A DNA stretch of 64,000 bases from Actinoplanes lobatus. Lineage in GTDB: Bacteria; Actinomycetota; Actinomycetes; Mycobacteriales; Micromonosporaceae. Position numbers and translations under genes: made by a program. The notes under the pieces were generated by a model. That model saw only the letters and a program-made list of their open reading frames with translations, was not told where the DNA came from and did no database searches. Shown here piece after piece: positions 1 to 64,000 of the stretch. Location: positions 2,857,001 through 2,921,000 of the forward strand of contig NZ_JACHNC010000001.1 in NCBI RefSeq assembly GCF_014205215.1, written 5' to 3'. Within the stretch, counting starts at the first letter, position 1, and every line of letters starts with the position of its first letter.

Positions 1-305
<305 letters not shown>

Positions 306-309
<4 letters not shown>

Positions 310-1004
310 TCGCGCTGACCCGGATGCGCCTCGCCGGTTTTCTGCGCGGTGGCCGCGCTGTGGCGCCCCTGATCACCCTGCTGGTGATCTTCTCCATCCT
401 CCACGGTGGCGGGCCGTCGCTCGCCATGCACGCCTACGCCTACTCGGCGGTCTGCCTGTTCCCGGTGCTGGCCTGGCTCACCAAACTGTTGCTGGACACC
501 GAACCGGACGCTCAGCGCCGGCTGGCCCGCCTCGCCGTCGGCCCGTTGCGGGAGGGCGCCGGCGGCCTGCTCGCCGCCGTGTTCCTCGCCGCGGTGGTGT
601 GCCTGGTCGCGATGCTGGTCCCGTGGCCGCTCGGCGCGATCGCTCCACCGCGACCCGATAGCGCCGAGCCGTCGACGCAGACCGGCATCCTGCTCGGGAT
701 CCTGGCGCACGTGCTGTCGATGGCCGCCGCCGTGACGCTCGGCGCCCTGTCCGGACGAGCGGTCACCCGGCGGCTCCTGCCCGGTGTCGTGGTCCTGGTG
801 AGCGGCTCGATCCTGGTCATCGTGCTCGGCCTGACCGGCTCGATCGCCCCGTGGCTGGTGCCGCCGGTGATGGCCACCGCCCGGGAGATGGGCGGGGATC
901 ACCCGCCGGACGCCGCCACCCTGCTGGTCCTGGTCGTCTGGACGGTCCTGTGGTGTGCCGCGGCCCTCGCCGGGTACGCCGGCCTGCGGCGCGCACGCTC
1001 GTAG
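306..1004 (+). CDS. Multi-pass membrane protein, possible ABC transporter permease
   Basis: The 232-residue protein is dominated by hydrophobic helices, about six membrane segments by eye (for example near residues 18-38, 80-105, 127-150, 160-180 and 204-225). It has a basic N-terminus and a short basic C-terminus (GLRRARS). It starts at an ATG overlapping the stop of the preceding gene, so both are probably one operon. I do not recognise a specific family. A permease subunit partnered with the preceding gene is an inference from context. It is followed by the rplJ promoter and leader, with no clear terminator between. Confidence 0.6.
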
Positions 1005-1017
1005 TCCCGGCCCCGAT

Positions 1018-1047
1018 TTGGCGTTCCGTGACAGGTCCGCGTAGTGT
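1018..1047 (+). promoter_or_regulatory. Candidate promoter of rplJ-rplL
   Basis: A -35-like TTGGCG (1018-1023) and a -10-like TAGTGT (1042-1047) are separated by 18 bases. Transcription would begin near 1054, giving a leader of about 225 nt before rplJ. This is a consensus match by eye only. Confidence 0.55.
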
Positions 1048-1069
1048 TGCATCTCGAAGTTCCACCCAT

Positions 1070-1160
1070 AGACCGCTGGTCGCCGCAGCAGCCGTCATCT
1101 CGACGGAGGCCGCGGCCGAAGGTCCCGCTGAAAGCGGGCGACCCGCGTAGGGAGAACGGT
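1070..1160 (+). promoter_or_regulatory. Ribosomal protein L10 leader-like RNA
   Basis: The leader upstream of rplJ contains hairpins typical of an autoregulatory leader. CCGTC (1092-1096) pairs with GACGG (1102-1106), and CCCGC (1124-1128) pairs with GCGGG (1134-1138) around a TGAAA loop. This is followed by a GACCCGCGTAGGGAGAA tract. In many bacteria the L10-L12 complex binds such a leader and represses its own operon. Assignment rests on position and general resemblance, not a covariance-model hit. Confidence 0.6.
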
Positions 1161-1198
1161 TCGTGATCGTCGACCGCGTGTGAGCGTGTGTTCGAGTC

Positions 1199-1226
1199 CG
1201 CCCCGTGCCCTGCGCCGGGGCGTTTT
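1199..1226 (+). terminator. Intrinsic terminator/attenuator before rplJ
   Basis: CGCCCCG (1199-1205) pairs with CGGGGCG (1216-1222) around a 10-nt loop and is followed by TTTT. It lies between the L10-type leader and the rplJ ribosome binding site, so it probably attenuates transcription into rplJ-rplL rather than ending the upstream gene. Confidence 0.6.
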
Positions 1227-1278
1227 GCTTTGTACGGACCCTCTCGACCAGTGGCTGAAGCACTGAGAGAGGAGGGAC

Positions 1279-1824
1279 ATGGCGGACAAGCCGGTCCGGG
1301 CCGACAAGGCTTCGGCTGTTTCCGAGCTCACGGATCACTTCCGTGGTTCGGCGGCCACCGTGTTGACCGAATACCGCGGCCTCACCGTGAAGGAGCTCAC
1401 CGAGCTCCGGCGGTCGCTGGGCGGCGAGAACAAGTACGCCGTCGCCAAGAACACGCTCGCGAAGCGTGCCGCGGCTGACGCGGGTATCGAGGGCCTCGAC
1501 GCGCTGTTCACCGGTCCTACCGCGCTCGCCTTCGTGAACGGTGATGTGGTCGAGGCGGCCAAGGGCCTCCGTGCCTTCGCCAAGGCCCACCCCGTTCTCG
1601 TCATCAAGGGCGGTGTCTTCGAGGGCAAGGCCATCACGGCGGACGAGGTCAACAAGCTTGCTGACCTCGAGTCCCGTGAGGTTCTGCTGGCCAAGCTGGC
1701 CGGCGCCATGAAGGCCAACCTGAGCAAGGCCGCTGCCACGTTCCAGGCGCCCCTCACCAAGACGGTGCGCACGGTCGAGGCTCTGCGGGCGCAGCGCGAA
1801 CAGGCTGGTTCCGCCGAGGCCTGA
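1279..1824 (+). CDS. rplJ: 50S ribosomal protein L10
   Basis: L10 forms the base of the L7/L12 stalk on the large subunit, where translation factors bind and their GTPase is stimulated. The 181-residue protein starts [20 protein letters not shown] and has the family core [18 protein letters not shown] and [17 protein letters not shown] 1279 follows a strong GAGAGAGGAGGGAC ribosome binding site. The C-terminal helix that binds L12 dimers is present ([19 protein letters not shown]). It is followed by rplL after 51 bases, the standard rplJL pair. Regulation is probably through the leader and attenuator upstream. Confidence 0.97.
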
Positions 1825-1875
1825 TGCCTCGCGGAAACCGTTAAACGTCAGATTTCTTAGGAAAGGTTGCCTCAC

Positions 1876-2256
1876 ATGGCGAAGATCAGCACCGAAGACC
1901 TGCTCGAGGCCTTCAAGGAGATGACCCTCATCGAGCTCTCCGAGTTCGTGAAGCAGTTCGAGGACGTCTTCGACGTCAAGGCTGCCGCTCCGGTCGCCGT
2001 TGCCGCCGCCCCGGGTGCTGCCCCGGCCGAGGCCGAGGCCGAGAAGGACTCCTTCGACGTTGTCCTCGAGGGCGACGGTGGCAAGAAGATCCAGGTCATC
2101 AAGGTCGTGCGTGAGCTGACCGGCCTGGGCCTCAAGGAGGCCAAGGACGCCGTCGAGTCCGCCCCGAAGGCGATCCTCGAGGGTGTCAACAAGGAGAAGG
2201 CCGAGGCCGCCAAGGCCAAGCTCGAGGGTGAGGGCGCCAAGGTCACCCTCAAGTGA
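1876..2256 (+). CDS. rplL: 50S ribosomal protein L7/L12
   Basis: This is the acidic stalk protein that recruits and activates EF-Tu and EF-G. It has 126 residues with the usual layout. An N-terminal dimerisation helix ([20 protein letters not shown]) is followed by an Ala/Pro-rich flexible hinge (about 38-58) and a C-terminal factor-binding domain ([20 protein letters not shown]). The start is ATG 1876, preceded by TTAGGAAAGG. An in-frame TTG at 1867 would add three residues that the family lacks. A strong terminator follows at 2282. Confidence 0.97.
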
Positions 2257-2281
2257 TCTAACGCTCCACAGTGTCATCGGT

Positions 2282-2322
2282 CGATGGCGGGGATCCGTTC
2301 CGGGTCCCCGCCATCGCTGTTT
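2282..2322 (+). terminator. Intrinsic terminator after rplL
   Basis: A 15-bp stem pairs 2282-2296 with 2302-2316 (core CGATGGCGGGGA / TCCCCGCCATCG, one T-G wobble) around a 5-nt loop. It is followed by CTGTTTCT. It separates rplJL from rpoBC. Confidence 0.8.
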
Positions 2323-2684
2323 CTCCAGCCGTCCGCGCAGCTCAACGGGGTGCTGTCGAGCCGTCTTCGCTGCGGGTGGCAAAGACTGTCAAAGTTCGCT
2401 ATTTGTGCGTCGAGGCCCCTTCGGTGCGCCGGGCGGATGACCGCGGGCGTCCGACCCGCGGCACAGCCCTTGACTGTGTGTCGGCGGACAGGCACGCTGA
2501 CATCAGCAAGTTTCCGCGCTTGCGACAGCCGCCCGCTGGGTAACGGATCTACTGCCGATACCTGTCGGACTGGCACCAGAGGGGTAGTTGCCGCGTTTCT
2601 GAGCGGCCCCGTCCCGGCCCTGACCGTAGAGGTCCAGGTCAGCCGCGACGGTGGCATGTTCCGCAGGCCACCTCGGGTGTGGGC

Positions 2685-2713
2685 TGGACAGCGGTTAGCC
2701 AAGCGGCTACACT
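2685..2713 (+). promoter_or_regulatory. Promoter of rpoB-rpoC
   Basis: TGGACA (2685-2690), a 17-base spacer and TACACT (2708-2713) form a near-consensus vegetative promoter. Transcription should begin near 2720, leaving a leader of about 135 nt before the TTG start of rpoB. Confidence 0.7.
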
Positions 2714-2854
2714 GCTAGTTTGCGCTGCCTTCTGTCTTGATGCCTCTCGGGATATCCATGTGGATAACTTCCCGGGGGCTCATTGGAGTGCACGCAGACC
2801 AGTTGCATCAGCAACTCAGCCGCATAGCAGCACCGGTCCTCGGAAGGACGCATC

Positions 2855-5800
2855 TTGGCAGCTTCCCGCCCTGCGAAGACCAGCCGTACGTCGAGCGCTT
2901 ACGCACCCCGCCGGGTCTCTTTCGGCCGGATCACCGAGCAGCTAGAGGTCCCCAACCTCCTCGCACTCCAGACCGAGTCCTTCGACTGGCTGGTCGGCAA
3001 TGAGGGTTGGCAGGCCCGGACGACGGACGACCCGCACGCCCACTCGGGCCTCGCAGAGATCCTCGAAGAGATCAGTCCCATTGAGGACTTCTCCGGCACC
3101 ATGTCGCTGTCCTTCTCGTCTCCGCGCTTCGACGAGGTGAAGGCCTCGATCGAGGAGTGCAAAGAGAAGGACCTGACCTACTGTGCCCCGCTGTTCGTGA
3201 CCGCGGAGTTCACCAACAACACGACTGGCGAGATCAAGAGCCAGACCGTGTTCATGGGTGACTTCCCGATGATGACCCCCAAGGGGACGTTCGTCATCAA
3301 CGGCACCGAGCGGGTCGTGGTGAGTCAGCTCGTCCGTTCGCCGGGCGTGTACTTCACCAAGGAGCCGGACAAGACCTCCGACCGTGACCTCACCAGCGTC
3401 AAGGTCATCCCGAGCCGGGGTGCCTGGCTGGAGTTCGACATCGACAAGCGCGACACCGTGGGTGTCCGCATCGACCGTAAGCGCCGGCAGGCCGTCACCG
3501 TCCTGCTCAAGGCGATCGGTTGGTCCGCCGACCAGATCCGTGAGCGCTTCGGCTGGTCCGAACTGCTCATGACGACGCTGGAGAAGGACCACATCGCCGG
3601 GCAGGACGAGGCCCTGCTAGACATCTACCGCAAGCTGCGCCCTGGCGAGCCCCCCACCCGGGAGAACGCGCAGACCCTGCTCGACAACCTCTTCTTCAAC
3701 CCGAAGCGGTATGACGTAGCCAAGGTCGGCCGGTACAAGTTCAACAAGAAGCTCGAGATCGACGTGCCGATCGTTCGTGGCACGCTGACCGAGGAAGACG
3801 TCGTCCGCACCGTCGACTACCTCTGCCGGCTGCATGCCGGTGAGGACGGGTACGAGGCCGACGACATCGACCACTTCGGCAACCGGCGCCTGCGTACGGT
3901 CGGCGAGCTCATCCAGAACCAGGTCCGCGTGGGCCTCTCCCGGATGGAGCGGGTCGTCCGTGAGCGGATGACGACCCAGGACGTCGAGGCGATCACGCCG
4001 CAGACCCTGATCAACATCCGGCCGGTCGTGGCCGCGATCAAGGAGTTCTTCGGCACCTCGCAGCTGTCGCAGTTCATGGACCAGACGAACCCGCTCGCGG
4101 GTCTGACCCACCGTCGCCGTCTGTCGGCGCTCGGCCCGGGTGGTCTGAGCCGTGAGCGGGCCGGCTTCGAGGTCCGCGACGTGCACCCGTCCCACTACGG
4201 CCGGATGTGCCCGATCGAGACCCCTGAGGGCCCGAACATCGGTCTGATCGGCGCGCTCTCGACGTTCGCGCGGGTCAACCCGTTCGGCTTCATCGAGACG
4301 CCGTACCGGAAGGTCGAGAACGGTGTCGTCAGCGACGAGGTGCACTACCTCACCGCCGACGAGGAAGACCGGTTCATCAAGGCCCAGGCGAACGCCGTGC
4401 TGTCCAGCGACGGCACCTTCGCCGAGGACCGCGTCCTGGTCCGCCGTAAGGGCGGTGAGGTCGACTACGTGCCCGGCACCGAGGTCGACTACATGGACGT
4501 CTCGCCGCGGCAGATGACCTCCGTCGCGACCGCGATGATCCCCTTCCTCGAGCACGACGACGCGAACCGTGCCCTCATGGGCGCGAACATGCAGCGTCAG
4601 GCCGTGCCGCTGGTCAAGGCGGAGTCGCCGCTCGTCGGCACCGGCATGGAGTACCGTGCCGCGGTCGACGCCGGTGACGTGGTCGTCGCCGAGGTCGGCG
4701 GTGTCGTCGAGGACCTGTGCGCCGACTACGTGACGGTGCACCAGGACGACGGCCACCGGCGTACCTACCTGCTGCACAAGTTCCGCCGGTCGAACGCGGG
4801 CTCCTGCGTCAACCAGAAGCCGATCGTGTTCGAGGGCGACCGCGTCGAGGCCGGCCAGGTCATCGCCGACGGTCCCTGCACCGACGAGGGCGAGATGGCG
4901 CTCGGGCGCAACCTGCTCGTCGCCTTCATGTGCTGGGAGGGCCACAACTACGAGGACGCGATCATCCTGTCGCAGCGCCTCGTGCAGCAGGACGTCCTCA
5001 CCTCGATCCACATCGAGGAGCACGAGGTCGACGCCCGCGACACCAAGCTGGGCCCGGAGGAGATCACCCGCGACATCCCCAACGTCAGCGAGGAGATGCT
5101 CGCTGACCTGGACGAGCGCGGCATCATCCGGATCGGCGCCGAGGTCGTCCCCGGCGACATCCTGGTCGGCAAGGTCACCCCGAAGGGTGAGACCGAGCTG
5201 ACCCCGGAGGAGCGCCTGCTCCGCGCCATCTTCGGCGAGAAGGCCCGGGAGGTCCGGGACACCTCGCTGAAGGTTCCGCACGGCGAGACCGGCACGGTCA
5301 TCGGCGTCCGGACGTTCTCCCGCGAGGACGGCGACGAGCTGCCCCCGGGTGTCAACGAGCTGGTCCGGGTCTACGTCGCCCAGAAGCGGAAGATCCAGGA
5401 CGGCGACAAGCTCGCCGGCCGGCACGGCAACAAGGGCGTCATCTCCAAGATCCTGCCGGTCGAGGACATGCCGTTCCTGGAGGACGGCACCCCGGTCGAC
5501 ATCGTGCTCAACCCGCTGGGTGTGCCCTCGCGTATGAACATCGGCCAGGTCCTGGAGACCCACCTCGGGTGGATCGCCAAGACCGGTTGGTCGGTCGAGG
5601 GTGAGGACGAGGACTGGAAGCGTCAGCTCCGCTCGATCGAGGCCCACGAGTCTTCCGCCGACAGCAACGTCGCGACCCCGGTCTTCGACGGTGCCCAGGA
5701 GGAGGAGATCAAGGGTCTGCTCGAGTCGACGCTGGTCAACCGCGACGGTAAGCGGCTGGTCAACGGCGACGGTAAGGCGCAGCTGTTCGACGGCCGCTCC

Positions 5801-6295
5801 GGTGAGCCGCTGCCGGACCCGATCTCGGTCGGCTACGTCTACATCCTCAAGCTGAACCACCTGGTCGACGACAAGATCCACGCTCGGTCGACCGGCCCGT
5901 ACTCGATGATCACGCAGCAGCCGCTGGGTGGTAAGGCGCAGTTCGGTGGCCAGCGGTTCGGCGAGATGGAGTGCTGGGCCATGCAGGCCTACGGGGCGGC
6001 CTACGCCCTGCAGGAGCTGCTCACCATCAAGTCCGACGACGTCCTGGGCCGAGTGAAGGTCTACGAGGCCATCGTCAAGGGCGAGAACATCCCGGAGCCG
6101 GGAATCCCGGAGTCGTTCAAGGTGCTTCTCAAGGAGCTCCAGTCGCTGTGCCTGAACGTTGAGGTGCTGTCCAGCGACGGTGTGGCGCTCGAGATGCGCG
6201 AGACCGACGACGAGGTCTTCCGGGCCGCGGAGGAACTCGGCATCGACCTGTCCCGTCGCCCGAACGAGGGCGTCAGCAGCGTCGAAGAGATCTGA
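2855..6295 (+). CDS. rpoB: DNA-directed RNA polymerase subunit beta
   Basis: This is the beta subunit of the core polymerase, 1146 residues, full length for actinobacteria. TTG 2855 is chosen because GGAAGGA lies 6 bases upstream and the resulting N-terminus ([20 protein letters not shown]) matches the actinobacterial pattern. The rifampicin region near residues 398-430 reads [16 protein letters not shown] then [14 protein letters not shown]. The Asp, His and Ser positions classically mutated in resistance are all wild type, so no rifampicin resistance is predicted. [12 protein letters not shown] near residue 850 carries active-site lysines. It is followed by rpoC after 100 bases. Confidence 0.99.
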
Positions 6296-6309
6296 CGGAG
6301 AGCGTCCTC

Positions 6310-6355
6310 GGCCGGCCCCGATCACCGGGGCCGGCCGGGGGCGCCCCCGCCGGCC
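6310..6355 (+). promoter_or_regulatory. Overlapping hairpins between rpoB and rpoC
   Basis: GGCCGGCCCCG (6310-6320) pairs perfectly with CGGGGCCGGCC (6326-6336). The 3' half of that stem can instead fold with the following GC tract (GGCCGGGGG with CCCCCGCCGGCC). No T-tract follows, so this is not a standard terminator. Partial attenuation, mRNA processing or stabilisation are possible. Confidence 0.5.
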
Positions 6356-6395
6356 TTGAATTCACCCGAGCAACGAAACACGAGGGATAGTCCAA

Positions 6396-10289
<3,894 letters not shown>

Positions 10290-10300
10290 GGATTTCTCCG

Positions 10301-10345
10301 CATGGGGCGGTCGCGCTGGGCGCGGCCGCCCCATGGGCGTTTCTA
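10301..10345 (+). terminator. Intrinsic terminator after rpoC
   Basis: A 15-bp stem (10301-10315 with 10321-10335, core CATGGGGCGG / CCGCCCCATG, one wobble) with a 5-nt loop is followed by GGCGTTTCT. Confidence 0.85.
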
Positions 10346-10349
10346 GGAT
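10344..10349 (+). promoter_or_regulatory. -10 box of a probable leaderless promoter
   Basis: TAGGAT lies 6 bases before GTG 10356, the spacing expected when transcription starts at the start codon itself. No clear -35 is visible. Confidence 0.45.
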
Positions 10350-10355
10350 GGTGGC

Positions 10356-10700
10356 GTGACGCTTCCCGTAGTTCCCACCCGTCACCCGATGGACCCCGAG
10401 CCGGTGCCGATGACGAAGGCCCGGGCGGTTTTCGCGCTGGGTTTGGTGGGGCTGCTCACCGGGCCGCTGGTGGGTGGGGTGATCCCGGCCACGCTGGCGT
10501 TGCTCCTGGCCCGCCAGTCGGCCCGTCAGGCGTACGCGGCTGGGGGCTATCTGACCGGTTCGGCCTGGATCCGGCGGGGCCGTCAGCTCGCCTGGACCGG
10601 CCTCGTGCTGGCCGCGACCGCGCTGGTGGTGGCCTTGATCGCAGGGCTACTGCACCTGGCGGCGGCGCCCGGGCAGGATTTCGCGCCGGGCACTGACTGA
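10356..10700 (+). CDS. Small membrane protein with two transmembrane helices
   Basis: The 114-residue protein has two hydrophobic helices (about residues 26-50 and 80-103) joined by a basic loop (ARQSARQAYAAGG). The layout resembles DUF4190-type actinobacterial membrane proteins, as does the next gene. Function is unknown. GTG 10356 is preferred because a TAGGAT -10 box sits 6 bases upstream. ATG 10389 is an alternative. It stands alone between the rpoC terminator and the next membrane protein. Confidence 0.65.
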   Translation: MTLPVVPTRHPMDPEPVPMTKARAVFALGLVGLLTGPLVGGVIPATLALLLARQSARQAYAAGGYLTGSAWIRRGRQLAWTGLVLAATALVVALIAGLLHLAAAPGQDFAPGTD

Positions 10701-10754
10701 CCGGGCACGGTTCAGCGCGGTTCGGGTGGGCTGCACGCCCGCTCGTGCGGGTGA

Positions 10755-10760
10755 CATGCT
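10755..10760 (+). promoter_or_regulatory. -10 box of a probable leaderless promoter
   Basis: CATGCT lies 7 bases before ATG 10768. This supports that ATG over the upstream GTG 10726 and suggests a leaderless transcript. Confidence 0.4.
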
Positions 10761-10767
10761 TGGTGAT

Positions 10768-11301
10768 ATGACGCAGCCCCCGGGTCAGCCCTACCAGCCG
10801 TCCTACGGCCCCTCGTATGGTCCTGGGCCCGGCTACGGGGCGCCGTCGCCGTACGGATCTCCCTATGGTTTCCAGCCGCCTCCGCCGCCGGTCTCGGCGG
10901 GCTGGCAGCCGGAGCGGCTGGAACAGGTGACCGGGACCGAATTCGGTCTGGTCCATCTTCAAGTCGCGCCCATCACGTCGGGGCCGGCCATCGGTTCGCT
11001 GGCCGCCGGCATCGCCGCGATCGTGGTCTCCTTCGCGGCCCTCTGCTTCGGCGTCTCCGGCGCCGAGGCGGGCTGGGGCGGTTGGGTCGCCGGCGCGTTC
11101 GCGCTGCTCAGCGTCCTGGCGTGCGGGGGAGCGGTGGGCGCCGCGGTGATCGCCAGACGGCAGATCGCGGGCACCGGTGAGCCGTGGCGGGTCCGTTTCA
11201 CCGGCCGTGGCCTGACCACCGGCGGGATCATCTGCGGCTTGATCGGTGCTTTTCTGGCGGTGCTGTCGTTGGCGCTGGGGCTGACGTTGCAGTTGTCATG
11301 A
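10768..11301 (+). CDS. DUF4190-like membrane protein with Pro/Tyr/Gly-rich N-terminus
   Basis: The 177-residue protein begins with a low-complexity cytoplasmic segment rich in Pro, Tyr, Gly and Ser (MTQPPGQPYQPSYGPSYGPG). Three membrane segments follow (SLAAGIAAIVVSFAALCFGV, WVAGAFALLSVLACGGAVGA, and the C-terminal GIICGLIGAFLAVLSLALGL). The family has no assigned enzyme activity. ATG 10768 is chosen from the -10 box 7 bases upstream; GTG 10726 gives a longer frame. It is read towards the str leader, with no clear terminator between. Confidence 0.65.
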   Translation: MTQPPGQPYQPSYGPSYGPGPGYGAPSPYGSPYGFQPPPPPVSAGWQPERLEQVTGTEFGLVHLQVAPITSGPAIGSLAAGIAAIVVSFAALCFGVSGAEAGWGGWVAGAFALLSVLACGGAVGAAVIARRQIAGTGEPWRVRFTGRGLTTGGIICGLIGAFLAVLSLALGLTLQLS

Positions 11302-11419
11302 GCGGACACCGGCTCTCGAGGCCGCGGCCGCGCCCGGATCCGGCACCGCAGCGATGGTGCGCCAAGCGACCCGGTACACTGGTATACGGAGATGTCCATC
11401 GTGGGAGCCTGGGCTCATT

Positions 11420-11448
11420 TTGACCTGGGTGCGCAGGGTGGGTAGGCT
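11420..11448 (+). promoter_or_regulatory. Promoter of the str operon
   Basis: TTGACC (11420-11425), a 17-base spacer and TAGGCT (11443-11448) match the vegetative consensus well. Transcription should start near 11455. Confidence 0.7.
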
Positions 11449-11613
11449 TTCCCCTCGTGCCCGGGCTCGCCCGGGCAACTCGTGCGTGCACCCGTTTCGG
11501 AACGTGCGACGGGTTAGAGCACCACGACGGGCAGGGCTCAGTGATGGCCCTGTTCACACAGACAACATCCGGAACGCGTGAACCTTCACGCGCGATGGGA
11601 CCGTGAGCCGGAC

Positions 11614-11639
11614 GACACGCCCGACCGCGGGTGCCGGAC
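11614..11639 (+). promoter_or_regulatory. Shared leader element, str copy
   Basis: GACACGCCCGACCGCGGG followed by TGCCGGAC. It matches the S10 leader copy at 24 of 26 positions and ends 90 bases before the rpsL start. A shorter relative lies upstream of infA. Role unknown; see findings. Confidence 0.55.
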
Positions 11640-11729
11640 GCCTCCTCTGGGGGGTGGCCGGCACACAGAGGCAGAAACACACGGTGCGGCCGTACAACAG
11701 GAAGCGGCCGAAGGGAGCGGAGAAACCCG

Positions 11730-12104
11730 GTGCCCACGATCCAGCAGCTGGTCCGCAAGGGCCGCCAGGCGAAGACGAGCAAGACGAAGACGCCGGCGCT
11801 GAAGGGAAGTCCCCAGCGGCGCGGCGTGTGCACGCGCGTGTACACCACCACCCCCAAGAAGCCCAACTCTGCGCTGCGCAAGGTCGCTCGTGTGAAGCTC
11901 AGCAGCCAGATCGAGGTCACGGCGTACATCCCGGGCGTCGGTCACAACCTGCAGGAGCACTCGATCGTGCTCGTGCGCGGCGGCCGTGTGAAGGACCTTC
12001 CGGGCGTTCGCTACAAGATCGTTCGTGGTTCGCTCGACACCCAGGGTGTCCGGAACCGCAAGCAGGCCCGCAGCCGTTACGGCGCGAAGAAGGAGAAGAG
12101 CTGA
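11730..12104 (+). CDS. rpsL: 30S ribosomal protein S12
   Basis: S12 sits at the decoding centre. The 124-residue protein starts [20 protein letters not shown] at GTG 11730, behind AAGGGAGCGGAG. The conserved loops [18 protein letters not shown] and [17 protein letters not shown] are intact. The lysines in [10 protein letters not shown] and GGRVKDLPG, whose mutation gives streptomycin resistance, are unchanged, so sensitivity is predicted at this site. It is the first gene of the str operon; rpsG starts one base after its stop. Confidence 0.98.
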
Positions 12105-12105
12105 T

Positions 12106-12579
12106 ATGCCGCGTAAGGGACCCGCTCCGCGCCACCCTGTGGTCGCTGACCCGGTGTACAACTCCCCGCTGGTAACGCAGCTGGTCAACAAGATCCTGGT
12201 CGGCGGCAAGCGTCAGCTCGCCGAGCGCATCGTGTACGGAGCCCTCGAGGGCTGCCGTGAGAAGAGCGGTGGCACCGACCCGGTGGTCATCCTCAAGCGC
12301 GCCATGGACAACGTGAAGCCGACCCTCGAGGTCCGCAGCCGCCGTGTCGGTGGCGCGACCTACCAGGTTCCGGTCGAGGTCCGCACCCCGCGTCAGACCA
12401 CCCTCGGTCTGCGCTGGCTGGTCCAGTACTCCAAGGCCCGCCGCGAGAAGACCATGATCGAGCGCCTGCAGAACGAGCTGCTCGACGCGAGCAACGGCCT
12501 CGGCGCCGCGGTCAAGCGTCGTGAGGACACCCACAAGATGGCGGAGTCCAACAAGGCCTTCGCGCACTACCGCTGGTAA
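12106..12579 (+). CDS. rpsG: 30S ribosomal protein S7
   Basis: S7 nucleates assembly of the 16S rRNA 3' domain and lines the E site. It has 157 residues beginning [20 protein letters not shown], with the family segments [20 protein letters not shown] and [23 protein letters not shown] 12106 lies one base after the rpsL stop; GAAGGAGAAGAGCTGAT supplies the ribosome binding site inside the rpsL end. Longer in-frame versions overlap rpsL and are rejected. Confidence 0.97.
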
Positions 12580-12664
12580 GACCCTGCTGCGGGCCCGGCT
12601 TCCGGCCGGGCCACGGCAGTCGTACCGGTCCTAGAGACGACGACGAAGAAAAGTAGGGATGGAA

Positions 12665-14761
<2,097 letters not shown>

Positions 14762-14770
14762 TGCGTTGAG

Positions 14771-14801
14771 GCACGTGCGGCCTGTCGAGGGCCGCACGTG
14801 C
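14771..14801 (+). terminator. Stem-loop between fusA and tuf
   Basis: GCACGTGCGGCC (14771-14782) pairs perfectly with GGCCGCACGTGC (14790-14801) around a 7-nt loop. No T-tract follows. It may be a partial terminator or an RNA processing or stability site, allowing tuf to be expressed differently from the rest of the str operon. Confidence 0.55.
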
Positions 14802-14879
14802 ACTGGCAGTCGACAGAGTCCTGAGCGCCTTATCGGCGTGCCGGGCGACAAGTAATGATCAGTCCACAGGAGGACACCA

Positions 14880-16073
14880 GTGGCGAAGGCGAAGTTCGAG
14901 CGGACTAAGCCGCACGTCAACATCGGCACCATTGGTCACATCGACCACGGTAAGACGACGCTGACTGCGGCCATCACGAAGGTCCTGCACGACGAGTTCC
15001 CGGACCTGAACCCGTACACCCCGTTCGACGAGATCGACAAGGCGCCGGAGGAGAAGGCCCGCGGCATCACGATCTCGATCGCGCACGTCGAGTACCAGAC
15101 CGCGGCGCGCCACTACGCGCACGTGGACTGCCCCGGCCACGCCGACTACATCAAGAACATGATCACCGGTGCGGCGCAGATGGACGGCGCCATCCTGGTG
15201 GTCGCCGCGACCGACGGCCCGATGCCGCAGACCAAGGAGCACGTGCTCCTGGCCCGCCAGGTCGGCGTTCCGTACATCGTCGTCGCCCTGAACAAGAGCG
15301 ACATGGTCGAGGACGAGGAGCTCCTGGAGCTCGTCGAGCTCGAGGTCCGCGAGCTGCTCAGCACCTACGAGTTCCCGGGCGACGACCTGCCGGTCGTGCG
15401 CGTGTCGGCGCTCAAGGCGCTCGAGGGCGACCCGGAGTGGACCGGCAAGCTCCTGGAGCTGATGAACGCGGTCGACACCGCGATCCCGCAGCCCGAGCGT
15501 GAGACCGAGAAGCCGTTCCTCATGCCGATCGAGGACGTCTTCACGATCACCGGCCGTGGCACCGTGGTGACCGGTCGCGCCGAGCGTGGCATCCTCAAGC
15601 CGAACGAGGAGGTCGAGATCGTCGGTATCCGCGAGAAGTCGACCAAGACCGTCTGCACCGGCATCGAGATGTTCCGCAAGCTGCTCGACGAGGCCCGCGC
15701 GGGTGAGAACGTCGGTCTGCTGCTCCGCGGCATCAAGCGCGAGGACGTCGAGCGCGGCATGGTCGTCGTGAAGCCGGGCACCACGACTCCGCACACGGAG
15801 TTCGAGGGCCAGGTCTACATCCTCTCCAAGGAGGAGGGCGGCCGGCACACCCCGTTCTTCCAGAACTACCGCCCGCAGTTCTACTTCCGTACCACGGACG
15901 TCACCGGCGTCGTCACGCTGCCCGAGGGCACCGAGATGGTCATGCCGGGCGACTCCACCTCGATGGCCGTGAAGCTGATCCAGCCGATCGCCATGGACCA
16001 GGGCCTGAAGTTCGCGATCCGTGAGGGTGGCCGCACCGTCGGCGCCGGAACGGTCACGAAGATCATCAAGTGA
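14880..16073 (+). CDS. tuf: Translation elongation factor Tu
   Basis: EF-Tu carries aminoacyl-tRNA to the ribosomal A site. GTG 14880 follows ACAGGAGGACACCA. The 397 residues include GHIDHGKTT (residues 19-27), [24 protein letters not shown] and NKSDMV, then domains 2 and 3 ending [14 protein letters not shown]. Positions linked to elfamycin resistance (the [10 protein letters not shown] segment, MVMPGD and FAIREGG) look wild type. Only one tuf is in the window. A long hairpin follows. Confidence 0.99.
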
Positions 16074-16077
16074 TTGC

Positions 16078-16117
16078 GAGGGTTGTTCACGGCGCGTTCT
16101 GTTCGTGAGCAACCCTC
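16078..16117 (+). terminator. Stem-loop after tuf
   Basis: A 14-bp stem (16078-16091 with 16104-16117, GAGGGTTG...CAACCCTC ends, one wobble) with a 12-nt loop lies just after the tuf stop. There is no T-tract; it probably terminates or stabilises the str mRNA. Confidence 0.6.
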
Positions 16118-16131
16118 ACTGGTGACCCCGA

Positions 16132-16161
16132 TTAGCATTGCCGGATTCAATCGGGCATACT
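16132..16161 (+). promoter_or_regulatory. Candidate promoter of the S10 operon
   Basis: TTAGCA (16132-16137), an 18-base spacer and CATACT (16156-16161). It is a moderate match; the start site would be near 16168, just upstream of the leader hairpin. Confidence 0.45.
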
Positions 16162-16181
16162 AGTCAGGTTGCGTCCGCGCG

Positions 16182-16229
16182 GGGTGGGTATCAGCTCAGC
16201 AGTAGCACTGCTAGATCAGGTACCCGCCC
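16182..16229 (+). promoter_or_regulatory. S10 leader composite hairpin
   Basis: An outer stem GGGTGGGTA (16182-16190) pairs with TACCCGCCC (16221-16229). It encloses an inner stem AGCAGT (16198-16203) with ACTGCT (16207-16212) on a three-base loop. It would form at the very 5' end of the S10 mRNA. In other phyla the S10 leader binds L4; whether this one does is unknown. Confidence 0.5.
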
Positions 16230-16335
16230 TCGCCGGGTGTCCGGGTGTGTTCCTCTGCCACCCAGTGACACCTTAGATCCCCGTGATCGACTGGAGTGCT
16301 AGCACTCTGCGTGGGCTCCTTATGCCGAGGGGCGC

Positions 16336-16361
16336 GACACGCCCGACCGCGGGGGTCGGAC
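16336..16361 (+). promoter_or_regulatory. Shared leader element, S10 copy
   Basis: GACACGCCCGACCGCGGG followed by GGTCGGAC, 24 of 26 positions identical to the str copy. It ends 86 bases before the rpsJ start, compared with 90 in the str leader. CCGACC and GGTCGG can form a 6-bp stem here. Confidence 0.55.
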
Positions 16362-16447
16362 AACGCAGGATCAACCGTCCTGCGGGCATGCGGAGGTCAA
16401 CCCGCTTCCGCAGGTAGCGGCATCGAGAGAAGGAAACAGAAGCCACC

Positions 16448-16756
16448 ATGGCGGGACAGAAGATCCGCATCCGGCTCAAGGCCTATGACCACGAGGTCGT
16501 CGACTCCTCGGCGCGGAAGATCGTCGAGACGGTGACGCGTACCGGGGCGCAGGTCGCGGGCCCGGTGCCGCTGCCCACGGAGATCAACCGTTTCTGCGTG
16601 ATCCGTTCGCCGCACAAGTACAAGGACTCGCGCGAGCACTTCGAGATGCGCACGCACAAGCGTCTGATCGACATCATCGACCCGACTCCGAAGACGGTCG
16701 ACTCGCTCATGCGCCTCGACCTGCCGGCTGGCGTCGACATCGAGATCAAGCTGTAG
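16448..16756 (+). CDS. rpsJ: 30S ribosomal protein S10
   Basis: S10 is a 30S head protein that also serves as NusE in antitermination. It has 102 residues, starting [20 protein letters not shown] at ATG 16448 behind GAGAGAAGGAAAC. The family segments [20 protein letters not shown] and [20 protein letters not shown] are intact. It is the first gene of the S10 operon; rplC follows after 12 bases. Confidence 0.98.
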
Positions 16757-16768
16757 GGATCGCGACTA

Positions 16769-17419
16769 ATGGACAGGCAAGTTAAGGGGATCCTGGGCGC
16801 CAAGCTCGGCATGACCCAGGTCTGGGACAACAACAAGGTCGTCCCGGTGACCGTGGTTCAGGCCGGCCCGTGCGTCGTGACCCAGGTCCGCACCGATGAG
16901 AAGGACGGCTACTCGGCTGTCCAGCTGGCGTACGGCGCCATCGACCCGCGCAAGGTGAACAAGCCGGAGAGCGGCCACTTCGAGAAGGCCGGCGTCTCGC
17001 CGCGTCGTCACGTCGTGGAGCTGCGCACCGTCGACGCCGGCGAGTACGAGCTGGGCCAGGAGGTCACCGTCGACGCGTTCACGGTCGGCCAGCCGATCGA
17101 CGTGACCGGCAAGACCAAGGGCAAGGGCTACGCCGGTGTCATGAAGCGGCACGGCTTCCACGGTCTGCGCGCGAGCCACGGTGTCGAGCGCAAGCACCGC
17201 TCCCCGGGTTCGATCGGCGCCTGCGCCACCCCGGGTCGTGTCTTCAAGGGCGTCAAGATGGCCGGTCGCATGGGTGGCAAGCGCTTCACCGTGCAGAACC
17301 TGGTCATCCAGGCCGTCGACACCGAGCGCAACCTGATCCTGGTCCGCGGCGCGGTGCCCGGTCCCAAGGGCGCGCTGATCCTGGTCCGTTCCGCGGCGAA
17401 GAAGGGCGGTGCCAAGTGA
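16769..17419 (+). CDS. rplC: 50S ribosomal protein L3
   Basis: L3 is one of the first 23S-binding assembly proteins and reaches towards the peptidyl transferase centre. The 216-residue protein begins [20 protein letters not shown] and contains [19 protein letters not shown] and [16 protein letters not shown], which form the extension near the catalytic centre. GTGA overlap with rplD indicates coupled translation. Confidence 0.98.
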
Positions 17420-18063
17420 GCTCGGTTGACGTGATCAACGCTGAGGGCGCGAAGGCCGGCTCGGTCGAGCTTCCCGGCAACGTCTTCGGCGTCGAGCCGA
17501 ACATCCCGCTGATGCACCAGGTCGTCGTGGCGCAGCTGGCCGCGGCCCGGCAGGGTACGCACAAGGCGAAGACGCGCGGTGAGGTCGCCGGCGGCGGCAA
17601 GAAGCCGTACAAGCAGAAGGGCACCGGCCGCGCCCGTCAGGGCTCGATCCGGGCGCCGCAGTTCACCGGTGGTGGCGTCGTGCACGGCCCCGTGCCGCGC
17701 GACTACAGCCAGCGGACCCCCAAGAAGATGAAGGCTGCCGCGCTGCGTGGCGCCCTCTCGGACCGGGCGAGTGAGAACCGCGTGCACGTGGTCGAGGCGT
17801 TCGTCACCGGCGAGAAGCCGTCGACGAAGACCGCGATCGCGACGCTGCGCAAGGTCGCCCAGACCACCAAGGTTCTGGTCGTCCTGGACAGCCAGGACGA
17901 GCTGAACTGGGTGTCGCTGCGGAACGAGCCGACCGTTCACCTCATCGAGGCCGGCCAGCTCAACACGTACGACGTGCTGGTCGCCGACGAGGTGGTCTTC
18001 ACGAAGGCCGCGCTCGACGAGTTCCTGGGCGGGTCCGAGAAGTCCGAGGAGGGCGACAAGTGA
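17416..18063 (+). CDS. rplD: 50S ribosomal protein L4
   Basis: L4 lines the peptide exit tunnel and in some bacteria represses the S10 operon. The 215-residue protein begins at GTG 17416, overlapping the rplC stop by four bases. The tunnel loop is clear ([20 protein letters not shown] then [18 protein letters not shown]). The loop shows no obvious macrolide-resistance deletion. It is followed by rplW with another GTGA overlap. Confidence 0.98.
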
Positions 18064-18362
18064 GCACGATCGCCGACCCGCGCGACATCATCGTCGCCCC
18101 GGTGGTCTCCGAGAAGAGCTACAGCGTTCTCGACCAGAACTGGTACACGTTCGAGGTCCGTCCGGACGCGAACAAGACCCAGATCAAGATCGCGATTCAG
18201 CAGATCTTCAACGTCCGCGTGCTGACCGTGAACACGGCGAACCGCGAGGGCAAGCGCAAGCGCACCAAGTCCGGCTGGGGACAGCGCAAGGCGACCAAGC
18301 GCGCGATGGTGAAGCTGGCTGACGGTGACCGTATCGAGGCCTTCGGCGGCCCGGTCAGCTAA
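18060..18362 (+). CDS. rplW: 50S ribosomal protein L23
   Basis: L23 sits at the tunnel exit and docks trigger factor and SRP. It has 100 residues, starting [20 protein letters not shown], with the conserved [20 protein letters not shown] and a basic loop ([20 protein letters not shown]). GTG 18060 overlaps the rplD stop by four bases. Confidence 0.97.
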
Positions 18363-18376
18363 GGGGTTTGTGAATC

Positions 18377-19216
18377 ATGGCAATCCGTAAGTACAAGCCG
18401 ACCACGCCGGGCCGTCGTGGCTCCAGCGTCGCCGACTTCGCCGAGATCACCCGGTCCACGCCGGAGAAGTCTCTGCTGGTTCCGCTGCCCAAGAAGGGTG
18501 GCCGCAACGTCCACGGTCGCATCACCACGCGGCACCAGGGCGGTGGCCACAAGCGGCAGTACCGGCTGATCGACTTCAAGCGGAACGACAAGGACGGCGT
18601 GCCGGCCAAGGTCGCTCACATCGAGTACGACCCCAACCGCACCTCCCGCATCGCTCTGCTGCACTACGCCGACGGTGAGAAGCGCTACATCCTCGCGCCG
18701 AAGGACCTCAAGCAGGGCGACCGCGTCGAGTCGGGTGTGGGCGCGGACATCAAGCCGGGCAACAACCTGCCCCTGCGCAACATCCCGGTCGGTACGACGA
18801 TCCACGGTGTGGAGCTTCGTCCCGGCGGTGGCGCCAAGCTGGCCCGTTCGGCCGGCGTCGGCATCCAGCTGCTCGGCCGTGAGGGTGTGTACGCCACGCT
18901 GCGTATGCCCTCCGGCGAGATCCGTCGCGTCGACGTCCGCTGCCGCGCGACGATCGGCGAGATCGGCAACGCCGAGCAGTCGAACATCAACTGGGGTAAG
19001 GCCGGCCGTATGCGGTGGAAGGGCAAGCGCCCGACCGTCCGTGGTGTCGCCATGAACCCTGTCGACCACCCGCACGGTGGTGGTGAGGGTAAGACCTCTG
19101 GTGGTCGTCACCCGGTCAACCCGGCTGGTAAGCCGGAGGGCCGTACCCGCCGCAAGGGCCAGGAGAGCGACAAGCTGATCGTTCGCCGCCGCTACGCCAC
19201 CCGCAAGCGCGGGTAA
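18377..19216 (+). CDS. rplB: 50S ribosomal protein L2
   Basis: L2 is a highly conserved 23S-binding protein needed for subunit association and peptidyl transfer. It has 279 residues, starting [20 protein letters not shown]. The C-terminal signature [20 protein letters not shown] contains the conserved histidine near the catalytic centre. ATG 18377 lies 14 bases after rplW. Confidence 0.98.
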
Positions 19217-19228
19217 CGGGAGTTAAAG

Positions 19229-19510
19229 ATGCCTCGCAGCCTCAAAAAGGGCCCGTTCGTCGATGACCACCTGCTCAAGAAGGTGGAAGTCCAGAACGAG
19301 AAGAACTCGAAGAACGTCATCAAGACCTGGTCGCGGCGCTCGACGATCATCCCCGACATGCTCGGGCACACGATCGCTGTGCACGACGGGCGCAAGCACG
19401 TCCCGGTCTTCGTCACCGAGGCGATGGTCGGGCACAAGCTCGGCGAGTTCGCTCTGACCCGGACGTTCAAGGGTCACGAGAAGGACGACCGCAAGAGCCG
19501 TCGTCGCTAA
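19229..19510 (+). CDS. rpsS: 30S ribosomal protein S19
   Basis: S19 forms a complex with S13 in the 30S head near the A site. It has 93 residues, starting [20 protein letters not shown], with the signature [20 protein letters not shown]. Its ATG follows GGGAGTTAAAG. It is 12 bases downstream of rplB. Confidence 0.98.
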
Positions 19511-19547
19511 GCAGATACACGGATCTGAGGAATTAGGAGCTACAGCG

Positions 19548-19991
19548 ATGCCAGTCAAGGGCGACGCTCCGGTGCTTCCGGGCGCGCGGGCGGTTGCGCG
19601 GCACGTGCGCATCTCGCCGAACAAGGCGCGCCGGGTGATCAACCTCGTTCGTGGTCTGCCCGCGAAGGAGGCGCTGGTCGTCCTGCAGTTCGCGCCGCAG
19701 GCCGCTAGCGAGCAGGTCTACAAGGTGCTTGCCAGCGCCGTCGCGAACGCGGAGAACAACGAGCGGCTCGACCCCGACGCCCTCCTCGTGAGCGAGGCGT
19801 TCGTCGACGAGGGCCCCACGCTCAAGCGGTTCCGTCCGCGGGCGCAGGGCCGGGCGTACCGGATCCGCAAGCGCACGTGTCACATCACCATCGCGGTCGA
19901 GGCGGTCCAGACGGCCCGCCCGGCGAAGAAGGCCGCGGCCAAGAAGGCTGCGCCGAAGGCCGAGTCCCAGAGCACGGAGGGTGCCGAGTAA
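19548..19991 (+). CDS. rplV: 50S ribosomal protein L22
   Basis: L22 spans the exit tunnel. Its 147 residues include [40 protein letters not shown] and the tunnel hairpin [20 protein letters not shown]. An Ala/Lys-rich C-terminal tail ([20 protein letters not shown]) extends beyond the core fold. The stop codon overlaps the rpsC ATG by one base. Confidence 0.97.
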
Positions 19992-20818
19992 TGGGTCAGA
20001 AGGTTCACCCCACCGGGTTCCGCCTCGGCATTTCCACCGACTGGCGAAGCCGCTGGTTCGCGGACAAGCTCTACAAGGACTACATCGGCGAGGACGTCAA
20101 GATCCGCCGCATGATGTCCCAGGGCCTCGAGCGTGCCGGCATCTCCAAGGTGGACATCGAGCGCACCCGGGACCGGGTCCGCGTCGACATCCACACCGCC
20201 CGGCCGGGCATTGTCATCGGCCGTAAGGGTGCGGAGGCCGACAAGATCCGCGGGAAGCTCGAGAAGCTCACCGGCAAGCAGGTCCAGCTGAACATCCTCG
20301 AGGTCAAGAACCCCGAGTCGGATGCCCAGCTGGTCGCGCAGGGTGTCGCCGAGCAGCTGTCCTCCCGGGTCAGCTTCCGGCGGGCGATGCGCAAGGCGAT
20401 GCAGTCGGCCATGAAGAACCCGATCTGCAAGGGCATCCGGGTGCAGGTCTCCGGCCGTCTCGGCGGCGCGGAGATGAGCCGCACGGAGTTCTACCGTGAG
20501 GGTCGCGTTCCGCTGCACACGCTGCGGGCCAACATCGAGTACGGCTTCTTCGAGGCCCGTACCACGTTCGGCCGCATCGGCGTGAAGGTCTGGATCTACA
20601 AGGGCGACGCCGTTCCGGGTCGGGAGGTCGTCGCCGAGGCGCCGGCTCGCCCGCGCCGGGACCGTGCCGACCGCGCCGAGCGTCCGCGTCGTGGCCGTTC
20701 CGGTTCGTCCGGCACGACCGCGGGCGGCACCGAGGCCGGCCGGGCCGCGCAGGCCCAGGCGTCCGCCGACAACACCGCCGCTGCTCCGGCTGCGGCTGAA
20801 ACGCAGCAGGAGGGCTGA
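19991..20818 (+). CDS. rpsC: 30S ribosomal protein S3
   Basis: S3 lies at the mRNA entry channel and has helicase activity with S4 and S5. The 275-residue protein begins [20 protein letters not shown] at ATG 19991 (TAATG junction with rplV). The KH domain is visible ([20 protein letters not shown]). After about residue 215 a poorly conserved Arg/Ala-rich tail of some 60 residues ends in [14 protein letters not shown] longer in-frame start inside rplV is rejected. Confidence 0.97.
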
Positions 20819-20821
20819 GCC

Positions 20822-21247
20822 ATGCTGATGCCGCGTAAGCCCCCGAAGGGCTTCCGCAAGCCGCACCACCCGGACCGCAGTGGCGCGTCCAAGGGCGGCA
20901 ACCGGGTCGTCTTCGGCGAGTTCGGTATCCAGGCGCTGGAGCCCGCGTACGTGACGAACCGGCAGATCGAGTCGGCGCGTATCGCGATGACCCGCCACAT
21001 CAAGCGTGGTGGCAAGGTCTGGATCTCGATCTTCCCGGACCAGGCTCTGACCAAGAAGCCGGCTGAGACCCGTATGGGTTCCGGTAAGGGTTCTCCGGAG
21101 TGGTGGGTTGCGAACGTCAAGCCGGGACGCATCCTCTTCGAGATGTCCTTCCCGAACGAGACGATCGCGCGTGAGGCGATGCGCCGCGCGATCCACAAGC
21201 TCCCGATGAAGTGCCGCATCGTGACGCGCGAAGTGGGTGAAAGCTGA
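20822..21247 (+). CDS. rplP: 50S ribosomal protein L16
   Basis: L16 helps position A-site tRNA. It has 141 residues, starting [20 protein letters not shown]. The family segment [20 protein letters not shown] and the loop [20 protein letters not shown] are present. Its TGATG junction with rpmC indicates tight coupling. Confidence 0.97.
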
Positions 21248-21480
21248 TGGCAGCGGGCGTTAAGGCAGCCGAGCTCCGCGAGCTTCCTGAAGAGGAACTG
21301 GTCGCGAAGCTGCGGGAGGCCAAGGCGGAGCTGTTCAACCTTCGTGTGCAGCGCGCGACCGGGCAGCTCGACAATCACCGTCGACTGCAGGTCGTCCGCA
21401 AGGACATCGCGAAGATCTACACGATCATGCGTGAGCGCGAGCTTGGGCTCTCGGTCGCGCCGGATGAGGTGACGGCATGA
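21247..21480 (+). CDS. rpmC: 50S ribosomal protein L29
   Basis: L29 is a small helical protein beside L23 at the tunnel exit. It has 77 residues with the signature [20 protein letters not shown] and [20 protein letters not shown]. It overlaps both neighbours: one base with rplP and four with rpsQ (ATGA). Confidence 0.96.
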
Positions 21481-21752
21481 GTGAGAACACCACCACCGCT
21501 CCGCGCGCTCAGCGCAAGGTGCGTGAGGGTCTCGTGGTCAGCGACAAGATGGACAAGACCGTCGTTGTCGAGGTCGAGGACCGCGTCAAGCACGCGCTGT
21601 ACGGCAAGGTCATCCGCCGTACCCGCAAGCTGAAGGTGCACGACGAGCAGAACTCGGCCGGCGTCGGCGACCGGGTTTCGATCATGGAGACTCGTCCGCT
21701 CTCCGCCACCAAGCGGTGGCGCATCGTGGAGATCCTCGAAAAGGCCAAGTGA
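21477..21752 (+). CDS. rpsQ: 30S ribosomal protein S17
   Basis: S17 is a 16S primary-binding protein of the 30S body. It has 91 residues; after a short acidic/basic N-terminus the core reads [20 protein letters not shown] with [20 protein letters not shown] and [20 protein letters not shown]. It is the last gene of the S10-type block, followed by a hairpin-containing gap. Confidence 0.97.
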
Positions 21753-21756
21753 GTGC

Positions 21757-21782
21757 GCTGGGCCGGCTCCGGCCGGCCCAGC
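21757..21782 (+). terminator. Stem-loop at the S10/spc junction
   Basis: GCTGGGCCGG (21757-21766) pairs with CCGGCCCAGC (21773-21782) on a 6-nt loop. A second small hairpin (CGGGCC/GGCCCG near 21806-21820) follows. No T-tract is present, so it may be a partial terminator or processing site rather than a full stop. Confidence 0.5.
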
Positions 21783-21846
21783 GGACCATCGTTCCGCCAA
21801 GCTTCGGGCCTGCGGCCCGGAGAACTGGCAGACATAGGAGACAGAC

Positions 21847-22215
21847 GTGATCCAGCAGGAGTCGCGACTGCGCGTCGCCGACAACACGGGTGCCCGGGAG
21901 ATCCTGTGCATCCGGGTGCTCGGTGGCTCCGGTCGCCGTTACGCGAGCATCGGCGACGTCATCGTGGCCACGGTCAAGGACGCCATCCCGGGCGCCGGTG
22001 TGAAGAAGGGTGACGTCGTCAAGGCGGTCGTCGTCCGCACCGCCAAGGAGAGGCGCCGTCCGGACGGCTCGTACATCCGTTTCGACGAGAACGCCGCCGT
22101 CATCATCAAGGACGGCGGGGACCCCCGCGGTACCCGCATCTTCGGCCCGGTCGGGCGCGAGCTGCGCGACAAGCGGTTCATGAAGATCATCAGCCTGGCG
22201 CCGGAGGTGCTCTGA
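21847..22215 (+). CDS. rplN: 50S ribosomal protein L14
   Basis: L14 contacts 16S rRNA in an intersubunit bridge and binds the silencing factor RsfS. It has 122 residues, starting [20 protein letters not shown] at GTG 21847 behind ATAGGAGACAGAC. The signature [20 protein letters not shown] and [20 protein letters not shown] are intact. It is the first gene of the spc-type block. Confidence 0.98.
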
Positions 22216-22217
22216 CC

Positions 22218-22532
22218 GTGAAGATCAAGAAGGGCGACACGGTCGTCGTCATCGCCGGCAAGGACAAGGGCGCGAAGGGCAAGGTCATCGCGGCCTACCC
22301 GACGCGTGACAAGGTCCTGGTCGAGGGCGTCAACCGCGTCAAGAAGCACGAGCGCATCCGCACGAACCAGCGCGGTTCGAAGACCGGCGGCATCGTCACT
22401 CAGGAAGCCGCGATCCACATCTCGAACGTGCAGGTGCTGGACGGCGACGGCAAGCCGACCCGGATCGGCTACAAGATTGACGAGAACGGCAACAAGGTCC
22501 GGATCGCGCGTACGACCGGTAAGGAACTCTGA
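22218..22532 (+). CDS. rplX: 50S ribosomal protein L24
   Basis: L24 is an early assembly initiator for the large subunit. It has 104 residues, starting [20 protein letters not shown] (KOW motif) at GTG 22218. The family segment [20 protein letters not shown] is present. Its stop overlaps the rplE ATG by one base. Confidence 0.97.
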
Positions 22533-23101
22533 TGACTGCCGCCACCGAGACCAAGACGCTGCCGCGCCTCAAGCAGAAGTACCGCTCCGAGGTTGCGCCG
22601 GCCATCAACGAGCAGTTCAAGTACGGCAACCCCATGCAGATCCCCGGCCTGGTCAAGGTCGTCGTGAACATGGGTGTCGGCGAGGCTGCCCGGGACTCCA
22701 AGCTGATCGACGGCGCGGTCCGTGACCTGACCACCATCACCGGCCAGAAGCCGCTGGTGCGCCGGGCGACCAAGTCCATCGCGCAGTTCAAGCTGCGTGA
22801 GGGCATGCCGATCGGCGCGAAGGTCACCCTCCGCGGCGACCGGATGTGGGAGTTCCTGGACCGGCTGCTGTCGATCGCGCTGCCGCGTATCCGCGACTTC
22901 CGCGGTCTGGACGGCCGGAAGCTCGACGGGCACGGTAACTACACCTTCGGTCTGACCGAGCAGTCGGTGTTCCACGAGATCGATCAGGACAGGATCGATC
23001 GGCCGCGGGGCATGGACATCACGGTGGTCACCACCGCCGCGACTGACGACGAGGGCCGGGCGCTGCTCAAGCTCCTGGGCTTCCCGTTCAAGGAGAACTG
23101 A
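22532..23101 (+). CDS. rplE: 50S ribosomal protein L5
   Basis: L5 binds 5S rRNA and contacts P-site tRNA. It has 189 residues. The signature [20 protein letters not shown] is followed by [20 protein letters not shown] and FTFG-like [18 protein letters not shown]. The [20 protein letters not shown] segment is near the C-terminus. It lies two bases from rpsN. Confidence 0.98.
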
Positions 23102-23103
23102 GC

Positions 23104-23289
23104 ATGGCGAAGAAGGCGCTGATCCTGAAGGCTGCCGCGAAGCCCAAGTTCGCTGTGCGTGCCTACACCCGCTGCCAGAAGTGCGGTCGCCCGCACTCGG
23201 TCTACCGCAAGTTCGGCCTGTGCCGGGTCTGCGTGCGGGACATGGCCCACCGCGGTGAGCTCCCCGGCGTGTCCAAGGCCTCCTGGTAA
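23104..23289 (+). CDS. rpsN: 30S ribosomal protein S14, zinc type
   Basis: This is the short 61-residue zinc-binding form of S14, often called rpsZ or rpsN1. A CxxC pair ([11 protein letters not shown]) is followed by a second ([11 protein letters not shown]), giving four zinc ligands. The C-terminus is [11 protein letters not shown]. The zinc-free C-minus paralogue used under zinc starvation is not in this window. It is followed by a hairpin and rpsH. Confidence 0.97.
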
Positions 23290-23300
23290 CTTCCGTCCTC

Positions 23301-23324
23301 CGGCCCGCCGTCCGCGGCGGGCCG
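23301..23324 (+). terminator. Stem-loop between rpsN and rpsH
   Basis: CGGCCCGCCG (23301-23310) pairs with CGGCGGGCCG (23315-23324) on a 4-nt loop. No T-tract is present. It lies within the spc block, so it probably tunes rather than stops transcription. Confidence 0.5.
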
Positions 23325-23408
23325 TCAGGCGGACCCGAATGTAATGCCGCTTCGCCGTAGGCCTGAGCCCGGCTCGGGAACCCCGGCGAGAAAGGTTGAC
23401 GAATACCC

Positions 23409-23816
23409 ATGACGATGACGGACCCGATCGCAGACATGCTCACGCGTCTGCGTAACGCCAACCAGGCGTACCACGACAAGGTGACGATGCCCTACTCGAA
23501 GATCAAGGCGAACATCGCCGAGGTCCTCAAGGCTGAGGGTTACATCGCCTCGTGGACGTCTGAGGAGCCCGAGGAGGGCGCGGTCGGCAAGCGTCTGGTC
23601 GTTGAGCTCAAGTACGGCCAGAACCGCGAGCGCAGCCTCGCCGGCATCAAGCGCGTCTCGAAGCCGGGCCTGCGGGTTTACGCCAAGTCCGACGAGCTGC
23701 CCCGCGTGCTCGGTGGCCTCGGTGTCGCGATCATTTCGACGTCCCAGGGACTGCTGACCGACAAGCAGGCCCGCAAGCGGAGCGTGGGCGGGGAAGTCCT
23801 CGCCTTCGTCTGGTAA
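23409..23816 (+). CDS. rpsH: 30S ribosomal protein S8
   Basis: S8 is a primary 16S binder of the central domain and the classic repressor of the spc operon in enterobacteria. It has 135 residues, starting [20 protein letters not shown]; a second ATG at 23415 would drop two residues. The C-terminal signature [20 protein letters not shown] is clear. GAGAAAGG precedes the start. Confidence 0.97.
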
Positions 23817-23830
23817 CTGGAGACTTAGAC

Positions 23831-24370
23831 ATGTCGCGAATCGGACGTAAGTCGATCCCGGTCCCGGCCGGCGTCGACGTCACCATCACGGGGCAGACCG
23901 TCAAGGTCAAGGGCCCCAAGGGCGAGCTCTCGCACACCGTCGCCGAGCCGATCACGGTCTCGCAGGACGGCGGCGAGCTGGTCGTCAACCGCCCCAACGA
24001 CGAGCGCAAGGCCAAGGAACTGCACGGCCTTTCTCGTACCCTGGTCGCCAACATGATCACCGGCGTCACCGAGGGCTACAAGAAGACGCTCGAGATCAAC
24101 GGCACCGGTTACCGCGTGACCGCCAAGGGCAAGGACCTCGAGTTCGCCCTGGGCTTCTCGCACCCGGTCCTGGTTCCGGCGCCGGCGGGCATCACCTTCT
24201 CCGTCGAGAAGCCGACCCAGTTCACCGTCACTGGTATCGACAAGCAGCTGGTGGGCGAGGTCTCCGCGAACATTCGCAAGATCCGTCCGCCGGAGCCCTA
24301 CAAGGGCAAGGGCGTCAAGTACCAGGGCGAGGTCATCCGCCGCAAGGCTGGAAAGGCAGGTAAGAAGTGA
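23831..24370 (+). CDS. rplF: 50S ribosomal protein L6
   Basis: L6 lies at the base of the factor-binding stalk. It has 179 residues, starting [20 protein letters not shown]. The repeated fold is complete, ending with the family motif [20 protein letters not shown]. It overlaps rplR by four bases (GTGA). Confidence 0.98.
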
Positions 24371-24762
24371 CCGCCACGCTGCTCAAGCGCCGCAACGGCG
24401 GCGGCGTCGCCGCCAAGCGTGCCGTCGGCAAGGCGCGTCGGCACTTCCGGGTCCGCAAGAACGTCCGTGGTACGGCCGAGCGTCCCCGCCTTGTCGTCAC
24501 CCGGTCCTCGCGGCACATCACCGCGCAGATCATCGACGACCTCAAGGGCCACACGCTGGCTTCGGCGTCCACCCTCGACACCTCGATCCGGGGTGGCGAG
24601 GGCGACAAGACCGCCCAGGCCGGCAAGGTCGGTGCGCTCCTCGCCGAGCGGGCCAAGGCCGCGGGGATTTCCAAGGTCGTCTTCGACCGGGGTGGCAACA
24701 AGTACGCGGGCCGGATCGCCAAGCTCGCGGACGCCGCTCGCGAAGCCGGACTCGAGTTCTAG
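24367..24762 (+). CDS. rplR: 50S ribosomal protein L18
   Basis: L18 binds 5S rRNA in the central protuberance. Its 131 residues include [20 protein letters not shown] and [20 protein letters not shown], the C-terminal signature. GTG 24367 overlaps the rplF stop. Confidence 0.97.
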
Positions 24763-24775
24763 GAGGGATTGACCA

Positions 24776-25399
24776 ATGCCTGGTCAGCAGCGCCGAGGCG
24801 GCGGGTCCGGCGGTAACACCGAGGGTGGCAACCGCAGGGACAACCGCCGTGAGGGCGGCCGCGGCAACGCGCCCGTCGAGAAGACCCCGCACCTGGAGCG
24901 GGTCGTCGCGATCAACCGTGTCGCGAAGGTCGTCAAGGGTGGTCGTCGCTTCAGCTTCACCGCCCTGGTGATCGTCGGCGACGGTGACGGCACCGTCGGT
25001 ATCGGCTACGGAAAGGCCAAGGAGGTGCCCGCGGCCATCGCCAAGGGCGTCGAGGAGGCCAAGAAGCACTTCTTCAAGGTTCCGCGGATCGGTGCGACCA
25101 TCCCGCACCCGATCACCGGCGAAGCCGCCGCGGGTGTCGTGCTGCTCAAGCCGGCCTCTGCCGGTACCGGTGTCATCGCCGGTGGCCCGGTGCGTGCCGT
25201 GCTCGAGTGCGCGGGCATCCACGACATCCTGTCGAAGAGCCTGGGCTCGTCGAACCCGATCAACATCGTGCACGCGACGGTGGCCGCGCTGAAGGGCCTC
25301 GAGTCGCCGGAGATGGTCGCGAAGCGTCGTGGCCTGCCGGTCGAGGACGTGGCGCCGGCGGCCATGCTGGCGGCACGTGCGGAAGCGGCGGTGCACTGA
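24776..25399 (+). CDS. rpsE: 30S ribosomal protein S5
   Basis: S5 contributes to decoding fidelity and mRNA unwinding. The 207-residue protein has a Gly/Arg/Asn-rich N-terminal extension of about 38 residues. The core follows ([40 protein letters not shown]). The spectinomycin loop [12 protein letters not shown] shows no deletion. The stop overlaps the rpmD ATG by one base. Confidence 0.97.
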
Positions 25400-25581
25400 T
25401 GGCCCGCTTGAAGGTCACCCAGATCCGGTCCGGTATCGGCCGTAAGCAGAACCAGCGGGAGTCCCTGCGGTCGCTCGGTCTGAAGCGGATCAACGATGTG
25501 GTGGTCAAGGAGGACCGTCCCGAGATTCGGGGCATGATCTTCGCCGTGAACCACCTCGTCACTGTCGAGGAGGTCGAGTAA
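25399..25581 (+). CDS. rpmD: 50S ribosomal protein L30
   Basis: This is a small 60-residue large-subunit protein. It reads [20 protein letters not shown] then [20 protein letters not shown], typical of bacterial L30. ATG 25399 overlaps the rpsE stop (TGATG); a longer in-frame reading would lie inside rpsE and is rejected. rplO follows directly. Confidence 0.96.
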
Positions 25582-26031
25582 ATGGGGATCAAGGTCCACC
25601 ACCTTCGCCCGGCGCCCGGTGCGAAGACCACCAAGACCCGCGTGGGTCGTGGTGAGGGTTCGAAGGGTAAGACCGCGGGCCGCGGTACCAAGGGCACCGG
25701 GGCTCGCAAGAACACCCCGGCGTCGTTCGAGGGTGGGCAGATGCCCATCCACATGCGGCTCCCGAAGATCAAGGGTCTGGGCAACCGGCCCCGTAACAAG
25801 GTCGTCTTCCAGGTGGTCAACCTGGACCGGCTGGCCGAGCTGTTCCCGAACGGCGGCGAGGTCGGCCCGGCCGAGCTCGTCAACGCCGGCGCGGTCCGCA
25901 AGGGCCAGCCGGTGAAGGTTCTGGGCTCGGGCGAGCTGGGCGGCGTGTCGCTGACCATCTCGGCGCACGCGTTCAGCGAGTCGGCCAAGGAGAAGATCGC
26001 CGCAGCCGGTGGTTCCGCCACCGAGCTGTAG
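25582..26031 (+). CDS. rplO: 50S ribosomal protein L15
   Basis: L15 is a late-assembly protein with a long Gly/Arg-rich N-terminal extension ([20 protein letters not shown]). Its 149 residues start [20 protein letters not shown] immediately after the rpmD stop. The C-terminal signature [20 protein letters not shown] is present. A strong terminator follows, so secY has its own promoter here. Confidence 0.98.
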
Positions 26032-26045
26032 GACGTGAAACGGTG

Positions 26046-26086
26046 AGAGGCCGCGGTACCGGGGAAACCCGGCGCCGCGGCCTCTT
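26046..26086 (+). terminator. Intrinsic terminator after rplO
   Basis: AGAGGCCGCGG (26046-26056) pairs with CCGCGGCCTCT (26075-26085). An inner CCGGG/CCCGG stem sits on a GAAA tetraloop, and TTCCGTTGTT follows. It ends the spc ribosomal protein unit. Confidence 0.8.
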
Positions 26087-26497
26087 CCGTTGTTCCGGGA
26101 GTGGCGTAAACGGCCCTGTGCGGCGCGTGAGGCCTGGATCCCGGTGTGGACGCGTTGCCCATCGGGTGAGCGGCCAAAGTGCCGTGACGGCCGTCTCAGG
26201 CCGTTTGGTGGGAATCCCCGTTGCGGAGAGTGGCTCCCTTCGATGGATCGGGGACGCCTTCCGGCCCGTGCCGTAGGGTGGGGCGGGCATTTCGATCGGG
26301 CGCGCAAGCACCCGCTTCAGCCATGAAGCCGGACACTTGTGTTGTACTGGGACATCGGCCGGTGCGATGCCGGTGGTTGCGCTCTCGGCCTTGCTGATAC
26401 AGTGCTCCGCTGGCGGCCTATACGGCTGCTCAATGATGTGTGCCCGAAGTTCCGGGATACCGCAACCCAGAGTGTGGCGACCACGCAGGAGGATCAG
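26087..26497 (+). other. rplO-secY intergenic region
   Basis: These 411 bases between the rplO terminator and secY contain no gene with recognisable features. A promoter for secY is expected. Candidate -10 boxes are TACAGT (26398-26403) and TATACG (26419-26424), neither with a well-spaced -35. The secY ribosome binding site GCAGGAGGA closes the region. Confidence 0.5.
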
Positions 26498-27838
26498 TTG
26501 TTGTCCGCCTTCTCGAGCGCGCTTCGGACGCCTGACCTGCGGAAGAAGCTACTCTTCACGGTAGCGATTGTGGGGATCTACCGTTTCGGTGCCACATTGC
26601 CCAGTCCGGGCGTGTCGTACTCCAACGTTCAGGCCTGTATCAAGCTCACCGAGTCCGACACGAACGGCGTTCTCAACCTGCTGAACCTGTTCAGCGGCGG
26701 CGCGCTTTTGCAGTTGTCCGTGTTCGCGCTGGGCATCATGCCCTACATCACGGCGTCGATCATCCTGCAGCTGCTCACCGTGGTCATCCCGCGGTTGGAG
26801 CAGCTCCGCAAGGAGGGTCAGTCCGGCCAGGCGAAGATCACGCAGTACACCCGCTACCTGACGCTCGGCCTCGCCGTGCTCCAGGCGTCGGCGTTCGTGG
26901 CGCTCGCCCGTACCGGTCAGCTGTTCAACAACATGTGCGACCAGGACGACCCGGCCTACCAGATCATCCCCGAGAACACCGGCATCCCGATGTGGCTCAC
27001 CCTGAGCCTGCTCGTGATGACGATGACCGCCGGCACCGGCGTGGTCATGTGGCTCGGCGAGCTGATCACCGACCGTGGCGTCGGCAACGGCATGTCCGTG
27101 CTGATCTTCACCTCGATCGCGGCCCGCCTCCCCGGCGAGGGCTGGAGCATCAAGGAGTCCAGCGGCACCGGCAAGTTCTTCCTGGTGATCGGCCTGGTTC
27201 TGGTGATCATCGCGCTGGTCGTCTTCATCGAGCAGGCGCAGCGCCGGATCCCGGTCCAGTACGCGAAGCGCATGATCGGCCGGCGGATGTACGGCGGCAC
27301 CTCCACCTACATCCCGCTCAAGGTGAACCAGGCGGGTGTCGTCCCGGTCATCTTCGCGTCCTCGCTGCTCTACCTGCCGCAGCTCTACCTGCAGTTCTTC
27401 GACCAGAACAAGCTCAAGGGCTACCAGGTCTGGATCCAGAACTACCTGGCCAACCCGACCCACTGGCTGTACATCGCGGTCTACTTCCTGCTGATCATCT
27501 TCTTCACGTACTTCTACGTGTCGATCACGTTCAACCCGACTGAGGTCGCGGAGAACATGAAGAAGTACGGTGGTTTTGTTCCGGGTATCCGCCCGGGCAA
27601 GCCGACCGCCGACTACCTCGACTTCATCCTCAGCCGGATCACCCTGCCGGGCGCGCTGTACCTTGGTCTGATCTCGGTCCTGCCGAACTTCTTCTTCATC
27701 TGGCTGAACCAGCAGCAGTACCAGAACTTCCCGTTCGGTGGTACCGCGGTGCTGATCATGGTGGGTGTGGGCCTGGAGACGGTGAAGCAGATCGAGAGCC
27801 AGCTCATGCAGCGGAACTACGAAGGGTTCCTCCGGTAG
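26498..27838 (+). CDS. secY: Preprotein translocase subunit SecY
   Basis: SecY is the channel of the Sec translocon in the cytoplasmic membrane. TTG 26498 is chosen because GGAGGA lies about 5 bases upstream and the N-terminus MLSAFSSALRTPDLRKKLLF matches relatives; TTG 26501 is the alternative. The 446 residues form about ten helices. They include the plug region after GATLPSPGVSY, the conserved ALGIMPYITASIILQLLT and the cytoplasmic loop FVPGIRPGKPTADYLDFILS. It is followed by adk and map, the usual secY-adk-map order. Confidence 0.97.
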   Translation: MLSAFSSALRTPDLRKKLLFTVAIVGIYRFGATLPSPGVSYSNVQACIKLTESDTNGVLNLLNLFSGGALLQLSVFALGIMPYITASIILQLLTVVIPRLEQLRKEGQSGQAKITQYTRYLTLGLAVLQASAFVALARTGQLFNNMCDQDDPAYQIIPENTGIPMWLTLSLLVMTMTAGTGVVMWLGELITDRGVGNGMSVLIFTSIAARLPGEGWSIKESSGTGKFFLVIGLVLVIIALVVFIEQAQRRIPVQYAKRMIGRRMYGGTSTYIPLKVNQAGVVPVIFASSLLYLPQLYLQFFDQNKLKGYQVWIQNYLANPTHWLYIAVYFLLIIFFTYFYVSITFNPTEVAENMKKYGGFVPGIRPGKPTADYLDFILSRITLPGALYLGLISVLPNFFFIWLNQQQYQNFPFGGTAVLIMVGVGLETVKQIESQLMQRNYEGFLR

Positions 27839-27909
27839 TGGGTACGCGGGGCCGGGGGGCTCTGGCGTCGGTGGGCGTGGTTTCTCAGGACCGAAGCGAG
27901 GCGATGTAG

Positions 27910-28563
27910 GTGCGGCTGGTACTGGTGGGCCCTCCGGGGGCCGGCAAGGGGACCCAGGCTGAGTTCATCGCCGCCCATCTCGCCGTACCGAAGATCTCGA
28001 CCGGGGACATCTTCCGGGCGAACGTGTCGCAGGGGACGCCGCTGGGCGTCGAGGCCAAGCGCTACATGGACGCCGGGCAGCTGGTCCCGGACGAGGTCAC
28101 CATCAACATGGTGCGCGACCGGCTCGCCGAGCCGGACGCGAGCGACGGCTTCCTGCTGGACGGCTTCCCGCGTACCGTGCCGCAGGCCTCGGCGCTGGAC
28201 AAGCTGCTGGCCGACCTGGGCACCGCGCTGGACATCGTGATGGAGCTCGTGGTCGACGACGACGAGGTCATCCGGCGGCTCTCCGGCCGGCGTACCTGCC
28301 GGGGCTGCGGCAAGATCTGGCACGTCGAGTTCGACCCGACCAGCAAGCCGGACATCTGCGACCGCTGCGGCAGTGAGCTGTTCCAGCGCGACGACGACAA
28401 GGCCGAGACGATCGCCAACCGTCTCGTGGAGTACGCCGACAAGACCGCGCCCCTGGTCGACTTCTTCGGCGCCCAGGGCAAGCTGGTGGGCATCGACGCC
28501 ACCGGCCCCGTGGAGGACGTCACCGTGCGCGCGATCGACGCTCTCCGGTCGTACGGCGGCTGA
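27910..28563 (+). CDS. adk: Adenylate kinase
   Basis: Adenylate kinase interconverts ATP, AMP and ADP. The P-loop GPPGAGKGT (residues 7-15) and the AMP-site [10 protein letters not shown] are clear. The LID is the long form with four cysteines ([15 protein letters not shown] and ICDRCGSEL). It therefore probably binds zinc, whereas many actinobacteria have the short LID. GTG 27910 gives 217 residues. It lies 71 bases after secY and ends before a strong terminator. Confidence 0.96.
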
Positions 28564-28583
28564 TTCCGCCGACCGATTCACTT

Positions 28584-28620
28584 CCGCCGCCCCGGGGTCT
28601 CCCGGGGCGGCGGCATTTCT
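28584..28620 (+). terminator. Intrinsic terminator after adk
   Basis: A perfect 13-bp stem (28584-28596 with 28601-28613, CCGCCGCCCCGGG half) on a GTCT loop, followed by CATTTCT. Confidence 0.8.
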
Positions 28621-28634
28621 AGGACGAAGAGGGT

Positions 28635-28640
28635 TAGGCT
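28635..28640 (+). promoter_or_regulatory. -10 box of a probable leaderless promoter for map
   Basis: TAGGCT lies 7 bases before ATG 28648, directly after the adk terminator. There is no ribosome binding site in the 7-base gap, so the mRNA probably starts at the start codon. Confidence 0.55.
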
Positions 28641-28647
28641 CACCGCC

Positions 28648-29481
28648 ATGCGCCGCCAAGAGCTGAACATTCAGCTGAAGACTCCCGAGCAGATCGAGAA
28701 GATGCGGGCGGCCGGTCTGGTCGTCGCCGCGGCTCTGGACGCGATGCGCGCAGCGGTCGCCCCGGGTGTCTCCACCGCCGACCTGGACGCCATCGCGGAG
28801 AAGGTGATCCGGGACGCCGACGCCATCCCGTCCTTCAAGGGCTACCACGGCTTCCCGGCGTCGATCTGCGCCTCGGTGAACGAGCAGGTGGTGCACGGCA
28901 TCCCGAGCGCCGGTCAGGTGCTCCGGGAGGGCGATCTGATCTCGCTGGACTGCGGCGCGGTCCTGGACGGCTGGCACGGCGACTCGGCGATCACGGTCGG
29001 GGTGGGCGAGACCGACCCGGCGCTGCTGCGGATGGCCGAGGTGGCCGAGGACGCGATGTGGGCCGGGATCGCGGCGGCGGCCCGTGGGATCGCCAACGGC
29101 CGGGGCAAGCTGACCGACATCTCGTTCAACATCGAGCGGTCGATCCGCAAGGCCGGCCGGTACGGGATCGTCGACGGCTACGGCGGCCACGGCATCGGCA
29201 CCGAGATGCACCAGGACCCGCACGTGCTGAACCACGGCAAGCCGGGCCGGGGCATCCGCCTCGAGGTGGGCCTGGCCCTGGCGATCGAGCCGATGATCAC
29301 GATGGGCTCGCCGCGGACCGTGGAGCTGGAGGACGGCTGGACCGTGGTGACCCGGGACGGGTCGCGGGCGGCGCACGTCGAGCACACCATGGCGCTGATG
29401 GAGGACGGGGTCTGGGTGACCACGGCGCCGGACGGCGGCCGGGCTCGTCTGGGTGAACTGGTGACCGCCCGGCAGGCATAG
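28648..29481 (+). CDS. map: Methionine aminopeptidase, type I
   Basis: The enzyme removes the initiator methionine from new proteins. The five metal ligands of the pita-bread fold are visible. They are two Asp in LDCGAVLDGWHGDSAITVGV, His in GYGGHGIGTEMHQDPHV, and Glu in ALAIEPMITMG and EHTMALMEDG. The 277 residues match the short type Ia class without an SH3-binding zinc finger. A terminator lies upstream and a TAGGCT -10 box sits 7 bases before the ATG, so it appears to be transcribed separately from secY-adk. Confidence 0.96.
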   Translation: MRRQELNIQLKTPEQIEKMRAAGLVVAAALDAMRAAVAPGVSTADLDAIAEKVIRDADAIPSFKGYHGFPASICASVNEQVVHGIPSAGQVLREGDLISLDCGAVLDGWHGDSAITVGVGETDPALLRMAEVAEDAMWAGIAAAARGIANGRGKLTDISFNIERSIRKAGRYGIVDGYGGHGIGTEMHQDPHVLNHGKPGRGIRLEVGLALAIEPMITMGSPRTVELEDGWTVVTRDGSRAAHVEHTMALMEDGVWVTTAPDGGRARLGELVTARQA

Positions 29482-29502
29482 ATCGCGGTGGCCCGTCCCT
29501 GG

Positions 29503-29508
29503 CATGCT
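29503..29508 (+). promoter_or_regulatory. -10 box of a probable leaderless promoter
   Basis: CATGCT ends 7 bases before ATG 29516, the same geometry as at 10755. Confidence 0.4.
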
Positions 29509-29515
29509 GTGACGC

Positions 29516-29938
29516 ATGGGGCATGAGGGGATGCGGGCCGGCGACAGCGACCGGCAGAAGGTCGCCGACCAGCTGAAGGCGGCGCTCGACGAGGGCCGCC
29601 TGGATCTGAGCGAGTACGACGACCGCGTCCAGCGGGCCTACGCGGCGAAGACCTACGGGGACCTGGACGGCCTGCTCGACGACCTGCCCGGCACCATCCC
29701 GGTGGAGAAGTCGCAGGTCGTACCCCGCGAGGGGGTTTCTGAGCCGGTCGCGAAGCCGGCTTCGAAGCACCAGGGGCGCTCCGGTTTCCCGGGCATGCTG
29801 GGGGTTTTCGTGGTCTGCACCCTGGTCTGGGCGATGAGCAGCCTGGGTTCGGGGGAGCTCCAGTATTTCTGGCCCGGCTGGGTGTTGATCCCGGTCGTCC
29901 TCGCCTTCTTCGCCCAGTTCGGGAAACGACGCCACTGA
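29516..29938 (+). CDS. DUF1707 domain membrane protein
   Basis: The N-terminal half matches the DUF1707/SHOCT-like pattern ([53 protein letters not shown]). It is followed by two membrane helices ([20 protein letters not shown] and [19 protein letters not shown]). The 140-residue protein probably displays the small domain in the cytoplasm. Function is unknown. ATG 29516 fits the -10 box upstream; ATG 29531 is possible. Confidence 0.75.
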
Positions 29939-29967
29939 GGCCGATATCGTCGACTTGTCCGTCACGA

Positions 29968-29985
29968 ACACGCCCGACAGCGGGT
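29968..29985 (+). promoter_or_regulatory. Shared leader element, shorter infA copy
   Basis: ACACGCCCGACAGCGGGT differs from the str copy at one of 18 positions. It lies upstream of the infA promoter rather than in its leader, so it may belong to a further upstream transcript or act as DNA. A GGGTT-ACGC-AACCC hairpin follows at once. Confidence 0.4.
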
Positions 29986-30000
29986 TACGCAACCCTCGGT

Positions 30001-30029
30001 TTGGCGTCGGTGTTACGGGCGCGTAGACT
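30001..30029 (+). promoter_or_regulatory. Promoter of the infA-rpmJ-alpha operon
   Basis: TTGGCG (30001-30006), a 17-base spacer and TAGACT (30024-30029). Transcription would start near 30036, giving a leader of about 140 nt. Confidence 0.65.
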
Positions 30030-30174
30030 GGCTCGCTGGCGCGTAGCGTCCACTCCCTCATGTCCTCAAGCGCTTCGAGGAACCGGGGGAGCCGTGGCTG
30101 GTCCGGGTCATTTCGACCCGGAAACGACGTTGCGCAAGCCTGCCCCAAGAACCCGATGTCAGGTAGCGGAGGAC

Positions 30175-30396
30175 ATGCCTAAGAAAGACGGAGCCATCGA
30201 GATCGAAGGCCGAGTGATCGAGCCGTTGCCGAACGCTATGTTCCGCGTCGAGCTCGCAAATGGTCACAAGGTCCTGGCACACATCTCCGGGAAGATGCGC
30301 CAGCACTACATCCGCATCCTTCCCGAGGACAGGGTCGTCGTCGAGCTGTCGCCGTACGACCTGACCCGTGGGCGCATCGTCTACCGCTATAAGTAA
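30175..30396 (+). CDS. infA: Translation initiation factor IF-1
   Basis: IF-1 blocks the A site during initiation. It has 73 residues with an S1/OB fold: [40 protein letters not shown] and the C-terminal [15 protein letters not shown] 30175 follows GTAGCGGAGGAC. It is the first gene of the unit infA-rpmJ-rpsM-rpsK-rpsD-rpoA-rplQ. Confidence 0.98.
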
Positions 30397-30447
30397 CCGA
30401 GGGTCGCGGGGTTTCCCAACCCGTCTGACTGAGAGTTAAGGCAAACC

Positions 30448-30564
30448 GTGAAGGTCAAGCCGAGCGTCAAGCGGATCTGCAACAACTGCCGGGTCATCCG
30501 GCGGCACGGCCGGGTCATGGTCATCTGCTCCACCGACCCGCGCCACAAGCAGCGCCAGGGCTGA
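30448..30564 (+). CDS. rpmJ: 50S ribosomal protein L36, zinc type
   Basis: This gene encodes only 38 residues: [20 protein letters not shown] then [18 protein letters not shown]. The zinc ligands C11, C14, C27 and H33 mark the zinc-binding form. GTG 30448 is preceded by GAGAGTTAAGG. It lies between infA and rpsM, its standard place. It is one residue longer than the usual 37. Confidence 0.96.
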
Positions 30565-30627
30565 GTCCCGCGCAGGATCCGCACCACTGAAGAAGCTCGT
30601 CCCAGTCGTGGCTGTCCACGGCTGTAC

Positions 30628-30646
30628 CCCCGGTCGGAGGCCGGGG
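30628..30646 (+). other. Small hairpin between rpmJ and rpsM
   Basis: CCCCGG (30628-30633) pairs with CCGGGG (30641-30646) on a 7-nt loop, inside the 149-base gap. No T-tract; role unknown. Confidence 0.3.
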
Positions 30647-30713
30647 CCCGCCAGGGCAGGTGGGGTGGGACGGGCACAGACCTCCGCGATCACAACGAGG
30701 AGTACGCCCAGAA

Positions 30714-31094
30714 ATGGCACGTCTCGTCGGCGTCGATCTTCCCCGCGAGAAGCGGATGGAGATCGCGCTCACCTACATCTACGGCATTGGCCGTACGCGC
30801 TCGGTCGAGGCACTGACCGCGACCGCGATTGACCTGAACAAGCGCGCCAAGGACCTCTCGGACGAGGAGCTGGTTCAGCTCCGCGACTACATCGAGGCCA
30901 ACTTCAAGGTTGAGGGCGACCTGCGCCGCGAGGTCGCCGCGGATATCCGCCGCAAGGTCGAGATCGGCTGCTACGCCGGTATCCGCCACCGCAAGGGTCT
31001 GCCCGTCCGGGGCCAGCGGACCCGTACCAACGCTCGTACCCGTAAGGGTCCGAAGCGCACGGTCGCCGGTAAGAAGAAGCCCGGTCGGAAGTAA
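30714..31094 (+). CDS. rpsM: 30S ribosomal protein S13
   Basis: S13 pairs with S19 in the 30S head and bridges to L5. It has 126 residues, starting [20 protein letters not shown]. The signature [20 protein letters not shown] and the basic tail [13 protein letters not shown] are present. ATG 30714 sits behind AACGAGGAG; the upstream in-frame extension has no conserved residues. Confidence 0.97.
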
Positions 31095-31111
31095 TAGGAG
31101 CGCACTGACTT

Positions 31112-31519
31112 ATGCCACCGAAGGCACGCGCTGGGGCCGCTGTAAAGAAGGTCCGGCGCAAGGAACGCAAGAACGTCGCCCACGGGCAGGCGCACATCAA
31201 GAGCACCTTCAACAACACCATCGTGTCGATCACCGACCCGACCGGTGCGGTCATCTCCTGGGCCTCGTCCGGCCAGGTGGGCTTCAAGGGCTCCCGCAAG
31301 TCGACCCCGTTCGCCGCGCAGCTCGCTGCCGAGGCGGCCGCCCGTCGTGCCATGGAGCACGGCATGCGCAAGGTCGACGTCTTCGTCAAGGGCCCCGGCT
31401 CCGGCCGGGAGACCGCCATCCGTTCGCTGCAGGCCGCCGGCCTCGAGGTCGGGCAGATCTCCGACGTCACGCCGCAGCCGCACAACGGATGCCGCCCGCC
31501 GAAGCGCCGCCGGGTTTAG
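31112..31519 (+). CDS. rpsK: 30S ribosomal protein S11
   Basis: S11 lies on the 30S platform near the Shine-Dalgarno helix. Its 135 residues include [40 protein letters not shown] and the C-terminal signature [15 protein letters not shown]. Confidence 0.98.
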
Positions 31520-31531
31520 GGAGGAGCTGAG

Positions 31532-32158
31532 ATGGCTCGCTATACCGGAGCGGACTGCAAGCGGTGCCGCCGCGAGAAGATGAAGCTGTTCCTCAAGGGC
31601 AGCAAGTGCGACGGGCCGAAGTGCCCGTTCGAGTCGCGTCCCTTCCCGCCCGGCCAGCACGGCCGCGGTCGGACCAAGGAGACCGAGTACCTGCTCCAGC
31701 ACCGTGAGAAGCAGAAGGCCCGCCGCGCGTACGGCGTGCTCGAGAAGCAGTTCCGCGGTTACTACGAGGAGGCTGTCACCAAGCCCGGCAAGACCGGTGA
31801 GGTGCTCCTCCAGATCCTCGAGTCCCGCCTCGACAACGTCGTCTACCGGGCCGGCTACGCCGCGTCCCGCGACATGGCCCGGCAGCTGGTCAAGCACGGC
31901 CACTTCCTGGTCAACGGCGTCAAGGTGGACATCCCCTCGTACCGGGTGAAGGAAAAGGACATCGTCACCCTGCGCGAGAAGTCGAAGGAGCTCACGCCCT
32001 TCGTCGTCGCGCAGGCGCAGGCCGGCTCCCGGCCGGTCCCGGCGTGGCTCGAGCCGATCCCCAGCGAGATGAAGATCCTGGTCCACACGCTTCCGGCCCG
32101 CGGTGTCATCGACACCCAGGTCCAGGAGCAGCTGATCGTGGAGCTTTACTCCAAGTAA
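31532..32158 (+). CDS. rpsD: 30S ribosomal protein S4, zinc type
   Basis: S4 is a primary 16S binder at the mRNA entry and a fidelity protein. The 208-residue form carries an N-terminal zinc knuckle with four cysteines ([11 protein letters not shown] and [11 protein letters not shown]). The S4 RNA-binding domain follows ([40 protein letters not shown]). GGAGGAGCTGAG precedes ATG 31532. A hairpin separates it from rpoA. Confidence 0.98.
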
Positions 32159-32163
32159 CAGGG

Positions 32164-32195
32164 TTGCCCGGCGTCTCCTTCGAGGCGCCGGGCAA
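32164..32195 (+). terminator. Stem-loop between rpsD and rpoA
   Basis: A 14-bp stem (32164-32177 with 32182-32195, TTGCCCGGCG / CGCCGGGCAA ends, one wobble) is closed by a CTTC loop flanked by C and G. AAAACGG follows rather than T, so it may stabilise or process the mRNA within the operon. Confidence 0.55.
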
Positions 32196-32243
32196 AACGG
32201 ACGGCCATCAAATAGCGGGTGGCCCGACAGAAAGAAGAACAGC

Positions 32244-33266
32244 GTGCTCATCAGCCAGCGGCCGACCCTCTCGGAGGAGTCGCTCAGCGAGACCCGCTCC
32301 CGGTTCACCATCGAGCCTCTGGAGCCGGGCTTCGGCTATACCCTCGGTAACTCACTGCGGCGGACCCTGCTGTCGTCCATCCCGGGCGCGGCGGTCACCA
32401 GCATCAAGATCGACGGCGTGCTGCACGAGTTCACCACGATCCCCGGTGTCAAGGAGGACGTGGTCGAGCTGGTCATGAACGTCAAGGAACTGACCGTCAG
32501 CTCAGAGCACGACGAGCCGGTCAGCATGTACCTGCGCAAGCAGGGCCCGGGCGACGTGACCGCCGGCGACATCCAGCCCCCGGCCGGTGTCTCGGTGCAC
32601 AACCCCGATCTGAAGCTGGCGACCCTGAACAGCAAGGGCCGGCTCGACATGGAGCTGACCGTCGAGCGCGGTCGTGGCTACGTCACCGCGGCGCAGAACA
32701 AGAACGCCGGCGCCGAGATCGGCCGCATCCCGGTCGACTCGATCTACTCGCCGGTGCTCAAGGTCACTTACCGCGTCGAGGCGACCCGTGTCGAGCAGCG
32801 CACCGACTTCGACCGCCTGATCATCGACGTCGAGTCGAAGGCGTCGATCTCCCCCCGGACCGCGCTGGCCTCGGCCGGCTCGACCCTCGTCGAGCTCTTC
32901 GGCCTGTGCCGTGAGCTGGACGAGACCGCCGAGGGCATCGACATCGGCCCGTCGCCGCAGGACGCGCAGCTCGCTGCCGACCTGGCCCTTCCGATTGAGG
33001 AGCTGGACCTCACCGTCCGGTCGTACAACTGCCTCAAGCGCGAGGGCATCAACTCGGTGGGCGAATTGATAGGGCGTACCGAGGCCGACCTTCTGGACAT
33101 CCGGAACTTCGGCCAGAAGTCGATCGACGAGGTCAAGATGAAGCTCGCCGGAATGGGCCTGGGCCTGAAGGACAGCGCGCCGTCCTTCGACCCCGCGCAC
33201 GTGGTCGACTCGTTCGGCGACGTGGACTACGACACCGACGACTACCGCGAGACCGAGCAGCTCTAA
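32244..33266 (+). CDS. rpoA: DNA-directed RNA polymerase subunit alpha
   Basis: Alpha dimerises to scaffold the core enzyme and contacts promoter UP elements and activators. The 340-residue protein starts at GTG 32244 ([20 protein letters not shown]). The N-terminal assembly domain contains [20 protein letters not shown]. The C-terminal domain is intact ([40 protein letters not shown]). The last residues are acidic ([13 protein letters not shown]). Confidence 0.98.
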
Positions 33267-33302
33267 GAGCTCGGCTGCGCCACATTTCAAGGAGCATCCG
33301 AA

Positions 33303-33815
33303 ATGCCCACGCCCACCAAGGGTGCCCGCCTCGGCGGCAGCCCGGCTCACGAGAAGCTCATCCTGGCCAACCTGGCCACCGAGCTCTTCCGGCACGGGAA
33401 GATCAAGACCACCGAGTCGAAGGCCAGGCGGCTGCGCCCGCTGGCCGAGCAGCTGGTCACGAAGGCCAAGCGCGGCGACCTGCACGCCCGTCGCCGGGTT
33501 CTGGCCACCGTGAAGGACAAGGACGTCGTGTACGCCCTGTTCGAGCAGATCGCTCCGCGGTACTCCAACCGCCCCGGTGGGTACACCCGCATCACCAAGA
33601 TCGGCCCCCGCAAGGGTGACGCCGCCCCCATGGCGGTCATCGAGCTGGTCGAGGAGCTGCAGGTCGCGGCCACCACCTCCGGCCCGTCGAAGGAGGCCCG
33701 CAAGGCCGCCGCGCAGCAGGCCAAGGTCGAGGCGCTCGCGCCCGAGGAAGAGGTGCCCGCCAGCACCGACGCCGCCGAGGGCGACAAGGTCGAGGGCGAC
33801 GAGCCCAAGGCCTGA
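33303..33815 (+). CDS. rplQ: 50S ribosomal protein L17
   Basis: L17 lies at the tunnel exit. The conserved part ([40 protein letters not shown]) fills about the first 120 residues. An acidic Ala/Glu-rich tail of about 50 residues, ending [10 protein letters not shown], extends beyond the family core. It is the last gene of the alpha operon, closed by a strong terminator. Confidence 0.97.
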
Positions 33816-33829
33816 GTTTGATCACTGAG

Positions 33830-33866
33830 AGGCCCGGCACCCACTCTGGGTGCCGGGCCTTTCTCT
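33830..33866 (+). terminator. Intrinsic terminator after rplQ
   Basis: A perfect 14-bp stem (33830-33843 with 33847-33860, AGGCCCGGCACCCA half) on a CTC loop, followed by TTCTCT. It closes the long ribosomal protein unit. Confidence 0.85.
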
Positions 33867-33900
33867 GCGGGACCATTCATTCGTACGGGCGAGGACGGTA

Positions 33901-34716
33901 ATGACGGAGACGGTTCGGCTGCGCCTGGACGTGTCGTACGACGGCGCCGACTTCTCCGGCTGGGCGGCACAACCGTCACGCCGTACCGTCGCCGGGGTTC
34001 TGACCGAGGCCTTCGCCCGCCTGCTGGGGCCGGAGACGGCGCTCGGGCTCACCGTGGCCGGCCGCACCGACGCCGGGGTGCACGCCACCGGCCAGGTCTG
34101 CCACGTGGACCTGCCCGCCGGGCGCTGGACCGAGCTGGAGTCGTCGCTGCTGCGGCGTCTCGCCGCGCTGATGCCGCCGGACGCCCGGGTGCGGGCGCTG
34201 GCGCCGGTGCCGGACACCTTCGACGCCCGGTTCTCGGCCACCTTCCGGCGCTACGAGTACCGCGTCGTGGACACCCCGTGGGGCCCGGAGCCGCTGCGCC
34301 GCCACGACACCCTCGGCTGGGTCCGTCCGCTCGACCTGGACCGGCTCAACGCCGCCGCGGCCGGGCTGCTGGGTGAGCACGACTTCGCGGCGTTCTGCAA
34401 GCGCAAGGAGCACGCCACCACGATCCGGGCGATCAACCGGCTGGACTGGCGCCGCGACCCGGACGGCGTCTGTGTGGCGACCGTGCAGGCCGACGCGTTC
34501 TGCCAGGCCATGGTGCGCAGCCTGGTCGGGGCGATGCTCACGGTGGGGGACGGGCGCCGGGACCCGGAGTGGCCGGCCAAGCTGCTCACCCTGCGGCAGC
34601 GGTCCAACGACGTGGTGGTGGCGCCGGCGCACGGGCTCACCCTGGTGGCGGTCGGCTACCCGGGCGAGGCGGACTACGCCGCCCGCGCCGAGGCGACCCG
34701 CCGCCTGCGCGCCTGA
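33901..34716 (+). CDS. truA: tRNA pseudouridine synthase TruA
   Basis: TruA makes pseudouridine at positions 38-40 of the tRNA anticodon arm. The catalytic aspartate is D57 in VAGRTDAGVHATGQ. The segments RFSATFRRYEYRV and FCQAMVRSLVGAML are characteristic. ATG 33901 follows GGGCGAGGACGGTA and gives 271 residues; the upstream in-frame start lies in the terminator. It is convergent with the next gene, only 8 bases apart. In most actinobacteria truA adjoins the rplQ and rplM units, as here apart from the inserted block. Confidence 0.95.
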   Translation: MTETVRLRLDVSYDGADFSGWAAQPSRRTVAGVLTEAFARLLGPETALGLTVAGRTDAGVHATGQVCHVDLPAGRWTELESSLLRRLAALMPPDARVRALAPVPDTFDARFSATFRRYEYRVVDTPWGPEPLRRHDTLGWVRPLDLDRLNAAAAGLLGEHDFAAFCKRKEHATTIRAINRLDWRRDPDGVCVATVQADAFCQAMVRSLVGAMLTVGDGRRDPEWPAKLLTLRQRSNDVVVAPAHGLTLVAVGYPGEADYAARAEATRRLRA

Positions 34717-34724
34717 CCCGGCAC

Positions 34725-35453
34725 TCAGGCCCGGCGGGACAGGACGGTCTCGCTCAGGTAGACGTCGAGCAGGTCGTGGGTTAGCTGGTCGAGCTGCGGT
34801 TCGTCGGCGGGGACCAGGGCGCCGTCCGGGCCGGTGATCACGCAGTACATCAGGTAGTGGCCGCGGGTCCGCCACACCACCGGGGTGCCCGCGCCGGTCG
34901 CCTCGCCGGACATCAGCGCGAATCCGCCGTCACCCGACTCGACCAGGGAGCGGACCTGGTCACCGACGGCCGTCGCGCCGGTGGCGTCGGGCAGGTTCAG
35001 CATGCCGGCGGTCACCCGGTAGTCGGCGTACGGGACGGTGAGGGCGGCCCGGACCGCCTGCGAGCACCCGTACCGCTGAAGGGTGAAACGCAGGGCGCCG
35101 GTGACCGCGACCGTGCAGTCGGCCGTGAGGCCGGTCTCCTCCACGCCGAAGGCGGTGGAGCCGCTGGGGAAGACCTCGGCCTCGGTGAGCGGCTCCGGAT
35201 CCACCGTGCGTGAGGCGATGAGCTGGTCGATCTCGGCGGCGGCGAGCCGGCTCGGGGTGGAGTCGTGCTCGTCGGCGACGAACAGCACGCCCAGCATGAC
35301 GCAGATGCCGAGCACGATGAGCGCGGCCAGGCCGCGGGTCAGCAGGTGAGCGGTCCGGTACGGCTCACGCCAGGCGTGCCGTTGGGACCGTGTCGGCCGT
35401 CGATGCCGGCTCGGCGTGGAAAGCCGGATCAGGCCGGGGGTGGCGTGCCGCAT
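34725..35453 (-). CDS. Membrane-anchored protein of unknown function
   Basis: The 242-residue protein has a basic cytoplasmic N-terminus (HRRPTRSQRHAWREPYRTAH) and one membrane helix (LLTRGLAALIVLGICVMLGV). An extracytoplasmic domain of about 180 residues follows, with cysteines at TADCTVAV, YGCSQAV and YLMYCVITG. I recognise no enzyme motif. It starts at ATG 35453, divergent from the methyltransferase. It is the first gene of the block between truA and rplM. Confidence 0.6.
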   Translation of the reverse strand: MRHATPGLIRLSTPSRHRRPTRSQRHAWREPYRTAHLLTRGLAALIVLGICVMLGVLFVADEHDSTPSRLAAAEIDQLIASRTVDPEPLTEAEVFPSGSTAFGVEETGLTADCTVAVTGALRFTLQRYGCSQAVRAALTVPYADYRVTAGMLNLPDATGATAVGDQVRSLVESGDGGFALMSGEATGAGTPVVWRTRGHYLMYCVITGPDGALVPADEPQLDQLTHDLLDVYLSETVLSRRA

Positions 35454-35548
35454 CCGCTCAAGCTAGGCGCGCACACCGATCTATGAACGCACACGGTGTC
35501 CGCCACCCCGCCGCCGTCGTGTCCACCCGTGGGCGGGAGACTTGGCCG

Positions 35549-36166
35549 GTGAGCGCCGACCACTACTTCTCCGCCGAGCCGGACGCGCCGATGCGCCGGG
35601 GCGAGATCGAGTTCAACGTCGCCGGCCGGGACTACCGTCTGGCCGTCGCCTCCGGGGTCTTCTCGGCCGGCCGGCTCGACCCGGGCACCGCGGTCCTGCT
35701 GCGCAAGGCCGGGTTGCCGGGCGCCTCCACCGAGGGCACCCTGCTCGACCTGGGCTGCGGTTACGGCCCGATCGCGTGCGTGCTGGCCAGCGAGGCGCCG
35801 GCCGCCACCGTGTACGCCGTCGACGTCAACGCGCGGGCCCGTGACCTGGCGAGCGAGAACGCCGAACGGCTCGGTCTGGCCGGCCGGGTGCTGGTGCGGG
35901 CCCCGGAGGAGGTGCCGGCCGACGTCACCTTCACCGAGATCTGGAGCAACCCGCCCACCCACATCGGCAAGGCCGGGCTGCACACGCTGCTGGAGACCTG
36001 GCTGCCCCGGCTCGCCCCGGACGGGGTCGCCTGGTTGGTGATCAACCGGAACCTGGGTGGCGACTCGCTGCACTCCTGGCTCGCCGGGCTCGGCTGGACG
36101 GTCGAGCGGACCGCCAGCCAGCGGGGCTTCCGGGTGCTGCGGGTCACCGGAAAATCGACTGACTGA
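35549..36166 (+). CDS. Class I SAM-dependent methyltransferase, RsmC/RlmG-like
   Basis: Motif I LLDLGCGYGPIACVLA binds S-adenosylmethionine. WSNPPTHIGKAGLHTLLETW carries the NPP motif of N-methyltransferases acting on rRNA bases such as RsmC (G1207 of 16S) or RlmG. The protein consists only of this methyltransferase domain, without the N-terminal pseudo-domain of E. coli RsmC. GTG 35549 (MSADHYFSAEPDAPMRRGEI) gives 205 residues; ATG 35483 is possible. It lies 28 bases upstream of the ABC-F gene, so a translation-related operon is plausible. Confidence 0.8.
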   Translation: MSADHYFSAEPDAPMRRGEIEFNVAGRDYRLAVASGVFSAGRLDPGTAVLLRKAGLPGASTEGTLLDLGCGYGPIACVLASEAPAATVYAVDVNARARDLASENAERLGLAGRVLVRAPEEVPADVTFTEIWSNPPTHIGKAGLHTLLETWLPRLAPDGVAWLVINRNLGGDSLHSWLAGLGWTVERTASQRGFRVLRVTGKSTD

Positions 36167-36194
36167 ACCGGTTCGTACAGGGAGGATGCCCGGC

Positions 36195-37841
36195 ATGGGT
36201 TACGTGGATGTCGCCGGTGCCGGGTTCGTGCTCCCGGACGGGCGTGAGCTCTTCACCGACGTGTCGTTCCGGGTCGGCGAGGGCGCGAAGGTGGCGCTCG
36301 TCGGGCCCAACGGCGCCGGCAAGACCACCCTCATGCGGATGGTGGCGGGCGACATCCCGGCACAGAGCGGCGTGATCGCGCGATCCGGTGGGCTCGGTGT
36401 CATGCGGCAGTTCATCGGGATGATCGGCGACGACCGTACCCTTGAGGATCTTGCTCTTTCCCTGGTGCCACCCGCGCTGCGCGCGGCAGGTGAGCGACTG
36501 CGCACGGCCACCGCGGCCCTCGACGAGACCGAGAAGACCCAGATCGCGTACGCGAACGCGCTCGCCGGCTGGGGCGAGGTCGGCGGATACGACGCCGAGG
36601 TGCTGTTCGACACGGTGGCGGTGTCCATCCTCGGCCGGCCGTGGGAGGAGACCCGGAACCGGATCGTGCGGACCCTCTCCGGCGGCGAGCAGAAACGGTT
36701 CGCCCTCGACCTGCTGCTCCGCGGCGCCGACGAGGTGCTGCTGCTGGACGAGCCGGACAACTTCCTCGACGTGCCCGCCAAACGCTGGCTGGAGCAGCGG
36801 CTGCGCGAGTCGAACAAGTCGGTGCTGTACGTCTCGCACGACCGGGAGCTGCTGGCCCAGACCGCGGACCGGGTGGTCGCCGTCGAGGGCGGCGGCGCGT
36901 GGACCCATCCGGCCGGGTTCGCCTCCTGGCACGAGGCCCGGGTGCACCGGCACGAGCGGCTCGAGGAGAACCGGCGGCGCTGGGACGAGGAGCACGAGAA
37001 ACTCAAGGAGCTCGTGTTCACGCTGCGGAACAAGGCGGCCTTCAACGACGGGCTGGCCTCGCGCTACCAGGCCGCGCAGACCCGGCTCCGCAAGTTCGAG
37101 GAGGCCGGGCCGCCGCCGCTCCCGCCCAAGGACCAGGCCGTGAAGATGAACCTGCGCGGTGGGCGGACCGGGAAGCGGGCGGTCATCTGCGAGCGGCTCG
37201 AGCTGGAGAACCTGACGTTCCCGTTCGACGTGGAGATCTGGTACGGCGACCGGGTCGCGGTGCTGGGCGCCAACGGCACCGGCAAGTCGCACTTCCTGCG
37301 GCTGCTCGCGGCCGGCGGCAGCGACCCGGATCTGGAGCACAAGCCGGTGGACGGGGCGCCGCTGGCGTACGTGGCCCACGACGGGGTGGCGAGGCTCGGC
37401 GCGCGGGTCCGGCCCGGGCACTTCTCGCAGACCCACGACCGGCCGGAGCTGGTCGAGAAGACGCTCGTCGAGATCCTGTGGCGGGGCGACGAACACCGGT
37501 CCGGGATGGACCGGGCCGGCGCCATGAAGGCGCTCAACCGGTACGAGCTGGCGGCCCAGGGGGACCAGCGGTTCGGCACGCTCTCCGGTGGGCAGCAGGC
37601 CCGGTTCCTGGTGCTGCTGCTGGAGCTGTCGGGGGCCACCCTGCTGCTGCTCGACGAGCCCACCGACAACCTGGACCTGGCCTCGGCGGAGGCGCTGGAG
37701 GAGGGGCTGAAGGCGTTCGACGGCACGGTGATGGCTGTCACGCACGACCGCTGGTTCACCAGATCCTTCGACCGTTTCCTGCTGTTCAGGGGCGACAACG
37801 AAGTTGTGGAGGTCCCTGAACCGGTCTGGGACGTCCGCTAG
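36195..37841 (+). CDS. ABC-F family ATPase
   Basis: Two nucleotide-binding domains lie on one chain with no membrane segment, the ABC-F layout. The first has GPNGAGKTT, LSGGEQKR, LLLDEPDNFLD and YVSHDREL. The second has GANGTGKSH, LSGGQQAR, LLLDEPTDNLD and AVTHDRWF. The second Walker A ends in Ser-His where Ser/Thr-Thr is usual. The linker between domains (about residues 240-320) is charged. ABC-F proteins act at the ribosomal E site in translation control or antibiotic protection; which applies here cannot be told. ATG 36195 has GGGAGG 9 bases upstream. Confidence 0.88.
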   Translation: MGYVDVAGAGFVLPDGRELFTDVSFRVGEGAKVALVGPNGAGKTTLMRMVAGDIPAQSGVIARSGGLGVMRQFIGMIGDDRTLEDLALSLVPPALRAAGERLRTATAALDETEKTQIAYANALAGWGEVGGYDAEVLFDTVAVSILGRPWEETRNRIVRTLSGGEQKRFALDLLLRGADEVLLLDEPDNFLDVPAKRWLEQRLRESNKSVLYVSHDRELLAQTADRVVAVEGGGAWTHPAGFASWHEARVHRHERLEENRRRWDEEHEKLKELVFTLRNKAAFNDGLASRYQAAQTRLRKFEEAGPPPLPPKDQAVKMNLRGGRTGKRAVICERLELENLTFPFDVEIWYGDRVAVLGANGTGKSHFLRLLAAGGSDPDLEHKPVDGAPLAYVAHDGVARLGARVRPGHFSQTHDRPELVEKTLVEILWRGDEHRSGMDRAGAMKALNRYELAAQGDQRFGTLSGGQQARFLVLLLELSGATLLLLDEPTDNLDLASAEALEEGLKAFDGTVMAVTHDRWFTRSFDRFLLFRGDNEVVEVPEPVWDVR

Positions 37842-37881
37842 TTTTCCTGTGACGGACCGGTTAGGGTCCGATTACAACCAA

Positions 37882-37972
37882 CCCCACGGGAGTCCGGGCA
37901 CCGGGCTGAGAGGGGGGCTGATGCGGCCCCCGACCGTCGAACCTGATCCGGATAATGCCGGCGCAGGGAGGA
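37882..37972 (+). promoter_or_regulatory. TPP (THI-box) riboswitch
   Basis: The two conserved sensor segments are present. CTGAGA (37906-37911) lies in the pyrimidine-sensing arm. ACCTGATCCGGATAATGCCG with GCGCAGGGAG forms the pyrophosphate arm. The 3' end overlaps the thiE ribosome binding site GGGAGGAG (37966-37973), so thiamine pyrophosphate binding should block translation initiation. It controls the thi operon that starts at 37980. Confidence 0.93.
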
Positions 37973-37979
37973 GTGCCTC

Positions 37980-38557
37980 GTGCACAGTTTTCCGCGCATC
38001 CATGTCATAACCGACTCCATCGATGTCGTGCGCGGCGTCGCGGGGCTCGATGACATCGCGGTGCAGATCCGGGTCAAGAGCAACGACGCCCGGGCGTACG
38101 AGCTGGCCGCCGCCGCCGTCGAGATCTGTCGCCCGGCCGGCACGATGGTGCTGGTCAACGATCGGGTCGGGGTGGCTCTCGCGGCGGGCGCGGACGGCGT
38201 CCACGTCGGCGCCGACGACCTGCCGGTCGAGGTCGTCCGGCGGGTCCTCGGGCCGGCCGCGATCGTCGGCGCCACCTGCCGGACGCCCGCGGCCGCGCGG
38301 GCGGCCGTCGCCGCCGGGGCGAGCTACCTCGGTGCCGGGCCGGCGTTCCACACCTCCACGAAGGACGGGCTACCACCACCGCTCGGGCCGGCCGCGATCG
38401 CCGCGGTCGCCGGTGCGGTTCCGGGTACGCCGGTCCTCGCGATCGGTGGGATCACCGCTGACCGGGTGCCGCTTCTCGCGGTGCACGGGGTGGCGGCGGT
38501 CTCCGCCTTCGCGGCGGACCCGAAGGGAGCTGCCGCGGACTTCCTGGCGGTTCTGCG

Positions 38558-38561
<4 letters not shown>
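37980..38561 (+). CDS. thiE: Thiamine-phosphate synthase ThiE
   Basis: ThiE couples HMP-pyrophosphate to thiazole phosphate. The 193-residue TIM barrel shows the substrate residues QIRVKSNDARAYELA, LVNDRVGVALAAGADGVHVG and YLGAGPAFHTSTKDG with a GIGG-like AIGGITADR. GTG 37980 directly follows the TPP riboswitch and its embedded ribosome binding site. It overlaps thiO by four bases. A second ThiE-superfamily gene occurs at 40523. Confidence 0.9.
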
Positions 38562-41115
<2,554 letters not shown>

Positions 41116-41119
<4 letters not shown>

Positions 41120-41883
41120 CTCCGCCGGTGGTGTTGACGATCGCCGGGTCGGACTCCGGCGGGGGCGCCGGGATCCAGGCGGACCTGAAGACGTTCGCGG
41201 CGCTGGGGGCGTTCGGGACGTCGGTGATCACGGCGATCACGGCGCAGAACACGCTCGGCGTCACGGCCATCCATCCGGTGCCCGCCGAGATCGTCGCCGC
41301 GCAACTCGACGCCGTGCTGTCGGACCTGCCGGTGGCCGCCGTGAAGGTCGGGATGATCTCCGACCCGGCGGTGGCCAAGGTGATCGCCGCCCGTGCGGCG
41401 GAGCTGCCGAACCTGGTCGTCGATCCGGTTCTGGTGGCCACCGCGGGCAGCCGGCTCGGTGAGGTGGATGTGGTCGGGGTGCTCACGGCGTACCCCTGCG
41501 TTCTGACACCGAACCGGCACGAAGCCGGCGCCCTCCTCGGAAGGGTGATCGAGACGGCCGAGGAGATGGTCTCGGCGGCGGCCGAGCTCGCGGCGCGCGG
41601 GCCACGCGCCGTGGTGGTCACCGGGAGTGAGCTGGCGCTCGACGTCCTGCATCACGCGGGGGAGGCCGTCCTGCTGCGTGGGGAGCCGGTGGCGACCGTG
41701 AACAACCACGGCTCGGGCTGCACGTTCTCGTCGGCGATCGCGGTGCGGCTGGCGGCCGGCGATCCGGTTCCGGAGGCGGTCGCGGCGGCCAAGGAGTACG
41801 TGAACCGCGGCCTGCGTGGTGGCGCTCAGTGGCGGCTCGGGGCGGGACCCGGGCCGCTGGACCACTTCGGCTGGTCCGTCTAG
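41116..41883 (+). CDS. thiD: HMP/HMP-phosphate kinase ThiD
   Basis: ThiD phosphorylates hydroxymethylpyrimidine twice for ThiE. Ribokinase-fold motifs are visible: [19 protein letters not shown] at the N-terminus, [11 protein letters not shown] in the middle and [20 protein letters not shown] as the anion hole and catalytic-base region. GTG 41116 overlaps the preceding stop (GTGA) and gives 255 residues. Confidence 0.94.
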
Positions 41884-41928
41884 ATCTTCCGGCCGGGGTG
41901 GCGGTCGAGGATGCCTGCTGCCGTTTGA

Positions 41929-43482
<1,554 letters not shown>

Positions 43483-43492
43483 CGGAATACGG

Positions 43493-43522
43493 CGCGGTGG
43501 CCGCCCGGGGGCGGCCACCGCG
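43493..43522. terminator. Bidirectional terminator between thiC and the RNase gene
   Basis: CGCGGTGGCCGCC (43493-43505) pairs perfectly with GGCGGCCACCGCG (43510-43522) on a CGGG loop. It lies in the 46-base gap between two convergent genes, so it can serve both. Confidence 0.7.
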
Positions 43523-43528
43523 TACCTC

Positions 43529-43948
43529 TCAGAGCTTGTAGAACGTGACGTAGTGGTCCGGGGTGAAGTAGGCGACGCGGGTGCTGCGGTTGACGACGAT
43601 GCGGTAGGCGTCGCGGGCGGCGCCGCGGCTGCGGGAGTAGACGTCGTACTCGCTGTAGGTGGCGGAGGGGAGCTGGCCCTCGCGGTTGTAGAACTGGCCG
43701 CCGGTGTAGTTGTAGTTGCCGTACGGCCAGGAGTACCACCCGGCGGTGGTGGGCCAGCCGAGGGACTGCCAGCCGGTGAACGCGGTGCGGGCGGCCGAGC
43801 AGCGGCTGATGGTGCAGCTGCTGTAGACGGCGGCCTGGGCCGCGTCGGTCGTGGTGGGGGCCACTACCGCGGGGGCCACCAGCGCGGTGCCGGCCAGGGC
43901 GAAGACGAGGGCGAACTGGGAGAGGAAGCGGCCGATACGAGTGATCAT
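43529..43948 (-). CDS. Secreted guanyl-specific ribonuclease, RNase Sa/barnase superfamily
   Basis: The 139-residue precursor has a signal peptide (RFLSQFALVFALAGTALVAP, cleavage probably near AQAA). The mature part matches RNase Sa: GGQFYNREGQLPSATYSEYD, ARDAYRIVVN and YFTPDHYVTF. The catalytic triad is E100, R116 and H132 (RNase Sa E54, R69, H85). RNase Sa joins its termini by a disulfide; here the only cysteines are C45 and C50 near the N-terminus. ATG 43948 has GGAG upstream. No barstar-like inhibitor gene adjoins it. Confidence 0.87.
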   Translation of the reverse strand: MITRIGRFLSQFALVFALAGTALVAPAVVAPTTTDAAQAAVYSSCTISRCSAARTAFTGWQSLGWPTTAGWYSWPYGNYNYTGGQFYNREGQLPSATYSEYDVYSRSRGAARDAYRIVVNRSTRVAYFTPDHYVTFYKL

Positions 43949-44070
43949 GATCGGACTCCGATGCCGTCGAGGGGGGACCCGGACATCGACCATCGTCACC
44001 GGACTGCGGTGGCGGCGGTACCTCTCAAACTCATCATTCCATCGGCGTTTGCCGATGTTTTACGGGGCGG

Positions 44071-45585
44071 TCAGTTGCCGAGACCGTTCACCCAGTCGAC
44101 GTAGTCCGCCTCCTTGCGGCCCATCGCGCCGCGCTGGGCGGGGGCGGGGGCGACCGGCGGCGGGGCGATCGGCTGGGGCTGGGGCAGCGGGGCGCTGATC
44201 GGGGTCGGCTCGGGGGTGAGCGGGGCACGGGCCGCGACCCGCGGGTGCTCGGCGGTGTCGACGCCCACCCGGGGGCCGGCCGGCCCGGCGGCGAAACCGT
44301 TGAACGAACCGGTGTCACCGGTCAGGGCCGGGGACGGCGCGGGAGTCTCGGGAGCGCCGCGCCGGGTACGCCATCCGCGCCGCAGGCCGGCGCCCATGCC
44401 GCGCTTGGCGGGCTGCTGTCCGGAGAAGCGCGGCTCGGCGTCGCCGGACGGGGCCGGAGCCTGGCCGAACGGCGAGGCGGGCGTTGCCGCGGCCAGGTCC
44501 TGCAACGGGTGCGGGCGGTCCCCGGCGCCCACGGCGAACACGCCGGTGTCGGACGGCCGGAGCTGATCCTCGGGGCGCTGGGCCGCGACGGCCGCCGCGG
44601 CGGCGATCGCCGACTGCACCGGTACGTCACGGCGGGGCAGGCTGGCGCGGCCGGAGACGGGCTCCGGCTTCGCGTCGGCGGGGGAGTCGTCGGCGGGGGA
44701 GTCCGGCTCCGCGGCGGGGGCCGGCTCGGCGCCACCGCCGCGGACGATCGCGGCCAGGACCGAGCCGAGCACGCCGGCGCCGGCCGCGGTCATCGCCGCC
44801 CAGTACGGGCTGAGCTCGAAGCCGGCCGCCGAACCGGGGCCGGCGACCAGGTAGGCGAGGGTCAGCAGGACCGGGCCGGCCAGGCCGCTGAGCGCCACCG
44901 CGAAGGTGGACAGTTTCCGGCCGCGGGCCACCAGTCCGAGGATCAGACCGGAGAGCAGCGCCAGCACGGGCATCGTGACGAACGGGGTGTGCTCGGTGGC
45001 GGCGGCCGGGATGAGCCTGCCCTCGAGCACGCCGAGGCGGGCCGCGACCGGGGTCTCGCCGGGAAGCAGGGACGGCACGACGGAGATCAGTGCGACGACC
45101 CAGACGATGACGCTCAGGGTGGCGACGCTCCAGCGGGCCACGGGCTTCGCGGCGGCGGCGGCCGCGGCGAAGATGCCGACCGCGGCGGCGAGCACGGCGC
45201 AGATGCCGATGACGACGACCGGCTGCACACCGGCGATCTGGGCGGTGCGTGCCGGCTGCATGGTCAGCGGCAGGACCGCGAGGGCGCCGAAGCCGGCGGC
45301 CAGGCCCATGGCGAGGGAACCGGCGGCACCGACCGGGCGGGGCGACCAGCGGGGCCGGAGCCCGGTGGCGACCACGGCGCCGATCGCCGCGGCGGTCATC
45401 GTGATCCACGCGACCCAGGCGAGTTGTGCTGTCCACTGATCACGCTGGGTGACTTCCAGAGTCTGGTCGAGCCGCACCATGCCGAGCCCGTAAGCGATGC
45501 CGAGTTGACCTGCGCCGACGACGGCGGCGGCCATGGTGGTGGCGGCCAACAGCTTCAGCCAACTCCGAAATGCCATGCCGGGCAC
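44071..45585 (-). CDS. Multi-pass membrane protein with long disordered C-terminus
   Basis: About 280 residues form some seven or eight membrane helices (for example LLAATTMAAAVVGAGQLGIA, AWVAWITMTAAAIGAVVATG, VLALLSGLILGLVARGRK). They are followed by about 220 residues of Pro/Ala/Glu-rich sequence without predicted structure, ending in a conserved-looking GRKEADYVDWVNGLGN. I do not recognise a family. ATG 45576 (MAFRSWLKLL) is an alternative start. It is divergent from the conservon, across a 519-base regulatory gap. Confidence 0.65.
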   Translation of the reverse strand: MPGMAFRSWLKLLAATTMAAAVVGAGQLGIAYGLGMVRLDQTLEVTQRDQWTAQLAWVAWITMTAAAIGAVVATGLRPRWSPRPVGAAGSLAMGLAAGFGALAVLPLTMQPARTAQIAGVQPVVVIGICAVLAAAVGIFAAAAAAAKPVARWSVATLSVIVWVVALISVVPSLLPGETPVAARLGVLEGRLIPAAATEHTPFVTMPVLALLSGLILGLVARGRKLSTFAVALSGLAGPVLLTLAYLVAGPGSAAGFELSPYWAAMTAAGAGVLGSVLAAIVRGGGAEPAPAAEPDSPADDSPADAKPEPVSGRASLPRRDVPVQSAIAAAAAVAAQRPEDQLRPSDTGVFAVGAGDRPHPLQDLAAATPASPFGQAPAPSGDAEPRFSGQQPAKRGMGAGLRRGWRTRRGAPETPAPSPALTGDTGSFNGFAAGPAGPRVGVDTAEHPRVAARAPLTPEPTPISAPLPQPQPIAPPPVAPAPAQRGAMGRKEADYVDWVNGLGN

Positions 45586-46104
45586 GTTACGGAATGTTCC
45601 GCAGGATGCGCCAGTCCGGGTCGTCCTTCTTAAGGCGGCCTAAAGTCGTAACCGTCTATGATCGAAAAGCGTCTATGGAAAATCGGCTACTCACGGTAAC
45701 TATCGTGCGAACTGCGAGCGACTTGCCAGAACGATGGTCCGGAGTGGACACTGTCGCGCACCGGACAACGAGTCCGTCGTGTCGTGCCAAACCTTGCCAC
45801 CGTGGTCGCGGGACGAAACTCCCAGATAGTGGTTGGAACGAATATGGTGTCCGGTGACCGTGACTTCACGGATGGTTACGTGTGACGTATTCGTGCACGT
45901 CAGTGCTGGTGAGAAGATCGGTGCGCGGGTTTCACCCGGACGGGCGGGTCCTTTCCGGGAGGTTCCAGGCTTCCCAAAGGCCCCGGCGTTCTGATGAAAT
46001 CGCCGCGCCGGAAACGCGGGCGCCGGACGGGGCCGGGGACCGCGATCGCCGGCAGACCGGCTCCAACCGTGGTGCGGAGCGGTGACGACCACGAAGGAGA
46101 TGTC
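45586..46104. other. Divergent intergenic region upstream of the conservon
   Basis: This 519-base gap separates the membrane protein gene from the sensor kinase. It is somewhat less GC-rich near 45640-45720 than its surroundings. It contains a perfect operator-like palindrome at 45858-45871 and the kinase ribosome binding site GAAGGAGATGTC. No ORF here has family features; the open frame from 45994 is an extension of the kinase frame. Confidence 0.55.
45858..45871. promoter_or_regulatory. Operator-like palindrome
   Basis: CCGTGA, CT, TCACGG is a perfect 6+2+6 inverted repeat, about 235 bases upstream of the sensor kinase start. It resembles a dimeric regulator site; the regulator is unknown. 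Confidence 0.3.
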
Positions 46105-48819
46105 GTGAGCACGGGATCCTCGACCCTGGCTGCGCGACGTGGTGGCTTCCTCGGCCTGCGCAACGCACGGCTGCGCACCAAACTCGCCGGCCTGCTCGTC
46201 ATCCCGCTGGCCGCGGTGCTCGCCCTGGCGAACGTACGGCTCATGGAGGTCGGTGAGCGCGCCGGCGACGCCGAACGGGTCGCCCAGCTCGCCGACCTGG
46301 GCACCGGCCTCGCCACCCTCAGCCGGGCGCTGCACGACGAGCGGATGGCCGCCGTCGAGTACCTGTCCGGGCCGGACGTGCCGGAGACCGGATACCGCGA
46401 GGCGATCAAGGCGGTGGACTCGCAGGCCCGCATCGTCCGTGCCGACCGCGCCGAGATCACCGAGGTGCCGTCCCGGGTCGACGACCGGCTCGACCTGATC
46501 GATCAGCACCTGAGCGGGCTAGCCGGGCTGCGGGTCGGGGTCAGCGGGCGCACCGGGGAGGACCTGGCCGGCGCCAACCAGCGCTACAGCGAGACCCTGG
46601 CCGTCCTGTCCGGCTACGAGTCGCTGCTCAGCCAGGTCGCCGAGCCGGGACCGGTCGCCGACGGGCTGCGCACGCTGGCCGCCTTCTCCGAACTGGAGAC
46701 CGCGGTCGCCGAACAGGCCGCGGTGGCGTACGTGGCCCGGACCACCGGCAGCCTCGACGCCGACCGGCAGAAGACGCTCACCACCGCCCAGGTCGTCCGG
46801 GCCCGGGCACTCGCCGAATTCCGCGCCGGCGCCGCCCGGGAACAGATCGCCCTGGTCGACTCGGTCATCGGCGACGAGACGGTGGCCCGCGCCGACGAGC
46901 TGTCCACCCGGCTGACCGGACCCGGGGCGGCCGGGGCGGCCGAGATCACCGACACCTTCGGCGACGTGACCGAACTGCTGCGTTCCGCCGAACGGCAACT
47001 GGAGGACCAGGTCGTCGCGGTCGCCGAGGACGAGAACGCCAGCACCGGGCGGCGGTCGACAATCGAGTTCGTGGTGGTGCTGCTGGTCGTGATCGCGGCC
47101 GTGGCGCTCGCCGTCTACCTCGGCCGCTCGCTGCTGCTGTCGGTCCGCCGCCTGCGGGAGGGCGCGCTCGCCGTCGCCCACCGGGACCTGCCCGACGTGG
47201 TGAACCGGCTGCACGACGCCGAGAACCTCGGCGAGGGCGGCGTCGACCGGATCCTGGCGCAGACCCGCGACCCCATCGACATGCCCGAGCAGGACGAATT
47301 CGGCCAGGTCGCCGAGGCGTTCAACATGGTGCACCGGGAGGCCGTACGGGTCGCGGCGGAACAGGCCGGCCTGCGTACCAGCGTCTCCACCATGTTCCTG
47401 AGCCTGGCCCGGCGCAGCCAGTCGCTGGTCGACCGGATGATCGGCGAACTCGACCAGATCGAGCGGATGGAGGAGGACCCGAAGCGGCTCGCCCGCCTCT
47501 TCGAGCTGGACCACCTCGCCACCCGGATGCGCCGCAACGACGAGAACCTCCTGGTGCTGGCCGGCGCCGAGGTCGGCACCCCGCGCCGCGAGGACGCGCT
47601 GCTGATCGACGCGCTCCGGGCCGCCCAGTCCGAGGTCGAGCTCTACCACCGGATCGAGTTCGGCACCCTCGACACCGACGTGCTGGTCGCCGCGGCCGCC
47701 GTCAACGACGTGGTGCGCCTGATCGCCGAACTGCTGGACAACGCCACCCGCTTCTCCCCGCCGAGCACCGTGGTGGTGGCGCACGGCGGCCGCTCCGGCG
47801 ACCACGCCGTGGTCCAGGTCGAGGACCGCGGGCTGGGCATCTCCGCCGACCAGCTGGAGCAGCTCAACCGGCGGCTCAGCGATCCGTCCGAGGTGGATGT
47901 GGCCACCTTCCGCCTGATGGGCTTCGCGGTGATCGGGCGGCTGGCGTCCCGGCACGGCATCCGCGTCGAGCTGCGGCCCGGCCCCGAGGGCGGCACCCTC
48001 GCCGAGGTGACCCTGCCGGCCGACATCGTGGTGCTGCCCGGCGCGCCGGCCGCCCCGCCGTCCCGGGCGGCCAGCTGGACCCGGCCCGGCCCTCCGCCGC
48101 AGGCGCCCGCCGGCATGCCGCGCACCGTGGAGAGCCGGCCGCCGATCCGTACCGCTCCGCCCGTCGCGCCCCCGCTGCGGGCGCAACCGGTCGCGGCACC
48201 CCGGGAACCGGACTTCGTGCCGACCCCCGACCGGCCGCCGCTGCCGACCCGTACGCCCCGTCCGGCCGACGACCCACCGGCCGGGCTGCCGCCGGCCCCG
48301 GTCGCGATGCCCTCGGCCCCGGTCGTGATGCCGCCGGCCCCCGTCGGGATGCCGCCGGCTCCGGTCGCCGCGCCCATCCGGATGGAGGTTCAGCACAGCT
48401 GGTTCGCCGGAGAGCTGCCGGCCGCCAACCAGCAGGGCATGCCGACGGCCGGATACGCGCCACCGCCGACCGCGGTCACGGTCAAGGCCGAGCCGGTCGA
48501 GCCGACCATGCCGAAACCACGCTCGTCGGCCGAGGACCGCTGGCGTACCGCGGCCGACGAGGGCTGGCAGCGGGCCATGGCGGCGTCCGCCCCCAAGGAC
48601 GGCGGCACCACCCGGTCCGGCCTGCCGAAGCGGGTTCCGCAGGCGCAACTCGTCCCCGGTGGGGTGCACGAGATCCCACGGGCACAACATCGTCGCAGTC
48701 CCGATGAGGTTCGCGGCCTGCTTTCCGCGTATCACAGGGGAGTGCAACGAGGGCGGACGGACGGCGTGGCCGAAACCGCCGCCGCGGCAACACCGGCTCC
48801 TAAGGAGAGGGAACAGTGA
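46105..48819 (+). CDS. Nitrate/nitrite-sensor-type histidine kinase-like protein (conservon CvnA)
   Basis: The 904-residue membrane protein has TM1 near 20-45 (KLAGLLVIPLAAVLALANV), an extracytoplasmic helical sensor of about 260 residues, TM2 near 320 (VVVLLVVIAAVALAVYLG) and a HAMP-like linker. The CvnA signature is LARRSQSLVDRM and LDHLATRMRRNDENLLVLAG. An HATPase domain follows, with the N box LLDNATRFSPP (near 540) and VEDRGLGIS. The last 230 residues are Pro/Ala-rich with AP-rich repeats. GTG 46105 follows GAAGGAGATGTC. It overlaps the roadblock gene, so it is the first gene of the conservon. Confidence 0.88.
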   Translation: MSTGSSTLAARRGGFLGLRNARLRTKLAGLLVIPLAAVLALANVRLMEVGERAGDAERVAQLADLGTGLATLSRALHDERMAAVEYLSGPDVPETGYREAIKAVDSQARIVRADRAEITEVPSRVDDRLDLIDQHLSGLAGLRVGVSGRTGEDLAGANQRYSETLAVLSGYESLLSQVAEPGPVADGLRTLAAFSELETAVAEQAAVAYVARTTGSLDADRQKTLTTAQVVRARALAEFRAGAAREQIALVDSVIGDETVARADELSTRLTGPGAAGAAEITDTFGDVTELLRSAERQLEDQVVAVAEDENASTGRRSTIEFVVVLLVVIAAVALAVYLGRSLLLSVRRLREGALAVAHRDLPDVVNRLHDAENLGEGGVDRILAQTRDPIDMPEQDEFGQVAEAFNMVHREAVRVAAEQAGLRTSVSTMFLSLARRSQSLVDRMIGELDQIERMEEDPKRLARLFELDHLATRMRRNDENLLVLAGAEVGTPRREDALLIDALRAAQSEVELYHRIEFGTLDTDVLVAAAAVNDVVRLIAELLDNATRFSPPSTVVVAHGGRSGDHAVVQVEDRGLGISADQLEQLNRRLSDPSEVDVATFRLMGFAVIGRLASRHGIRVELRPGPEGGTLAEVTLPADIVVLPGAPAAPPSRAASWTRPGPPPQAPAGMPRTVESRPPIRTAPPVAPPLRAQPVAAPREPDFVPTPDRPPLPTRTPRPADDPPAGLPPAPVAMPSAPVVMPPAPVGMPPAPVAAPIRMEVQHSWFAGELPAANQQGMPTAGYAPPPTAVTVKAEPVEPTMPKPRSSAEDRWRTAADEGWQRAMAASAPKDGGTTRSGLPKRVPQAQLVPGGVHEIPRAQHRRSPDEVRGLLSAYHRGVQRGRTDGVAETAAAATPAPKEREQ

Positions 48820-49223
48820 CCAGGCCCCCCACCATGCACGACATGGGCTGGCTGCTCAGCAACTTCGCGGACAGCGTCGCAGGCATCGCGCACGTGATCG
48901 CGGTCTCGGCGGACGGGCTGCTGCTGGCCTCATCACGGGACCTGCCAGCGGACCGGGCCGACCAGCTCGCCGCGATCACGTCCGGCGTGGTCAGCCTCAC
49001 CGACGGCGCGTCGCGGATGTTCAGCGCCGGCGCGGTGCAGCAGACCATCATCGAAATGGAGAGCGGCTATCTTTTCCTGATGTCCATCAGCGACGGTTCC
49101 TCGATGGCCGTCCTGGCGGCGCGCAGTTGCGACGTCGGCCAGGTCGGTTACGAGATGGCCCTGCTGGTGGAACGCGTCGGCGCGGCACTGTCGCCGGCGC
49201 CCCGCGAGGCCGTCAGTTACTAG
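48816..49223 (+). CDS. Roadblock/LC7 domain protein (conservon CvnB)
   Basis: The 135-residue protein reads MHDMGWLLSNFADSVAGIAH, VSADGLLLASSRDLPADRAD and DGSSMAVLAARSCDVGQVGY. This is the compact roadblock fold that regulates small GTPases of the MglA/CvnD class. GTG 48816 overlaps the kinase stop by four bases. It is the second of four conservon genes. Confidence 0.92.
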   Translation: MTRPPTMHDMGWLLSNFADSVAGIAHVIAVSADGLLLASSRDLPADRADQLAAITSGVVSLTDGASRMFSAGAVQQTIIEMESGYLFLMSISDGSSMAVLAARSCDVGQVGYEMALLVERVGAALSPAPREAVSY

Positions 49224-49264
49224 CGCCGGGTCCGACCGACCGGCGGAGACGAGGTGACCGCGTC

Positions 49265-49627
49265 ATGACACAGCCGCATGATCCCCGGGGCAACCTGGTG
49301 CGGCCGTACGCGGTCACCCGTGGCCGGACCGAACCGATCCGGGACATCCCGATCGAGGCGGTCCTGATCGCCAGTGCGGCGGCCGTGCAGGAGGCACGGT
49401 TCGCCGGACATGACAAGTACCGCATAGCCGTGCTGTGCGAGCCGAAGGCGTTGTCGCTCGCCGAGCTGGCGGCGCACACCAGGTTGCCCTTGGGGGTAGC
49501 CCGGGTGCTCGTCGCCGACATGGTGGCCGACGGGCTGCTTCAACTGCACAGTGCCGCTCCCAAGACGGGGTTCACGGAGCGGATGGACCTGCTGGGAAGG
49601 GTGTTGGGTGGACTTCGCAAGCTCTGA
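49265..49627 (+). CDS. DUF742 protein (conservon CvnC)
   Basis: The 120-residue protein contains the DUF742 pattern: NLVRPYAVTRGRTEP near the N-terminus and IAVLCEPKALSLAELAAHTR. A winged-helix-like end follows (LPLGVARVLVADMVADGLLQ, then LLGRVLGGLRKL). ATG 49265 follows GACGAGGTGACC. Its 3' end overlaps the GTPase start by 20 bases. Confidence 0.9.
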   Translation: MTQPHDPRGNLVRPYAVTRGRTEPIRDIPIEAVLIASAAAVQEARFAGHDKYRIAVLCEPKALSLAELAAHTRLPLGVARVLVADMVADGLLQLHSAAPKTGFTERMDLLGRVLGGLRKL

Positions 49628-50219
49628 GCGGACGGGGCCGAATCCCGCGGAGATCACGTCCGCGAAGATCGTCGTCGCGGGTGGTTTCGGTGTGGGGAAG
49701 ACGACCCTGGTCGGGGCGGTCTCCGAGATCGAGCCGCTGACCACCGAGGCGGTGATGACCGTGGCCGGCGCCGGCATCGACGATGCGTCGAAGGTGCCAG
49801 GCAAGGAGAGCACGACGGTCGCGATGGACTTCGGCCGGATCACGATGGCCGACGACCTGATCCTCTACCTCTTCGGGACCCCAGGTCAGACCCGGTTCTG
49901 GTTCATGTGGGACGAGCTGATCCGGGGTGCGGTCGGCGCCGCGGTGCTCGTCGACACGCGACGGCTCACCGACGCCTTCGCGCCGCTGGACTACTTCGAG
50001 AACCGGCATCTGCCCTATCTCGTCGCGGTCAACTGCTTCGACGACGCGCCACGGTACGAGCCCGACGAGGTGCGTGAGGCGCTCGCCATCCCGGCGCGGG
50101 TGCCGCTGCTGATGTGCGACGCGCGGCATCGCGAGTCGGTCAAGGCCGTGCTGATCGGGGTGGTCGAGCATGCGATGGCGACCCTGGTTGCCGAACACGA
50201 GGCCGCGGCGGTCGGCTAA
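49608..50219 (+). CDS. Small Ras-like GTPase (conservon CvnD)
   Basis: This is a 203-residue GTPase. G1 is GGFGVGKTT (residues 25-33). FGTPGQTRFWFMWDEL replaces the usual DxxG region, and VNCFDDA stands in for NKxD, as is typical of the CvnD/MglA-like group. GTG 49608 has GGAAGG upstream and overlaps the DUF742 gene by 20 bases. It is expected to be controlled by the roadblock and kinase proteins at the membrane, in a G-protein-like relay. Confidence 0.9.
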   Translation: MDFASSERTGPNPAEITSAKIVVAGGFGVGKTTLVGAVSEIEPLTTEAVMTVAGAGIDDASKVPGKESTTVAMDFGRITMADDLILYLFGTPGQTRFWFMWDELIRGAVGAAVLVDTRRLTDAFAPLDYFENRHLPYLVAVNCFDDAPRYEPDEVREALAIPARVPLLMCDARHRESVKAVLIGVVEHAMATLVAEHEAAAVG

Positions 50220-50772
50220 CCCACGCCGGGCGCACACCTTTCCCGACCTGGTCCTGCGGACCGATCGCCTGGTGCTGCGGGAGCTGCGGGAATCGGACGC
50301 CGGCGACGTCGTCGCCGGCGCCTCCGACGAGGTCACGCAACGCTGGCTGCCGCTGCCCCGGCCCTACACCGAGCGGCACGCGCTGCTGCTCATCAACGGG
50401 CTGGCCCCGGGCACCCGGGCCACCGGCCGGGGCCTGATCCGCGCGGTCGAGCACGCGGGCGTCTTCGCCGGCGTGCTCGATCTCAAACGCGCCGACTGGA
50501 TGGCCCGCTCGGTCGAGATCGGCTACTGGGCCATGCCGGCCGTCCGCGGCCGCGGCGTCACCACTGAGGCGGTCACCGCCCTCACCCGCTGGGTGCTGCA
50601 CGACTTCGACTTCGAACGCGTCGAGCTCCGCGCCGCCCCCGGCAACCGCGCCTCCCAGCGCGTCGCGGTCAAGGCCGGCTTCGTCGCCGAGGGCGTCGCC
50701 CGCAGCGCCGGCACGCTCCGCACCGGCCGCACCGACCTGACCGTCTACAGCCGCATCCGTTCGGACCCCTGA
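50170..50772 (+). CDS. GNAT N-acetyltransferase, RimJ/RimL type
   Basis: The family pattern is LRTDRLVLRELRESDAGDVV, VEIGYWAMPAVRGRGVTTEA (acetyl-CoA loop RGRGVT) and NRASQRVAVKAGFVAEGVAR. The 200-residue frame begins at ATG 50170 inside the GTPase gene; TTG 50188 is the only nearby in-frame alternative, and both overlap. Co-transcription with the conservon is therefore likely, suggesting an accessory role. The substrate is unknown. Its stop codon is the start of inverted repeat copy A. Confidence 0.82.
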   Translation: MRWRPWLPNTRPRRSANPRRAHTFPDLVLRTDRLVLRELRESDAGDVVAGASDEVTQRWLPLPRPYTERHALLLINGLAPGTRATGRGLIRAVEHAGVFAGVLDLKRADWMARSVEIGYWAMPAVRGRGVTTEAVTALTRWVLHDFDFERVELRAAPGNRASQRVAVKAGFVAEGVARSAGTLRTGRTDLTVYSRIRSDP

Positions 50773-50906
50773 AGAGCAGAACCCCGATGTCGCATCTGAG
50801 CGGGTGGTACAGACCGCTGCTCCCGCCGAGGGCCCGGGGTGACTCGCTGGCCGCCGGCGCGTCCAGAACGCTCCCCACCCCGGGCGACGTGCGTGAGTGG
50901 TCGCGC
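50769..50906. repeat. Long inverted repeat, copy A
   Basis: These 138 bases start with CTGAAGA at the stop codon of the GNAT gene. They match the reverse complement of 51468-51604 at about 85% by hand alignment. A 30-base identical run lies at 50802-50831 (in copy B, 51542-51571). Confidence 0.85.
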
Positions 50907-50907
50907 T

Positions 50908-50946
50908 CCGGAACCGCGCGTGGGCCGAACCCACCCGCGGTTCCGG
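50908..50946. terminator. Stem-loop between GNAT gene and secreted protein gene
   Basis: CCGGAACCGCG (50908-50918) pairs with CGCGGTTCCGG (50936-50946), with an inner TGGG/CCCA pair. It lies between the convergent GNAT and SH3-like genes and may terminate both. Confidence 0.55.
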
Positions 50947-50952
50947 CCGCGA

Positions 50953-51348
50953 TCAGCACAGTTGATCGCTGCCCTGGCCACTGAGGTAGGCGTCGGACAC
51001 CCATCCGTAGACGGTGCCGTAGCGGACGTAGCTCCAGGTGTCCGTGTCGTAGTAGCCGATGACGCGGTCACCGGCGGTCCAGCAGTGCAGCGCCACCGAG
51101 GCCCCGTTCGGGATCGCGCCGGTCATCGCCTTGGCGCAGGCGGTGTGCGGTCCGGTGCGGATGTTCAGGCCGGTGGAGGTGCCGACCACGGTGTCGGAGC
51201 CGTCGTCGAGATTCGAGTGGCTGTGCGAGCAGCTCGCGGACGCGGGCGCGGGGGTGAGCCCGACGATCGCGGCGACGGGCAGAAGAGCGGTCACGACGGC
51301 GGCGGCGAAGCCTCGCGAGACACGGAACGTGTGGGGACGCACGATCAT
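50953..51348 (-). CDS. Small secreted SH3-like (SH3b) protein
   Basis: The 131-residue precursor has a signal peptide (GFAAAVVTALLPVAAIVGLT, cleavage near SASA). The mature domain is short and cysteine-containing, with the bacterial SH3 pattern GTSTGLNIRTGPHTACAKAM, GDRVIGYYDTDTWSYVRYG and YGWVSDAYLSGQG. SH3b domains often bind cell wall, but no catalytic domain is attached. ATG 51348 abuts GGGAGG; GTG 51342 has better spacing. The gene lies entirely between the two long inverted repeats. Confidence 0.8.
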   Translation of the reverse strand: MIVRPHTFRVSRGFAAAVVTALLPVAAIVGLTPAPASASCSHSHSNLDDGSDTVVGTSTGLNIRTGPHTACAKAMTGAIPNGASVALHCWTAGDRVIGYYDTDTWSYVRYGTVYGWVSDAYLSGQGSDQLC

Positions 51349-51467
51349 CCTCCCAGGGGGCCGAGGCCGATCTTCGATTGAAGATCACCTGTTTCTCGGC
51401 ACGCTATTCACCGTCACTCTCGATCCACTGTCGAATCACTCTCGGCGAGGGGTGGGCGGGTTTTCGT

Positions 51468-51604
51468 GCGCGACCACTTACGCACGTCGCCCGGTGGGGC
51501 TCGCGTTCTGGACGCGCAGCGGCCAGCGAGACGCGCCGGGTCCTCGGCGGGAGCAGCGGTCTGTACCACCCACCCCGATGCGACAGCCTGATTTTGATCT
51601 TCAG
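51468..51604. repeat. Long inverted repeat, copy B
   Basis: The inverted partner of 50769-50906. Read on the minus strand it begins CTGAAGA at the stop codon of the HemD-like gene (51601-51603) and ends near GTGGTCGCGC. The two copies are separated by 561 bases containing the SH3-like gene and its promoter. Confidence 0.85.
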
Positions 51605-52746
51605 GTGGGGATGCGGTAGCCGCGCTTGACGACGGTCTGGACCACGCCGGGGAGGGCGAGGCCGGCGCGGAGGCGGGCGACGGCCATCTCGACCGCGTGT
51701 TCGTCGGCGCCGCGGGGGAGGGCCTGGAGGAGGGCGGCGCGGGACAGGACGCGGCCGGGGGAGCCGGCCAGGGCGCGCAGCACCGCCATCGGGGCGGGGG
51801 CCAGGGGGCGCAGCTCGCCGTCGACGATGGCGGCGTGGCCGCGCAGGGTGAGGGAGTGGCCGGAGACCTGGAGCGTGACGGCGCGTTTGGGCAGCTCGTC
51901 GACGATGGTGCGGACCAGCGAGTTCAGGCGGGCGCGGCCGGGAACGGCCACCGGGATGCCGTGCCGGCGCAGCGGGGCCGAGGTGACCGGGCCCACGCAG
52001 GCGGCCAGGACGTCGTCGCGGAGAGCGTCCAGGAGGGCGTCGGCGCCGGTGCCGGCGGCGCGCAGCACGGCCTGGACGGCGGCGGCCGAGGTGAACGTCA
52101 CGGCGTCGACCAGACGGGCGATGATCAGATCGACCAGGCGGTGCAGCGGCGCCGGGTCGGTGGGCGGCGCCCAGCGGTAGACCGGCAGCTCGATGACGTG
52201 GGCGCCGGCCGACACCAGGGCCTCGGTGTACTCCGGCTGGCTCTCGCCGTGCAGCTGCATGGCCACCGTCCGGCCGTCGATGCCGCGCGCGGTCAGATGC
52301 TCGACGACCTCCTCGTAGCCCTCGCCGTCCGGTGACCAGTCGTCGCGCAGGCCGGCGGACCGGACCGCGGCCTTGGCCTTCGGGCCGCGGGCGACCAGGT
52401 AGGCGCCGGACAACACGGCGTGCAGCGGCTCGGCCAGACCCCAGCCCTCGGCGGCCTCCAGCCAGCCGCGCATGCCGATACCGGTGTTGACCAGCACGAT
52501 GTCGGGTGGACTGTCCAGACAGGCACGGGTGGCGGCGCGCAGCTCGGCGTCGTCGGAGATGGGGACGATGCGCAGCGCGGGAGCCACCACGACGCGGGCG
52601 CCACGCGCCTCCAGCAGGGTGGACAACTCGTCCTTACGGCGGTCCGCGGTCACGCCGACGGTGTAGCCGGACAGCGACGCGGCCGGCTCCGCCAGTGCGG
52701 CAGCCGTCAGCACCGCCCGCCGGGCGCCCGGGGTGCGGTCGATCAT
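51601..52746 (-). CDS. HemD-like domain fused to OmpR-type winged helix; NnaR-like regulator
   Basis: The first 260 or so residues of this 381-residue protein match uroporphyrinogen-III synthase (SLSGYTVGVTADRRKDELST, DAVTFTSAAAVQAVLRAAG, LAACVGPVTSAPLRRHGIPV). The last 90 or so form an OmpR-like DNA-binding domain (RALAGSPGRVLSRAALLQAL, HAVEMAVARLRAGL, VVQTVVKRGYRIPT). The same fusion is found in the nitrate/nitrite regulator NnaR of Streptomyces. No nitrogen genes adjoin it here. ATG 52746 is chosen; a longer frame to 52800 lacks support. Confidence 0.85.
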   Translation of the reverse strand: MIDRTPGARRAVLTAAALAEPAASLSGYTVGVTADRRKDELSTLLEARGARVVVAPALRIVPISDDAELRAATRACLDSPPDIVLVNTGIGMRGWLEAAEGWGLAEPLHAVLSGAYLVARGPKAKAAVRSAGLRDDWSPDGEGYEEVVEHLTARGIDGRTVAMQLHGESQPEYTEALVSAGAHVIELPVYRWAPPTDPAPLHRLVDLIIARLVDAVTFTSAAAVQAVLRAAGTGADALLDALRDDVLAACVGPVTSAPLRRHGIPVAVPGRARLNSLVRTIVDELPKRAVTLQVSGHSLTLRGHAAIVDGELRPLAPAPMAVLRALAGSPGRVLSRAALLQALPRGADEHAVEMAVARLRAGLALPGVVQTVVKRGYRIPT

Positions 52747-53374
52747 CCGATCCCCGGGCCGAGAAGTCGCGGCGTGGCCGAACGGTCCACCGAAGGGCAC
52801 GCTCGAAGCCCGCCGTCCTCAGCGTCGACCCGCTCCCATGCCACGCTTGCGGTCCTCGCCGTACCTCCGTCCGGGGCACGCCGCGACTCCTCCTCGCCGA
52901 ACCGGGCAACCGGTCCGGTGAACACCGTCAGGTCCGTCCTCAACCCTGACGGTGGTCTCACCATGGTGCGCCCGCGAGCGCGGCTTCGGCCACTGCCGGG
53001 CCGCGTCGTCGTGAGGTCCGCACCGTTGGCCATGACCGAAGCGTGCCGGGGGCGAATTTCGGCAGAGCGTCCCGTTTGTTTCAGGCCTGCTAAGTCGGTG
53101 GCGGTGGGATACGCCACCCGCCTCGGGCGTGTCCGGAGCGCGGAGTATGCTTGCTCTGCTTGGGGTTCCACAGGGCTGAGTGTCTGCAACTAGGATGCTC
53201 GCCGGTTCGCTGGTGCCCTGAACACCGCCTGTTTTGACCGCTCGCCGCGTAGCCGGGTATTGTTGCCTGCTGTTGTGCGACTGTTGCGAGTGGTCCCTGT
53301 GCGGGGTCGCTTGACGCATCTGTTCGATGCGACCAGTGCGCGCCCCCAGACCGACGACGAGACAAGGTAATTCT
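52747..53374. other. Intergenic region upstream of rplM
   Basis: This 628-base stretch separates the HemD-like gene (minus) from rplM (plus). Open frames exist on both strands but show no family features and are probably GC-driven. The rplM promoter lies at 53234-53263 and is followed by an untranslated leader of about 105 nt. The part from 52747 to about 53200 shows nothing I can assign beyond expected promoter sequence for the HemD-like gene. Confidence 0.55.
53234..53263 (+). promoter_or_regulatory. Promoter of rplM-rpsI
   Basis: TTGACC (53234-53239), an 18-base spacer and TATTGT (53258-53263). The start site would be near 53270. Confidence 0.65.
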
Positions 53375-53818
53375 GTGCGTACGTACAGCCCGAAGCCGGG
53401 TGAGATCGAGCGTCAGTGGCACATTATCGACGCTTCTGACGTCGTTCTGGGCCGCCTGGCTACCCACACGGCCAACCTCCTGCGCGGTAAGCACAAGCCG
53501 ACGTTCGCCCCGCATGTCGACACCGGCGACTTCGTGGTGATCATCAACGCCGGCAAGGTTGCGCTTACCGGTAACAAGCGTCAGACCAAGGTCGCCTACC
53601 GGCACTCCGGCTACCCCGGTGGTCTGAAGCAGGTCGGCTACGAAGAGCTCCTGACCAAGCGTCCGGAGAAGGCGATCGAGCTGGCCGTCAAGGGCATGCT
53701 CCCGCACAACAAGCTCGCGCGGCAGATCATCAAGAAGCTGAAGGTCTACCCGGGCGCCGAGCACCCGCACGCCGCTCAGCAGCCCCAGCCGTTCGAAATC
53801 AAGCAGATCGCGCAGTGA
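53375..53818 (+). CDS. rplM: 50S ribosomal protein L13
   Basis: L13 is an early assembly protein of the large subunit. It has 147 residues, starting [20 protein letters not shown] at GTG 53375 behind AAGGTAATTCT. The signature [20 protein letters not shown] and [20 protein letters not shown] are present. The frame upstream to 53327 lacks conserved residues. It is followed by rpsI, the usual pair. Confidence 0.97.
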
Positions 53819-53838
53819 GCGCGGGAGAAGGCAGCAGC

Positions 53839-54336
53839 ATGTCCGACATCATCGAGCCCGAGGTCGTCGAGACCGTCGAGGAGCCCGCTGAGACGGTCGT
53901 CGTCGTTGAGACGGCCGCGCCGGCCCCGGTCCGCGCCCCGCGCCCCGGTGACCGTCCGGTTCAGACCGTCGGCCGCCGCAAGGAGGCCATCGTCCGGGTG
54001 CGTCTCGTGCCCGGCACCGGCAAGATCACCTGCAACGGCCGTGACCTGGAAAACTACTTCCCCAGCAAGGTGAACCAGCAGCTCATCCGTGAGCCGCTCG
54101 TCACCGCCGAGCGCGCCGAGCAGTTCGACGTGATCGCCAACCTGCGTGGCGGCGGCATCACCGGCCAGGCCGGTGCTCTGCGTCTCGCCATCGCGCGGGC
54201 CCTGATCACCGTCGAGCCCGACGACCGCCCGGCCCTGAAGAAGGCCGGCTTCCTGACCCGTGACGCCCGGGTCAAGGAGAGCAAGAAGTACGGTCTCAAG
54301 AAGGCCCGTAAGGCCCCGCAGTACTCGAAGCGCTGA
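53839..54336 (+). CDS. rpsI: 30S ribosomal protein S9
   Basis: S9 reaches its C-terminal tail into the P site. The core begins after a 40-residue acidic/Pro-rich extension ([20 protein letters not shown]): [20 protein letters not shown]. It ends with [20 protein letters not shown] and the conserved SKR terminus. ATG 53839 has GGGAGAAGG upstream; GTG 53815, overlapping the rplM stop, would add eight residues. A very strong terminator follows. Confidence 0.96.
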
Positions 54337-54356
54337 TTTTTTCACGCCTCGTCTGA

Positions 54357-54412
54357 ATCGACGGCCGAGTTCGTCCCCCATTCGGGGGACGAACTCGGCC
54401 GTCGATGTTTCT
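54357..54412 (+). terminator. Strong intrinsic terminator after rpsI
   Basis: A perfect 23-bp stem (54357-54379 with 54384-54406, outer ATCGACGGCCGAG) on an ATTC loop is followed by GTTTCT. TTTTTT also occurs just before the stem, near 54338. Confidence 0.9.
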
Positions 54413-54509
54413 CACCCTCCCCCCTCCTCAACTAGCCGTTCCGGTACTCCTGGTCAGCCGATCGCTGATGCAGGCTTGAGGCCACGTTTACCGGCGAAAG
54501 GAAGCCGCC

Positions 54510-55865
54510 ATGGGGCGACTCTTCGGCACTGACGGCGTTCGCGGTCTCGCGAACGGCGATCTGCTCACCCCCGAACTGGCACTCGCGGTCGCGGTCGCGG
54601 CCGCCCGGGTGCTGGTCGAGACGGACAGCAGCCACCAGCCGCTCGCCATCGTGGGCCGTGACCCCCGGGCCAGCGGCGAGATGCTGGAAGCCGCTGTCGT
54701 CGCGGGGCTGACGAGTGCCGGGGCCAACGTGGTGCGGGTCGGCGTGCTGCCCACCCCGGCGGTCGCGTACCTCGTCGGGCAGACCAACGCCGACCTCGGT
54801 GTGATGCTGTCCGCCTCGCACAACCCCATGCCGGACAACGGCATCAAGCTGTTCGCGGCCGGTGGCACCAAGCTCCCCGACCAGCTCGAAGAGGCCATCG
54901 AGAAGGCGATCGAGGACGGGCACGGGCTGATCGGCCGTCCCACCGGCGCCGGCATCGGCCGGGTCCACGACCTGCTGGACGGGGCCGAGCACTACATCAA
55001 GCACCTGGTCGACTCGATCCCGCACCGGCTGGACGGCGTCAAGGTCGTGGTGGACTGCGCGAACGGGGCGGCCAGCGAGGCCGGGCCGGTGGCGTACCGG
55101 GAGGCGGGGGCCGAGGTCATCGCCATCCACGCCGAGCCGGACGGGCTCAACATCAACGAGGAGTGCGGCTCCACCCACCTCGACAAGGTCATCGAGGCGG
55201 TGCTGCGCGAGGGCGCCGACCTCGGCCTGGCACACGACGGCGACGCCGACCGCTGCCTGGCCGTCACCGCCACCGGTGAGGTCGTCGACGGGGACCAGAT
55301 CATGGCCATCCTGGCGCTGGCCATGCGCGACAACGGCACCCTCACCGACGACACCCTGGTCGCCACCGTGATGAGCAACCTGGGTCTGCGGATCGCCATG
55401 AAGCAGGCCGGCATCAAGCTGCTGGAGACCAAGGTCGGCGACCGGTACGTGCTGGAGGAGCTGCAGAACGGCGACCTGGCCCTCGGCGGCGAACAGTCCG
55501 GCCACATCGTGATGCCGGCCTTCGCCACCACCGGCGACGGCGTGCTCACCGGCCTGCACCTGATGGCGCAGATCGCCGGCTCGGGCAAGTCGCTGGCCGA
55601 CCTGGCGGCGGTCGTGCACAAGCTGCCCCAGGTGCTGATCAACGTGCGCGTCGGGGACCGGGACGCGGGCGCCTCCGCACCGACCGTGCAGGCGGCGGTG
55701 GCCCTCGCCGAGAACGAGCTGGGCGAGACCGGCCGGGTGCTGCTGCGCCCGTCCGGCACCGAGCTCCTGGTCCGGGTCATGGTGGAGGCCGCCACCGAGG
55801 AGACCGCCCGGACGGTCGCCGAGCGGATCGCCGACGAGGTACGGGCGGCCAGCCCGGAGGCCTAG
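54510..55865 (+). CDS. glmM: Phosphoglucosamine mutase GlmM
   Basis: GlmM converts glucosamine-6-phosphate to glucosamine-1-phosphate for UDP-GlcNAc and peptidoglycan. The phosphoserine loop is [14 protein letters not shown] (S103), the metal loop is [12 protein letters not shown] and the sugar loop is GGEQSGHIV. It has 451 residues. ATG 54510 follows GCGAAAGGAAGCC. Downstream it meets the aminotransferase convergently with overlapping stop codons. glmS, which makes its substrate, is 2.2 kb away on the same strand. Confidence 0.97.
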
Positions 55866-57031
55866 CCCTTGAGCCTGCGAACCGCCTCGTCGATCACCTC
55901 GGGGCGTTTGCAGAAGGCGAAACGGATGAGGTGCCGGCCCGCTTCCCGATGGTCGTAGAAGACCTGGGTCGGCACCGCAACCACCCCGCTGCGGCCGGGT
56001 AGGGCACGGCAGAACTCGATGCCGTCCTCCCCGCCCAGCGGGCGGATGTCGGCGGTCACGAAATAGGTGCCCTCGGACGGCAGCACGGCCAGGCCCGCAT
56101 CGGACAGCCCGGCGACCAGACGGTCCCGCCGGTCCCGCAGGCCGGCCGTGAAATCGGTGAAGTAGGAGTCCGGGAGGTTCAGCGCCACAGCCACCGCCGG
56201 TTGCAGCGGCGCCCCGTTGACGAACGTCAGGAACTGCTTGACGCGCAGCATCGCGGAGACCAGGCGGGCCGGGCCGGTGGCCCAGCCGACCTTCCACCCG
56301 GTGCAGGAGAAGGTCTTGCCGGCCGAGGAGATCCGCAGGGTCCGCTCGAGCATGCCGGGCAGGGTGGCGAGCGGGACGTGCGGCGCCGCGGCGTCCGGGA
56401 AGACGAGATGCTCGTAGACCTCGTCGGTGACCGCGAACACGTCGTGCTCCCGGCACAGGCCGGCGACCAGCTCCAGCTCGGCCGGGGTGAACACCTTGCC
56501 GGTCGGGTTGTGCGGCGAGTTCAGCAGCACCAGGCGGGTCCGGGGACCGAACGCCCCGCGCAGTTCATCGGGGTCGAACTCATACCGCCCCTCCGGGCCG
56601 GGACGCAGCGTGACCGGGCGGCGGACCGCGCCGGCCAGGGTGATCGAGGCGGCGTACGAGTCGTAGTACGGCTCGAAGCACACCACCTCGTCGCCCGGCT
56701 CGCAGAGCGCCAGGATCGCCGCCGCGATCGCCTCGGTGGCGCCCGCCGTGACGGCGACCTCGCCGTCCGGATCCCGGGTCAGGCCCCAGAACCGCTGCTC
56801 GTGGGCGGCGATGGCGGACCGCAGCACCGGGATGCCGGCGAGCGGAGGGTACTGATTGGCGCCGCCGGCCAGGGCCTCGGCGGCCGCGGCCAGCATCTCC
56901 GCGGGGCCGTCGGTGTCCGGGAAGCCCTGGCCCAGGTTGACCGCGCCGGTACGGGCGGCCAGCGCCGACATCTCGGTGAAGATCGTCGTGCCGAACGGGC
57001 GCATCCGTGCGACCAGCGGGTCGGACGTCAA
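55862..57031 (-). CDS. PLP-dependent aminotransferase, DapC-like
   Basis: A class I/II fold-type I aminotransferase of 389 residues. [49 protein letters not shown] and [20 protein letters not shown] (PLP lysine) are visible. The overall pattern is closest to M. tuberculosis DapC, N-succinyl-diaminopimelate aminotransferase. A role in making the diaminopimelate cross-link amino acid is plausible near glmM, glmS and alr. TTG 57031 overlaps the stop of the upstream MmpS-like gene. Related broad-specificity aminotransferases cannot be excluded. Confidence 0.82.
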
Positions 57032-57936
57032 TTGATCACCAGCTTGTAGCAGCTCGCGGTGGCCAGGCCGCCCTGTGCGCTCTGCTTCACGATCTCCTCA
57101 CCGTCCACGGTGGCCCGGCAGCCGATGTCCCCGGTGCCGGTGTTGGTGCGCACGGCGACCACGGAGATCAGCGAGGTGCCCTTCATGGTGGTGGAGATCG
57201 TCCACGGCAGCTTGGCGTTCGCCACCCGCTTCGGGGCCTGGCCGAGCTGGTCGACGTAGAGGATCTCGGCCGGGCCGTCGCCGGTCACCTCGTAGGTGAC
57301 CTTGATCTCCCGGCCCTCGCCGATGCCCGGCAGCTCGGTCGGGAGGTCGGTGGGCAGGCCGGGCAGCTCCGGGAATTCGGTCGGCAGGCCGGGGAAGTCC
57401 GGGGTGTCCTCGGGCAGGGTGGGCAGCGTCGGGTCGATGATCGGCGCGGCCAGTTCCTCGGCCTTGTCGGCGGCGCGCTGCACCAGGATCACCGCGGTGG
57501 TCACCACGCCGCCGCAGAGAAGCAGGGTGACGGCCAGGATGAGAGCGATCAGCGGGGCGCTGCTGCGCCGCGGCCCGGGCGGGCCGGGCGCCGGGTAACC
57601 GGCCGGTGGGTAGCCATCCGGCGGGTAACCACCCGGCGGGTAACCACCCGGCGGGTAACCGGCCGGCGGGTAACCACCCGGTGGGTAGTCGCCCGGTGGG
57701 TAGCCGCCGCTCGTCGGCGCCTGCGGAGGGTAGGCGCCGGTCGGGTCCGGGTAGGTGCTCGCCGGGTCCGGGTAGGCGCCGTAGTCCGGTGGCCGACCGG
57801 GTGGGGCGTAGTTGACCGGCGGGAACTCCGACGTCGGCGGATAGTCCTCCGGTTGCGCCGGTTGTGGGGGTTGAGCATGCCCGGGCGTGAACTGAGGCGG
57901 TCGGGGCGGTTGTCGGGGTTCGCTCGGATCGCTCAT
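57028..57936 (-). CDS. MmpS-like membrane protein with GYPPx repeats
   Basis: The 302-residue protein starts with a Pro/Tyr/Gly-rich cytoplasmic segment, including seven GYPPx/DYPPG pentapeptides. One membrane helix (SSAPLIALILAVTLLLCGGV) follows, then a Pro/Leu-rich linker. The C-terminal beta domain (VTYEVTGDGPAEILYVDQLG, LPWTISTTMKG, DIGCRATVDGEEIVKQSAQG) has two cysteines. That domain resembles MmpS, the periplasmic partner of MmpL transporters, but no MmpL gene adjoins. GGAGGAAAG precedes ATG 57936. It is coupled to the aminotransferase by overlap. Confidence 0.75.
   Translation of the reverse strand: MSDPSEPRQPPRPPQFTPGHAQPPQPAQPEDYPPTSEFPPVNYAPPGRPPDYGAYPDPASTYPDPTGAYPPQAPTSGGYPPGDYPPGGYPPAGYPPGGYPPGGYPPDGYPPAGYPAPGPPGPRRSSAPLIALILAVTLLLCGGVVTTAVILVQRAADKAEELAAPIIDPTLPTLPEDTPDFPGLPTEFPELPGLPTDLPTELPGIGEGREIKVTYEVTGDGPAEILYVDQLGQAPKRVANAKLPWTISTTMKGTSLISVVAVRTNTGTGDIGCRATVDGEEIVKQSAQGGLATASCYKLVIN
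57597..57710. repeat. 15-bp tandem repeats coding for GYPPx
   Basis: About seven 15-bp units (plus-strand form close to CGGCGGGTAACCACC) lie within the N-terminal segment of the MmpS-like gene. Each encodes one pentapeptide, so unit gain or loss would keep the frame. Confidence 0.8.
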
Positions 57937-58069
57937 CTTTCCTCCCGGTCAGGGCACCGCTCCCGACGGTACGCCAGGACCGCACGTCCAGATCACTCAC
58001 CCGTAAGGACACCGATTCCCACCCTAGAGTTCCGATCAAGTGCCATGCTCATAACTGCGGGTACCGAGC

Positions 58070-58098
58070 ATGACGTTTGAGCGAAAGTCGGCTAGGCT
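58070..58098 (+). promoter_or_regulatory. Leaderless promoter of glmS
   Basis: ATGACG (58070-58075), a 17-base spacer and TAGGCT (58093-58098). The ATG at 58107 is 8 bases after the -10 box and has no ribosome binding site, so the transcript should start at or beside the ATG. Confidence 0.6.
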
Positions 58099-58106
58099 GC
58101 CTCCCC

Positions 58107-59990
58107 ATGTGTGGGATCGTGGGTTACGTAGGCAATCGACCGGCGCTGAGCATCGTCATCGACGGGCTCCGGCGCCTTGAGTACCGCGGGTACGACTCGG
58201 CCGGTGTGGCCATCATCGACAGCGAACTGGTCAAGACCGAGAAGAAGGCGGGCAAGCTCGCCAACCTGGAGAAGGCGCTCGCCGAGCGCTCCGGCGACGG
58301 CATCGAGGCCGGCACCACCGGTATCGGCCACACCCGCTGGGCCACCCACGGCGGCCCGACCGACCGCAACGCCCACCCCCACATGTCCGCCGACGGCCGG
58401 GTCGCCGTCATCCACAACGGCATCATCGAGAACTTCGCCCGTCTGCGCGCCGAGCTCGAGGCGACCGGTGTGGAGTTCCTCAGTGACACCGACACCGAGT
58501 GCGCGGCCCACCTGCTCGCCGCCGAGATGCGCGCGCTGCGCGAGGCCGGTGGCGTGGACGGGCCGGCCCTGCTCGCCGAGGGCATGCGCCTCGTCGTCCG
58601 CCGTCTGGAGGGCGCCTTCACGCTGCTCGCCGTCGACGTCGACGTGCCGGACGCGGTGGTCGCCGCCCGGCGCAACTCGCCGCTCGTGGTCGGCCGCGGC
58701 AACGGGGAGAACTTCCTGGCCAGCGACGTGTCGGCCTTCATCGAACACACCCGTGAGGCGATCGAGCTGGGCCAGGACCAGGTCGTCCTGATCACCCCGG
58801 CGGGCATCGAGATCACCGACTTCGACGGGGCGCCGGCCATCGGCAAGGAGTTCCACATCGACTGGGACGCCTCCGCCGCCGAGAAGGGCGGTTACGACTA
58901 CTTCATGCTCAAGGAGATCGCCGAGCAGCCGCAGGCGATCGCCGACACCCTGCTCGGGCGGCTCTCCGAGCGCGGCGAGATCATCCTGGACGAGGTGCGC
59001 CTCACCGACCAGGACCTGCGTGACGTGGACAAGGTCTTCATCGTCGCCTGCGGCACCTCCTTCCACGCCGGCATGATCGCCAAGTACGCCATCGAGCACT
59101 GGGTCCGCATCCCCTGCGAGGTGGAGCTGGCCAGCGAGTTCCGTTACCGGGACCCGATCCTGGACCGGTCCACCCTGGTGATCGTGATCAGCCAGTCCGG
59201 CGAGACGATGGACACCCTCATGGCGCTGCGGCACGCCAAGGAGCAGAAGGCCCGCGTCCTGGCGATCTGCAACACCAACGGCTCGACCATCCCGCGGGAG
59301 TCGGACGCCGTCCTCTACACCCACGGCGGCCCGGAGATCGCGGTCGCCTCCACCAAGGCCTTCCTCACCCAGCTCGCCGCCTGTTACCTGATCGGGCTGC
59401 ACCTGGCCCAGATCCGCGGAGTCATGTACGCCGACGAGGTCGCCGCGGTCGTCGAGAAGCTGCGCCAGACGCCGGACGGCATGCGCACCCTGCTCGACCG
59501 GATGGAGGAGGTCCGGGAGCTGGCCCGTGACCTGCGGACCGCCTCGACGATCCTGTTCATCGGCCGGCACGTCGGCTTCCCGGTGGCACTGGAGGGCGCG
59601 CTCAAGCTCAAGGAGCTCGCCTACATGCACGCCGAGGGCTTCGCCGCCGGTGAGCTCAAGCACGGCCCGATCGCGCTGATCGACGAGGGCACCCCGGTGG
59701 TCTGCGTGGTCCCGTCGCCGGCCGGGCGCGGGGTCATCCGCGACAAGGTGGTCTCGAACATCCAGGAGGTGCGGGCCCGCGGCGCCCGGACCATCGTGAT
59801 CGCCGAGGAGGGCGACGAGGACGTCCGTGCCTTCGCCGACCATCTCATCCCGGTCCCGCACACGCCGACGCTGCTCGCCCCGCTGATGACCACGATCCCG
59901 CTGCAGATCCTCGCGTGCGAGATCGCGACGGCCCGGGGCAACGACGTGGACCAGCCGCGGAACCTGGCCAAGTCGGTCACCGTCGAGTAG
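58107..59990 (+). CDS. glmS: Glutamine-fructose-6-phosphate aminotransferase GlmS
   Basis: GlmS makes glucosamine-6-phosphate, the first step to UDP-GlcNAc. MCGIVGYVGNRPALSIVIDG places the catalytic Cys right after Met, so ATG 58107 must be the start. TRWATHGGPTDRNAHPH belongs to the glutaminase domain. Two SIS sugar-phosphate domains follow (GTSFHAGMIAKYAIEHW, SQSGETMDTLMAL), with the C-terminal signature HAEGFAAGELKHGPIALID. It has 627 residues. No glmS ribozyme is visible; the start is probably leaderless. Confidence 0.97.
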   Translation: MCGIVGYVGNRPALSIVIDGLRRLEYRGYDSAGVAIIDSELVKTEKKAGKLANLEKALAERSGDGIEAGTTGIGHTRWATHGGPTDRNAHPHMSADGRVAVIHNGIIENFARLRAELEATGVEFLSDTDTECAAHLLAAEMRALREAGGVDGPALLAEGMRLVVRRLEGAFTLLAVDVDVPDAVVAARRNSPLVVGRGNGENFLASDVSAFIEHTREAIELGQDQVVLITPAGIEITDFDGAPAIGKEFHIDWDASAAEKGGYDYFMLKEIAEQPQAIADTLLGRLSERGEIILDEVRLTDQDLRDVDKVFIVACGTSFHAGMIAKYAIEHWVRIPCEVELASEFRYRDPILDRSTLVIVISQSGETMDTLMALRHAKEQKARVLAICNTNGSTIPRESDAVLYTHGGPEIAVASTKAFLTQLAACYLIGLHLAQIRGVMYADEVAAVVEKLRQTPDGMRTLLDRMEEVRELARDLRTASTILFIGRHVGFPVALEGALKLKELAYMHAEGFAAGELKHGPIALIDEGTPVVCVVPSPAGRGVIRDKVVSNIQEVRARGARTIVIAEEGDEDVRAFADHLIPVPHTPTLLAPLMTTIPLQILACEIATARGNDVDQPRNLAKSVTVE

Positions 59991-59996
59991 TCCGCC

Positions 59997-60059
59997 GCTC
60001 ACGGTTCCTCTCCGAGTGCTCACGGCCTCTCTCCGAGTGCTCACGGTCTCTCTCCGAGG
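59997..60059. repeat. Three 21-bp tandem repeats at the glmS/DUF1023 3' ends
   Basis: The units are 59997-60017, 60018-60038 and 60039-60059, each GCTCACGG followed by a pyrimidine-rich TCTCCGAG part. They differ at only a few positions. The third overlaps the last codons and stop of the minus-strand gene. Confidence 0.85.
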
Positions 60060-61495
60060 GTCAGCCGGGCCAGCGCGTCCAGCGCGGGCCGGCCCGGCTC
60101 CCAGTAACCGAGGTGACCGGCGTCGGCCTGGCTGGCGAAGACCCGGCCACCGAAACCGGTGTCGACCGGGCTCCGGCCGAACCACAGGTCGTGCGAGCGG
60201 TCCGGCAACCCGAGGTCCGGGATCAGCAGCTCGCGCGGGGAGACCGCCGCGTACTGGATCACATCGGTGCGGGATGTCGTGGACCAGATCTGATCGGCGG
60301 GCACCCGCAGATCGGCGGCCGAGTCCACGCCGACGCCCGGTGAACCGACGAAGACCAACCGGTCGGCGGCCAGCCCCTCGGTGGCCGCCGCCGTGCCGAC
60401 CACGAGCGAGCCGTAACTGTGCCCCAGCAGGGTCTGATGCGCGGGCGGGCCGTCGTGGGTGACCCGCAGGCTCTCCTGGAAACGGCGCAGGCCCGCCGAG
60501 CCGTCGACGGCCTGCCGTGCTGAGAACGCCTCGTGCAGGAAGTCCGGAGCGTCGTAGCCCAGCCACAGCACGGCGCTCGTGCTCCGGCCGGGGTTCAGCT
60601 CACCGGCCCGCACGGCCACCCGCTCGGCCCGGGTCAGCTCGCCGCCGAGCGATGCCAGATCCGACGTCATGCCGGGCACGTGGGTGAGGATGTGCGACGC
60701 CCGGTCCGGGTCGCCGAGCGCCACCACCGCGCTGCCGTCGCCGTCCAGACCCAGCGACACCAGGTAGGCGCGCGGGCCGGAGTCGTCCGCCAACCGGGCC
60801 CGCAGCCGGTCGAGGCCCTCCCCACGCCGGTCGTCCAGGAGAAGCCGGTTGGCGATGTCCCGGTCGGCGACCGGGATCCCGTCGGCGCCCGCGAACGCGT
60901 CCGGATCGGTGACCAGCAACCAGTTCCGCTCGGCCGGGGTCCAGCCGTCCCACCAGCGCCGCGCCTCGGCCGGGGTGGCGGTGCAGGCCGGGAACGACGT
61001 GGCCACGGGGGTGGGCGGCACGTCGGCGAACCCGGCCAGCCGGGCCGCGGCGGACGCGTCGGCCTCCGCCGCCACCTCCAGCGCGGTCGCCAGGTCGGCG
61101 GCCACCGACCGGACGGCGGCCTGCTCGGTGGGGCGGCCCCGGACCGTACCGGAATCGTCGATCGACAGGCCGGCTCGTCGCGCACCGGCCCGCGCCCGGT
61201 CGAGCAGCGCGCGGGCTCGGCCGAGGGCCGCGGCGAACTCGCTGAGCGCCTGATCGGCCCGCCAGCAGAGCACCCGGAACAGCGCCAGCCGGCGGCGCAG
61301 GCCGTCGATTCTCGTGACGGCGGCCGCGGTGGCCGTGCCCGACCAGGAGGCCCGGAGCCGGGCCGGGATCCGGCCCAGGTCGGCGCCGAGGACGCCGGCC
61401 ACTGTCGCCCAGCGGCGCCAGGCGAGCGCGGTGGCCAGCCAACGGGACGGATCGGTGACCCGCAACCGGGCATACGTGATCGCCGGCCCGCTCAT
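60041..61495 (-). CDS. DUF1023 alpha/beta hydrolase with WXG-like N-terminus
   Basis: The N-terminal 150 residues are helical with a WSG motif (RLRASWSGTATAAAVTRIDG), like WXG100-type domains. After about residue 210 comes a DUF1023 alpha/beta hydrolase: TPAERNWLLVTDPDAFAG, AYLVSLGLDGDGSAVVALGD and the nucleophile elbow LLGHSYGSLVVG. DAGHLGYWEPG near the end probably supplies the histidine. It has 484 residues. It is translationally coupled (ATGA) to a small type-VII-like protein. Substrate unknown; secretion or envelope targeting is inference. Confidence 0.8.
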   Translation of the reverse strand: MSGPAITYARLRVTDPSRWLATALAWRRWATVAGVLGADLGRIPARLRASWSGTATAAAVTRIDGLRRRLALFRVLCWRADQALSEFAAALGRARALLDRARAGARRAGLSIDDSGTVRGRPTEQAAVRSVAADLATALEVAAEADASAAARLAGFADVPPTPVATSFPACTATPAEARRWWDGWTPAERNWLLVTDPDAFAGADGIPVADRDIANRLLLDDRRGEGLDRLRARLADDSGPRAYLVSLGLDGDGSAVVALGDPDRASHILTHVPGMTSDLASLGGELTRAERVAVRAGELNPGRSTSAVLWLGYDAPDFLHEAFSARQAVDGSAGLRRFQESLRVTHDGPPAHQTLLGHSYGSLVVGTAAATEGLAADRLVFVGSPGVGVDSAADLRVPADQIWSTTSRTDVIQYAAVSPRELLIPDLGLPDRSHDLWFGRSPVDTGFGGRVFASQADAGHLGYWEPGRPALDALARLTLGERP

Positions 61496-61779
61496 CGGGT
61501 CTGCCGGAATCGGGTGGCGGCGCGGTCGTCGGACTCCGCATAGGCCTCGGCGGACGCCCGGATCCGCGCCGCCGTGTCACCGACATCCGTGCCGAGCAGG
61601 CCGAGCATGCGCCCGGCGGCGTCGGCGGCCAGAGTGGCGGCGCCGGTGGTGGCCCAGCACGGTGACGGGTCGGGATCGGGGACCGGACCGGCGGCGCCGG
61701 TCACCCGGGCGGCCAGATCGTCCACCGTAGCGGCGTCGCGGCGCAGGCTCTCGGTGTCGACCTCGAGATCGGGATTCAT
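61492..61779 (-). CDS. Small type VII secretion-like (EspC/WXG100 class) protein
   Basis: The 95-residue helical protein has the pattern of actinobacterial type VII secretion targets: LEVDTESLRRDAATVDDLAA, then a short proline-containing turn with WATTGAATLAADAAGRM, and a second long helix (TAARIRASAEAYAESDDRAA). GGAGGTTGCCCG precedes ATG 61779. It overlaps the DUF1023 gene, so the two are probably co-produced and may interact. No ESX core component (EccC and others) is in this window. Confidence 0.72.
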   Translation of the reverse strand: MNPDLEVDTESLRRDAATVDDLAARVTGAAGPVPDPDPSPCWATTGAATLAADAAGRMLGLLGTDVGDTAARIRASAEAYAESDDRAATRFRQTR

Positions 61780-61926
61780 CGGGCAACCTCCAAGCGGGAC
61801 AGCGGGAATGCGCCGACGTTAGAGGCCGATGGAGATCACCGGGGCGGCCTGTGGACAAGCTGTCCACAGGGCTTTCCGTCGTGCCGGGGTCCTGGTAGAG
61901 GCCTGGGATGTCACCCGCGGCACCGC

Positions 61927-61932
61927 TAGGGT
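61927..61932 (+). promoter_or_regulatory. -10 box of a probable leaderless promoter for acpS
   Basis: TAGGGT is followed 7 bases later by GTG 61940. This supports that start over GTG 61931 and GTG 61946. No clear -35. Confidence 0.45.
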
Positions 61933-61939
61933 GACCGTT

Positions 61940-62314
61940 GTGATCGTGTCTGTCGGCATCGACGTCGTCCTGGTGGACCGCTTCGCCCGTGCGCTGGAGC
62001 GGACCCCGCTTCTCGGACACCGGCTCTTCACCGAGCCCGAGCGGCTGACCTCCTCCGGGAACCCGCGGTCCCCCGAGTCGCTGGCCGCCCGGTTCGCGGC
62101 CAAGGAGGCCGTCGCCAAGGCGCTCGGGGCGCCGGCCGGCCTGCGCTGGCACGACTGCGAGATCGTCACCGATCCGGACGGGCGGCCGTGGTTGACCGTC
62201 TCCGGTACGGTCGCCGCCGCGGCGACCGAGCGGGGCATCGCCCGATGGCACCTGTCGCTGTCACACGACGGCGGCATCGCGTCCGCGATGGTGGTGGCCG
62301 AAGCCGGAGCTTGA
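61940..62314 (+). CDS. acpS: Holo-[acyl-carrier-protein] synthase AcpS
   Basis: AcpS transfers 4'-phosphopantetheine to acyl carrier protein. The two signature segments are [20 protein letters not shown] (metal Asp) and [20 protein letters not shown] (metal Glu), with [19 protein letters not shown] at the end. It has 124 residues from GTG 61940. nnr follows after 12 bases, a common actinobacterial neighbour. Confidence 0.95.
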
Positions 62315-62326
62315 TCAGGAGGACAC

Positions 62327-63778
62327 ATGCGGCAGGCATGGCGGGTGACCGATGTGCGGGCGGCCGAGAAGACGCTGATGGCGACGCTGCCCGAGGGCAC
62401 GTTGATGCAGCGGGCGGCGGCCGGGCTGGCCCGGCGGTGCGCCCTCCTGCTGGAGGAGACCGGCGGGGTCTACGGCGCCCGGGTGCTGCTGCTGGTCGGC
62501 AGCGGCGACAACGGCGGGGACGCTCTCTACGCCGGCGCCGTCCTGGCCCGGCGCGGCGCCCAGGTCCGTGCGCTGCTGCTCACCCCGGAGCGGGTGCATC
62601 TGGCCGGGCTGACCGCGCTGCGCCAGGCCGGTGGGTTCACCACCCGTGACCTGCCCACCCGTGCCGACCTGATCCTGGACGGCATCGTCGGGATCGGGTC
62701 GAGAGGCGGTCTGCGTTCCCAGGCCGCGGCGATCGCGCGCGGCCTCGGAGCGCTTCGCGGGCGTACGGGCGACCGCGCGCTCGTGGTGGCGGTGGACGTG
62801 CCGAGCGGGGTGGCCGTGGACACCGGCGACGTGCCCGGCGAAGCGGTGACCGCCGACGTCACGGTCACCTTCGGGTGCCTCAAACCGGCCCACGTGCTCG
62901 GCCCGGCCGCGATCCGCTGCGGTCACGTGGATCTCGTGGACATCGGCCTCGGCCCGGTTCTGCAGGCCGACCCGGCGGTCCGGGTGCCGGAGGCCGCCGA
63001 CATCGCCGCCTGGTGGCCCGGCTCCGGCCCGGCCTCGGACAAGTACACCCGTGGCGTGGTGGGCCTGGCGACCGGCTCGGTCAAGTACCCGGGCGCGGCT
63101 CTGCTCTCCACGGCGGGCGCCCTGGCCGGCCCGACCGGGATGGTGCGGTACGCGGGCTCCGCCTACTACGACGTGGTCCGCGCACACCCGACGGTGGTCG
63201 CCTCCCGCAAGGTGGCCGACGCGGGCCGGGTGCAGGCGTGGGTCTGCGGCTCGGGGCTGGGCACCGGCGACGAGGCGCGTACCGAACTGCGCAGTGTGCT
63301 GGCCACCCCGCTGCCGGTGCTGCTCGACGCGGACGCGATCACCCTGTTGGTCGGGGGCGAGCACGCCGAGGACCTGCGCCGGGACGCCCCGCTGGTGATC
63401 ACCCCGCACGACGGCGAGTTCAAGCGGCTGGCCGGGGAGGCGCCCGGCGCGGACCGGGCCGGGGCGGCCGCCCGGCTGGCCGCGTGGACCAATGCCGTGG
63501 TGCTGCTCAAGGGCGACCGGACGATCGTCGCCACCCCGGCGGGGGAGATCTGGGCGAATCCCACCGGCAGCCCGGCGCTGGCCACCGCCGGCACCGGGGA
63601 CGTGCTGGCGGGGCTGCTCGGTTCGCTGCTGGCGGCCGGTCTGCCGGCGGTCCGGGCCGCGGTCATGGCGGCCTACGTGCACGGCCTCGCCGGGCGCCGG
63701 GCCGCCGAGGACGGACCCGTCACGGCCTCGGACGTGGCGTCCGCCCTGCGGCCGGTTCTCGTCGATCTCCTGGGCTGA
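62327..63778 (+). CDS. nnr: Bifunctional NAD(P)HX epimerase/dehydratase
   Basis: This enzyme repairs hydrated NAD(P)H. The N-terminal YjeF epimerase domain has LLLVGSGDNGGDALYAGAVL and DLILDGIVGIGSRGGLRSQA. The C-terminal ribokinase-like dehydratase domain has VVGLATGSVKYPGAALLSTA, VITPHDGEFKRLAGEAPGAD and TGSPALATAGTGDVLAGLLG (catalytic region GTGD). It has 483 residues. AGGAGG precedes ATG 62327. It lies between acpS and alr. Confidence 0.95.
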   Translation: MRQAWRVTDVRAAEKTLMATLPEGTLMQRAAAGLARRCALLLEETGGVYGARVLLLVGSGDNGGDALYAGAVLARRGAQVRALLLTPERVHLAGLTALRQAGGFTTRDLPTRADLILDGIVGIGSRGGLRSQAAAIARGLGALRGRTGDRALVVAVDVPSGVAVDTGDVPGEAVTADVTVTFGCLKPAHVLGPAAIRCGHVDLVDIGLGPVLQADPAVRVPEAADIAAWWPGSGPASDKYTRGVVGLATGSVKYPGAALLSTAGALAGPTGMVRYAGSAYYDVVRAHPTVVASRKVADAGRVQAWVCGSGLGTGDEARTELRSVLATPLPVLLDADAITLLVGGEHAEDLRRDAPLVITPHDGEFKRLAGEAPGADRAGAAARLAAWTNAVVLLKGDRTIVATPAGEIWANPTGSPALATAGTGDVLAGLLGSLLAAGLPAVRAAVMAAYVHGLAGRRAAEDGPVTASDVASALRPVLVDLLG

Positions 63779-63804
63779 CCGCAGGAAACTGTCATACGCC
63801 TCAG

Positions 63805-63810
63805 TAGGGT
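63805..63810 (+). promoter_or_regulatory. -10 box of a probable leaderless promoter for alr
   Basis: TAGGGT lies 7 bases before ATG 63818, the same geometry as at acpS and map. Confidence 0.5.
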
Positions 63811-63817
63811 GGATGAC

Positions 63818-64000
63818 ATGTGGCAGGCCGAAGTCCGCGTCGATCTGGACGCGATCCGGGACAATGTCGCGTCGCTGTGCGCGCGCACCTCCGCCGAGGT
63901 GCTGGTGGCGGTCAAGGCGGACGGCTACGGGCACGGCATGGTGCCGGCCGCCCGGGCCGCGCTCGCCGGCGGCGCCACCTGGCTCGGTGTCGCCACCCTC
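63818..64000 (+). CDS. alr: Alanine racemase, N-terminal part (runs off the window)
   Basis: The first 61 residues of a PLP racemase that makes D-alanine for peptidoglycan. [20 protein letters not shown] and the PLP-lysine motif [20 protein letters not shown] are characteristic. The gene is cut by the window end. It has a leaderless-type start. Confidence 0.93.

Follow-up and report, generated by a model that had tools for sequence, protein, structure and literature searches.

Two facing repeats behind hemD

Why do two convergent genes of Actinoplanes lobatus each end in a copy of the same long repeat? The window analysed here is a stretch of 64,000 nucleotides, and coordinates refer to it unless stated otherwise. 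A GNAT acetyltransferase gene on the + strand (50170..50772; a codon-usage gene caller places the start at 50272) faces hemD on the - strand (51601..52800; start placed at 52746 by the same caller). The stop codon of the first adjoins unit A (50769..50914), and the stop codon of the second adjoins unit B (51460..51604), which is inverted relative to A. A conserved GTPase-like gene (Pfam ATP_bind_1; 49608..50219, + strand) is also present; it is the immediate convergent neighbour of hemD in several relatives. In the HemD protein the HEM4 part is joined to a Trans_reg_C domain at the C-terminus.

Over 138 alignment columns, copy A (50769-50906) differs from the reverse complement of copy B (51468-51604) by 20 mismatches and one gap, and the longest identical run is 30 bases. 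The initial annotation had described an inverted repeat of about 138 bases with some 21 differences, one gap and 30 identical bases, and this is borne out; the arms were recovered by a repeat search too. Both copies open with CTGAAGA, in which TGA ends the GNAT reading frame (+) in one case and that of hemD (-) in the other. The spacer of about 560 bases holds one called gene (50953..51348, - strand), which is the small secreted-protein gene that the repeats had been said to enclose. Its product is secreted-looking, 131 amino acids long and SH3-like, with an SH3_3 match below threshold (E 5.2e-5, 23.8 bits; cut-off 27). Directly downstream of this gene, between its stop codon and unit A, the repeat search found a separate simple hairpin with 17-nt arms that are 94% complementary (50908..50946, no strand assigned); it is distinct from the repeat and resembles an ordinary terminator stem.

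A repeat family essentially confined to one genus

The two repeats belong to a dispersed family of structured elements of about 140 bases. Chance origin is excluded because the unit recurs elsewhere in its own genome with E values down to 2.5e-49. The A. lobatus genome (G000) has at least 14 DNA matches at E <=0.001 (the weakest is 29 bases long) and at least 13 matches to a covariance model at E <=0.1. Unit A is matched at 50773-50914 (genome 2907773-2907914 on the - strand) and unit B at genome 2908460-2908600 on the + strand. In a DNA search of 40 genomes, this one included, 21 had matches: 20 of the 24 from the same genus and one of the 16 others. About 21 candidates were scored per genome, so the match counts are lower bounds. 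The initial annotation held that a repeat found only here, and derived from a single local duplication, would speak against its proposals. Copies occur genome-wide; the 13 or more in this genome, together with the 20 of 24 same-genus genomes matched by DNA search, rule out local duplication.

The covariance model matched 40 of 200 genomes from the taxonomic family, with 15 candidates scored per genome and copy counts again being minima. Thirty-two of these are from the same genus; the eight from other genera match weakly and once each (E 8e-8 to 8e-4). At least four same-genus genomes have no match (G007, G015, G068 and G215), so the unit is dispensable. G007 is close to the genome of the window (HemD 88% identical) and provides a natural absence for comparison. 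Among 84,980 species genomes in a single collection, an exact 22-base core of the unit occurs in 104 stretches (L187-L290), all of these stretches being from Actinoplanes or Paractinoplanes; viral contigs contain no exact copy of it.

The family is absent from Rfam by the search made: the Rfam 15 covariance models gave no family match on either strand of window positions 50600-51800 at E up to 10. The only candidates were four microRNA matches, each far under its own gathering score, which were taken as chance. No description of the family was found in open-licence literature on Actinoplanes, Micromonosporaceae, palindromic or interspersed repeats, small RNA and miniature inverted-repeat elements, or in the available portions of PMC3364876, PMC3733652, PMC2229807 and PMC2267715.

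A covarying hairpin

The main structural feature of the unit is a covarying 17-bp hairpin with a conserved tip. Next comes a short helix with a mini-hairpin inside it, and the 3' end is a U-rich tail, GAUCUUGAUCUU-like, in which the end profile shows no U-run. This description applies to the likely folding strand, which is opposite to the orientation used in the initial annotation: the - strand for unit A (first read as +) and the + strand for unit B (first read as -). With columns 30-46 and 69-85 of the alignment described below (A2) mapped onto the window by hand, the 5' and 3' arms of the main hairpin lie at 50870..50885 and 50832..50847 in unit A (- strand) and at 51489..51504 and 51526..51541 in unit B (+ strand). 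The loop of the mini-hairpin is one which we take to be of GNRA type (GGGA or GUGA on the folding strand); covarying spots at columns 91-126 and 92-99 place this tetraloop. Only some copies have CGTC before the hairpin; A2 column 26 may be either C or G.

A structure-free covariation search returned nested pairs in one long hairpin, both with 98 sequences and again with 67 distinct rows. In alignment A2 (68 sequences, 67 distinct), 94.8% of 2173 cells are paired. Changes on both sides are seen in 21 of 33 pairs, and 16 of the 17 pairs in the main helix show double changes. None of 500 shuffles scored as high on any of five measures (82.8% of cells are paired in shuffles), and sliding lowers pairing to 31-43%; these controls flatter the structure, which was itself picked from the sequences under test, and the shuffles do not preserve how closely the copies are related. 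Within the single genome G003 (putative P. bogorensis), the arms of the 20 copies compared are highly diverse, yet each copy keeps 12 to 16 positions Watson-Crick paired. Folded singly, the copies gain no stability over their dinucleotide shuffles (z 0.08-0.31). Consensus folding of A2 with RNAalifold, which had been suggested for this repeat at the outset, supports the main hairpin; it pairs columns 92-109 otherwise than the mini-hairpin chosen by covariation, and the pairing there is uncertain.

The strand that folds

Wobble-type mismatches in the main hairpin are strongly asymmetric. In the orientation first read they number 163 C.A against 8 G.T in 113 of 129 copies, counted with an arm aligner that scores both wobbles as mismatches and leaving out the 16 copies without the tip motif. 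A mismatch that reads C.A in this orientation is G.U on the other strand, and there the 67 distinct rows of A2 give 124 G.U against 2 C.A. Polymorphic columns outside the main hairpin show no strand bias (C/T 9, A/G 10). Three weaker helices, obtained by folding the strand as first read, have G.T over C.A on that strand (157:18, 98:18 and 12:4 cells); selecting them by folding this strand favours such an excess, and they show little covariation. The main hairpin does covary, and for this reason it outweighs them. Folding energies were left out of the assignment because RNAalifold disagrees with itself: it gives -9.3 kcal/mol for the strand first read and -31.9 kcal/mol for the other without RIBOSUM, and -95.8 and -90.4, respectively, with it. 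Judged from base-pair patterns, the folding strand is likely the one opposite to the orientation of the initial annotation. The proposal that these repeats are RNA elements attached behind genes thus stands as regards the family, the covarying fold and the preference for 3' ends; the main fold, though, is likely on the strand opposite to the one assumed at first.

Placement and orientation

Units prefer convergent gene ends. Profile searching gave 143 hits, and removal of those scoring <30, spanning <90 positions or repeated left 129 distinct copies, whose neighbours were called with the simple codon-usage gene caller. One copy is overlapped by a called gene and seven have no neighbour in their stretch. 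The 121 placed copies divide into 62 convergent, 52 tandem and 7 divergent. A partly overlapping set from named genomes, from which one overlapped copy and copies <600 bases from an end were dropped, divides into 38, 49 and 4, respectively (91 copies). By comparison, convergent regions make up 20% of the intergenic length in 400 kb of the A. lobatus genome, tandem regions 59% and divergent regions 21%.

The median distance from the left end of the unit to the same-strand stop codon is 18 bp in the first set (87 copies) and 22 bp in the second (61 copies), and 38 of the 62 units between convergent genes lie <=30 bp from a stop. A start exactly at the stop codon, as had been noted for this pair, holds at GNAT, hemD and some other loci and fails as a family-wide rule. 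Of the two ends of a unit between convergent genes, the tail end is the one closer to its stop codon in 44 of 62 cases in the first set and in 32 of 38 in the second. Orientation at tandem sites is near even (20 vs 32; 23 vs 26), and with no clear bias there a strict 3'-UTR role for the sense gene is not supported.

A through-transcript may form a very long stem, as the initial annotation envisaged; the majority of placed copies are solitary within 1.5 kb. Where two full-length units are close, they are arranged with tails outward: this is so for all 13 neighbour pairs within 1.5 kb (about 9 distinct loci by our own count) and for 16 of 18 within 3 kb, the two exceptions being tails-inward and 1.6-1.7 kb apart. 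When fragments of >=40 positions are included, close neighbours are outward in 14 cases, same-direction in 5 and inward in 1. In some places the first 58-62 unit positions occur alone, 13-21 bp from a full unit and in the same direction (L068, L113:3224-3285, L272:3640-3695 and L280:663-787). L280 has two such partial extra copies and that of L068 lies 11 bp off; they suggest that the tail-side half may be a separate module.

Comparison with known systems

Elements of this kind are already known: ERIC and YPAL are long palindromic repeats of intergenic DNA. ERIC/IRU and the Yersinia palindromic sequences YPAL/RU-2 are non-coding dispersed intergenic repeats of 127-168 bp; as described in PMC2229807, ERIC is co-transcribed and affects mRNA stability, and YPAL has internal inverted repeats. 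The Actinoplanes unit is likewise a non-coding dispersed intergenic repeat with long stem-loops, and its length of about 140 bases falls within the 100-200 bp of this kind. The likeness is one of kind and not of descent; the host phylum is different, and homology was compared through Rfam only. YPAL makes target duplications of 3-26 bp, whereas none is clear for the Actinoplanes unit, and the latter shows a 17-bp covarying helix, a wobble strand bias and outward close pairs. What is unusual in the Actinoplanes family is this compensatory evolution on one strand together with the outward pairs.

REPs and BIMEs, tagged with GTAG or CGTC, are palindromic, extragenic and often inverted dimers, with suggested roles in termination and mRNA stability; REPs are 20-40 bp long with stems of 5-13 bp (PMC3733652). 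The Actinoplanes unit has about 140 bases and several helices and is not a tagged palindrome of 20-40 bp. Nor was it found with the repeat-flanked Y1 transposase (PF01797) of RAYT-mobilised REPs: three unit-rich genomes (G001, G003 and G011, each with at least 21 DNA matches to the unit) have no Y1 match. Bidirectional and intrinsic terminators resemble the unit in lying between convergent genes and in having a GC-rich hairpin before a U-rich tail. Unlike them, it has conserved unpaired bases and further helices beyond what a terminator requires and lacks a U-run, and it also occurs between tandem genes in both orientations. MITEs share with it a short, non-coding, multi-copy nature and turnover between relatives. 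Unlike MITEs, the unit shows no terminal inverted repeats by eye in its end profile, no parental transposon was found, and the two unit-free sites compared show no clean target duplication.

Turnover and possible function

Bacterial long interspersed palindromes are often regarded as remnants of mobile DNA. In this family compensatory evolution, one-strand wobble bias and outward close pairs are combined with occupied, unit-free and swapped versions of one site, so that one can test directly, in a genus of industrial interest, whether these elements are junk or serve as signals for transcript ends.

Shared sites show that units come and go. The L089 site is unit-free in G000 and shows no clean duplication there; at the L008 site, G007 and G068 have the tail motif and no unit. 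The L003 unit in G019 (A. flavus) is a deletion remnant, and the L007 site diverges strongly among relatives (747 bp in G019). G000 and G019 differ in the interval that follows the stop codon at a dnaJ-like site, although the flanks are 98.7 and 92.5% identical; both genomes have a unit here, and these are 76% alike. In all, two loci with flanks 92-99% identical carry different units. Mean unit identity is 82.0% within a genome and 73.5% between genomes, i.e., subfamilies are species-specific. Units beside the same flanking genes in distant species are mostly no more alike than average (67% for L032/L140), as re-occupation or homogenisation would predict. Some pairs are closer: L038/L100 reach 83% and L104/L137 81% where the mean is 73%, and L005/L093 reach 95% where it is 79%. 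These pairs indicate vertical descent as well. We infer that units have spread by insertion and have been replaced over time.

The reading put first here, tentative and drawn from sequence patterns, is that the unit is a dispersed ERIC/YPAL-like element whose RNA fold may form a barrier, effective in one direction, at the 3' ends of genes; such a function is hypothetical. Polymerase would read through from the neighbouring gene toward the gene whose stop codon adjoins the unit tail, the unit RNA would fold, and the transcript would halt or be cut there, so that convergent transcripts would not overlap. A pair of units would guard both convergent genes, one unit per direction. This model accords with the closeness of the tail to the stop codon, with the rarity of units in divergent regions, and with close pairs having one unit for each direction.

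Equally likely is that the unit is a selfish, non-autonomous mobile element (REP-, YPAL- or MITE-like), and both readings may hold. The hairpin would then be recognised as single-stranded or cruciform DNA by a putative recombinase, the fold would have no host function, and copies would persist at 3' ends since insertion elsewhere would be harmful. Sites known with and without the unit, the higher identity within genomes, and the different units between near-identical flanks all suit such an element. Scarcity in promoter regions is expected from purifying selection as well, and a one-strand G.T preference would also suit a fold of single-stranded DNA. Against this, a Y1 match is absent from the three unit-rich genomes named above, none of 18 Y1 loci fetched from other genomes carries the unit, and no transposase was found in the largest 25 of 33 recurring neighbour clusters. 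Differing compensatory changes in many copies of one genome look like per-copy upkeep, and the outward orientation of close pairs is not explained by selfish spread alone. The non-autonomous mobile element proposed in the initial annotation is therefore plausible with regard to unit-free and unit-bearing sites, dispersal and turnover; no partner transposase was found for it in the searches above, its end profile shows no terminal inverted repeat by eye, and the two unit-free sites compared show no clean duplication.

A wider version of the barrier reading is unlikely: the genus may have turned a mobile hairpin to its own use as an RNA-based mark of boundaries that works in one direction, with units set tail-first against stop codons, one per direction between convergent genes, and swapped by module. 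The copies of a genome would co-change with a trans-acting partner, giving species-specific subfamilies at shared sites.

The hemD locus in relatives

In the same-genus genomes examined, hemD converges with the GTPase-like gene, and what lies between the two varies. There is no unit in G007, G009, G004, G001, G013 and G006, where the stop codons are -4 to 20 bp apart, or in G012 and G008 (39 and 73 bp apart). One unit is wedged into 148 bp in G003; G002 has one unit, G011 has one plus a fragment, and G005 has a degenerate piece. G010 has one unit, a fragment and, beside the fragment, an IS110-type transposase gene (L404:4565-5782); IS110 relatives are known to target repeats. In G019 the same pair follows GNAT and hemD, its units separated by 106 bp that contain no SH3 gene. 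Compared with the window its flanks are 95 and 97% identical, unit A is 87% identical, and unit B is 75% identical and of another subfamily. In G014 (A. palleronii) the pair encloses an F420H2-quinone reductase gene. Contents between units thus come and go.

Such variation might suggest a composite cargo unit, in which the inverted pair forms the ends of a small mobile cassette carrying the SH3 gene. The three different contents of the hemD pair (SH3 gene, no gene, reductase gene) are in keeping with this, as is the finding that five of the eight full-length pairs with spacers >300 bp enclose a single complete called gene, from a different family in each case. Nevertheless it is improbable. 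Seven relatives of the SH3 gene occur in other genomes, and the DNA flanking them (up to 1.5 kb) is free of units, so within these flanks the same cargo is not unit-bounded elsewhere and transport of this gene by units is unsupported; the SH3 gene is one of five cargo genes. Most units are single, no transposase is present, and the GNAT gene, which lies outside the pair, is likewise missing from several relatives. The cassette that had been considered for the SH3 gene is not supported, even though pair contents vary.

Other origins of the hairpin symmetry

Template switching in replication (quasi-palindrome correction) makes palindromes more perfect, and could produce hairpin symmetry without selection. 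The fast variation of the arms is in keeping with this. It is nonetheless highly improbable here: perfect complements would be expected, yet G.U is found over C.A on one strand in both counts given above (163:8 and 124:2), and 18 unpaired columns are also >=95% conserved. Long open frames do cross the units, as is usual in GC-rich DNA. That the repeat carries a short protein-coding tail or small ORF is nevertheless hardly credible, since unit length changes by single bases (140-147) with one-base gaps between subfamilies, and the main variation is base-pair compensation with no conserved frame.

Variant copies and motifs

The AAGATCAAGATC tail was considered as a general genomic target motif and rejected, because exact counts in 10 genomes do not track the presence of units. 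AAGATCAA is rare: 464 kb contain 15 occurrences, 10 of them inside genes, and one shuffle gave 1. The tail without a unit in G007 and G068 at the L008 site means, however, that the tail may belong either to the unit or to its target. In G019 the interval orthologous to that of the L008 unit (L343, G019 C3) contains a different long palindrome of about 93 bases where G000 has a unit. Four copies form a subfamily with a rebuilt hairpin tip (L031:1260-1403, L051:1754-1897, L094:1468-1611 and L012:1500-1643); three of them are in G019, two of these at places where G000 holds another unit type. All 19 G003 rows of alignment A1 (L129-L144, L038, L057 and L061) carry UCCC (GUCCC in 18), where most other genomes have GUCG. 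The UCCC type of G003 is also present at sites common to other species, which points to homogenisation or re-occupation.
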